Shown one piece after another: positions 1 through 40,937 of a stretch of DNA of 40,937 nt. Each line of letters begins with the position of its first letter. Positions within the stretch are counted from its first letter, which is position 1. The notes under the pieces were generated by a model. The model saw nothing but the letters and a program-made list of their open reading frames with translations, had not been told where the DNA came from and did no database searches. The translations under genes were made by a program, and so were the position numbers. Where the stretch lies: assembly GCF_031181185.1 (NCBI RefSeq), contig NZ_JAPSKZ010000010.1, forward strand, positions 1 to 40,937, in the 5' to 3' direction. The stretch is from Phenylobacterium sp. Lineage in GTDB: Bacteria; Pseudomonadota; Alphaproteobacteria; Caulobacterales; Caulobacteraceae.

Positions 1-85
1 GTCCCAGTAGATCAGGCCATTGACCGGCGGCGGAACCGAGGACCCGATGATCATGCGCTGGGTCAATGGCCTGATCTACTGGGAC
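1..85. repeat. 25-bp perfect inverted repeat at the window edge
   Basis: Bases 1-25 are the exact reverse complement of bases 61-85, separated by a 35-base loop. The right arm lies inside a short reading frame (47-175). The left arm starts at the first base of the window, so the repeat may extend outside it. A perfect long arm inside coding sequence with no compensating function is unusual. It could be a true hairpin or a fold-back assembly artefact at a contig end. Confidence 0.85.
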
Positions 86-175
86 CTGCCGATGTGGGTG
101 TTCGCCGGCCTCTACCTGGCGCTCTTCGCTGCGGTGCTGGCGTTCTGGAAATTGGTCCCGCCCGCCCGGAAATGA
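47..175 (+). CDS. small single-helix membrane protein, 42 aa
   Basis: The frame opens with ATG after a GAGGA at 38-42 and runs 42 codons to TGA; an in-frame TAG at 8-10 blocks a longer form. The product starts MIMRWVNGLIYWDLPMWVF and contains one long hydrophobic stretch (about residues 15-35), ending in a basic PPARK tail, so a single-pass inner-membrane peptide is likely. I do not recognise a family. The inverted repeat covering its first codons means the upstream context may be artificial, so the true start is uncertain. Confidence 0.45.
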   Translation: MIMRWVNGLIYWDLPMWVFAGLYLALFAAVLAFWKLVPPARK

Positions 176-291
176 TCGTTCCACAGGCAGTTTCGCGAAG
201 CTTTCGCGAAGTCTGTCGCCGCGCTGCAACGAAAGCTTGCCAGGAACATTGTGCGGTGCGAAACGGCCCCCCGCGTACCTGGAGTATACCC

Positions 292-498
292 GTGCTTGAA
301 GTTCCCATGCGTACCTTCCCCGGCCTCTTCGTGGGCCGCCGCACCGTCCTGCAGGCGCAGGAGGTCGCGGGCGAGGCGAAGTTGGGGACGGTCTACCGCT
401 GCGGGGCGTGCGAGGAAGTGATCCTCACCGAAGCCGACGAGACCGCGCTGCGCGACGTGGTCGTCAAGTGCCGCTGCGGCGAGTTCAACCAACTCTAG
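292..498 (+). CDS. small cysteine-pair (zinc-ribbon-like) protein, 68 aa
   Basis: The C-terminal half carries two cysteine pairs, YRCGAC (C-x2-C) and KCRCGE (C-x-C), about 30 residues apart, the layout of a compact zinc ribbon. I chose GTG 292 because GGAG at 281-284 sits seven bases ahead; ATG 307 is an alternative giving 63 aa. The frame is open further upstream to 94, but that part reads as low-quality Arg/Ala-rich sequence and overlaps the preceding small gene. Function is not recognisable; a metal-binding or RNA-associated role is only a guess. It converges on lepA. Confidence 0.5.
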   Translation: MLEVPMRTFPGLFVGRRTVLQAQEVAGEAKLGTVYRCGACEEVILTEADETALRDVVVKCRCGEFNQL

Positions 499-531
499 GC
501 GAGACTCCGCGGACGACCTCGGCCGCGCTTA

Positions 532-2337
<1,806 letters not shown>

Positions 2338-2900
2338 TGCGCGCGCCCTCTAGCACATATCGCGTGCTCTGCGAGGCGCAGGGTCGTCGCGCCGCGGAAA
2401 CCCCCGCGGCCAGCCGGCTGCAAGGCCGGCTACGGGTCGGAGCGGACCCTCAGACGGTCATGCTCCGAGGAGCTGCCTCAGGTGGGTGCTGCTGGGCTGT
2501 CGTGTGGCTGTTGTGCTTCAGCCTTCCGTCATCCGCTCACCGGCGGCGGAAGGCGATCGGAGACAATCGCCAATTCACCCAACGGCGGAATGCGAAATGT
2601 AAAACCTTGTAACCGCGACACCCGCAAAGGTTGTGGTCTCTGAGGAGCGCCAGCAAGCTGCGCCACGAGTGATCGGAGTAGCGTAGTGCGCTTATCTCAA
2701 AGGCCTGAGTTCAAGGGCCGGCCCGGTGCGCCGGGGCGTTCGGCCCGTCGGTTCGCCGCACGCGCGAACCTATCCGGCGCCCCCTCCGAGGGCTCAAATG
2801 AGCCCCGAACCGCTGATGCGCGGGCTCCCCATCGAAATCTGCAGACCGCCTCCACGGCGCGCCATTCGCGCGCGCCGACAAGGCCGCCTCGGAGAACGCC
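2338..2900. other. 563-bp intergenic region, no convincing gene
   Basis: Lies between divergent lepA and the autotransporter. Short frames here lack coding character. I see a perfect 7-bp hairpin, AGCCGGC/GCCGGCT at 2412-2418 and 2425-2431 with loop TGCAAG, and a second small GC hairpin at 2722-2735. No tRNA or riboswitch core was recognised. It must hold the promoters for both flanking genes; a GCTAGA (minus strand, 2349-2354) could be the lepA -10, which would give a very short leader. Confidence 0.5.
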
Positions 2901-3932
2901 ATGCGAATGACGACCTCGGCCGCCCTGCTGGCCACCGCCTCCTGCTTCGCCCTCGCAGCGGCGCTGGCGCCGAACGCCGCCAGCGCGGGAACCTACAACG
3001 CAAGCGACGAGGCGTCGCTGAAGGCCGCGATCGCCAGCGCCAACGCAGATGCGGACGCCAACGCAACCATCACCCTCACCGCCGACATCACGGTCAGCGA
3101 CCCTGCGACCATGCCGGCCGCGAGCAAGCCGATCACGCTGAACAGCGGCGGCTTCGACCTGAGCGTCGTCAGGTTCAACGGCCCGGGCCTCGTGACCGTG
3201 AGCGGCGGCGGAGAGGTTCAGCTGGTCGGCTCCAATGCCATCGCCGGCAACCTCGGGGCTCAGAGCGCGACGGTGCGCCTGCAGAGCGGCACGCTGAACG
3301 CGACGCAGATCGTCACCAGCGGGACCGGCGGAGCCTTTGTCGTCGGCGGTGCGGGGGTCGCCACGGCCACGGGCACGACGCAGGTGGGCGGGAGCGCCGG
3401 GCTGCTCCGGATGGAGGCTGGAGGCGTCCTTCATACGGCCGGCCTCACGATGGGGACCACCTGTGCGGCCGGCGCACTGGTCGTCGATGGCCCAGGCTCT
3501 TTGCTGCACGTGTCAGGCAGCATCAGCGTCAGCGCATCTACGTCGAGCGTGGGTAACCTCCAGGTGACAGGCGGCGGCAGGGTGCAAAGCGCCACGCTGA
3601 CCATCGGCAACGCCTTTTTCGGCAACACGGTCGCATCGCAGCTGACCGTCACAAATCCGGGCTCCACTGTCGCGCTCAGCAGCGACCTGTTTCTCGCACG
3701 AGGCGCCATCTCGGTTCTGGACGGGGGCGCCTTCAGCGCGGCCAGCGGAAACCTGAATGGCGTCGGCGGCGACGCCGACCTGTTCATCCGCAATCCTGGC
3801 TCGAGCTTCAGCGTGACGGCCGACCTGAACGTCGGAGCCGCTACAGCGAACGGGAGGGCCGCCGTCACCGTGGCGGACTCCGCCAACCTGACCGTTGGCG
3901 GCCAACTCAAGCTGGGGCACATCGCGGGCTGA
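2901..3932 (+). CDS. autotransporter fragment 1: signal peptide and first passenger segment
   Basis: 343 codons from ATG 2901 to the premature TGA. The N-terminus (MRMTTSAALLATASCFALAA) is a Sec signal peptide. The rest is short beta-strand repeats rich in Gly, Ser, Thr and Val (for example GGGVLHTAGLTMG-like and DGPGSLLHVSG units), typical of right-handed beta-helix passengers. If the TGA is real, this fragment would be exported and left in the periplasm with no barrel to carry it out. Two codons after the stop the sequence resumes as GVLNIGGVEGQAA, matching a second copy 1.1 kb downstream. Confidence 0.75.
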   Translation: MRMTTSAALLATASCFALAAALAPNAASAGTYNASDEASLKAAIASANADADANATITLTADITVSDPATMPAASKPITLNSGGFDLSVVRFNGPGLVTVSGGGEVQLVGSNAIAGNLGAQSATVRLQSGTLNATQIVTSGTGGAFVVGGAGVATATGTTQVGGSAGLLRMEAGGVLHTAGLTMGTTCAAGALVVDGPGSLLHVSGSISVSASTSSVGNLQVTGGGRVQSATLTIGNAFFGNTVASQLTVTNPGSTVALSSDLFLARGAISVLDGGAFSAASGNLNGVGGDADLFIRNPGSSFSVTADLNVGAATANGRAAVTVADSANLTVGGQLKLGHIAG

Positions 3933-6761
3933 ACCGGCGTCCTGAACATCGGCGGCGTCGAAGGCCAGGCCGCCGCCGCTCCCGGAGCCGTGCAGGCCAC
4001 GACCCTGGTCTTCGGACCGGGCGTCGGCCGGCTCAACTTCAACCACACCTCCATCAACTACGACTTCGGTGCGGCAATCTCCGGCAACGGGGCGATCAAC
4101 CAGGTGGCGGGCGTCACCCGGCTGACGGGCGACAACTCTGGCTTCGCGGGAACGACCACGATCTCGGGCGGAACCCTGAGCATCGGGAACGGCGGGGCAA
4201 CGGGTTCCATCGCCGGGAACATCGTCAACAACGCGACCCTGACCTTCAACCGCACCGGCGCGCTGACCTATGGCGGCGCCATCACCGGCACGGGCGCGGT
4301 GAACATCCAGGGCGGCGGCGCCCTGACATTGACGGGCCAGTCCGCCATCGGCGGCGTCGTCACGCTTGTCGGCAGCACCCTGAACCTCCAGGGCGGCGCC
4401 CAGCTCGAGACGTCGAGCAACTTCAACGCCCGCGGGATCGCGGCGGCGCGCGTCAGCGGGCCGGGATCGGCGCTGCTCGTCGGTGGCGCCGCCATGATCG
4501 GCAACACCGATGGTACTCAGATCACGTTCGTGGTCGAGAACGGGGGAGAGGTCGAGGCCGGCCTCTTCGCGATCGCGTCGAGCGACATCACGCCGGAAGC
4601 CGACGTGACCGTCACCGGGACCGGGTCTCTCATCACCGCCACCGATGTGCAGGTGGCCATCAATGTCGGCGGGAATGTGGGCCGGCTGACGATTTCGGAC
4701 GGCGGCCGGATCAACAGCGCCGGCGCCTGGATCGGTTACGACTTCGGCAACGCCACGCCGGCGGAGGTCACGGTCTCCGACGCCCTTTGGACCGTCACGG
4801 GCAACATGCGGTTCCGCACCGGCCGCATGGAGATCGTCAACGGCGGCTTCGTCGGAGCGGGCAATCTCAACGTGGGCGCGGACGGAGGCCTGGCCGACCT
4901 GCGGGTCGCGGACGGCTCCACGCTCGCGACGGGCGTCTTCAATATCGGTGTCGGCGCCGGGGCAGCCGTCACCACGCTCTCGGGCGGCTCCGCGATCAGC
5001 GTCACCGGTCCGATGAGCATCGCCTTGAACTCGTCGGGCTCCGGAGTGCTCAACATCGGCGGCGCTGAGGGGCAGGCCGCGGCCACGGCGGGCGTGCTCT
5101 CGGCGGCGACGCTGAGCTTCGGGCCCGGCGATGGGCGGCTGAACTTCAACCACACCTCGACGAACTACAGCCTGGCCACGCAGTTCATTGGGCAGGGCGC
5201 GATCAACCAGGTGGCGGGCGTCACCCACCTGACGGGGGCCAGCACGGGCTACACGGGCCTGACCACCATCTCGGGCGGCGAGTTGCGCGTGGACGGGACG
5301 CTTGGCGGCGCGACGAGCACGGTGGCGGTGAACGCGGGCGGTCTGCTGGGCGGCTCGGGCACGGTCGGCGGCGACGTCACGGTGGCCAACGGCGGCGTCC
5401 TCGCGCCGGGCAACAGCCCGGGCACGCTGACCATCGCCGGCGACCTGGTGCTGAACGGCGGCTCGATCCTGCAGATGGAGTTCGGGGCGGCCGACGATCC
5501 CGGCAACGCGCTGAACGACCTGATCGTGGTGGGTGGCGACCTGCGGCTGGATGGGACGATCGATGTCACGGAGACGGCCGGCGGCGTCTTCGGCGACGGG
5601 CTCTATCGGATCATCGACTACACGGGCACGCTCGACGACCAGGGTCTGAACGTGGGCGTCCTGCCGGCCGGCTCGGCCACGGTGCAGACCTCCATCGCCA
5701 ACCAGGTGAACCTGATCGTCAGCGGCGTCTCGGGCGGCGGTGGCGGCGGCGGTGGCGGCGGTCCGCCCCCGCCGACGTTCAGCTTCTGGGACGGCGACGG
5801 CGGGACGGCGGCGGACGGCCAGATCACCGGCGGGTCGGGGACCTGGAGCCGTACGGGGGCGGCCTGGACCAGCGCCGAGGCGACCGCCAACGGCGCCTAC
5901 ACCGAGCCGTCGTTCGCCGTCTTCGCAGGCACGGGCGGAACGGTCACCGTGGACGCCAGCGGGGGACCGATCGGGGCGACCGGCCTGCAGTTCGCCGCCG
6001 ACGGCTACCAGCTCCAGGGTGGGGGGATCGCGCTGGGGACGCCCGAGGCGACGATCCGCGTCGGCGACGGCACGGCGGCGGGCACCGGCTTCACCGCGGT
6101 GATCGCCTCGGAGCTGACGGGCGTGACCCGGGTGGTGAAGGACGACCTCGGGACCCTCGTGCTGACGGGCGCCAACACCTATGCCGGGGGCACCACCATC
6201 GCGGCCGGGACGCTGCGGATCGGCGACGGCGGGACCTCGGGCTCGATCCAGGGCGACGTAGCCAACGAGGGCCGCCTCGTCTTCGACCGGTCGGACGCGG
6301 TGACCTTTGCCGGGACGATCTCCGGCTCGGGCTCGGTGCGCCAGGCCGGGACGGGGACGACCGTGCTGACCGGCGCGAACAGCTATGCCGGCGGCACGAC
6401 CATCGCCGCCGGGACCCTGCAACTGGGCGACGGCGGGACGAGCGGCTCCATCGCGGGCAACGTGGCCAACGACGGGACGCTGGCGTTCAACCGCGCCGAC
6501 GCCGTGACCTTCTCGGGCGTGATCTCGGGCGCGGGCGCGGTGCGCCAGATGGGCGCCGGAACCACGGCGCTGACGGCCGCCAACACCTACGCGGGCGGCA
6601 CGACCATCGCGGCCGGGACCCTGCGGGGAACAGCGGCCAGCTTCGGCTCCGGCGCCATCCAGGACGACGGCGCCCTGGTGATCGACCAGGCGGCGGATGC
6701 GACCTTCGCCAACGCCCTGAACGGCGGCGGGACCTTCACAAGCTCGGCGCGGGACGGCTGA
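3933..6761 (+). CDS. autotransporter fragment 2: central passenger
   Basis: Same frame as fragment 1, open from the TGA to the frameshift; the first usable start inside it is GTG 3990. It holds the second copy of the GVLNIGG...GRLNFNHTS...GAINQVAGVT block, then VTVANGGVLAPGNSPGTLTI, a motif common near the end of autotransporter passengers. A Gly/Pro linker follows, then a new passenger block opening FSFWDGDGGTAADG. Residues encoded at about 6163-6610 form three ~68-aa repeats with the core TYAGGTTIAAGTL, the autotransporter-associated beta-strand repeat (PF12951 type). It ends at an out-of-frame TGA after GGGTFTSSARDG, where GGGTFTKLGAGRLTYSG would be expected. Confidence 0.75.
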   Translation, partial: TGVLNIGGVEGQAAAAPGAVQATTLVFGPGVGRLNFNHTSINYDFGAAISGNGAINQVAGVTRLTGDNSGFAGTTTISGGTLSIGNGGATGSIAGNIVNNATLTFNRTGALTYGGAITGTGAVNIQGGGALTLTGQSAIGGVVTLVGSTLNLQGGAQLETSSNFNARGIAAARVSGPGSALLVGGAAMIGNTDGTQITFVVENGGEVEAGLFAIASSDITPEADVTVTGTGSLITATDVQVAINVGGNVGRLTISDGGRINSAGAWIGYDFGNATPAEVTVSDALWTVTGNMRFRTGRMEIVNGGFVGAGNLNVGADGGLADLRVADGSTLATGVFNIGVGAGAAVTTLSGGSAISVTGPMSIALNSSGSGVLNIGGAEGQAAATAGVLSAATLSFGPGDGRLNFNHTSTNYSLATQFIGQGAINQVAGVTHLTGASTGYTGLTTISGGELRVDGTLGGATSTVAVNAGGLLGGSGTVGGDVTVANGGVLAPGNSPGTLTIAGDLVLNGGSILQMEFGAADDPGNALNDLIVVGGDLRLDGTIDVTETAGGVFGDGLYRIIDYTGTLDDQGLNVGVLPAGSATVQTSIANQVNLIVSGVSGGGGGGGGGGPPPPTFSFWDGDGGTAADGQITGGSGTWSRTGAAWTSAEATANGAYTEPSFAVFAGTGGTVTVDASGGPIGATGLQFAADGYQLQGGGIALGTPEATIRVGDGTAAGTGFTAVIASELTGVTRVVKDDLGTLVLTGANTYAGGTTIAAGTLRIGDGGTSGSIQGDVANEGRLVFDRSDAVTFAGTISGSGSVRQAGTGTTVLTGANSYAGGTTIAAGTLQLGDGGTSGSIAGNVANDGTLAFNRADAVTFSGVISGAGAVRQMGAGTTALTAANTYAGGTTIAAGTLRGTAASFGSGAIQDDGALVIDQAADATFANALNGGGTFTSSARDG
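3941..4183 (+). repeat. intragenic direct repeat, copy 1 (copy 2 at 5050-5281)
   Basis: About 240 bp encoding LNIGGVEGQAAA through TTISGG recurs about 1.1 kb later as LNIGGAEGQAAA through TTISGG. Identity is highest over CTCAACTTCAACCACACCTC-like and GCGATCAACCAGGTGGCGG-like stretches. The passenger therefore grew by duplication of a ~1.1-kb unit. The repeat also tells which residue the premature TGA replaced: a Gly in the second copy. Confidence 0.75.
6163..6610 (+). repeat. three tandem ~204-bp autotransporter strand repeats
   Basis: The core TYAGGTTIAAGTL (or SYAGGTTIAAGTL) begins near 6175, 6379 and 6583, about 204 bp apart, each followed in the first two copies by IGDGGTSGSI-type sequence. 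Near-identical DNA makes this a likely place for recombination or misassembly. Confidence 0.75.
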
Positions 6762-6799
6762 CCTACAGCGGCGCCGGAACCCTCGGCGGCCCCACTGAC

Positions 6800-8350
6800 G
6801 TGCAGGCGGGCGTGCTGGCGGTGAACGGGTCGCTGGCGGGCTCCACCGTGACGGTGCGCGGCGGCGCGGGCCTGACCGGCTCGGGGATTGTCGGCGGCGC
6901 CAACCTCGAGACCGGCGCCACCGTCGCGCCGGGCGAAAGCGGCGTCGGGACGCTCACCGTGAACGGCGGCTTCGCCCAGGCGGCCGGTTCCACCTATCAG
7001 GCGCAGGTCGACCCGGCGACCAGCGCGTCCGACCGCATCGTTGTGGGCGGCGCGGCGACGCTCGCCCCCGGCGCGGTGCTGAACGTGAGCCGCGTGGGCG
7101 GCGGGACTTATCGGGTCGGCCAGTCCTTTGTGGTGCTGAGCGCCGCCGGCGGCGTGACCGGGACCTACACCCTGGCCGGCGAAACCGGGGCGCTGTCCGC
7201 TTTCCTGGGCCTGGACGACGCCTACGACGCCAACAACGTCTATCTCACGGTCGAGCAGGTCCGCGCACTCGCCGAAGCGGCGCAGACGCCGAACCAGACG
7301 GCCGCAGCCACGGGCGCCGACCGCCTGGCGGAGGACAACGCCCTGCGCACGGCGCTGGTCAATCTGGCCGACGATCCGACCGCCCGCGCCGCCTTCGACC
7401 AGCTCTCGGGCGAGGCGCATGCGTCCGGCCAGGCGGTGCTGGTCCAGCAGAGCGGCATGATCCGCGATGCGGCGATGGCGCGGTTGGACGACTGCGATGA
7501 GCAGGTCGGCGCAGCGGAGGAGGCCTGCGACCGGCCCGCGGGCTGGGCCCAGGTGTTCGGCGGCTGGGGCAAGCTGGACGGCGACAGCAACGCCGCCCAG
7601 GCCGACCAGTCCTCGGCCGGCTTCCTGCTCGGAATGGACGCCCCGCTGGGCGGCTGGCGGCTCGGCGCCTTCGCGGGCTACACCCGCTCGGACTGGGACG
7701 TGGACGCCCGCGCCTCCAAGGGCGAGAGCCAGGACTATCACCTCGGCGCCTACGCCGGCCGCGAACGCGGCGCGCTGAGCCTGCGCGCCGGCGGCGCCCT
7801 GGCCTGGCACGAGATCGACACCGACCGCACCGTGGCCTTCCCGGGCCTCAGCCAGTCGCTCGAGGCTGGTTACGACGCCCGCACGACCCAGGCCTTCGCC
7901 GACCTGGCCTACAGCCTCCCGGCCGGCGGCCTCGACTGGAGCCCGTTCGTCAACGTCGCCCACGTGCGGCTGCGGACGGACGGCTTCACCGAGACCGGCG
8001 GCTCGGCGGCGCTGAGCGGCGCGACCGAGACCATGAGCCAGACCGTCACCACGCTCGGCGTCCGGCCATCCACCCGCCTCGCGCTCGGCGGGACCGAGGC
8101 GCGGCTGCGGGCCTTGCTCGGCTGGCGCCACGCCTTTGGAGAGGTCGCGCCCAAGACCAGGGTGGCCTTCGAAGACGGCGAGGCCTTTGCGGTGACGGGG
8201 GCTGCGCTCGCCCGCGACGCGGCGGCGCTGGACCTGCGTCTGGAGCTGCCCTTCGGCGCCCGGGGCATGGCGGGGATTTCCTACGGCGGTCAGTACAGCG
8301 GCAAGGCCACGCAACACCGCCTCAGGGCCGACCTGCGGGTGCGCTTCTAG
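6800..8350 (+). CDS. autotransporter fragment 3: end of passenger and outer-membrane beta-barrel
   Basis: 516 codons in the shifted frame, from GTG 6800, though the homologous frame continues back to about 6740. The first ~150 residues finish the passenger (GLTGSGIVGGANLETGATVA, then APGESGVGTLTVNGG). From about 7260 there is a helical linker, then a C-terminal translocator of roughly 270 residues beginning GWAQVFGGWGKLDGD. It has alternating hydrophobic strands and ends LRADLRVRF. A terminal Phe is the signal for BAM insertion in the outer membrane. This is the PF03797-type barrel. Without a signal peptide it could not be exported as written. Confidence 0.8.
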   Translation: MQAGVLAVNGSLAGSTVTVRGGAGLTGSGIVGGANLETGATVAPGESGVGTLTVNGGFAQAAGSTYQAQVDPATSASDRIVVGGAATLAPGAVLNVSRVGGGTYRVGQSFVVLSAAGGVTGTYTLAGETGALSAFLGLDDAYDANNVYLTVEQVRALAEAAQTPNQTAAATGADRLAEDNALRTALVNLADDPTARAAFDQLSGEAHASGQAVLVQQSGMIRDAAMARLDDCDEQVGAAEEACDRPAGWAQVFGGWGKLDGDSNAAQADQSSAGFLLGMDAPLGGWRLGAFAGYTRSDWDVDARASKGESQDYHLGAYAGRERGALSLRAGGALAWHEIDTDRTVAFPGLSQSLEAGYDARTTQAFADLAYSLPAGGLDWSPFVNVAHVRLRTDGFTETGGSAALSGATETMSQTVTTLGVRPSTRLALGGTEARLRALLGWRHAFGEVAPKTRVAFEDGEAFAVTGAALARDAAALDLRLELPFGARGMAGISYGGQYSGKATQHRLRADLRVRF

Positions 8351-8356
8351 CCAAGC

Positions 8357-8387
8357 GAGGTCGCGTCCGAGCCGCGGGCGCGACCTC
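8357..8387 (+). terminator. hairpin after the autotransporter
   Basis: A perfect 9-bp stem, GAGGTCGCG (8357-8365) with CGCGACCTC (8379-8387), and a 13-base loop start seven bases after the barrel stop codon. There is no T-tract, so it is terminator-like rather than a textbook intrinsic terminator. Confidence 0.5.
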
Positions 8388-8487
8388 ACGCTAGCGCCGT
8401 CGCCACGGGGGCAGCCGCACCCCGGCCGGGGCGGAACGCCGACAACCTGCTCGACGAGACGCGGCGCGGTTCGCTTCGGAGGCGATC

Positions 8488-8643
8488 GTGACAGCCAATG
8501 AGTTCAAGAAGCGCGCTCAAGAAGCCGAACTTGCAGCGAAACGCGCGACGTCGACGGCGGAGCGGGAGGCATACGAACGCGTAGCGCAAGGCTGGCGCCA
8601 GCTTGCGGCGCAAGCGGAGCGTGGCGCCAAGCGCGAGTCCTGA
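8488..8643 (+). CDS. small charged helical protein, 51 aa
   Basis: GTG 8488 is preceded by a perfect GGAGG at 8478-8482 with a five-base spacer, strong support for a real start. The product begins MTANEFKKRAQEAELAAKRA and contains EREAYERVAQGWRQLAAQAE. It is almost entirely Ala, Glu, Lys, Arg and Gln, predicting one or two amphipathic helices. The pattern recalls small alphaproteobacterial proteins with an N-terminal 'EFRxRAxE' and central 'WxxLAxxAE', whose function is unknown to me. It has no signal peptide, stands alone on its strand, and lies between the autotransporter terminator and the convergent GNAT gene. Confidence 0.65.
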   Translation: MTANEFKKRAQEAELAAKRATSTAEREAYERVAQGWRQLAAQAERGAKRES

Positions 8644-8796
8644 ACCCGTCGCGGGCGGTGAGGTCTGCGTCTGGACCTGACCTCAACGTCATGTCGAGAG
8701 CTACGGCTGACTTTGGCCGGGCTACTCGGGGCGGCGCCTGGGCCGGACAGCAGGCGAGGGGCCGCCAGCTCTTCGCCTCACCAGGCCCGAAGATCG

Positions 8797-9384
8797 CTAG
8801 CGCCGCGGCTGGCGCACCATCGGCTTGATTCCGGGGAAATCTCCGGGCTGGACGGAGCCTAAGACTTCGAAGCCATGGCGCTCGTAAAGCGGCTCGTTCT
8901 TGGGGTTGGAGCTCTCGAGGTAAGCGATGACCCTGTCCTCGTCGCAGCGCCGCAACGATTCCCGGAGAATCGCCGACCCGTAGCCGCGCCCCTGGCGGGC
9001 GGGATCGACGCCAATCATCGCCAAGTACCAGTGGGGCTCCTCTGGATGGTAGCGGGCGATGGTCTCGCCCACCTCGGCGAGCACGGGCAATTTCTCCTCC
9101 CGCGCCAGCTCGCCGATCACCGCCATCATGGCCTCTCGGTCCGTGGTAACGCCGGGCGGGAGCCATAGCGCGGCTGCGGCGGCGTCCTCTGCGAGCCAAG
9201 CCGTGCCCGCCTCCAGAGCGGCCCCGCCCATCGCGCGGGCGAAGGGACGGAAGCCCTTCAGGAGCTTTTCGGGCGTGTCCAGCACATAGCGCAGGCAAGG
9301 GTCGCCGCTGAACGCCAGCATGAGCGTGTCGAGAACGGCGTCACTCTCCGACGCTTGCGCGGCGCGCACTCCGTAGTCACTCAT
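8797..9384 (-). CDS. GNAT-family N-acetyltransferase
   Basis: 195 residues. GNAT enzymes transfer acetyl from acetyl-CoA to an amine of a small molecule or protein. The acetyl-CoA-binding motif A is clear: IGVDPARQGRGYGSAIL at about 124-140, with Q-G-R-G-Y-G at 131-136. It is followed by the usual motif B (YLESSNPKNEPLYERHGFEVLG at about 155-176; residues N163 and Y167 occupy the common Asn/Tyr spots). I start at the ATG ending at 9384 because AGGAGG lies just upstream on the minus strand (9390-9395); the frame is open further but that part has no family character. The substrate cannot be told from sequence. Neighbours are unrelated. Confidence 0.88.
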   Translation of the reverse strand: MSDYGVRAAQASESDAVLDTLMLAFSGDPCLRYVLDTPEKLLKGFRPFARAMGGAALEAGTAWLAEDAAAAALWLPPGVTTDREAMMAVIGELAREEKLPVLAEVGETIARYHPEEPHWYLAMIGVDPARQGRGYGSAILRESLRRCDEDRVIAYLESSNPKNEPLYERHGFEVLGSVQPGDFPGIKPMVRQPRR

Positions 9385-9539
9385 GACAACCTCCTGCGCC
9401 TCTCCTGGCAGCTGACCAGTTGAGCAGGCGCTGCAGGGCCTGACCAGGGATGTGAGCTCAACTTCGGGCTCCGAACAGCGAGCGGGGACGCACCCAAGCG
9501 CGGTCGCCGTCCGACAAATTCCGCGGCTAGCTCTCGAAC

Positions 9540-9914
9540 ATGGCCCGCCTCCCGTTTCCTGCCCTCCCACATCTTTGGATCGTCGGCCTCGCCGTGTTCG
9601 CTCTGCCGGGATTGGGGGCCGCCCAGCCTCGGGCATCGGATCCGGACCTCGAGTGCCTCGTCGACGTGGCGAGGTCGAAAGGCAGGCTCGCGGACGCCGA
9701 CAAGCGGCGTGCTGACCTCGCGATGATGTACTACCTGGGTCGCCTGACCACTCGGATGAGCGAGACGGAAGTCGCCGAGCGGATCGCGCAACTGCCGCGC
9801 CCGACCACGGAGGAGCAGGCGACGGCGATCAGACGTCGCTGCGCCGCCGACCTTCTTACCGCCGCCATCTTCCTGGCTCCGATCAACAAGGCGCTGTCGG
9901 AGGCGGCCAAGTAG
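9540..9914 (+). CDS. small exported protein of unknown function, 124 aa
   Basis: Begins with a Sec-type signal (MARLPFPALPHLWIVGLAVF, hydrophobic core, then LGAAQ), with cleavage likely near residue 28. The mature part is helical, with two cysteines, C39 (LECLVDVA) and C101 (RRRCAADL), that could form a disulfide, and ends INKALSEAAK. No Shine-Dalgarno is visible. GGCTAGCTC about 10 bases before the ATG could be a -10 for a nearly leaderless transcript. No family name comes to mind. It precedes eipA on the same strand, 134 bp away. Confidence 0.65.
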   Translation: MARLPFPALPHLWIVGLAVFALPGLGAAQPRASDPDLECLVDVARSKGRLADADKRRADLAMMYYLGRLTTRMSETEVAERIAQLPRPTTEEQATAIRRRCAADLLTAAIFLAPINKALSEAAK

Positions 9915-9971
9915 TCGCCGACAGCGCCGCGGCGGATGAGCGGGTGGGACGTCGCGTCACGGCGATTGTGG

Positions 9972-9986
9972 TTAATCCGGCATTAA
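9972..9986 (+). promoter_or_regulatory. CtrA-binding box upstream of eipA
   Basis: TTAA (9972-9975), seven bases, TTAA (9983-9986) is the full two-half-site CtrA consensus except that the trailing base is G rather than C. It lies 62 bases before the eipA ATG, a proper distance for activation. From the literature as I recall it, Brucella eipA is directly activated by CtrA, so the site fits the gene. Confidence 0.7.
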
Positions 9987-10048
9987 GCTGCGCGGCGGCA
10001 TCAGACCGTGGGGACGGGAGCTGGAAGCTACAAGGAGGCACGCCGCCC

Positions 10049-10714
10049 ATGGACCGTCGCACGCTCATCGCCACCGGGCTCGTCGCCCTCAGTGCGCCCG
10101 CCCTGGCGCGCGCCCAGTCGATCTCGAGCGAACCCCTGCCGCCGGCCGGCGAAGCGCCGCCGCCCCAGGCCACCGAAGGCCCGCCGGCGCCGCAGCCTCC
10201 GACGCCGACCTACTCCGCCGGCAACGAGGACAAGACCTACAGCCAGGACGAGATCGTCCGCGGCGTGTCCGACTTCATGGGCGTCACGGCCGAGACGGCC
10301 GGCGGCGTCGTCGAGCGCCTGTTCGCCAAGAACGGCCGTCCGACCGGCTACATCGCCGGCGAGGAGGGCTCGGGCGCCTTCGTGGTCGGCGGCCGCTACG
10401 GCCGCGGCCTGCTCTACATGAAGGACAAGGAGCCGATGGAGGTCTTCTGGCAGGGCCCGTCGATCGGCTGGGACTTCGGCGGCAACGCCAGCCGCGTCTT
10501 CACGCTGGTGTACGACCTGCACGTGCCCGAGATGATCTTCCAGCGCTTCCCCGGCGTGGAAGGCTCGGCCTATGTGGTGGGCGGCCTGGGCGTGAACTAC
10601 CAGAAGGCCAGCGGCGTGACCCTGGCTCCGATCCGCGCCGGCGTCGGCCTGCGCCTGGGCGCGAACGTCGGCTACCTGGCCTACACGCGGAAGCGGAACA
10701 TCCTGCCGTTCTAG
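10049..10714 (+). CDS. eipA: DUF1134 periplasmic envelope-integrity protein (EipA-like)
   Basis: 221 residues. The signal peptide is MDRRTLIATGLVALSAPALARA, followed by a Pro/Ala-rich linker (residues ~30-55) and a compact beta domain from about residue 65. Recognisable DUF1134 stretches are GSGAFVVGGRYGRGLLYMK, FWQGPSIGWDFGGNASRVF and GLGVNYQKASGVTLAPIRAG. EipA in Brucella is a periplasmic protein needed for envelope stress resistance. The ATG at 10049 follows AAGGAGG; the longer frame from 9944 is rejected because it would run through the CtrA box and lacks a signal. Its TAG stop shares the bases CTAG with the stop of the convergent dihydroorotase gene. Confidence 0.88.
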   Translation: MDRRTLIATGLVALSAPALARAQSISSEPLPPAGEAPPPQATEGPPAPQPPTPTYSAGNEDKTYSQDEIVRGVSDFMGVTAETAGGVVERLFAKNGRPTGYIAGEEGSGAFVVGGRYGRGLLYMKDKEPMEVFWQGPSIGWDFGGNASRVFTLVYDLHVPEMIFQRFPGVEGSAYVVGGLGVNYQKASGVTLAPIRAGVGLRLGANVGYLAYTRKRNILPF

Positions 10715-12045
10715 GCGGCGAGGGTTTCCAGGAAGCGCACCGGCTGGCCCAGGTGCGGGGCCGTGATCTCGCCGTCCCGCATCACCACCCGGCCGCGGAC
10801 GATCGTCGCCATCGGCCAGCCTTTGGCCTCCAAGCCGTCGAAGGGCGTCCAGCCCACGCGGCTGGCCATGTCCTCGTGGCGGATCGTCTTGCGGGCCTTG
10901 AGATCGACCACGGTCAGGTCGGCGTCGTAGCCCACGGCCAGCCGGCCCTTGTCGGCGAGGCCGAAGATGCGGTTGGCGCCGTGGCTGGTCAGGTCGACCA
11001 GGCGCTCCAGGCTGAGGCGTCCCTCGGCCACGTGGGTCAGCATCACGGGCAGCAGCGTCTGCACGCCCGGCATGCCGGACGGCGAGGCCGGGTACGGCCG
11101 GGCCTTCTCTTCTTTTGTGTGCGGCGCGTGGTCTGAGCCGATGACGTCGGCCACGCCGTTGGCGACGCCCAGCCAGAGGCCGTCGCGGTGCTCGGGCCCG
11201 CGGATCGGCGGGTTCATCTGGGCGAAGCCCTTCAGCCGCTCGTAGGCCTCGGGGCCGGCGAGCGTCAGGTGCTGCGGCGTCACCTCGACCGAGGCCACGT
11301 CCTTGTGATGGGCGAGGTAGGCGATCTCCTCGCGCGTGGTCACGTGCAGGACGTGGATGCGCTTCCCGAGGCTGCGGGCGATCCGCACCAGCCGCTCCGT
11401 GGACTGGATCGCCGACTGGGCGTCGCGCACCTCGTAGTGGCTGGTCCAGTCGCCGGTGCGCGCCAGCGGTCGGCGATCGGCCAGGCGGTACTCGTCCTCT
11501 GAGTGGAAGGCGGCGCGGCGATGGATGTGCCGCAGCACCTGCTCGACGCCCTCGTCGTCCTGCACCAGCAGGGTGCCGGTGGAGGCGCCCATGAAGACCT
11601 TGATGCCGCAGCAGCCGGGCAGGCGCTCCAGCTCGCCCAGGAACTTCGCGTTCTCGTGCGTGCCGCCGACGTAGAAGGCGTGGTCGCAGTGCATGCGGTC
11701 CCGCGCCCGGGCCAGCTTGTCCTCCAGCGTCGCCGGGTCGGTGGTGGTGGGCTCGGTGTTCGGCATCTCGAACACGGCCACGACGCCGCCCAGCACCGCC
11801 GCGCGCGAGCCGGTCTCCAGGTCTTCCTTCCACTCGAGGCCGGGCTCGCGGAAGTGCACCTGCGTGTCGATCACGCCGGGCAGCACCGTCAGGCCGGCGG
11901 CGTCGAAGGTCTCGCCGGCCGAGGCCTGGGAAAGGTCGCCGATGGCGGCGATCTTGCCGCCGCGAACGCCGATGTCGGCAGGGCCACGCCCGGCGTGGTT
12001 CACCACCTCGCCGCGGCGGACGATCAGATCGAAGGTCTCAGCCAT
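10711..12045 (-). CDS. pyrC: dihydroorotase (PyrC-type amidohydrolase)
   Basis: 444 residues. Dihydroorotase closes carbamoyl-aspartate to dihydroorotate in pyrimidine synthesis. The amidohydrolase scaffold is clear: PGVIDTQVHFREPG (residues 56-69), the carboxylated-lysine strand GIKVFMGAS (K149), HVLHVTT, and GSDHAPHT with the catalytic Asp. The N- and C-terminal beta-sandwich residues are present (GKIAAIGD; GYDADLTVVDL). The first metal His of the usual H-x-H is Gln (D-T-Q62-V-H64), a variant I associate with an alphaproteobacterial subgroup, so activity on dihydroorotate is probable but unproven. Its start overlaps the end of the upstream GT9 gene by eight bases, making one transcript. Confidence 0.88.
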   Translation of the reverse strand: MAETFDLIVRRGEVVNHAGRGPADIGVRGGKIAAIGDLSQASAGETFDAAGLTVLPGVIDTQVHFREPGLEWKEDLETGSRAAVLGGVVAVFEMPNTEPTTTDPATLEDKLARARDRMHCDHAFYVGGTHENAKFLGELERLPGCCGIKVFMGASTGTLLVQDDEGVEQVLRHIHRRAAFHSEDEYRLADRRPLARTGDWTSHYEVRDAQSAIQSTERLVRIARSLGKRIHVLHVTTREEIAYLAHHKDVASVEVTPQHLTLAGPEAYERLKGFAQMNPPIRGPEHRDGLWLGVANGVADVIGSDHAPHTKEEKARPYPASPSGMPGVQTLLPVMLTHVAEGRLSLERLVDLTSHGANRIFGLADKGRLAVGYDADLTVVDLKARKTIRHEDMASRVGWTPFDGLEAKGWPMATIVRGRVVMRDGEITAPHLGQPVRFLETLAA

Positions 12046-13012
12046 GGGTCGTGGCCTCCGTGGCGGCGAGCAGTTCGTTCGCCGCGCCTACCACCTTCTC
12101 CACCGGAAGGTCCATCATGTGGCAGATGGCCTGGTCCAGGCCGGGGTCCACCGCTCGGATCTGCTCGAACTCGCGCGGCCCCCGCACGACCCGGGCATTC
12201 GGCCCCCAGGGCGCGTAGAGCCGCTCGTCCGACGGCCCGAACAGGCCGAGCGTCGGCGTCCCCGCGGCGGCGGCCAGGTGCATGGCGCCGCTGTCGTTGC
12301 CGATGAACAGGCGCGCGTGCGTCAGCGCCGCGTAGGCGGTCAGCAGGTCCTTGCCCGTCAGGTCGATGATCCGGTTCGGTCCGACGTCGCGCAGGCCTCG
12401 CACCAGATGCGCATCGCCAGGCCCGCCCACCACCATCAGCCGGCCGCCCTTCAGCGGGCCTTCGCCGCGCAGCAGCCGCATGGCCGCCTGACTGAAGCGC
12501 TCGACGGGCCAGGTCTTGCCGATCCAGTTGGCGGCGGGCCCCAGCGCCAGGATCGGCCCTTCGCCGGCGACGAGCTCGGCGGCGTAGGCGTCGATTTCGG
12601 GCGAGGTGAAGAGATGGGGCGCGGCCGGCTCGTCCTCGATGCGCAGGACACGGGCGGCTTCGACCACCTTGTGAACGGGCTCGGCGCTCTTCTTGTGGAT
12701 CGCCCGGCGGCGCGTGCGCAGGAACCGGGCCAAGCCCGAGCCGCGCAGGTCCACGACCAGTCCCCAGCGGCGCTGGCGAACCTGCCGCCAGAGCTCGAAC
12801 CAGTGGCCGCCGGACTTGGCCTTCTCCATGACGATCACCCGGTCGAGGTTCGGGACCTCGGCGAACAGCGGGGCCGCGGCCGGGCCGGCCACGATGGTGA
12901 ACCGCGCGTGCGGGATCTCGTCGTGCAGCCGCTTGATCAGCCCCGAGGAGAGCACGGCGTCGCCGATGCGCGTCGCGGTGATGAAAAGAATCGGAAACGG
13001 ACCGGACACCAT
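12038..13012 (-). CDS. glycosyltransferase family 9 (heptosyltransferase-like)
   Basis: About 324 residues. GT9 enzymes transfer heptose or related sugars from an ADP-sugar to lipopolysaccharide core at the inner face of the inner membrane. Visible signatures: ILFITATRIGDAVLSSGLI at the N-terminus (the DxVLS nucleotide-sugar loop), LALGPAANWIGKTWP mid-protein, and the C-terminal donor site LFIGNDSGAMHLAAAAGTP followed by LFGPSDERLYAPWG. I use ATG 13012; TTG 13030 would add six residues. It overlaps pyrC by eight bases, so the two are likely translated together although their pathways are unrelated. A divergent gene begins 62 bases upstream. Confidence 0.87.
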   Translation of the reverse strand: MVSGPFPILFITATRIGDAVLSSGLIKRLHDEIPHARFTIVAGPAAAPLFAEVPNLDRVIVMEKAKSGGHWFELWRQVRQRRWGLVVDLRGSGLARFLRTRRRAIHKKSAEPVHKVVEAARVLRIEDEPAAPHLFTSPEIDAYAAELVAGEGPILALGPAANWIGKTWPVERFSQAAMRLLRGEGPLKGGRLMVVGGPGDAHLVRGLRDVGPNRIIDLTGKDLLTAYAALTHARLFIGNDSGAMHLAAAAGTPTLGLFGPSDERLYAPWGPNARVVRGPREFEQIRAVDPGLDQAICHMMDLPVEKVVGAANELLAATEATTHG

Positions 13013-13074
13013 GCGCCACCCATAGCCCAACCCGCCGCTGGCGCTACACCGCGGCGCGCCCCAAATTGCAGGTC

Positions 13075-13869
13075 ATGACTGTCGCTCAGCTGAACAGCCG
13101 CGCGGTGATCGCCGTCGGCGGTCCCGACTGGCGGACCTTCCTGCAAGGTCTGCTGACCCAGGACGTGGAGACGCTCAGGCCCGGCGAGGCCCGTTTCGGC
13201 GCCCTGCTGACGCCTCAGGGTCGGTTGCTCTACGACCTGTTCCTGGTGGGCGCCGACGAGGGGTGCCTGCTGGACGTGGCCGCCGAGCACCGGGACGCGC
13301 TGCTCCAGCGCCTGACGCTCTACCGGCTGCGCGCCAAGGTGGACCTGGCCGCCAGCGAGGCGAAGGTGTTCGCGGCCTTCCCGGCGTCGGACGGCATTGT
13401 CGACCCGCGCCTGCCCGAGCTGGGCGCCCGCATTTACGGGGAGGGCGCCGGCGATGCCGATGAGACGGCCTACGAAGCTCACCGCCTCGCGCTGGGCGTG
13501 CCCGGCCCCGCCGACTGGGGCTCGGACAAGACCTATCCCATCGAGGCCAATTTCGACCTCCTCGGCGGCATCGACTTCAAGAAGGGCTGCTTCGTCGGCC
13601 AGGAGACGACCTCTCGGATGAAGCGCCGGGGTCAGGTGAAGAGCCGCATGCTGCCGATCACCTTCGAGGGGGCGCCCCCGCCGCCCGGAACCGAGATCCT
13701 CGCGGGCGAACTGCGGGCGGGCGAGGTGCTGTCGGGCGTGGACGGCCGGGCCATGGCCTTGGTCCGGCTGGACCGGGCGCTGGGCGCGCCCCTCACCGTC
13801 GGGGATCGTTCGGCGCAAGTCGAAACGCCGGCCTGGTTCCCGCAAACGGCTGGGGATAACGCGGCTTAG
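13075..13869 (+). CDS. ygfZ: YgfZ/GcvT-domain folate-binding protein
   Basis: 264 residues from ATG 13075 (TTG 13066 is possible). YgfZ/COG0354 proteins bind tetrahydrofolate and support Fe-S enzymes such as the tRNA methylthiolase MiaB. The diagnostic motif K-G-C-[FY]-x-G-Q-E is present as KGCFVGQE (residues 170-177), after PIEANFDLLGGIDFKK. The N-terminal GcvT-like fold reads FLQGLLTQDVETL and LLTPQGRLLYDLFL. The C-terminus (LVRLDRALGAPLTVGD) is the short barrel. It is divergent from the GT9 gene and lies 62 bases ahead of tag on the same strand. Confidence 0.9.
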   Translation: MTVAQLNSRAVIAVGGPDWRTFLQGLLTQDVETLRPGEARFGALLTPQGRLLYDLFLVGADEGCLLDVAAEHRDALLQRLTLYRLRAKVDLAASEAKVFAAFPASDGIVDPRLPELGARIYGEGAGDADETAYEAHRLALGVPGPADWGSDKTYPIEANFDLLGGIDFKKGCFVGQETTSRMKRRGQVKSRMLPITFEGAPPPPGTEILAGELRAGEVLSGVDGRAMALVRLDRALGAPLTVGDRSAQVETPAWFPQTAGDNAA

Positions 13870-13931
13870 GCGTCCGGATGCGGCGAAAGGGAGCTTGAGG
13901 TTCGGCGCGCCGTCAGGTGAGGGTGCCGCCG

Positions 13932-14519
13932 ATGACTGAGGCCCCGACGCGCTGCACCTGGAAAGGGATGAACGGCGACCCGTTCTACGAGCGCTACCAC
14001 GACGAGGAGTGGGGCGTGCCCGAGTACGACTCCCGGGCGCTTTGGGAGAAGCTGGTGCTGGACGGCTTCCAGGCGGGGCTGTCGTGGATCACGATCCTGC
14101 GCAAGCGTGAGGCCTTCCGCGAGGCGTTCGACGGCTTCGATCCGGAGAAGGTCGCAGCCTACGACGACGCCGACCGCGCCCGGCTGATGGCCAACGCCGG
14201 CATCATCCGCTCGAACGCCAAGATCGACGCCGCCATCTCGGGCGCGCGGATCTACCTCGACATGCGCGACCGCGGCGAGGACTTCTCGGACTTCTGCTGG
14301 GGCTTCGTGGGCGGCAAGCCCGTGCAGAACCGCTGGGGCCCCGGCGACGTGCCGGCGCAGACGCCACTGGCGGTGGAGGTCTCCAAGGCGCTGAAGGCAA
14401 AGGGCTTCAAGTTCGTGGGGCCGGTGATCGTCTATGCCTGGATGCAGGCGACGGGCCTGGTCAACGACCACCTGACCTGCTGCTTCCGCCACGACGAAGT
14501 GAAGAGGCTCGTGCGCTGA
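13932..14519 (+). CDS. tag: DNA-3-methyladenine glycosylase I (Tag)
   Basis: 195 residues. Tag excises 3-methyladenine from alkylated DNA, starting base excision repair. The helix-hairpin-helix core [16 protein letters not shown] (45-60) is intact. Zinc ligands match E. coli Tag: C8 in RCTW, H23 in YHDEEWG, and the C-terminal His/Cys in NDHLTCC. At the position of E. coli Glu38 (LEGQQAGLSW) this protein has Asp44 ([10 protein letters not shown]). I chose ATG 13932; GTG 13917 is less likely. The TGA overlaps the rnhB ATG by one base, so tag and rnhB are translationally coupled. Confidence 0.95.
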
Positions 14520-15190
14520 TGGCCAAAGGTCCCACGATGCTCCTCGAGAAGGCGTTCGTCGGCGGCCCGGTCTGCGGGGTCGACGAAGCGGGCCGCGGTC
14601 CGTGGGCGGGGCCGGTCTCGGCCGCCGCCGTGATCCTCGACCCCAATCCCCGCAAGATCCCGAAGGGCCTGGACGATTCCAAGAAGCTCTCCGCGAAGGC
14701 TCGAGAGAGCCTGGAGCTCGAGATCAAGGCGAAGGCGGTGGCCTGGGGCGTGGGCTTCGCCAGCGTCGAGGAGATCGCGAGCCTCAACATCCTGCACGCC
14801 ACCGGCCTGGCCATGTGCCGGGCCATCGAGGCCATGGCGGTGAAGCCGGCGTTCGCCCTCGTGGACGGCAACTATCGGTTCAAGCTGCCCTGCGAGGTGA
14901 CGACGGTGGTGGGCGGCGACGGCAAGTCCAAGTCGATCGCCGCAGCCTCGATCCTGGCGAAGGTCGCCCGCGACCGGCTGATGACCGAGATGGATGCCGT
15001 CTACCCTGGCTACGGCTTCGCCAGCCACAAGGGCTATCGCGCTCCGGTCCACGCGGAGGCGCTGCTGACGCTCGGGCCCTGCCAGATCCACCGCCTGAAC
15101 TGGGGACCGGTGAAGCTGGCGCTGATGGGCAAGGACCCGCTGATGGCGTTCGAGGACGCCTTGCAGGACGAACTGCCCTTCGCCGACTAA
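14519..15190 (+). CDS. rnhB: ribonuclease HII
   Basis: 223 residues. RNase HII cuts the RNA strand of RNA/DNA hybrids and single ribonucleotides embedded in DNA. The acidic site is complete: D22 and E23 in [16 protein letters not shown]116 in LVDGN, and D152 in KVARDRLM. The family's [15 protein letters not shown] and [10 protein letters not shown] are also present. Its ATG overlaps the tag stop (ATGA-type junction). In Caulobacter, as I recall, rnhB lies directly before ccrM; here a histidine kinase sits between them. Confidence 0.97.
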
Positions 15191-15290
15191 CGCTTGACGC
15201 GACGTAACCCGCGTCTGCAACCGGCGGTAAGTCAACGAATTTCTTACGACTTTGCCAGTATGGGGCAGCGGTAACTCGTCTGGAGCCCGC

Positions 15291-18717
<3,427 letters not shown>

Positions 18718-18746
18718 CTTCGAAGGGCTGGTACGACGCGTAGGTG

Positions 18747-19901
18747 ATGAGCCCCCGCGTCCTCGTCTTCACGCTCTGCACCTTCGCCTTCGGCTCGGCG
18801 GCGTTCATTTTCGCCGGCCTGCTGGAGGTGATGGCGCGCGATCTCGGCGTCTCGACCGCCGTCGCGGGCCAGCTGCAGACCGTCTTCGTGCTCACCGCCG
18901 CCGTGCTAGGCCCCATCGCCGCCTGGCTGCTCGGCCGCGTGGACCGCAAGATCGTCCTGACGCTTTCGCTGGGGCTGGGCGTCGCGGCACACCTGGCGTG
19001 TGCGATCACGCCGGACTTTCCCACGCTCCTCGTGTTGCGGGCCTTCGCGGGCCTGGCAGGCGCTGTCGCGGGGCCTTCGGCCAGTATCGCGGCGGCGGCG
19101 CTGGCGCCGCCGGAGAAGCGCGGCTCGGCCATCGCCATGACCACCGGCGGCATGACGTTGGCCTTTGTGCTGGGCATCCCGCTGGGCAGCGTCGTGGGCT
19201 CGATCTTCGACTGGCGGGCGACCTTCGTATTCGCCGGCGCGCTATCCGGGCTGGCGCTCGCAGGCGTGCTCATCTTCATGCCGAGCGTGAAGCCGCCGCC
19301 CAAGCGTGAGGGCGGCAAGCTGCCGGTGAGCCACATCTGGCCGCTGTACCTGACCACCTTCCTGCTGTTCGCGGCGAACATGACGGTGAACCTCTACATC
19401 GCTCCGCTGGTGCGGGTGGGCGCCGGCGTCACCGGGGCGGGCGTCGCGGCCTTCCAGATGATGATCGGCGTGGGTTCGGTGCTGGGCCTGTGGCTGGGAG
19501 CCCGGGCCGCGAACCGTTACGCCGGCAAGACCTGGATCCTGCAGGGCTTCGGCATCCAGGCTGCGGCCATGACCCTGCACTTCCTGGCCACCCACCACGC
19601 CCTGCCGCCCGGCTGGCCCAGCATGGTGTTGGTGGCCCTAGCGATCTTCGTGGCCGCCACGGCGCTGTTCTCCATGACGCCGGTGGTGCAGGCGCGGCTG
19701 ATCCAGATGACCGACGGCGCGCCGGTCGCCATGGCGCTCAACGGCTCCGTGGTCTCGGTCGGGCAGGCGCTGGGCTCGGCCCTGGGGGGCGCGTCGCTCG
19801 CGATGTTCGGCGTGCCGGCGATCCCGGGCGCGGCGCTCGCCATGTCGCTGGTGGCGCTGACGACCCTGCTGTTCGTCTTCCCGACGGGCGAGCCCGACTA
19901 G
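18747..19901 (+). CDS. MFS transporter (drug/metabolite efflux type)
   Basis: 384 residues, about 12 membrane helices, the size of a DHA1/AraJ-like exporter. Motif-A-like sequence appears between helices 2 and 3 as GPIAAWLLGRVDRKIVL. The first half has RAFAGLAGAVAGPSASIAAA and GSAIAMTTGGMTLAFVLGIP, typical of sugar/drug efflux members. The middle loop is short and basic (KPPPKREGGK). The ATG is at 18747 (GTG 18744 also possible). It lies 29 bases after ccrM and may be cotranscribed. The substrate cannot be inferred. Its TAG shares CTAG with the convergent mutY stop. Confidence 0.9.
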   Translation: MSPRVLVFTLCTFAFGSAAFIFAGLLEVMARDLGVSTAVAGQLQTVFVLTAAVLGPIAAWLLGRVDRKIVLTLSLGLGVAAHLACAITPDFPTLLVLRAFAGLAGAVAGPSASIAAAALAPPEKRGSAIAMTTGGMTLAFVLGIPLGSVVGSIFDWRATFVFAGALSGLALAGVLIFMPSVKPPPKREGGKLPVSHIWPLYLTTFLLFAANMTVNLYIAPLVRVGAGVTGAGVAAFQMMIGVGSVLGLWLGARAANRYAGKTWILQGFGIQAAAMTLHFLATHHALPPGWPSMVLVALAIFVAATALFSMTPVVQARLIQMTDGAPVAMALNGSVVSVGQALGSALGGASLAMFGVPAIPGAALAMSLVALTTLLFVFPTGEPD

Positions 19902-20935
19902 AGCAAGTTGGTCAGGCCGGCGCGCGCGGCCTTGAGGAAGACGCTGGGCAGGGCCTCGAGGTCGCCCCGGGGGCTCCAGATGACGCCGTCGGCTTCGCCC
20001 TCCGCCCGCAGAAGGCGCAGCGTCAGGGTGAAATGGGTGAAGCCGTGCTCCACCTCGCCAACGCCGCGCCATTCGGCCTCGGCCGGCGCGGCGGCCACCG
20101 CCTCGGCGTCGCTCCAGCGCTCGGCGCGCCAGTCGGAGGTCGGCAGGGCCAGCATGCCGCCCAGCAGCCCCTTCGGCGGCCGGCGGACGAGCGCCACCTG
20201 ATCCCCACGGGTCAACACATAGGCCACGCCGTGCCGGTGGGGCCGTTCGGCCTTGGCCGTCTTCCGCGGATAGGCGGCAGGCGTGCCTGTCGTGAACGCC
20301 GCGCAGTGGTCCGCCACCGGGCAGCGGTCGCAGAGCGGCGCCTTCGGCCGGCAGATGGTGGCGCCCAGATCCATCAGCGCCTGGGCCCAGTCGCCGGGAC
20401 GGTCCTCGGCCACCAACGCGGCGGCGAGGCGCTTAAGTTCCGGCTTGGCGTCCGGTAGCGGCTGCTCGACGGCGAACAGCCGCGACATCACCCGCTCGAC
20501 GTTGCCGTCGACCACATTGGTCGGACGGTCGAAGGCGATCGCCGCCACGGCGGCGGCGGTATAGGGGCCGAGCCCGGGCAGACGCCGTAGGCCGTCCTCC
20601 GTATCCGGGAAGACACCGCCATGCTCGGCCGCCACGGCTCGGGCGCAGGCCAGCAGGTTGCGGGCGCGGGCGTAGTAGCCGAGGCCCGCCCAGGCGGCCA
20701 TGACCTCCTCGTCCGGTGCGGCGGCTAGGTCCCCCACGGTCGGCCAGCGGGCGATGAACTTCAGGAAGTAGGGCGTCGCGTGCGGCACCGTGGTCTGCTG
20801 CAGCATCACCTCGGACAGCCAAACCCGGTACGGATCGGCGCGGACGCCGGCGGCGTGCGCGCCTGGGCCCACGCGCCAGGCGAGGTCGCGGGCGTTGGCG
20901 TCGTACCAGGCGAGCAGTTGGGCGCGGAGGGACAC
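19898..20935 (-). CDS. mutY: A/G-specific adenine glycosylase MutY
   Basis: 345 residues from GTG 20935, chosen because AGAGGA lies five bases upstream and the product then starts SLRAQLLAWYDANARDLAWR as MutY proteins do. MutY removes adenine mispaired with 8-oxoguanine. Features: catalytic E42 in SEVMLQQTTV; helix-hairpin-helix LPGLGPYTAAAVAAIAF (119-135) with catalytic D143 in NVVDGNVERV; and a 4Fe-4S loop with C195, C202, C205 and C211 (C-x6-C-x2-C-x5-C). The C-terminal ~120 residues are the NUDIX-like 8-oxoG recognition domain (ALVRRPPKGLLGGMLALP, GFTHFTLTL). It diverges from the DUF721 gene, with 98 bases between. Confidence 0.96.
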   Translation of the reverse strand: MSLRAQLLAWYDANARDLAWRVGPGAHAAGVRADPYRVWLSEVMLQQTTVPHATPYFLKFIARWPTVGDLAAAPDEEVMAAWAGLGYYARARNLLACARAVAAEHGGVFPDTEDGLRRLPGLGPYTAAAVAAIAFDRPTNVVDGNVERVMSRLFAVEQPLPDAKPELKRLAAALVAEDRPGDWAQALMDLGATICRPKAPLCDRCPVADHCAAFTTGTPAAYPRKTAKAERPHRHGVAYVLTRGDQVALVRRPPKGLLGGMLALPTSDWRAERWSDAEAVAAAPAEAEWRGVGEVEHGFTHFTLTLRLLRAEGEADGVIWSPRGDLEALPSVFLKAARAGLTNLL

Positions 20936-21033
20936 GGGATTCCTCTTAACCGGTGAGTGGCGGCGGCGCATCTGCGGCGCCAGGTCCCGGCTCCACCCTT
21001 CGCGCAGGCCGCCATGCCGGCTAAAGATGCGCC

Positions 21034-21573
21034 ATGCGACGTCGCCTGCCGACATCCCAGGAAGCCCTGCAGATCCTTGCGCAGAAGCGCACGCGTCCCT
21101 CGCGCCGTCCGCCGCCGCCGGCAGGACGGGCGCTGACCGGCTTCGTGCGTGAGCTGGACTCCCGCTTCGGTCAGGGTGCGAGCGCGTTGTCGGCCCGCTG
21201 GCGGGAGGTCGTGGGCCCCGACATCGCGCGCCGAACCGAACCGGTGAAGCTGGTGAAGGGCCGCAACGGCGGCCCCTCGTCGTTGGAGATCCGCGTCGCC
21301 GGAGCCTCGGCCGCCATCGTCCAGCACCAGGCGCACGAGATCCTCGCCCGGGTGAACCTTTTCCTGGGTCCCGACGCCGTGCAGAAGCTGCGGATCGTCC
21401 AAGGCCCCCTGCGGCGCTCGGAAACCGCGCCCGCGCCGCCGCGCCGCCGCGCCCCGCCGCTCGACGCCGCCCAGGAAGCCGAACTGCTCCAGGGCTTGGC
21501 CGAGGCGCCTGACGGCAAGCTCAAGCAGGCGTTGCTGGCGCTGGGCCGTGGCGTCCTGCGACAACGTCGCTAG
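21034..21573 (+). CDS. dciA: DUF721 (DciA-like) protein
   Basis: 179 residues. The DUF721 core spans about 30-125: LTGFVRELDSRFGQGASALS, ARWREVVGPDIARRTEPVKL, then SLEIRVAGASAAIVQHQAHE and ILARVNLFLGPDAVQKLRIV. The W-x-x-V-G-P pattern and the beta-strand/helix run define the family. DciA proteins assist loading of the replicative helicase DnaB in bacteria without DnaC; this alphaproteobacterial form has a short basic N-terminus and a Pro/Arg-rich C-terminal tail. Assignment as a functional DciA is inference. The gene diverges from mutY and a terminator-like hairpin follows. Confidence 0.8.
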   Translation: MRRRLPTSQEALQILAQKRTRPSRRPPPPAGRALTGFVRELDSRFGQGASALSARWREVVGPDIARRTEPVKLVKGRNGGPSSLEIRVAGASAAIVQHQAHEILARVNLFLGPDAVQKLRIVQGPLRRSETAPAPPRRRAPPLDAAQEAELLQGLAEAPDGKLKQALLALGRGVLRQRR

Positions 21574-21605
21574 ATTGACTCTGGGCCGCCGTTCCCGTCG
21601 CTAGG

Positions 21606-21626
21606 AGCGCTTCGAAGGCGCTGTTT
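21606..21626 (+). terminator. hairpin after the DUF721 gene
   Basis: A 7-bp stem (AGCGCTT, 21606-21612, with GGGCGCT-type complement GGCGCT at 21617-21622, including one G-T pair) and a three-base loop, followed by GTTT. It lies 33 bases after the stop codon, between two genes on the same strand. Confidence 0.45.
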
Positions 21627-21686
21627 GCGCGCGCCTGCGGGAATCGGGCTTTAATCCTTCGTTCAAAACTTCCGGAAGGTTTCTCG

Positions 21687-22307
21687 ATGTCGATCCTCAG
21701 CCGCCGCCTTCTCCTCGTCGCCGCCGCGGGCGCGAGCCTGGCGCTCGCCGGATGCAGCAACGGTGGCGGCGGAGCCGCCGCCTCCGCCGAAGACATGACC
21801 CTGGGCGATCCCAACGCGAAGGTGAAGGTCGTCGAGTACGCCTCGGTCACCTGCAGTCACTGCGCCGCGTTCAACGAGACCACGTTCCCGGCCTTCAAGG
21901 CCAAGTACATCGACACCGGCAAGGTGCATTACACCTTCAAGGAATTCCTGACGGCGCCCGAGCAGGTCGCCGCCGCCGGCTTCCTGATCGCCCGCTGCGC
22001 CGGCAAGGACAAGTATTTCACCGTCATCGATGCGCTCTTCCGCAGCCAGCAGGAAATGTTCCAGAGCGGCGACATGCGCGGCGGCCTGCTGCGGGTGGCG
22101 CAGTCGGCCGGCATGACCGAGCAGCAGTTCAACGCCTGCGTCCAGGATGAGAAGGCGCTGACCGCGCTGAACACCCGCGTGGAGAAGGCCATCCGGCAGG
22201 ACGGCATCTCGGCCACGCCGACGTTCGTCGTGAACGGCAAGAAGATCAAGGAAGGCGACATTACGCTTCCCGAACTCGACGCCGCCATCGCCGAGGCCTC
22301 GAAGTAG
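21687..22307 (+). CDS. DsbA-family thioredoxin-fold lipoprotein
   Basis: 206 residues. The N-terminus (MSILSRRLLLVAAAGASLAL, then AGC) is a lipoprotein signal with lipobox LALAGC and lipidated C23. The active site is C56-S-H-C59 in ASVTCSHCAAFN, on a DsbA/DsbG-type fold with GDPNAKVKVVEY before it. The cis-Pro loop is SATPTFVVNGK, followed by the C-terminal helix. Such proteins oxidise or isomerise disulfides in the periplasm. The adjacent gene is a paralogue (its ATG follows this stop directly), so they arose by tandem duplication. The promoter region contains two GANTC sites and a weak CtrA-like match. Confidence 0.92.
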   Translation: MSILSRRLLLVAAAGASLALAGCSNGGGGAAASAEDMTLGDPNAKVKVVEYASVTCSHCAAFNETTFPAFKAKYIDTGKVHYTFKEFLTAPEQVAAAGFLIARCAGKDKYFTVIDALFRSQQEMFQSGDMRGGLLRVAQSAGMTEQQFNACVQDEKALTALNTRVEKAIRQDGISATPTFVVNGKKIKEGDITLPELDAAIAEASK

Positions 22308-22931
22308 ATGGGCCCCCTGAGCCGCCGCGTCGCGCTGCTCGCAGGGTTGGGCCTCGCGGTCGGGCCGGGGCCGGCGCTCGGCCAGGCGGCTTACCCGTCT
22401 CCGGAGATGACGCTGGGCTCGGCCAAGGCGCCGGTCCACGTGGTGGAATACCTCTCGGTGAGTTGCTCGCACTGCGCCGACTTCAACGAACAGGTCTTTC
22501 CGTCGCTGAAGGCCAAGTACATCGACACGGGCAGGGTCCGCTGGACGTTCCGCGAGCTGCTGACGCCGCCGCAGCAGGTCGCCGCAGCGGGCTTTCTGCT
22601 CGCCCGCTGCGCCGGGCCGGGGAAGTACTTCAAGGTCGTCGACGAAGTCTTGCGCAGCCAGTCCCGCTGGAAGTCGGGGAACATCAAGCCGATCTTCGTC
22701 GAGATCGCCCAGAAGAACGGGCTGACCGAGGCCCAGTTCGAGGCTTGCCTGCGCGACCAGAAGGCGCTCGACGCGCTGGAGGCGCGGGTCCGCTACGCCG
22801 TCGAGACGGACAAGGTCCAGAGCACGCCGACCTTCTTCGTCAACGGCAAGCGCGTGGAGAGCGCCCAGGTGCCCTCGCTCGCCGAGATGGAAGCGGCTAT
22901 CGCAGCGGCGGCGAAAGGCGGGAGGCGCTGA
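22308..22931 (+). CDS. DsbA-family thioredoxin-fold periplasmic protein (paralogue of the preceding gene)
   Basis: 207 residues. A cleavable signal (MGPLSRRVALLAGLGLAVGP, then ALGQA) replaces the lipobox of its neighbour. The active site is C53-S-H-C56 in LSVSCSHCADFN, the cis-Pro loop is QSTPTFFVNGK, and stretches such as KAKYIDTG and RFLLARCAG-like sequence are shared with the upstream copy. It starts at the base after the upstream stop, so the two are translationally linked. One copy is membrane-anchored and one soluble, which suggests divided roles in disulfide chemistry. smc begins six bases after its stop. Confidence 0.92.
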   Translation: MGPLSRRVALLAGLGLAVGPGPALGQAAYPSPEMTLGSAKAPVHVVEYLSVSCSHCADFNEQVFPSLKAKYIDTGRVRWTFRELLTPPQQVAAAGFLLARCAGPGKYFKVVDEVLRSQSRWKSGNIKPIFVEIAQKNGLTEAQFEACLRDQKALDALEARVRYAVETDKVQSTPTFFVNGKRVESAQVPSLAEMEAAIAAAAKGGRR

Positions 22932-22937
22932 CCTAAG

Positions 22938-25900
22938 GTGCACTTCCAGCGGCTGCGCCTTTCGGGCTTCAAGTCCTTCGTCGATCCGACCGAGTTTCGG
23001 ATCGAACGGGGGGTGACGGGCATCGTCGGGCCGAACGGCTGCGGCAAGTCCAACCTGCTCGAGGCGCTTCGCTGGGTTATGGGCGCCAATTCCGCCAAGG
23101 CGATGCGCGCCGGCGGCATGGACGATGTGATCTTCGCCGGCAGTGGCAACCGGGCCGGCCGCAACCACGCCGAAGTGTCGCTGACCATCGACAACTCCGA
23201 CCACCGCGCGCCGGCCGCGTTCAACGACCATCCGGTGATTGAGGTGGTCCGCCGGATCGACCGGGGCGAGGGCTCCACCTACCGCATCAACGGCCGGGAA
23301 GTTCGCGCGCGCGACGTACAGTTGTTGTTTGCCGACGCCTCAACCGGCGCGAGTTCTCCGGCCCTCGTGCGCCAGGGGCAGATCTCCGAGCTGATCGCCG
23401 CCAAGCCCCAGAACCGCCGCCTGATCCTGGAAGAAGCCGCCGGGGTCTCGGGCCTTCACTCCCGTCGCCACGAGGCCGAGCTCCGCCTCCGGGCCGCCGA
23501 GGCAAACCTGGCGCGTCTGGACGATGTCGCATCCGAGCTCGAGAGCACGCTCTCGCGCCTGCGCCGCGAAGCCCGCCAAGCCGAGCGCTACAAGAAGCTC
23601 TCCGCCGAGATCCGCGCGCTGCAGGGTGCGGTGCTCTTCGCGAAGTACGCCGAGGCCAAGTCCGCCGCCGAGCGGCTGGCCGCCGAAGCCGCGGCCGCGA
23701 TCCGCGCCGTGGAGGAGACGGCCCGCGCCGCCGCCGCCGCGACGCTGCGCGCCGCCGCCGCCGAGGAGGCGCTAAAGCCCCTCCGCGAGGCTGAGACGAT
23801 CGCCGCCGCCGTGCTGCACAAACTGGCGATCGACAAAGACCGCCTCGACCGCGAGGAGGAGGCCCACGCCGCAGAACTCGCCCGCCTCTCCGGTGACCTT
23901 GAGCGGATCGACGCCGACCGCGCCCGCGAGGAGCACATCGTCGAGGACGCCGAGGTCGCGCTGAAGCGCCTGGTCGAGGACCTCGCCGCTGTCGAGGCCG
24001 CCATCGCCGCGGCGCCCGAGCGCGGTCCCGAGCTGGAAGCCGCCGTTCGCGCCGCGGAAGCCGCGCGCGCCGCCGCGGACGCCGAGGTCGAGCGCCTCGC
24101 CGGCGAGGTAGCCGCGCGCGAAGCGCACGTCCGCGCCGCCCGGACCCGCGTCGAGGAAGCCCACGGTCGCGTCGCTCGCACCCGCCGCGCGTTGGAGCAG
24201 GCGCGCCAGGAGCGGCAGGCGGTCGCCACGACGGCGAACCCCCAGGCCGTGCAGGCGAAGGCCGAGCTGGAAGCGGCGGAAAGCGCGCTGACCGCCGCGC
24301 GCGCAGCCTTGGACGCTGCCGAGGAAGAGCGGACCCAGGCCGTCGCGGCCGAGCTGGCCGCCCGTGACGCGGCCCGCAAGCTGGACGAACAATTTGGCCG
24401 CCTCACCGCGGAGGCCCGCGCGCTGGCCGGCCTGGTCGCACAGGCCAAGCGGGGCGGCTTCGCCCCGGCGCTGGACTCGGTCGCGCCCGACCGGGGCTAC
24501 GAAGCGGCCCTCGCCGCCGCGCTCGGGGACGACCTCGACGCCGCGCTCGATCCCGCCGCGCCTGCATTCTGGGGCGGCCGCGAGGCGCCCGCGCCGGCCT
24601 GGTCCGCGGGCGCAACCCCACTCGCGCCCCTGGTGAAGGCGCCGGCCGCGCTCGCGGCGCGTCTGGCCTATGTGGCGCTGGTCGAGCGGGCGGACGGCGA
24701 CCGGCTGCAGAAGCAGCTGCCGCCCGGCGGCCGCCTCGTCTCGCGCGAGGGCGACCTGTGGCGATGGGACGGCTTCACCGCGCGGGCGGAGGCGCCGAAG
24801 CCGGCCGCCGTGCGCCTCGAGCAGAAGACTCGGCTCGCCGAGATCGAGGCCGAGATCGAGAAGCTCGAGCCCAAGGTGAAGGCCGCGCGCGAGGCCCAGG
24901 CCGCCGCCGCCGAACGCCTGCGCAAGGCCGAGGAGGCGCTGCGCAACGCCCGCCGCGAGCCGCCGCAGCTGGAGCAGAAGGCCGCCCAGGCCCGCGGGGC
25001 CCTGCAACGCTTCGACCAGGAGGCTGCCCGCAATGAGGCGCGCGCGGCCTCGCTGGACGACCTGATCGGCCGCTTCGAGGCCGAACTGGCCGAGCACGAG
25101 GCGCAGCTGCAGGCGGCCACCGACGCCGCCTCGGGCGAGGCGGACAGCGGCGATCTGCCCGAACGTCTGGCGGCCGCGCGCGCGGCGTCGGCTTCCGCCC
25201 GCGAAGCCGCCGCGGCGGCGCGGGCCGCCTATGAGGCGGAGATCCGTGAGCGCGACGGCCGCACCCGCCGCCTGGAGTCGCTGACCCGCGACCGCGACGA
25301 CTGGGCCCGCCGGTCGGCGGCGGCGGCCAAGCGGCTGGAGCACCTGGCCGAGGTTCGCGCCAAGGCGCACGCCGCGCTCGAAGCCGCCAAGGCTGCGCCG
25401 TCGACGCTGGAAGCGCGTCGAGAGAGGCTGCTGGACGAGCTGTCGACGGCCGAGGCGCGCCGCGCCAAGACCTCGGACGCGCTCGCCGCCGCCGAGCACG
25501 AGCGGGCGGAGGCGGATCGCGCCCTGCGATCCGCCGAGGCGCAGGCGTCCGAAGCCCGCGAGCTGCGCGCAAGCTTCACCGCCCACTCCGAGGCCGCCGT
25601 CCAGCGGCTGGCGGAAGTCACGGCGATGATCCGCGACACGGCGCAGATGGAGCCCGAGGCGCTCGGCCGGAAGTTGGCGGACGAAGCCGTGGCGGTCCCG
25701 ACCGACGCGGAGGGCATGGAGGCGCACCTCTACAACCTGGAGCGCCAGCGCGAGGCGATCGGGCCGGTGAACCTGCGCGCCGACGAGGAGGCGACGGAGT
25801 ACGCCGCGCGCCTCGAGACGATGCAGGCGGAGCGCTCGGACCTGACCGGCGCAATCGCGCGGCTGCGGCAGGGGATCGACGAGCTGAACGGCGAGGGGCG

Positions 25901-26381
25901 CGAGCGCCTGACGGCGGCGTTCGGCGTCATCAACGAGCACTTCAAGACGCTTTTCCAGACCCTGTTCCAGGGAGGCCAGGCCGAGCTGCGGCTGGTCGAA
26001 TCGGACGACCCGCTGGAAGCGGGCCTGGAGATCTACGCCTGTCCGCCGGGCAAGCGGCTGGCGTCCATGAGCCTGATGAGCGGCGGCGAGCAGGCGCTGA
26101 CGGCGGCGGCGCTGATCTTCGCCGTGTTCCTGGCCCAGCCGGCCCCGATCTGCGTGCTGGACGAGGTGGATGCCCCGCTGGACGACGCCAACGTCGACCG
26201 GTTCTGCAACATGATCGACGAGATGTGCCACCGCACCGAGACGCGGTTCATCGTCATCACCCACAATCCGGTGACCATGGCCCGCACCGACCGGCTGTTC
26301 GGCGTGACGATGGCCGAACGGGGCGTCTCGCAGCTGGTGTCGGTGGACCTGCGGCAGGCCGAGGCCATGGCCGCGCAGTAG
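22938..26381 (+). CDS. smc: chromosome segregation ATPase SMC
   Basis: 1,147 residues. SMC dimers organise and segregate the chromosome by DNA loop extrusion with ScpA and ScpB. Walker A is GPNGCGKSN (31-39) after [14 protein letters not shown]; the Q-loop/R-loop region holds [19 protein letters not shown]. Two long Ala/Glu/Arg coiled coils flank a compact hinge near residues 505-640 ([19 protein letters not shown]). The signature [14 protein letters not shown] lies near residue 1048 and Walker B is [13 protein letters not shown]. The start is GTG 22938, with GGAGG 12 bases upstream inside the preceding gene. It likely belongs to the dsbA-pair transcript. Confidence 0.97.
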
Positions 26382-26428
26382 CCGCTGGCCGACGATACGT
26401 GGCGGACGTTCTGCCACACTCTTGGATT

Positions 26429-26447
26429 ATCGTTTAAAAACAACGAT
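26429..26447 (+). terminator. AT-rich hairpin after smc
   Basis: ATCGTT (26429-26434) pairs with AACGAT (26442-26447) around an A-rich seven-base loop. It is an AT-rich island in GC-rich DNA, 47 bases after the smc stop. The stem is short, so this is a weak terminator candidate. Confidence 0.3.
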
Positions 26448-26468
26448 CTACATACTTCCGACCTAACC

Positions 26469-26495
26469 TTGACGCACTGCACACGCGTCTATAGG
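26469..26495 (+). promoter_or_regulatory. promoter of the ATP synthase F0 operon
   Basis: TTGACG (26469-26474), the Caulobacter housekeeping -35, then a 15-base spacer and TATAGG (26490-26495), overlapping GTCTATAG that resembles the GCTANA-type -10. It lies about 60 bases before atpI, within an unusually AT-rich stretch. Confidence 0.5.
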
Positions 26496-26557
26496 TTCCG
26501 CGCGACTTCAAGCCCCCGCCGTGGCGGCGACGTCGCGGTCTTTTGGCCTTCCGACCC

Positions 26558-26914
26558 ATGCCGCAAACGGACCAGACGCGCGAAGAAGCGCTTCGGCGCC
26601 TGGATGCTCAGGCCAAGGCTCTCGAGGCGCGCACCGCGCCGAAGGAGCCTCAGGACTACGGCTCCAAGGCTGCGGGGTATGGCTACCGCCTGCTCGGCGT
26701 CCTGCTGGGCGGGCTGTTCGTGGGTATGGGCTTCGGCGCGCTCGCCGACGCCCTGCTCAAGACGGGGCCCTGGGGGATGATCGTCGGAGTCCTGGTGGGC
26801 TTCGTGGTGTCGATCTGGATGGCCGTCCGCTCAGCGCAGCGGATGTCCGCCGAGGCGGCGAGGGAATGGGGTCCTCCCAAGGACCTGCCCCTCGACGACG
26901 ACGAGGAAGATTGA
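26558..26914 (+). CDS. atpI: F0F1 ATP synthase assembly protein AtpI/AtpZ
   Basis: 118 residues with a charged N-terminus, a two-helix hairpin membrane domain (YRLLGVLLGGLFVGMGFG and WGMIVGVLVGFVVSIWMAVR) and an acidic C-terminus (LPLDDDEED). AtpI-type proteins help assemble the c-ring and insert it into the membrane. The gene heads the F0 operon, 16 bases before atpB, as in other alphaproteobacteria. The start is ATG 26558; a TTG at 26543 is in frame but unlikely. Confidence 0.9.
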   Translation: MPQTDQTREEALRRLDAQAKALEARTAPKEPQDYGSKAAGYGYRLLGVLLGGLFVGMGFGALADALLKTGPWGMIVGVLVGFVVSIWMAVRSAQRMSAEAAREWGPPKDLPLDDDEED

Positions 26915-26930
26915 GGGAGTTCGAGGCGGC

Positions 26931-27716
26931 ATGGCCGACCCGATGCACCAGTTCGAGATCCAGAAGATCGTGGATCTCCCCGATGTGACCATCCCCGGCG
27001 TGGGCGTCATCGACATGGCGTTCACGAACTCGACGCTCGCCATGACCGTGGCGGCGGCGGGCATCGCGCTCTTCTTCGGGCTGGCCACTGCGCGCGCCCA
27101 GGTCGTGCCGGGGCGCCTGCAGATGCTGGGCGAGTCGGCCTTCGGCTACATCGATGACCTTGTGACCTCCATCATTGGCGAAGAGGGGAAGAGGTTCTTC
27201 CCGTTCGTCTTCACCCTGTTTCTCTTCATTCTGGCGATGAACCTGCTGGGCCTGTTCCTGGTGTTCACGGCCACGTCGCAGCTCGCCGTCACGGCGACGC
27301 TTGCAGCAGTAACGATCCTGCTCGTGCTGATCGTGGGCTTCGCCCGCAACGGCCACAACATGTACAAGCTGTTCGTCCCCTCGGGCGTGCCCTGGTACAT
27401 GCTGATCCTGGTGACGCCGATCGAGCTGATCTCCTTCCTGCTCCGGCCGGTGACCCTGGCTCTCCGTCTCTTCGGCAACATGCTGGGGGGGCACGTGGCC
27501 CTGAAGGTGTTCGCCGGCTTCGTGGTCTCGCTGGGCGCCCTCGCCGCCGGCGGCGGCCTCGGCCTCCTCGGCATCCCCGGCGCCATGCTCTCGCTGGGCG
27601 GCGTCGTGGCGCTGACGGCGCTCGAATTCCTGGTGGCCTTCCTCCAGGCCTTCGTCTTCGCAGTTCTGGCCTGCGTCTATCTCAACGACGTGGTCAACCT
27701 CGGCCATCACCACTGA
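26931..27716 (+). CDS. atpB: ATP synthase F0 subunit a
   Basis: 261 residues. Subunit a forms the two proton half-channels against the c-ring in the inner membrane. The essential Arg lies in LALRLFGNMLGGHVALK, and the last helices read FLVAFLQAFVFAVLACVYL. The N-terminus MADPMHQFEIQKIVDLP fits alphaproteobacterial AtpB. The ATG is 16 bases after atpI; 57 bases separate it from atpE. Confidence 0.97.
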   Translation: MADPMHQFEIQKIVDLPDVTIPGVGVIDMAFTNSTLAMTVAAAGIALFFGLATARAQVVPGRLQMLGESAFGYIDDLVTSIIGEEGKRFFPFVFTLFLFILAMNLLGLFLVFTATSQLAVTATLAAVTILLVLIVGFARNGHNMYKLFVPSGVPWYMLILVTPIELISFLLRPVTLALRLFGNMLGGHVALKVFAGFVVSLGALAAGGGLGLLGIPGAMLSLGGVVALTALEFLVAFLQAFVFAVLACVYLNDVVNLGHHH

Positions 27717-27773
27717 CCGGCCGAGCCAAGTACCCCTTCAACCTTTCAACTTCGCAGTAGGACTAGGACAACA

Positions 27774-27998
27774 ATGGAAGCGGAAGCCGCTAAGTACATC
27801 GGCGCTGGTCTCGCGACCCTCGGCATGATCGGCGCGGGCATCGGCGTGGGCACCCTGTTCAGCGGGTTCCTGCAAGGCGCCACCCGCAATCCGTCGGCCG
27901 CTGGCGGCCAGTTCACGAACCTGATCCTGGGCGCGGCTCTGACCGAAGCCCTGGGCATTCTGGCCTTCGTGCTGGGCCTGCTGATCCTCTTCAGCTAA
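27774..27998 (+). CDS. atpE: ATP synthase F0 subunit c
   Basis: 74 residues, two helices. Subunit c forms the rotating ring. The polar loop RNPSA (R38-N39-P40) contacts the F1 stalk, and the proton-carrying acidic residue is E58 in ALTEALGIL. The first helix has the glycine-rich IGAGIGVGTL packing motif. A stable stem-loop follows the gene, before atpG. Confidence 0.97.
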   Translation: MEAEAAKYIGAGLATLGMIGAGIGVGTLFSGFLQGATRNPSAAGGQFTNLILGAALTEALGILAFVLGLLILFS

Positions 27999-28014
27999 GC
28001 GACAGACACTTGGA

Positions 28015-28043
28015 GCCGGCGGCGCCTTTCCGGCGACGTCGGC
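28015..28043 (+). promoter_or_regulatory. stem-loop between atpE and the b' gene
   Basis: Bases 28015-28026 pair with 28032-28043 as a 12-position stem with one G-T pair and one G-A mismatch, closing a five-base loop. It has no T-tract. In a transcript it could protect the atpE 3' end or attenuate downstream expression, helping the excess of subunit c over b/b'. That role is inference. Confidence 0.55.
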
Positions 28044-28073
28044 TTCGCGCCTTCTCAAGGACCTACAAGCCAG

Positions 28074-28691
28074 ATGGCGACTGAGTCCCAAACGCCGGCC
28101 ACCGGCGATCACGACGGCAATCCGGCCGCCGAAGCCGCCGAGGCCGTCCACGGCCACGAGGTTCCGGCCGGCACGTCCGAAGTCGCCCATCACGGCGGCG
28201 AGGGCGGCGGCCTGCCGCAGTTCCGCTTCGAGTACTGGGGCGGCCAGATCGTCTGGCTGCTGATCCTGTTCGCGATCCTCTATTTCCTGTTCGCGCGCGT
28301 CTTCACGCCGCGCTACCGGAAGATTGTCGAGACCCGTCAGGCCACCATCGCCGGCGCGCTGGAAGAAGCCCGCCGCGTGCAGGCGGACGCCGACGCCCAG
28401 GCGCAGGCCGTGAAGGCCGAGATCGACCAGGCCCGCGGCAACGCGCGCCGCATGGTCGCCGACGCCAACGCCAAGGCGGCGGCCGAGCTCGCTCAGAAGC
28501 AGGCCGCCGAAGACGCGCGGCTGAACGCCGAACTCGAGGCGGCGGAGCAACGCATCCGCGCCATGCGCGACAGCGCCATGAGCAACGTCGAAGCGGTGGC
28601 CACCGACACGGCCCAGGCGATCGTCGAAAAGCTCACCGGCGCGGCCGTGACGCCCGCTGAAGCCGGCGCCCTGCGCGCCGCCCGTTCGTAA
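28074..28691 (+). CDS. atpG: ATP synthase F0 subunit b' (second b-type subunit)
   Basis: 205 residues. A charged His/Gly-rich extension (1-55) is followed by one membrane helix (GGQIVWLLILFAILYFLFAR) and a long Ala/Glu/Gln coiled coil (KIVETRQATIAGALEEARRV onward). b' pairs with b to form the peripheral stalk in photosynthetic bacteria, chloroplasts and alphaproteobacteria. The first of the two b-type genes is usually b', also called atpG or atpF2. It ends 12 bases before atpF. Confidence 0.93.
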   Translation: MATESQTPATGDHDGNPAAEAAEAVHGHEVPAGTSEVAHHGGEGGGLPQFRFEYWGGQIVWLLILFAILYFLFARVFTPRYRKIVETRQATIAGALEEARRVQADADAQAQAVKAEIDQARGNARRMVADANAKAAAELAQKQAAEDARLNAELEAAEQRIRAMRDSAMSNVEAVATDTAQAIVEKLTGAAVTPAEAGALRAARS

Positions 28692-28703
28692 AGAGACCTA
28701 GCG

Positions 28704-29207
28704 ATGCCCGCATTCCTCAATCCGGCCGAGGCGGAATTCTGGGTCGGCGCCGGCCTGGTTATCTTCCTGGCGATCGTCTTCTTCGTGGCGAAGGCCCACA
28801 GGGCCGCCGCCGCGGCCCTGGACGCCAAGGCCGCGTCGATCCAAGCCAATCTGGATGAGGCCGCGCGGATTCGGGACGAGGCCCAGCGGCTGCTGAAAGA
28901 ACTGCAGGCCGAGCGCGCGGACGCCGAGCGTCAGGCCAAGGACATGCTGGCCAGCGCCGAGGCGCAGGTCCGGCAGTTCGAGGCTGACGCCAAGGCGAAG
29001 CTCGAGGAAGGCCTGGAGCGCCGGCGCCGGATCACGGAGCAGAAGATCGCCACCGCTGAGGCTCAGGCCGCGGCCGAGGTGAAGGCCGCCGCCGCCGAAC
29101 TCGCCGCGCAGATGGCCGAGCAGGTGCTGGCGCAACGAATCGCCGGCGCGAAGTCGGATCCGCTGGTCGACCGCGCGATCGGCCAGCTGGCCGGCAAGCT
29201 GCAGTAG
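28704..29207 (+). CDS. atpF: ATP synthase F0 subunit b
   Basis: 167 residues: a membrane helix near the N-terminus (FWVGAGLVIFLAIVFFVAKA), then a long coiled coil (RIRDEAQRLLKELQAERADA through EVKAAAAELAAQMAEQVLAQ). It forms the peripheral stalk with b'. It is the last gene of the F0 operon; its stop is only seven bases from the stop of the convergent membrane-protein gene. The F1 genes are not in this window, as is usual for alphaproteobacteria. Confidence 0.94.
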   Translation: MPAFLNPAEAEFWVGAGLVIFLAIVFFVAKAHRAAAAALDAKAASIQANLDEAARIRDEAQRLLKELQAERADAERQAKDMLASAEAQVRQFEADAKAKLEEGLERRRRITEQKIATAEAQAAAEVKAAAAELAAQMAEQVLAQRIAGAKSDPLVDRAIGQLAGKLQ

Positions 29208-29214
29208 AAGAGAT

Positions 29215-29601
29215 CTAGCGGCGGCGCTTGTAACGCCGCCGCATCTTCACGGCGAAGCGATAGCGGCTGGGAAGCACCACCCGCTCGATCCGCAGGTACT
29301 GCTGCCAGAACACCGGCAGGATTTCGGGGTCCCGACGCAGCAGACGGCGGATCGGATAGACCGTCTTCGGATGCGCCCGCTGGAACTTCACGAACTGGCG
29401 CTTCGCCCGGAACGAGTTCCTGAGCACGATCATCAGGCCGACCACGATCACAGGGATTCCGCCAGGACCCGGCAGCGGCGCGATCGCAATCCCAGCCACC
29501 ACGATCGCCAGGCCAAGCACGACCAGTCCGCCTCGAACGAAGCGGCCTACAACCTCGCGCGCGAGATCGTCCGTGGCGCGGTAGACGCGCAAAGAGGGCA
29601 T
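29215..29601 (-). CDS. small membrane protein with PGPGG motif
   Basis: About 128 residues. A hydrophobic hairpin (residues ~25-60) contains APLPGPGGIPVIVVGLMIVL, recalling the PGPGW putative transmembrane family, but here the motif ends GG rather than GW. The C-terminus is strongly basic (MRRRYKRRR), probably cytoplasmic. I use ATG 29601; GTG 29613 would add four residues. Two GANTC sites (29616-29620, 29691-29695) lie upstream. Function unknown. Confidence 0.7.
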   Translation of the reverse strand: MPSLRVYRATDDLAREVVGRFVRGGLVVLGLAIVVAGIAIAPLPGPGGIPVIVVGLMIVLRNSFRAKRQFVKFQRAHPKTVYPIRRLLRRDPEILPVFWQQYLRIERVVLPSRYRFAVKMRRRYKRRR

Positions 29602-29705
29602 GGCGAAAGACACGTGATTCAGACCTGGGAGCGCGCGGCGAAGCGGGGAGGTTCCGCCGTCACGCTTCAGATATGCGAACGCGCCCCGGACTCGTAAAGG
29701 CGAGG

Positions 29706-29729
29706 GCGCGTTAAATTTTCCTAACGCGC
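29706..29729 (-). terminator. hairpin after the gcv operon
   Basis: GCGCGTTA (29706-29713) pairs perfectly with TAACGCGC (29722-29729) around an AT-rich eight-base loop, three bases after the gcvPB stop in the transcribed direction. A good candidate for the operon terminator, though the following bases are not T-rich. Confidence 0.6.
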
Positions 29730-29731
29730 AG

Positions 29732-31297
29732 CTATTCCGCGGCTAATGGCGCCGGCGCCACAGTCGTGGGCTCCTCGCGCCACACCAGCTTGGGTTTTCG
29801 GGCGGCCAGGGTCTCGTCCAGGCGACGCATCGGCGCGAGATGGGGCGCACCCTTGAACCGCTCGGCGTCGCCCGCCTTCGCGGCCGCGGCCAGCGCCCGC
29901 AGGGCTTCGCAGAAGCGGTCGAGCTCTTGCTTGGACTCCGTCTCGGTCGGCTCGATCAGCATCGCCCCGTGCACGACCAGCGGGAAGTACATGGTCATGG
30001 GGTGGAAGCCCTCGTCGATCATCGCCTTGGCAAAGTCGAGGGTGGTGACGCTGGTGCCTTCCAGCCAAGCGTCGTCGAACAGCGCCTCGTGCATGCACGG
30101 GCCGTCGGGGAAAGCGGGCGTCATGACGTCCGAGAGCCGAGCCTTGACGTAGTTGGCGTTCAGCACGGCGTCCTCGGCGACCTGGCGCAGGCCGTCGGAG
30201 CCGTGGCTCAGCATGTAGGCCAGGGCCCGGACGAACATGCCCATCTGGCCGTGGAAGGCGCACAGGCGGCCGAAGCCGGCGTCCTGCTCGACGAGGTCGA
30301 AGCCGGCGACGCCGCTGACGATCCACGGGGCCGGGGCGAAGGGCGCCAGCGCCTCGGAGAGCACGACCGGGCCTGCGCCAGGACCGCCGCCGCCGTGGGG
30401 CGTGGAGAAGGTCTTGTGCAGGTTGATGTGCATGGCGTCGACGCCGAGGTCGCCGGGGCGGACCTTGCCGACGATGGCGTTGAAGTTGGCCCCGTCGCAG
30501 TAGAAGTAGGCGCCGGCGGCGTGGGTCAGGCGGCTGATCTCGAGGATGTCGCGTTCGAACAGGCCGCAGGTATTGGGGTTCGTGACCATGATCGCGGCGA
30601 CGTGGGGGCCGAGCTTGGCCTCGAGGTCGGCGAGGTCGACGCGACCGTCCGTGGTCTGAGCAATTTCGGTGACCGAGTAGCCGACGAAGGCGGCGGTGGC
30701 CGGGTTGGTGCCGTGGGCCGAGGTGGGGACCAGCACGGTGCGGCGGTCGCCCTGGCCGGCGGCCTCGTGGGCGGCCTTGATGCAGAGCAGGCCGCAGAGC
30801 TCGCCGTGGGCGCCGGCCTTGGGCGAGAGCGCCACGGCGGGCATGCCGGTCAGGGTCTTCAGCCAGTGGGCCAGGCGGTCCATCAGCGCCAGCGCGCCCT
30901 GGGTCGTCGAGACCGGCTGCAGCGGGTGCAGGTCGGCGAAGCCCGGCAGGCGGGCCATCTTCTCGTTGAGGCGCGGGTTGTGCTTCATCGTGCACGAGCC
31001 CAGCGGATAGAGCGCCAGGTCGATGGCGTGGTTCTTCTGCGACAGGCGCACGTAGTGGCGGACGGCCTCGGGCTCGGAGAGGCCCGGCAGCTTCAGGTCG
31101 TCGCGGACCAGGTCGCCGAGGTCCGAGGCGTCCAGCTCGCAGGCGGGCAGGTCGACGCCGGTCTTGTCCCAGCCGTCCAGCTCGAACAGCAGGGCCTCGT
31201 CCTGGAGGAGGGCGCGGCCGCCGGTCAGCGACTGGAAGCCGGCCGCGTCGGCCGAACCTTCGGGGCGGGTCGGGCGGCCCACGTTCTGCATGGTCAT
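29732..31297 (-). CDS. gcvPB: glycine dehydrogenase (decarboxylating) subunit 2
   Basis: 521 residues, the C-terminal half of P-protein in organisms with a split enzyme. With GcvPA it decarboxylates glycine and passes the aminomethyl group to lipoyl-GcvH. The PLP lysine is K295 in [17 protein letters not shown]. Also visible are [33 protein letters not shown] and NPNTCGLFE. Its ATG overlaps the gcvPA stop in an ATGA (31294-31297), ensuring equal translation. Confidence 0.97.
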
Positions 31298-32625
31298 CGG
31301 GCGAGCGCGTCCTTCAGCGCGACGATGTCGGAAGACGTGGTGGTTTCGGTGGCGGCGAGCAGCAGGACGTCGTCCAGGCCGGCCTTGGGGTCGAGGCGCG
31401 AGAACGGCACGCCGGCGACGATGCCGTCGGCCAGGAGCTTCTCGACGAGGGCGGCGGCCGGACCCTTGGTGCGGACGGCGATCTCGTTGAAGAACCGCGG
31501 CGTCAGCACCTCCAGGCCGGCGGCGCGCACGGCCTCGGCCAGCTCGCGGGCCTTGGCGTGGTTGATGGCGGCGAGCTGCTTCAAGCCTTTGCCGCCCAGC
31601 AGCGACAGGTGGATGGTGAAGGCCAGCGCGCAGAGGCCCGAGTTGGTGCAGATGTTCGACGTCGCCTTCTCGCGGCGGATGTGCTGCTCGCGGGTCGACA
31701 GGGTCAGCACGTAGCCGCGGCGGCCCTCGGCGTCGACGGTCTCGCCGCAGAGGCGGCCCGGCATCTGGCGGACGAACTTCTCGCGGGCGGCGAAGAGGCC
31801 CACGTAGGGGCCGCCGTAGTTCAGGGCGTTGCCGATCGACTGGCCCTCGGCGACGGCGATGTCGGCGCCCATGGCGCCGGGCGACTTCAGGAGGCCGAAC
31901 GACACGGCCTCGGTCGTCACCACGATCAGCAGCGCGCCCTTGGCGTGGGCGGCCTCGGCGATCTTCGTCACGTCGGTGACCACGCCGAAGACGTTCGGGG
32001 TCTGGACGACCACGCAGGCCGTGTCGCCGTCGATGGCGTCGATGACCGCTGCCTCGGCGTCGATGGCCGCGGCCTGGCGGACGATCTCCATGCCCTCGGC
32101 ATGGGCGATGGTCTGGGTGGTGGCGGCGTAGTGCGGGTGCAGGCCGCCCGAGAGGATCGCCTTCTCACGCCGGGTGACGCGCTGGGCCATCATCACGGCC
32201 TCGGCGCAGGCCGTCGAGCCGTCGTACATCGAGGCGTTGGCCACATCGAGGCCGGTGAGCGCGGCGACCTGGGTCTGGAACTCGAAGAGGACCTGCAGCG
32301 TGCCCTGGGCGATCTCGGGCTGGTAGGGCGTGTAGCTGGTCAGGAACTCCGACCGCTGGATGATGTGGTCGACGCTGGCCGGCACATGGTGGCGGTAGGC
32401 GCCGGCGCCGCAGAAGAACGGGCCCGCGCCGGCCGGGCGGTTCAGGGCGGCGAGGCCGGAAAGCTCCCGCTCCACCTCGAGCTCGCCGGCATGCAGCGGC
32501 AGGTCGAACAGGTCGGCCTTGCGGGCGGCGGCCGGCACGTCGGCGAACAGCGCATCGACGTCGGGGGCGCCGATGACGCCGAGCATCTGGGCCCGGTCGG
32601 CCGGGGTCAGCGGGAGGTATCTCAT
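31294..32625 (-). CDS. gcvPA: glycine dehydrogenase (decarboxylating) subunit 1
   Basis: 443 residues from ATG 32625 ([20 protein letters not shown]). It is the N-terminal half of P-protein, structurally similar to GcvPB but lacking the PLP lysine. Family stretches: [52 protein letters not shown] and [15 protein letters not shown]. It overlaps gcvPB by four bases. The frame extends upstream to 32676 but would cross the hairpin at 32647-32669, so the internal ATG is preferred. Confidence 0.97.
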
Positions 32626-32646
32626 CAAACTAGTCCGTTCGTCAGG

Positions 32647-32669
32647 CCTTCTCCCGCAAGGGGAGAAGG
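32647..32669 (-). repeat. intercistronic hairpin between gcvH and gcvPA
   Basis: CCTTCTCCC (32647-32655) pairs perfectly with GGGAGAAGG (32661-32669) around GCAAG. This CTTCTCCC-loop-GGGAGAAG type recurs between genes in many proteobacterial genomes. Inside the operon it could partially terminate, or stabilise the upstream gcvT-gcvH message. Confidence 0.6.
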
Positions 32670-32678
32670 GGACCAAAA

Positions 32679-33044
32679 TCAGAGGCTCGCCACGTAGGCG
32701 TCGTAGGCGGCCTTATCCATCAGGGCGTCGAGCTCGGCGGGGTTGGCGACGCGGATCTTGGCGAACCAGCCGTCGGCTTCGGCGCCCTGGTTGACCGTCT
32801 CGGGCGCGCCGGACAGCGCGTCGTTGGCCTCGACCACCTCGCCGGTGACCGGGGCGTAGATGTCGGAGGCGGCCTTGACGCTCTCGACGACCGCGAAGGC
32901 GTCGCCGGCCTTCACGCTCTTGCCGACCTCGGGGACTTCCACGAACACCACGTCTCCCAGCTGCTCGGCGGCGTGCGAGGTGATGCCGACGGTGGCGACA
33001 TCGCCGTCCAGCGACACCCACTCGTGATCCTTGGTGAAGCGCAT
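32679..33044 (-). CDS. gcvH: glycine cleavage system H protein
   Basis: 121 residues. H protein carries the lipoyl arm shuttling intermediates among P, T and L proteins. The lipoylated Lys is K57 in [20 protein letters not shown]. The N-terminus [20 protein letters not shown] is canonical. It begins 13 bases after the gcvT stop, in the gcvT-H-PA-PB order; L protein is not encoded here. Confidence 0.97.
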
Positions 33045-33057
33045 CGGGTCTCTCTCC

Positions 33058-34209
33058 TCAAACCTTGCGGACGTACTTGTGGGGGACGAACGGGGTCTTC
33101 ACGACCTCGCAGGCCTGGGCCTTGCCGCGGACCAGGACCTTCAGCTTCGTCCCCACCTCGGAATGGATCGGCGGCACGAAGGCCAGCGCGATGCCGTAGC
33201 GCAGGGTGGGCGAATAGCCGCCCGACGTGACGACCCCGACCACCTTGCCGGCCTCGTCGGCCACCTCGGCGCCCTCGCGGGCGGGGGCGCCTTCCAGCAC
33301 CTTGAGGCCCACGCGGATGCGGGACGGCCCCTCGGCCAGCTCCTTGGCGATGCGGGCCGCGCCCGGGAAGTCGCGCTGCTCGCGGCGGTTCTTGTTGATG
33401 GCGAAGGTCAGGCCCGCCTCGACGGGGCTGACGGTCTCGTCCAGGTCGTGGCCATAGAGCGGCAGGCCGGCCTCAAGGCGCAGGCTATCGCGCGCCCCCA
33501 GGCCGATCGGCTTCACCCGCTCGTCGGCCAGGAGCTGGTTCCAGACGGTGGTGGCGGCGTGCGCCGGGACCGAGATCTCGAAGCCGTCCTCGCCGGTGTA
33601 GCCCGAGCGCGAGACGATGCAGTCGACGCCGAAGCCCTGGCAAAGGCGGGCGTCCATGAAGGCCATGGCGACCACTTCGGGGATGTGGACCTTCAGGGCC
33701 TCCACCGCCTGGGGGCCCTGGATGGCGATGAGGGCGCGGTCCTCCAGGCGCTCGATCTGCACCTGCGGGCCCAGCTCGCCCTCGATGACCTTGAAGTCGT
33801 TGTCCTTGCAGGCGCCGTTGACCACCACGAAGAGGCCGTCGTCCCCCGAGCCGTCGATGGCGACGGGCCGGGCGGCCATCAGGTCGTCGACGATGCCGCC
33901 GTTGCGGTTCAGCAGGACCGAATACTTCTGGCGGCCGGGCTTCAGGCCGATGAAGTCGCCCGGGACCACCTCCTCGAAGGCGGCCAGCGGGGCCACGCCG
34001 CGCAGGCGCGCCTGGCCCATGTGCGAGACGTCGAACAGGCCGGCGTGCTCGCGGCACCACAGGTGCTCCTTCATGACGCCGTCGGCGTACTGGACGGGCA
34101 TGGAGTAGCCGGCGAACGGGACCATGCGCGCGCCCAGCGCCACGTGGGTCTCGGTGAGCGGCGTGGTCTTCAGGACCGTTTCGGGCGGCAGTTCGGACGG
34201 GCTGGACAT
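33058..34209 (-). CDS. gcvT: aminomethyltransferase (glycine cleavage T protein)
   Basis: 383 residues. T protein transfers the aminomethyl carbon to tetrahydrofolate and releases ammonia. Family sequence is clear: [61 protein letters not shown] and [20 protein letters not shown]. The ATG at 34209 gives [20 protein letters not shown]. It is the first gene after the glycine riboswitch, whose second aptamer ends about 72 bases upstream, leaving space for the expression platform. Confidence 0.97.
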
Positions 34210-34280
34210 GGCGGGCGCGCGGACTCCGGCTGACGATGCGGCGAACCCAAGAACCGGCAGGCCGGCTCCATCGTTCGCGC

Positions 34281-34478
34281 CCCCGCTGTCCCTGAAGCCT
34301 GAGAGATTTCGGGTCGGCGCTAGCCTGGCGACCCTCTGCTCCTTCGGCGGCCCTTCGCGGCGTGAGCTACGAGGGACTCTTTCCAGCGTTCATCAGCCCG
34401 CGCGGTCCTTTTGCCTGAGCGTTTCCGGGGCGGTTGCGCCTTCGGCGCCGGATGAGAATCCGGCCTCTCCCGCGAGAG
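34281..34478 (-). ncRNA. tandem glycine riboswitch controlling the gcv operon
   Basis: Read on the minus strand, two aptamers follow each other. The first has GCCGAAGGCGCAACC (34432-34446) and CTCAGGCAAAAGGACC (34404-34419). The second has GCCGAAGGAGCA (34338-34347 region) and TCTCAGGCTTCAGGGAC (34288-34305). The GGGAGAG-type opening helix is at about 34463-34475. This is the classical two-aptamer arrangement that binds glycine and usually switches gcv genes on. Confidence 0.93.
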
Positions 34479-34664
34479 TTGGCGCGAACCTCGTTGAAGG
34501 GGCGGGGAGAGTCAACGGGGGATGAGGGAGGCGTGGGGACGCAAGGAGGGGGCCTTGGCCGGCTGCCTAGAAGCGGACGTTCCGGACAATCGGCGAGGCA
34601 CGCCCGTTCCGGGTCGGGAGAGGACGTTTGGACGGTCCGGCCGTTCCGTCGTCGCCTGGCGCCC

Positions 34665-35435
34665 TCAGTATCGGATCCACACGTCGCGGCCCAGGCTGAT
34701 CGGCGCTGACGGGTCGAAAGGCTTGACCAACCGCGCCCGCACCTGCCCTGGCGTGTCGGTCGTCTCGACCTCAACCTCCGCGCCAAAGGCCGAGACACAG
34801 CGGAAGCGGTCCCCTTCGATCGGCTCGCAGCGCCGCCGCTCGAGGTGCTGGTCGGCCGTCGCGCGTTTGACCGGTCCCAGCGCAAGATAGAGTTCGCCGC
34901 CTTTGCCCTTGTCGATGGCGACGAAGAGGTCGGTCGCCGGGAACGCCGTCCGGTCGGCCGTTAGCAGAGTCACCGCGGCGTCGGCGGGCACACTCGGTCC
35001 CTTCACCGCCGGTCCGCCGAAGTAGGACGCGCCCCCGACGCTCTGCGTCAGGTGATAGGTGGCCTCGAACCGGCCGTCTCCATCCAGGTCGACGACGCAG
35101 CCCTGCAGCGAGAAGAGGCGCGGCTCCGGCGGCCCGCACCATGCCTTGCGGCCGTCGCTGGAAACGGCGGCGAACACCAGCATCTCGGCGCCTTTCCCAA
35201 GCTTCAGGCCTGCCGGATTCTGCAGGCGTGCGACCTGCCGTGGCTTGAGGAAGACGCGCGCCACGGTGTCCCGCATCCCGACCGTGACAGGCGGGCCGAC
35301 CTCCGAGGCTTCAAAGCTCAAGGGGACCGCGAAGCGCAGCAGGTTGGGCGCCTTCGGCGCGGCGCTCGCATCGGCCGCCGAGAGCGACAGGGCGCAGGCA
35401 AGCATAGCGCCCAGGGAGTACTTGCGTTGCTTCAT
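34665..35435 (-). CDS. secreted protein of unknown function, 256 aa
   Basis: ATG 35435 is preceded by a perfect AAGGAGG on the minus strand and opens a signal peptide (MKQRKYSLGAMLACALSLSA, then ADASA). The mature protein is beta-rich, with VTVGMRDTVARVFLKPRQVA and a GCVVDLDGDGRFEATYHLTQ stretch resembling a calcium-loop (D-L-D-G-D-G). Four Cys in the mature region (CGPPEP, GCVVD, RRCEP, RCVSA) could form two disulfides. It ends ISLGRDVWIRY. I do not recognise a family. It is transcribed away from the riboswitch region as a single gene. Confidence 0.75.
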   Translation of the reverse strand: MKQRKYSLGAMLACALSLSAADASAAPKAPNLLRFAVPLSFEASEVGPPVTVGMRDTVARVFLKPRQVARLQNPAGLKLGKGAEMLVFAAVSSDGRKAWCGPPEPRLFSLQGCVVDLDGDGRFEATYHLTQSVGGASYFGGPAVKGPSVPADAAVTLLTADRTAFPATDLFVAIDKGKGGELYLALGPVKRATADQHLERRRCEPIEGDRFRCVSAFGAEVEVETTDTPGQVRARLVKPFDPSAPISLGRDVWIRY

Positions 35436-35681
35436 GCCGCCTCCTTGGCCGATGGAGGTTAGCCTCGCAACTTGTCGTCGCAACGGCGTTGGCGCCGCAT
35501 TTGGTCGCCTGAGAGCCAGGAGCGGACGCTGGATCGCACGCCAAAAGCAGGCCGTGCTTGCCGCTTGGCTGATCAGTGCCGCTTGAGCCACAGTAGAGCC
35601 GTGGGCAAGTACGATCTGTTCCGCCGGCTGCCGTGCGCGAAGAGAAGGGAAAGTTAAGCCCAGCGGTACTGAGAGGCGTCC

Positions 35682-36335
35682 ATGAGACTCGCACCGGGTC
35701 AGAGCGTGAGCATGACCGAAGCTACCGACGTGGCGCTCCGTTGCCCGCATTGCCGCCATACCGGCGTTTTCTTCCCCGTCCAGGACGGGTGGGACACGCG
35801 TTGGTGGGAGTCAGTGGGAGACGACATGGAGAAGCGTGCGGCGGGGGCACGTGTCTGCCCGAATCAGGACTGCGGGGGCATCGTCTTAGTCGTGATGCAC
35901 GAGAAAGAGCTCGTGGAATCCTTCCCACCGGAAATGATTGATTTCGATGCGACGGCTCTACCTGAGCGGCTGCTTGCTACACTGGAAGAGGCGGCCAGGT
36001 GTCACGCTGCGGGTGCCTACCGGGCATGCGCCTTGATGGTGCGGCGACTTCTTGAGGAGCTTTGCGATGACCGGAAGGCCGACGGCGCGAACCTGAAGGC
36101 TCGGCTCAGCAGTCTCGGTTCAGCAAACCTAGTTCCTACCGAACTGTTGGAGGCGGCAGATGAACTAAGGATTCTCGGGAACGACGCGGCGCATATCGAC
36201 GGGAAATCTTACGACAACATCGGGGCGGACGAATGTGAGGCTGCACTAGAACTCGCCAAGGAACTGCTCAAGGCCGTCTACCAATACAATGCTCTCCTAG
36301 ACCGTCTTCGCGCCCTGAAGAAATCACGAGATTGA
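35682..36335 (+). CDS. DUF4145-type protein with N-terminal zinc ribbon
   Basis: 217 residues from ATG 35682 (GAGAGG seven bases upstream). Residues 21-24 (C-P-H-C) and 59-64 (C-P-N-Q-D-C) form a likely zinc ribbon. The DUF4145 helical domain follows from about residue 95: HAAGAYRACALMVRRLLEEL and LRILGNDAAH, then a closing helix AALELAKELLKAVYQYNALL. DUF4145 is common beside restriction systems and in mobile defence islands, but its activity is unknown. Base and codon usage here are more AT-rich than in the core genes upstream, which suggests acquisition. Confidence 0.75.
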   Translation: MRLAPGQSVSMTEATDVALRCPHCRHTGVFFPVQDGWDTRWWESVGDDMEKRAAGARVCPNQDCGGIVLVVMHEKELVESFPPEMIDFDATALPERLLATLEEAARCHAAGAYRACALMVRRLLEELCDDRKADGANLKARLSSLGSANLVPTELLEAADELRILGNDAAHIDGKSYDNIGADECEAALELAKELLKAVYQYNALLDRLRALKKSRD

Positions 36336-36415
36336 CTCGGCCAGTGTAGGTCTAGCCACCACCTAGCGCCAGGAAGGGACATTCAACCTGCGGCGAGAAG
36401 CGGACGTAAGCGGCC

Positions 36416-36442
36416 TAGGTCCGAATCCCTATTTCACCGCCA
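36416..36442 (+). other. tRNA-Ser-like 3' end fragment, possible attachment site or relic
   Basis: The stretch ends TTTCACC-G-CCA, which fits an acceptor 3' strand, the Ser-type discriminator G and encoded CCA. Before it lies a T-arm-like TAGG-TCCGAAT-CCCTA with one base missing from the 5' stem. No 5' half (expected to start GGTGAAA) is present within 100 bases, so this is not an intact tRNA. Fragments like this mark integration ends of islands or decayed tRNA genes. Confidence 0.45.
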
Positions 36443-36444
36443 CC

Positions 36445-36466
36445 TCTGCTCGAAAAGACGAGCAGA
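36445..36466 (+). terminator. hairpin following the tRNA-like fragment
   Basis: TCTGCTCG (36445-36452) pairs perfectly with CGAGCAGA (36459-36466) around AAAAGA. It begins three bases after the CCA, where a tRNA terminator would lie, and between two convergent genes it could also end both transcripts. Confidence 0.55.
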
Positions 36467-36608
36467 TAGAGAGACTTGCGGTAGCTAAGCGGAAGCTCGT
36501 CCTGAGGCGCACCCTAAAGCTGCCGGAGCATCGCCGAAGCACAGCGGCACTGATCGGTACGCGCGACTGAGGTGACATCCTCCAGCACAGCCATAGTTAG
36601 CCGCGCCA

Positions 36609-37091
36609 TCATTCCCGACCGTCATGCCCGGCGAAAATGGCGAACAGATAGGCTGCACGTACAAACGAGGCGCTGGCCCAGACGGTCAAACCCGCCCAGC
36701 TAGCTACATAGAACAACCATGGGTCCTTGGGGCCGGGGGTTGGCTGAGCGACTAGCAACGGTACCGTCGCCAAGCAAAGTGCTGCTCCGACCCAAATCGA
36801 CACGAACGTGTAATGCACCGTCCGCCGGAAGTAGATGCTGCCTTTGGCCCGACCGAGGAAGCCTCGCTCGGCGGTGATGACGAACGTGTAGAACGTGAAG
36901 AGGAATGCCGTGAACACCGTCGCGAGCGTGAACACGCAGGTATAAAGCTCATCCACATGCCACTTGGAGCGTTCTGCGAGCGCATATGCTTGGGGCCCAG
37001 CCCACAGGGTGACTCCCATGGCAATCACCGCCAGTAGAGACGGATGATGAAGCTCCCAGGACCGTCCGGCACGTTGCGTTAGCGTCGCCAT
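36609..37091 (-). CDS. four-helix membrane protein, second gene of a two-gene unit
   Basis: 160 residues from ATG 37091 (TTG 37100 is possible). Four hydrophobic segments are evident: SLLAVIAMGVTLWAGPQAYA, YTCVFTLATVFTAFLFTFYT, YTFVSIWVGAALCLATVPLL and WLFYVASWAGLTVWASASFV, with a basic N-terminus and short loops. It starts one base after the stop of the 285-aa gene, so the two are almost certainly translated together. Small four-helix proteins coupled to a soluble partner include RexB of phage lambda; resemblance here is architectural only. No known family recognised. Confidence 0.7.
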   Translation of the reverse strand: MATLTQRAGRSWELHHPSLLAVIAMGVTLWAGPQAYALAERSKWHVDELYTCVFTLATVFTAFLFTFYTFVITAERGFLGRAKGSIYFRRTVHYTFVSIWVGAALCLATVPLLVAQPTPGPKDPWLFYVASWAGLTVWASASFVRAAYLFAIFAGHDGRE

Positions 37092-37092
37092 G

Positions 37093-37950
37093 TCAGCCAA
37101 ACTGCTTGTTTATAGCTTTCATGTTATCAGAGAACACCTTGCGCAGGAATAGCCGCCTGACCTCATAATTCTTGTCGGGCTCGCCCTCGGGAAGATCAAG
37201 CACCTGCTCCCCTTGCAGCTGCTCTTTCATGAAATTGATCATGTCATCCTCACCGCCGCCAGCGGCGTTTACTTTAAGAGCCTTCACGCCATCGACGTCG
37301 ATTAGCCCTCCGATATCTTCCAATATCTCTTGCTTCCGCAGGAACTTCTTCCGACTTTTGCCTACCGTGACTTCGATTTTGACTCGGACGCCGCCGTATG
37401 CCTCCGCGATCAGCTTCGCCCCCTGGGCAGCCGCGATGTTGGCATCATCAAGCGCTTCCAAGTTCTCTGGGCCCGCGAACGTAACTGCGAAGCCACGGGG
37501 CTCCTTCGCCAAAAACCGGTCCATCGCGTTTTTCGCGAGCACCGGGGCGAAGCCGAATATGCGGTTGGCGTTCGTGGCCGCTAGATAAAGCGCCAGGCGG
37601 CCAGCTGTGACGGAATGGATGTTCCGCTGCAGGAGAAGCACGCGGGTTGGCCGATGATATAGGTAGGCTGCAACGTGGCCGAGACCACCTTCGAGTTTGA
37701 TCGGCTTCAGACCATCTGGTCCGGTCTCAGGCGGGATGTTCTGCGTTTGAATGCGGCAGAACTCCCCTTCCAGATAGTCCCCGTCCTCCTTGCAGCGCTC
37801 CAGGCGAGCGACGACCCCCTCGCCAAGCTCTAGCTCGCGTGCCCCTGGATTGGGCTTTGCGATCACCTCAGTGAGAATGTCGGGGAAGTCGGAGACACCC
37901 CGCTCCGGCTTCGTCACTCGGAAAAATCTCGCGTGAATCCTGCTATCCAA
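37093..37950 (-). CDS. soluble protein of unknown function (possibly DUF6731-like), first gene of a two-gene unit
   Basis: 285 residues. The start is TTG 37950: no ATG or GTG lies between it and the upstream in-frame stop, and it follows a G-rich stretch. There is no signal peptide or membrane segment. Notable stretches are ARFFRVTKPERGVSDFPDIL, GDYLEGEFCRIQTQNIPPET, LGHVAAYLYHRPTRVLLLQR and LALYLAATNANRIFGFAPVL, then a basic KIEVTVGKSRKKFLRKQE region. From memory this resembles proteins labelled DUF6731, with low certainty. Composition is AT-richer than the core genome. Its tight link to a four-helix membrane protein suggests a sensor-effector pair, possibly defensive. Confidence 0.7.
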   Translation of the reverse strand: MDSRIHARFFRVTKPERGVSDFPDILTEVIAKPNPGARELELGEGVVARLERCKEDGDYLEGEFCRIQTQNIPPETGPDGLKPIKLEGGLGHVAAYLYHRPTRVLLLQRNIHSVTAGRLALYLAATNANRIFGFAPVLAKNAMDRFLAKEPRGFAVTFAGPENLEALDDANIAAAQGAKLIAEAYGGVRVKIEVTVGKSRKKFLRKQEILEDIGGLIDVDGVKALKVNAAGGGEDDMINFMKEQLQGEQVLDLPEGEPDKNYEVRRLFLRKVFSDNMKAINKQFG

Positions 37951-38140
37951 GATCGCCCCCCGGCACCTTACAACCTGTACCTGCTAAACACCGTTCTACA
38001 CGTCCGCTCCGAGTCTCCAAGAGCCACTCATCGCAGACCTCGCTTCAGGTGGTCGCGGCGCACTTCCGCCGCTCGAAGCTTGGACCAATTTGGCTATCGC
38101 GGCACTAGCCAGCTGATCCTGACGCGGCTGCCGTAGCGCG

Positions 38141-38233
38141 TCACTCCTTTGACCGCATTGCACATGCAAGCGCGGCAATGGCGGTGATCAATGCTGCGAG
38201 CGCGTTGAGAAGTTCGGGAGTAAGGGGGATCAT
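38141..38233 (-). CDS. possible 30-aa single-helix microprotein
   Basis: ATG 38233 to TGA 38141 encodes MIPLTPELLNALAALITAIA and a basic MRSKE end: one clean hydrophobic helix with a short charged tail, like small membrane toxins or regulatory peptides. The Shine-Dalgarno is weak (CAGG). A TTGCCT...CATAAT pair lies just upstream on the minus strand. It is on the same strand as, and 190 bases ahead of, the two-gene unit. Confidence 0.35.
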   Translation of the reverse strand: MIPLTPELLNALAALITAIAALACAMRSKE

Positions 38234-38510
38234 TTTGCCTGAACCATTATGTAAGTGGGTTAAGGCAACGGGGTCGCGTTCTGGCGGAAATGACCGTTTT
38301 CGAACCACTTTGAGCACAGCCGGCGAAGGTGAGGCATTTTGGTGAGGCGTGACTCACGCCATCTCCGAGACACCTTTGCGATACCTGTGAGGCGCTCTTT
38401 GCGCGGCACTCGGAGCTAAACCTCCGAACGCGAGGAGTCAGCGCGGAACCTAACAAAGCGAAGCTTCGCTGCACCGCCGCCGAGCGGACCCTGCGAAGGT
38501 CGCCAATGAT
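38234..38510. other. intergenic region with a dyad and short repeats
   Basis: No convincing gene. GTGAGGC occurs three times (near 38328, 38343 and 38386). A perfect 7+1+7 dyad, GGCGTGA-C-TCACGCC, lies at 38346-38360 and could be an operator. Together with the repeat copy at 38511-38661, this makes a gene-free stretch of about 470 bases up to the lipoprotein. Confidence 0.4.
38346..38360. repeat. 15-base dyad symmetry element
   Basis: GGCGTGA and TCACGCC flank a single C. The symmetry is perfect but too tight for an RNA hairpin, which favours a protein-binding operator over a terminator. Confidence 0.4.
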
Positions 38511-38661
38511 CACCAGCAGACCTTAGCCGCTCGGGCGGCCGGCTCTCGGATCTTCCAGCCTCGCCTTCCGTCCGGCCCGGTCGAGGACAAGCCGCATCGC
38601 GGCAGCCTGCGGCCATCCTGGACATGGCCCGGCCGGAAGGGTCAGTTGGCTGCCGTGGGAT
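38511..38661 (+). repeat. ~155-bp imperfect direct repeat, copy 1
   Basis: Starts CACCAGCAGACCTTAGC and ends CTGCCGTGGGATC. The best-conserved part is CTGCGGCCATCCTGGACATG followed by GCCCGGCCGG. Copy 2 lies 570 bases downstream in the same orientation, flanking the small lipoprotein gene. It does not look coding. Confidence 0.75.
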
Positions 38662-38704
38662 CCATGGTGGGGCGGCGCCCCGAGGCGCGGGTGGGGGAGC
38701 GAGG

Positions 38705-38926
38705 ATGAGGCGGGCGGCGTTCGGAGCCTTGGCGGGGCTCCTCAGCCTGGGATGGCTCGCGGGCTGCGCGACGAGACCTGCCGACGGCGCCTATGTGGAG
38801 CGCGACAGGACGGCATGTACGCACATGGCGGCGGGGAACATGTCGGACGCCGTCGTGCTGGAACTCCGGCGCGATGGATCCTGCCTGGTCCAGCTGGCGC
38901 CTGTGGCGGGCCCCTTCAGGCCCTGA
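38705..38926 (+). CDS. small lipoprotein, 73 aa
   Basis: ATG 38705 after GGAGCGAGG opens a lipoprotein signal (MRRAAFGALAGLLSLGWLAG) with lipobox WLAGC and lipidated C21. The mature part has two more Cys (RTACTH, GSCLVQ) and the pattern VLELRRDGSCLVQL, like a short beta hairpin. The longer frame from 38624 is rejected because it would run out of the repeat copy. Family unknown. It lies between the two repeat copies. Confidence 0.6.
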   Translation: MRRAAFGALAGLLSLGWLAGCATRPADGAYVERDRTACTHMAAGNMSDAVVLELRRDGSCLVQLAPVAGPFRP

Positions 38927-39080
38927 CGCGACGGACGTCGGGTTCGCGCTCGATCGGACGAGACATCTTGCCCGTAGCCGGCCAGGCTGACGCGTTCGTG
39001 GCGTTCCACCAGCTCCTCTTGAAATGCGCGGACCCTGATAACCCTGCGGACGTCGGACCCTCCGGAGGTTAGCTTAGAGA

Positions 39081-39238
39081 CACCAGCGGACCTTAGCGGT
39101 TCGGGGGGCGGCTCTCGATCTTCCGGCCTCGACGCCAGCCTGACGGGCGGGCCAAGTCAAGGACAGGCCGCTTCGCGGTGGCCTGCGGCCATCCTGGACA
39201 TGGCCCGGCCGGCAGGCTCGGTGAGCTGCCGTGAGATC
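39081..39238 (+). repeat. ~155-bp imperfect direct repeat, copy 2
   Basis: Starts CACCAGCGGACCTTAGC and ends CTGCCGTGAGATC; CTGCGGCCATCCTGGACATG is identical to copy 1. The copies differ by substitutions and small indels elsewhere, so the duplication is not recent. This accounts for most of the gene-free 38927-39279 interval. Confidence 0.75.
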
Positions 39239-39279
39239 AACGGCGGGCTGGCATCCTGGCGGATGTTCCAGCCAATGGA

Positions 39280-39942
39280 TCAGGAAGGCTCACTCTTCAC
39301 GTCGCCGCGACGCATCATGCGACGGTGAGCGAACCATCGCGCCACGGCTGCGCGTCGCTGTGCGTCGGCGCCGGTGTAGGCATGCCGTAAGGAGCCAGCG
39401 TCGATGCGCAGCGTCACGCGCTCAGACATGCTGTCTATGGGGTTCAGGAGGGTGTGCAAACGGCGGTGTAGGCGGCTTCCCGCTTCATACGGTTCTTCGT
39501 GGAGAGGTTGTTGTCCCATCGCGCTGAGATCGTCTCGCACGGTCCGTAGGACGATGAGGGTGCGCCCAACCAGGTCAAGCACGTCTGCTGCCGTGGTGCG
39601 CTGAAGCATCAACTCCAGCGTCATGATGCTCGCGTCTATGGTCCGGGCATGGCCGCTGAGCTTGGCGCCGTCCAACCTGCCCGAATTGGCAATTGGCTGA
39701 AGCCAGTCATACAAGCGCGTCACCGCTGAGAGGGCGATTTCACAGGCCTCGGCTGCCTGAGCCGTGGCTTCGTCCGCAGCCTTGGAGGCTGCTCTTTCTT
39801 GCCGGCGGGGGACGTGAAGCGCCGTCCACACCACGGCCGCGTTCACGACGACGCCGAGAAAGGCCGCGACCACACCGGGCAAGGCTGCGTCCGCCTGCCG
39901 AACCGCAGCTATTGTCGAAATAAGTTCTTCGCTTCCGCCCAC
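39280..39942 (-). CDS. membrane-anchored helical protein of unknown function
   Basis: About 220 residues from GTG 39942, preceded by a G-rich Shine-Dalgarno-like stretch; ATG 40011 would add 23 residues without a ribosome-binding site. One membrane helix (PGVVAAFLGVVVNAAVVWTA) lies near the N-terminus, followed by a basic patch (PRRQER) and a long, mainly helical cytoplasmic domain, with VTRLYDWLQPIANSGRLDGA and TIDASIMTLELMLQRTTAAD. It ends RRGDVKSEPS. I do not recognise it. It diverges from the terminase-like gene. Confidence 0.6.
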   Translation of the reverse strand: MGGSEELISTIAAVRQADAALPGVVAAFLGVVVNAAVVWTALHVPRRQERAASKAADEATAQAAEACEIALSAVTRLYDWLQPIANSGRLDGAKLSGHARTIDASIMTLELMLQRTTAADVLDLVGRTLIVLRTVRDDLSAMGQQPLHEEPYEAGSRLHRRLHTLLNPIDSMSERVTLRIDAGSLRHAYTGADAQRRAAVARWFAHRRMMRRGDVKSEPS

Positions 39943-40122
39943 AGTTCCCCCCGGAAGGCCAATGCCTGTGCGCAATGAACGCGCCGTGCGGAGGGGGCAA
40001 GCTGTTCCCATTTTGTTCTTGACTTGCGCGCGCGTTTGTGGGAGGATTGCGGCAGCGTGCGGAGGTGCGGCCGGTGGGCCCCTTGCCGCGCTTTCCGAAC
40101 ATCATCACGACGAGGATTGGCG

Positions 40123-40923
40123 ATGGCCAAGGGCAAGCGGCGTCCGCTGTGGCGGGCGCCGGCGGCGGACGGCCGCCGTGTGTATGTGCGCTATTCGGCC
40201 GAGCTGGCGGTGCGGCTGCTGGAGCGGATCGCGGCGGGCGAGCTGGTCTACCGGATCTGCCAGGAGCCGGGGATGCCGACGCCCGAGGCGATCTCGAAAT
40301 GGGCGCGCGAGAAGCCGGACTTCGCCGAGGCGCTGCGGGCGGCGCGGACGCAGGGCGGGCGGCCCTGCGGGGTGCGGGGGCAGCCGTTCGGCCTGTGCGA
40401 GGCGACCGCCCAGGCGATCTTCGAGCGGCTGTGCGAGGGGGAGAGCCTGACGAAGATCGGGGCGGACCCGGCGATGCCCTCGCTCTCGACGATCTTCTAC
40501 TGGCGCCGGCGCTTCCCCGAGTTCGAGGAGGCGGTGCAGACCGGCAAGCGCATCCAGGCCGAGATGTGGGCCGACAAGGGCTGGGAGCTGGCCGAGGCGG
40601 CGACGCCGCAGACGGCCTATGCGGTCGAGGTGCAGCTGAAGCAGCTGCGCTGGATGGCGGGGGTGAACGCGCCGAAGGTCTATCGGATCAAGCCGGTGGA
40701 GCCCGACGTCCCGCAGGAGAAGCTCGACATCCTGATGCGCATCTTCAAGATCGAAGAGGACCCGGTGACCGGCAAGGAGCGGGTGGTCGCCTATTGCCCG
40801 AACCCGGACACCGGCGCCGTCGAGCGCGAGGATGTCACGCGCTGGCGGCCCGGGCCGAACCAGATCCCGATGCCGGGCGGCGGCATGCGGTGGGCGCCGC
40901 CGCCGCCGGAGGAGAAGGGCTAG
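40123..40923 (+). CDS. phage terminase small subunit-like DNA-binding protein
   Basis: 266 residues from ATG 40123 (GAGGA upstream). It contains two helix-turn-helix units of the Sf6/Gp1 small-terminase type: LLERIAAGELVYRICQEPGM then PTPEAISKWAREKPDFAEAL, and IFERLCEGESLTKIGADPAM then PSLSTIFYWRRRFPEFEEAV. The second is followed by the family's helical QIKQLRWMAGVNAPKVY-type tail (here LKQLRWMAGVNAPKVYRIKP). Small terminases select phage DNA for packaging. A Pro/Gly-rich C-terminus ends the protein 14 bases before the window edge. It may mark a prophage remnant or phage-derived regulator; the next gene is outside the window. Confidence 0.8.
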   Translation: MAKGKRRPLWRAPAADGRRVYVRYSAELAVRLLERIAAGELVYRICQEPGMPTPEAISKWAREKPDFAEALRAARTQGGRPCGVRGQPFGLCEATAQAIFERLCEGESLTKIGADPAMPSLSTIFYWRRRFPEFEEAVQTGKRIQAEMWADKGWELAEAATPQTAYAVEVQLKQLRWMAGVNAPKVYRIKPVEPDVPQEKLDILMRIFKIEEDPVTGKERVVAYCPNPDTGAVEREDVTRWRPGPNQIPMPGGGMRWAPPPPEEKG

Positions 40924-40937
40924 GGCAATAGGCGACC

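Follow-up and report, generated by a model that had tools for sequence, protein, structure and literature searches.

Introduction

In the RexAB-type defence of phage lambda, the infected cell is thought to shut down via its membrane, and the trigger of lambda RexAB is still unexplained. The available text of PMC12894663 calls lambda RexAB the first abortive-infection (Abi) system and counts only five RexAB-like systems described by 2026. The same source describes RexABpp (PP_5643/PP_5644) of Pseudomonas putida prophage P1, in which a gene for a soluble protein and a gene for a protein with four transmembrane segments (4TM) lie below a CI-like repressor gene. Both genes are needed for defence; RexApp binds DNA, RexBpp damages the membrane, and overproduction of RexApp triggers the membrane damage by RexBpp (PMC12894663). 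The reported mass of PP_5643 (37.5 kDa) includes a tag, and we liken RexABpp to our pair from its published description.

The layout of a soluble protein followed by a 4TM protein is also found in CarolAnn gp44-gp43 and Sbash gp30-gp31 (DUF4747, Rex-like defence). Sbash gp31 loses its defence function when residues of its central loop are substituted (PMC6426596), and PMC13373217 already counts DUF4747/CarolAnn among the immune operon types. Here we compare with these systems a gene pair whose soluble member belongs to the DUF6731 family.

Results

A soluble and a four-helix membrane protein in the window

We analysed 40,937 nucleotides of Phenylobacterium sp. (contig NZ_JAPSKZ010000010.1, positions 1 to 40,937), called the window hereafter. 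A preliminary description of this DNA had reported two minus-strand ORFs, one base apart in AT-richer DNA among accessory genes, encoding a 285-aa soluble protein and a 160-aa protein with four membrane segments, and had proposed that they might be an analogue of RexA/RexB. Sequence, hydropathy and GC content confirmed the two ORFs as described:

37093-37950, minus strand: soluble DUF6731 protein, 285 codons, TTG start; proposed RexA-type sensor
36609-37091, minus strand: membrane protein, 160 aa, ATG start, four segments; proposed RexB-type effector
37089-37095, minus strand: gene junction, consisting of the TGA of the soluble gene, one base and the ATG of the membrane gene

The TTG start of the soluble ORF corresponds to the N-terminus of most homologues, which also begin M-D, while the membrane ORF has an alternative in-frame TTG nine bases further upstream that would yield 163 aa. 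Hydropathy of the membrane ORF has four maxima, at residues ~19-37, 49-67, 97-115 and 136-154. The GC content of the pair is 58.4% compared to 69.4% for the window; in 500-base steps it is 56-62% across 35.5-38.5 kb and 64-71% in the flanking steps. The sizes (285/160 aa) are close to those of lambda RexA/RexB (279/144 aa) and the gene order is the same, whereas rexA and rexB are separated by 15 bases and the genes of DUF6731 pairs by one base or an overlap.

The soluble protein matches PF20505 (Pfam DUF6731) with 53.7 bits (cut-off 27) over residues 47-229, and two PHROGs phage families of unknown function, phrog_10865 (E 9.9e-10) and phrog_7651 (E 0.003). The membrane protein matches no family above the cut-off in Pfam, NCBIfam or PADLOC, so the metabolic relationship that would have spoken against the preliminary description was not found. 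In PADLOC-DB 2.0 the soluble protein matches no family, and the only match of the membrane protein (PDC-M67B, E 0.022) was judged to be a chance one, as were weak matches to MatE (Pfam, under the cut-off) and NF006939 (NCBIfam). Neither window protein matches the Pfam models of RexA (PF15969) or RexB (PF15968) at E up to 1, while lambda RexA and RexB themselves match these models strongly. Likewise, the soluble protein has no match to the DUF4747 model (PF15931): DUF6731 is the only family that Pfam reports for it up to E 1. Profiles of both proteins have no relevant sequence match among solved structures.

The accessory islet around the pair

We then investigated the surroundings of the pair, where the following features were located:

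34540-40003: accessory islet of ~5.46 kb holding the pair, where blocks shared with four relatives break off
35682-36335, plus strand: DUF4145 gene (PF13643, 61.3 bits; PADLOC PD-T7-4, E 4.3e-10; phrog_1305, E 4.4e-19)
40024-40923, plus strand: small-terminase-like gene with a match to the Sf6-type small terminase

The shared blocks stop at 34.45-34.54 kb in four relatives and resume at about 40003 in two of them. In one of these relatives (G011) ~420 bases lie between the two blocks, and in another (G025) the right-hand block is inverted. The pair therefore sits in an accessory islet of ~5.5 kb that is absent at this site from four relatives, in agreement with the accessory neighbourhood described before. 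Counting the window's own genome and one weak match, gcvT (33058-34209) is matched in 28 of the 30 genomes searched in the genus, and the pair is absent from 27 loci flanking gcvT (26 with a clear gcvT and one with a weak one; flanks of at most 1.5 kb, E up to 1e-6). The soluble gene was found in none of 99 relatives, 59 of which belong to the same genus.

The DUF4145 gene is convergent with the pair, lies inside the same AT-rich stretch and is possibly a second defence gene of the islet. Its likeness to PD-T7-4 is the PADLOC match given above, but it is a separate convergent gene, and joint action with the pair is not in evidence. Two other islet ORFs, 34665-35759 and 39280-40011 (both on the minus strand), have no credible Pfam or PHROGs matches; a weak match of the latter to IL28A (Pfam) was judged to be chance. 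The terminase-like gene first seemed to mark the edge of a prophage. However, its homologues adjoin gcvT in two of the four relatives with long flanks (G011 and G025, with 53% and 41% identity, inverted in one; not in G009 or G010), so we dropped it as evidence for a prophage origin of the window copy. This phage-type gene appears to be resident at a chromosomal site. No prophage was recognised around the window copy, which lies in a chromosomal islet.

Conservation of the pair across genomes and viruses

Homologue searches, own copy included, found 49 soluble proteins and 22 membrane proteins. The two lists were made separately and share contigs of 41113 (the window's own), 27788, 33009, 17253, 15410 and 141458 nt, indicating that the two genes co-occur. 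A tally gave the same answer, bearing out the conservation together that the preliminary description had expected of a functional pair. A four-segment ORF of 138-166 aa lies directly downstream at 21 of 22 DUF6731 loci, compared to 1 of 201 control ORFs, the controls being other mechanical ORFs of at least 200 aa from the fetched loci, which need not be genes. The rule accepted ORFs of 100-200 aa with at least four hydrophobic segments whose start fell between 60 bases ahead of the stop and 200 bases past it. One base separates the two window genes; at the remaining 20 passing loci the earliest start allowed by the rule falls from 58 bases before to 3 after the last base of the soluble gene. 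At L042, the one locus that failed, the 140-aa partner has only two segments above the stricter hydropathy threshold; it scores 155 with the partner profile and was added by hand to the partner profile used in the profile comparison. Some membrane partner is thus present at all 22 loci counted. These loci are not independent, since L010 and L033-L039 look alike, and the searches covered viral collections, which is why 13 of the 22 are viral entries.

Five loci were left out of the 22. L030 and L031 carry the same protein and partner as L015. The match of L006 (E 2.7e-4 across 66 columns of an 822-aa frame) and the weak match of L014 (internal stop, below the cut-off) were judged to be chance. 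L013:1139-1860 is a decayed DUF6731 copy, with an internal stop and a score below the cut-off, and a 116-aa membrane ORF with three segments still lies downstream.

DUF6731 scored over the cut-off in 6 of 398 genomes of the phylum (own genome included) and in 2 of 369 genomes of one class (one already counted), with two further matches below the cut-off. The eight matches over the cut-off in both surveys comprise the own copy and one genome twice, hence six other genomes. All six carry the partner gene, and these partners are 8-20% identical to that of the window. Two named relatives of the soluble protein with 42-44% identity, from a Rhodospirillales metagenome-assembled genome and Methylobacterium terricola, are each accompanied by an overlapping membrane ORF. 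The DUF6731 gene and the four-segment gene form a real two-gene unit. A tblastn search with the soluble protein gave no match in the phage or plasmid collections, and a plasmid search using the L009 protein gave nothing. No viral contig was found with alignment A1; viral relatives surfaced with the more distant alignments A7 and A8.

Genomic contexts of the relatives

In Pseudomonas phage AUS531phi, the pair follows immediately on a CI-type repressor gene, giving the order S24 repressor, DUF6731 and membrane protein. The AUS531phi membrane gene is annotated with 118 aa and would then lack the first segment, while an earlier in-frame start gives four segments. The available text of the AUS531phi paper (PMC7546807) did not contain the text terms that we sought. 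The viral contig L040 shows the same order, which in both cases is that of lambda cI-rexA-rexB. A repressor gene is also found a few ORFs upstream of the pair in L032 (S24) and in L041 and L009/L053 (HTH_3). Among the ORFs listed, no CI-type repressor was seen beside the window copy, nor beside L010 and its look-alikes L033-L039. By eye, L033-L039 resemble lambdoid regions. Other signs of phage are a Mu-like I protease gene adjoining the pair in L056 (the L012 locus) and a phage integrase gene 8 kb from the pair in L054 (the L010 locus). L053 (the L009 locus) and L055 (the L011 locus) are phage-like by eye; Pfam gave nothing for the single L055 gene checked and only a weak HTH match for one L053 gene.

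The preliminary description had regarded stable housekeeping contexts of the homologues as an argument against defence. The homologues have a patchy distribution and many are carried by phages, but L007 and L008 (two of the six sampled genome loci; the L008 contig has just 4.2 kb) have no phage genes and ordinary chromosomal neighbours. In L008:92-2286, DUF6731, 4TM and rdgC (PF04381, 351 bits) genes are consecutive on one strand. RdgC is a structural relative of RexA according to PMC11077077. The co-location with rdgC may be meaningful or a matter of chance.

Remote similarity to DUF4747, RexA and RexB

We then compared profiles built from 87 DUF6731 sequences, 43 of their partners, five DUF4747 proteins, five DUF4747 partners, four RexB and five RexA. 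The DUF4747 set includes CarolAnn gp44 on the word of PMC6426606, where a weak HHpred match is given. All E-values below are for single comparisons. The DUF6731 and DUF4747 profiles aligned over 217 columns with a probability of 76.6 and E 2.1e-5 (score 43.5 compared to 14-17 for reversed profiles, with reversed probabilities of 0.2-0.4), and the two partner profiles aligned over 143 columns with a probability of 60.9 and E 8.2e-5 (reversed control, 1.0). The window protein misses the DUF4747 Pfam model, so this relation is seen by profile-profile comparison alone. At the DUF4747 loci L047-L050, a membrane ORF lies directly downstream in 4/4; hydropathy gives four segments in three of them and five in the longest L048 frame. 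A repressor-like ORF upstream of the L047 genes, recognised by eye, corresponds to the lambda order.

The partner profile aligned with RexB with a probability of 32.9 and E 4.6e-4 (score 28.5 compared to 21-22 reversed; reversed probabilities 5.3-6.4), the alignment covering TM2 and the central loop. DUF6731 and RexA reached a probability of 4.6 (score 25.2 compared to 18-20 reversed; reversed probabilities 0.7-1.3). With smaller alignments the probabilities were 6.8 and 8.7 for RexA and 15.8 for RexB. The DUF4747 set had a probability of 0.0 with RexA and its partners 0.2 with RexB; the published link between DUF4747 and RexA was thus not reproduced.

Ranking tests were run against backgrounds of mechanical ORFs from the fetched loci, which need not be genes. 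The DUF6731 profile placed three of the five DUF4747 proteins and lambda RexA at ranks 1-4 of 118 (background, the first 110 of 137 soluble ORFs), Butters gp30 at 12, DUF4747 L049 at 16 and L028 RexA at 26, but CarolAnn gp44 just at 47. With the partner profile, lambda RexB came second of 36 (background, 28 membrane ORFs including one genuine partner) and third of 113 in an earlier test (background, 112 ORFs including two genuine partners), with only genuine partners above it; CarolAnn gp43 and Butters gp31 ranked 17 and 28 of 36. In the reverse test, a RexB profile ranked the membrane proteins of L015, L008, L040, L003 and the window at 1, 6, 9, 34 and 63 of 113, respectively. The profile searches proposed in the preliminary description had a mixed outcome: a link to RexB emerged and appears to be weak, whereas the Pfam models stayed silent and the apparent link to RexA is marginal. 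Its layout, its context and its kinship with DUF4747 are our grounds for calling the pair RexAB-type; we do not assign it to the Pfam families RexA or RexB.

Discussion

Judging from sequence comparisons, the pair probably serves abortive infection (phage exclusion) as a RexAB-type unit of two genes with a DUF6731 sensor. The order of a soluble and then a 4TM protein is kept far beyond the controls, phage AUS531phi and contig L040 have the repressor-DUF6731-membrane order, profiles link the pair to DUF4747, to its partners and weakly to RexB, and the distribution among relatives is patchy. The Rex-like analogue suggested in the preliminary description is thus supported.

The membrane partners provide a possible outline of the mechanism. 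Their central loop carries a net positive charge in 39 of 43 sequences and the N-terminal stretch does so in 29, while the two outer loops do so in only 2 and 6. This pattern places the N-terminus and the central loop inside the cell and, with four segments, the C-terminus as well. The best conserved segments are TM2 (2.74 bits), TM4 (2.34) and the central loop (2.27). We infer that the closely coupled genes would ensure that both proteins are made together, and that the DUF6731 protein, probably a dimer, would contact DNA or DNA-protein intermediates and so sense phage replication. It may then act on its partner via the conserved positive cytoplasmic central loop between TM2 and TM3. The membrane partner, putatively an oligomer lined by the conserved TM2, would open and let ions leak; the membrane potential would be lost, and growth and phage production would stop, excluding the phage.

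Alternatively, the roles might be reversed, as in phage Butters, for which PMC12894663 names the soluble gp30 as the effector and the 4TM protein gp31 as its restraint. The soluble protein would then be a toxic effector that the membrane partner tethers and silences until infection. The layout is the same, and close or overlapping genes would secure the supply of the restraining partner. We nevertheless consider this unlikely: profile comparison gave no match of DUF6731 or its partner to Butters gp30 or gp31, Pfam finds no enzyme domain in the soluble protein, and the peak of conservation in TM2, TM4 and the central loop fits a working channel, with which a tether is still compatible.

A role in lysogeny or prophage maintenance has also to be considered, in which the soluble protein would tune the CI/Cro switch by binding DNA, and exclusion would be secondary or absent. 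In lambda, the bias that RexA exerts on the bistable switch does not depend on RexB (PMC11077077), and several DUF6731 pairs lie behind or near repressor genes. On the other hand, no repressor was seen by eye beside the window copy, L007 or L008 (on its 4.2-kb contig), the pairs of L010/L054 and L012/L056 have no recognised adjoining repressor, and the membrane partner is never missing from the 22 loci, all of which leaves this explanation little chance. That the pair is a membrane system of another kind (Kiwa-like KwaA/KwaB, transport or stress response), unrelated to RexAB and resembling it in size and order only, is very unlikely: Kiwa, too, consists of a 4TM and a soluble protein and the direct similarity to RexA is marginal, but Kiwa has its membrane gene first, no credible match to such a system was found in PADLOC-DB 2.0 (which presumably includes Kiwa models), NCBIfam or Pfam, and the repressor-adjacent phage sites and the DUF4747 similarity indicate Rex.

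Returning to the RexAB-type unit, it is quite possible, if tentative, that sensors of the RexA, DUF4747 and DUF6731 families, together with four-helix effectors resembling RexB, make up one broad superfamily, of which lambda RexAB would be one twig. This superfamily would be widespread in the prophages of many bacteria and would also have been adopted by chromosomes in the form of stand-alone defence islets, with an RdgC-like DNA clamp as the sensor. Such a sensor, if real, would explain the row of DUF6731, 4TM and rdgC genes in L008.

The RexAB-like and DUF4747/CarolAnn operon types are already known; the DUF6731-sensor branch appears to be new. DUF6731 was not mentioned in the limited collection of literature that we searched, and PF20505 was not among the best matches there. 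The DUF6731 pair looks like a distant branch of RexAB-type defence that has apparently gone undescribed. Such a branch, which joins DUF6731 to a conserved four-helix partner and occurs both in phages and in a chromosomal islet, would add dozens of natural variants. The alignments comprise 87 sensors and 43 partners, and on these the sensor surface, pore helix and contact loop can be tested directly.
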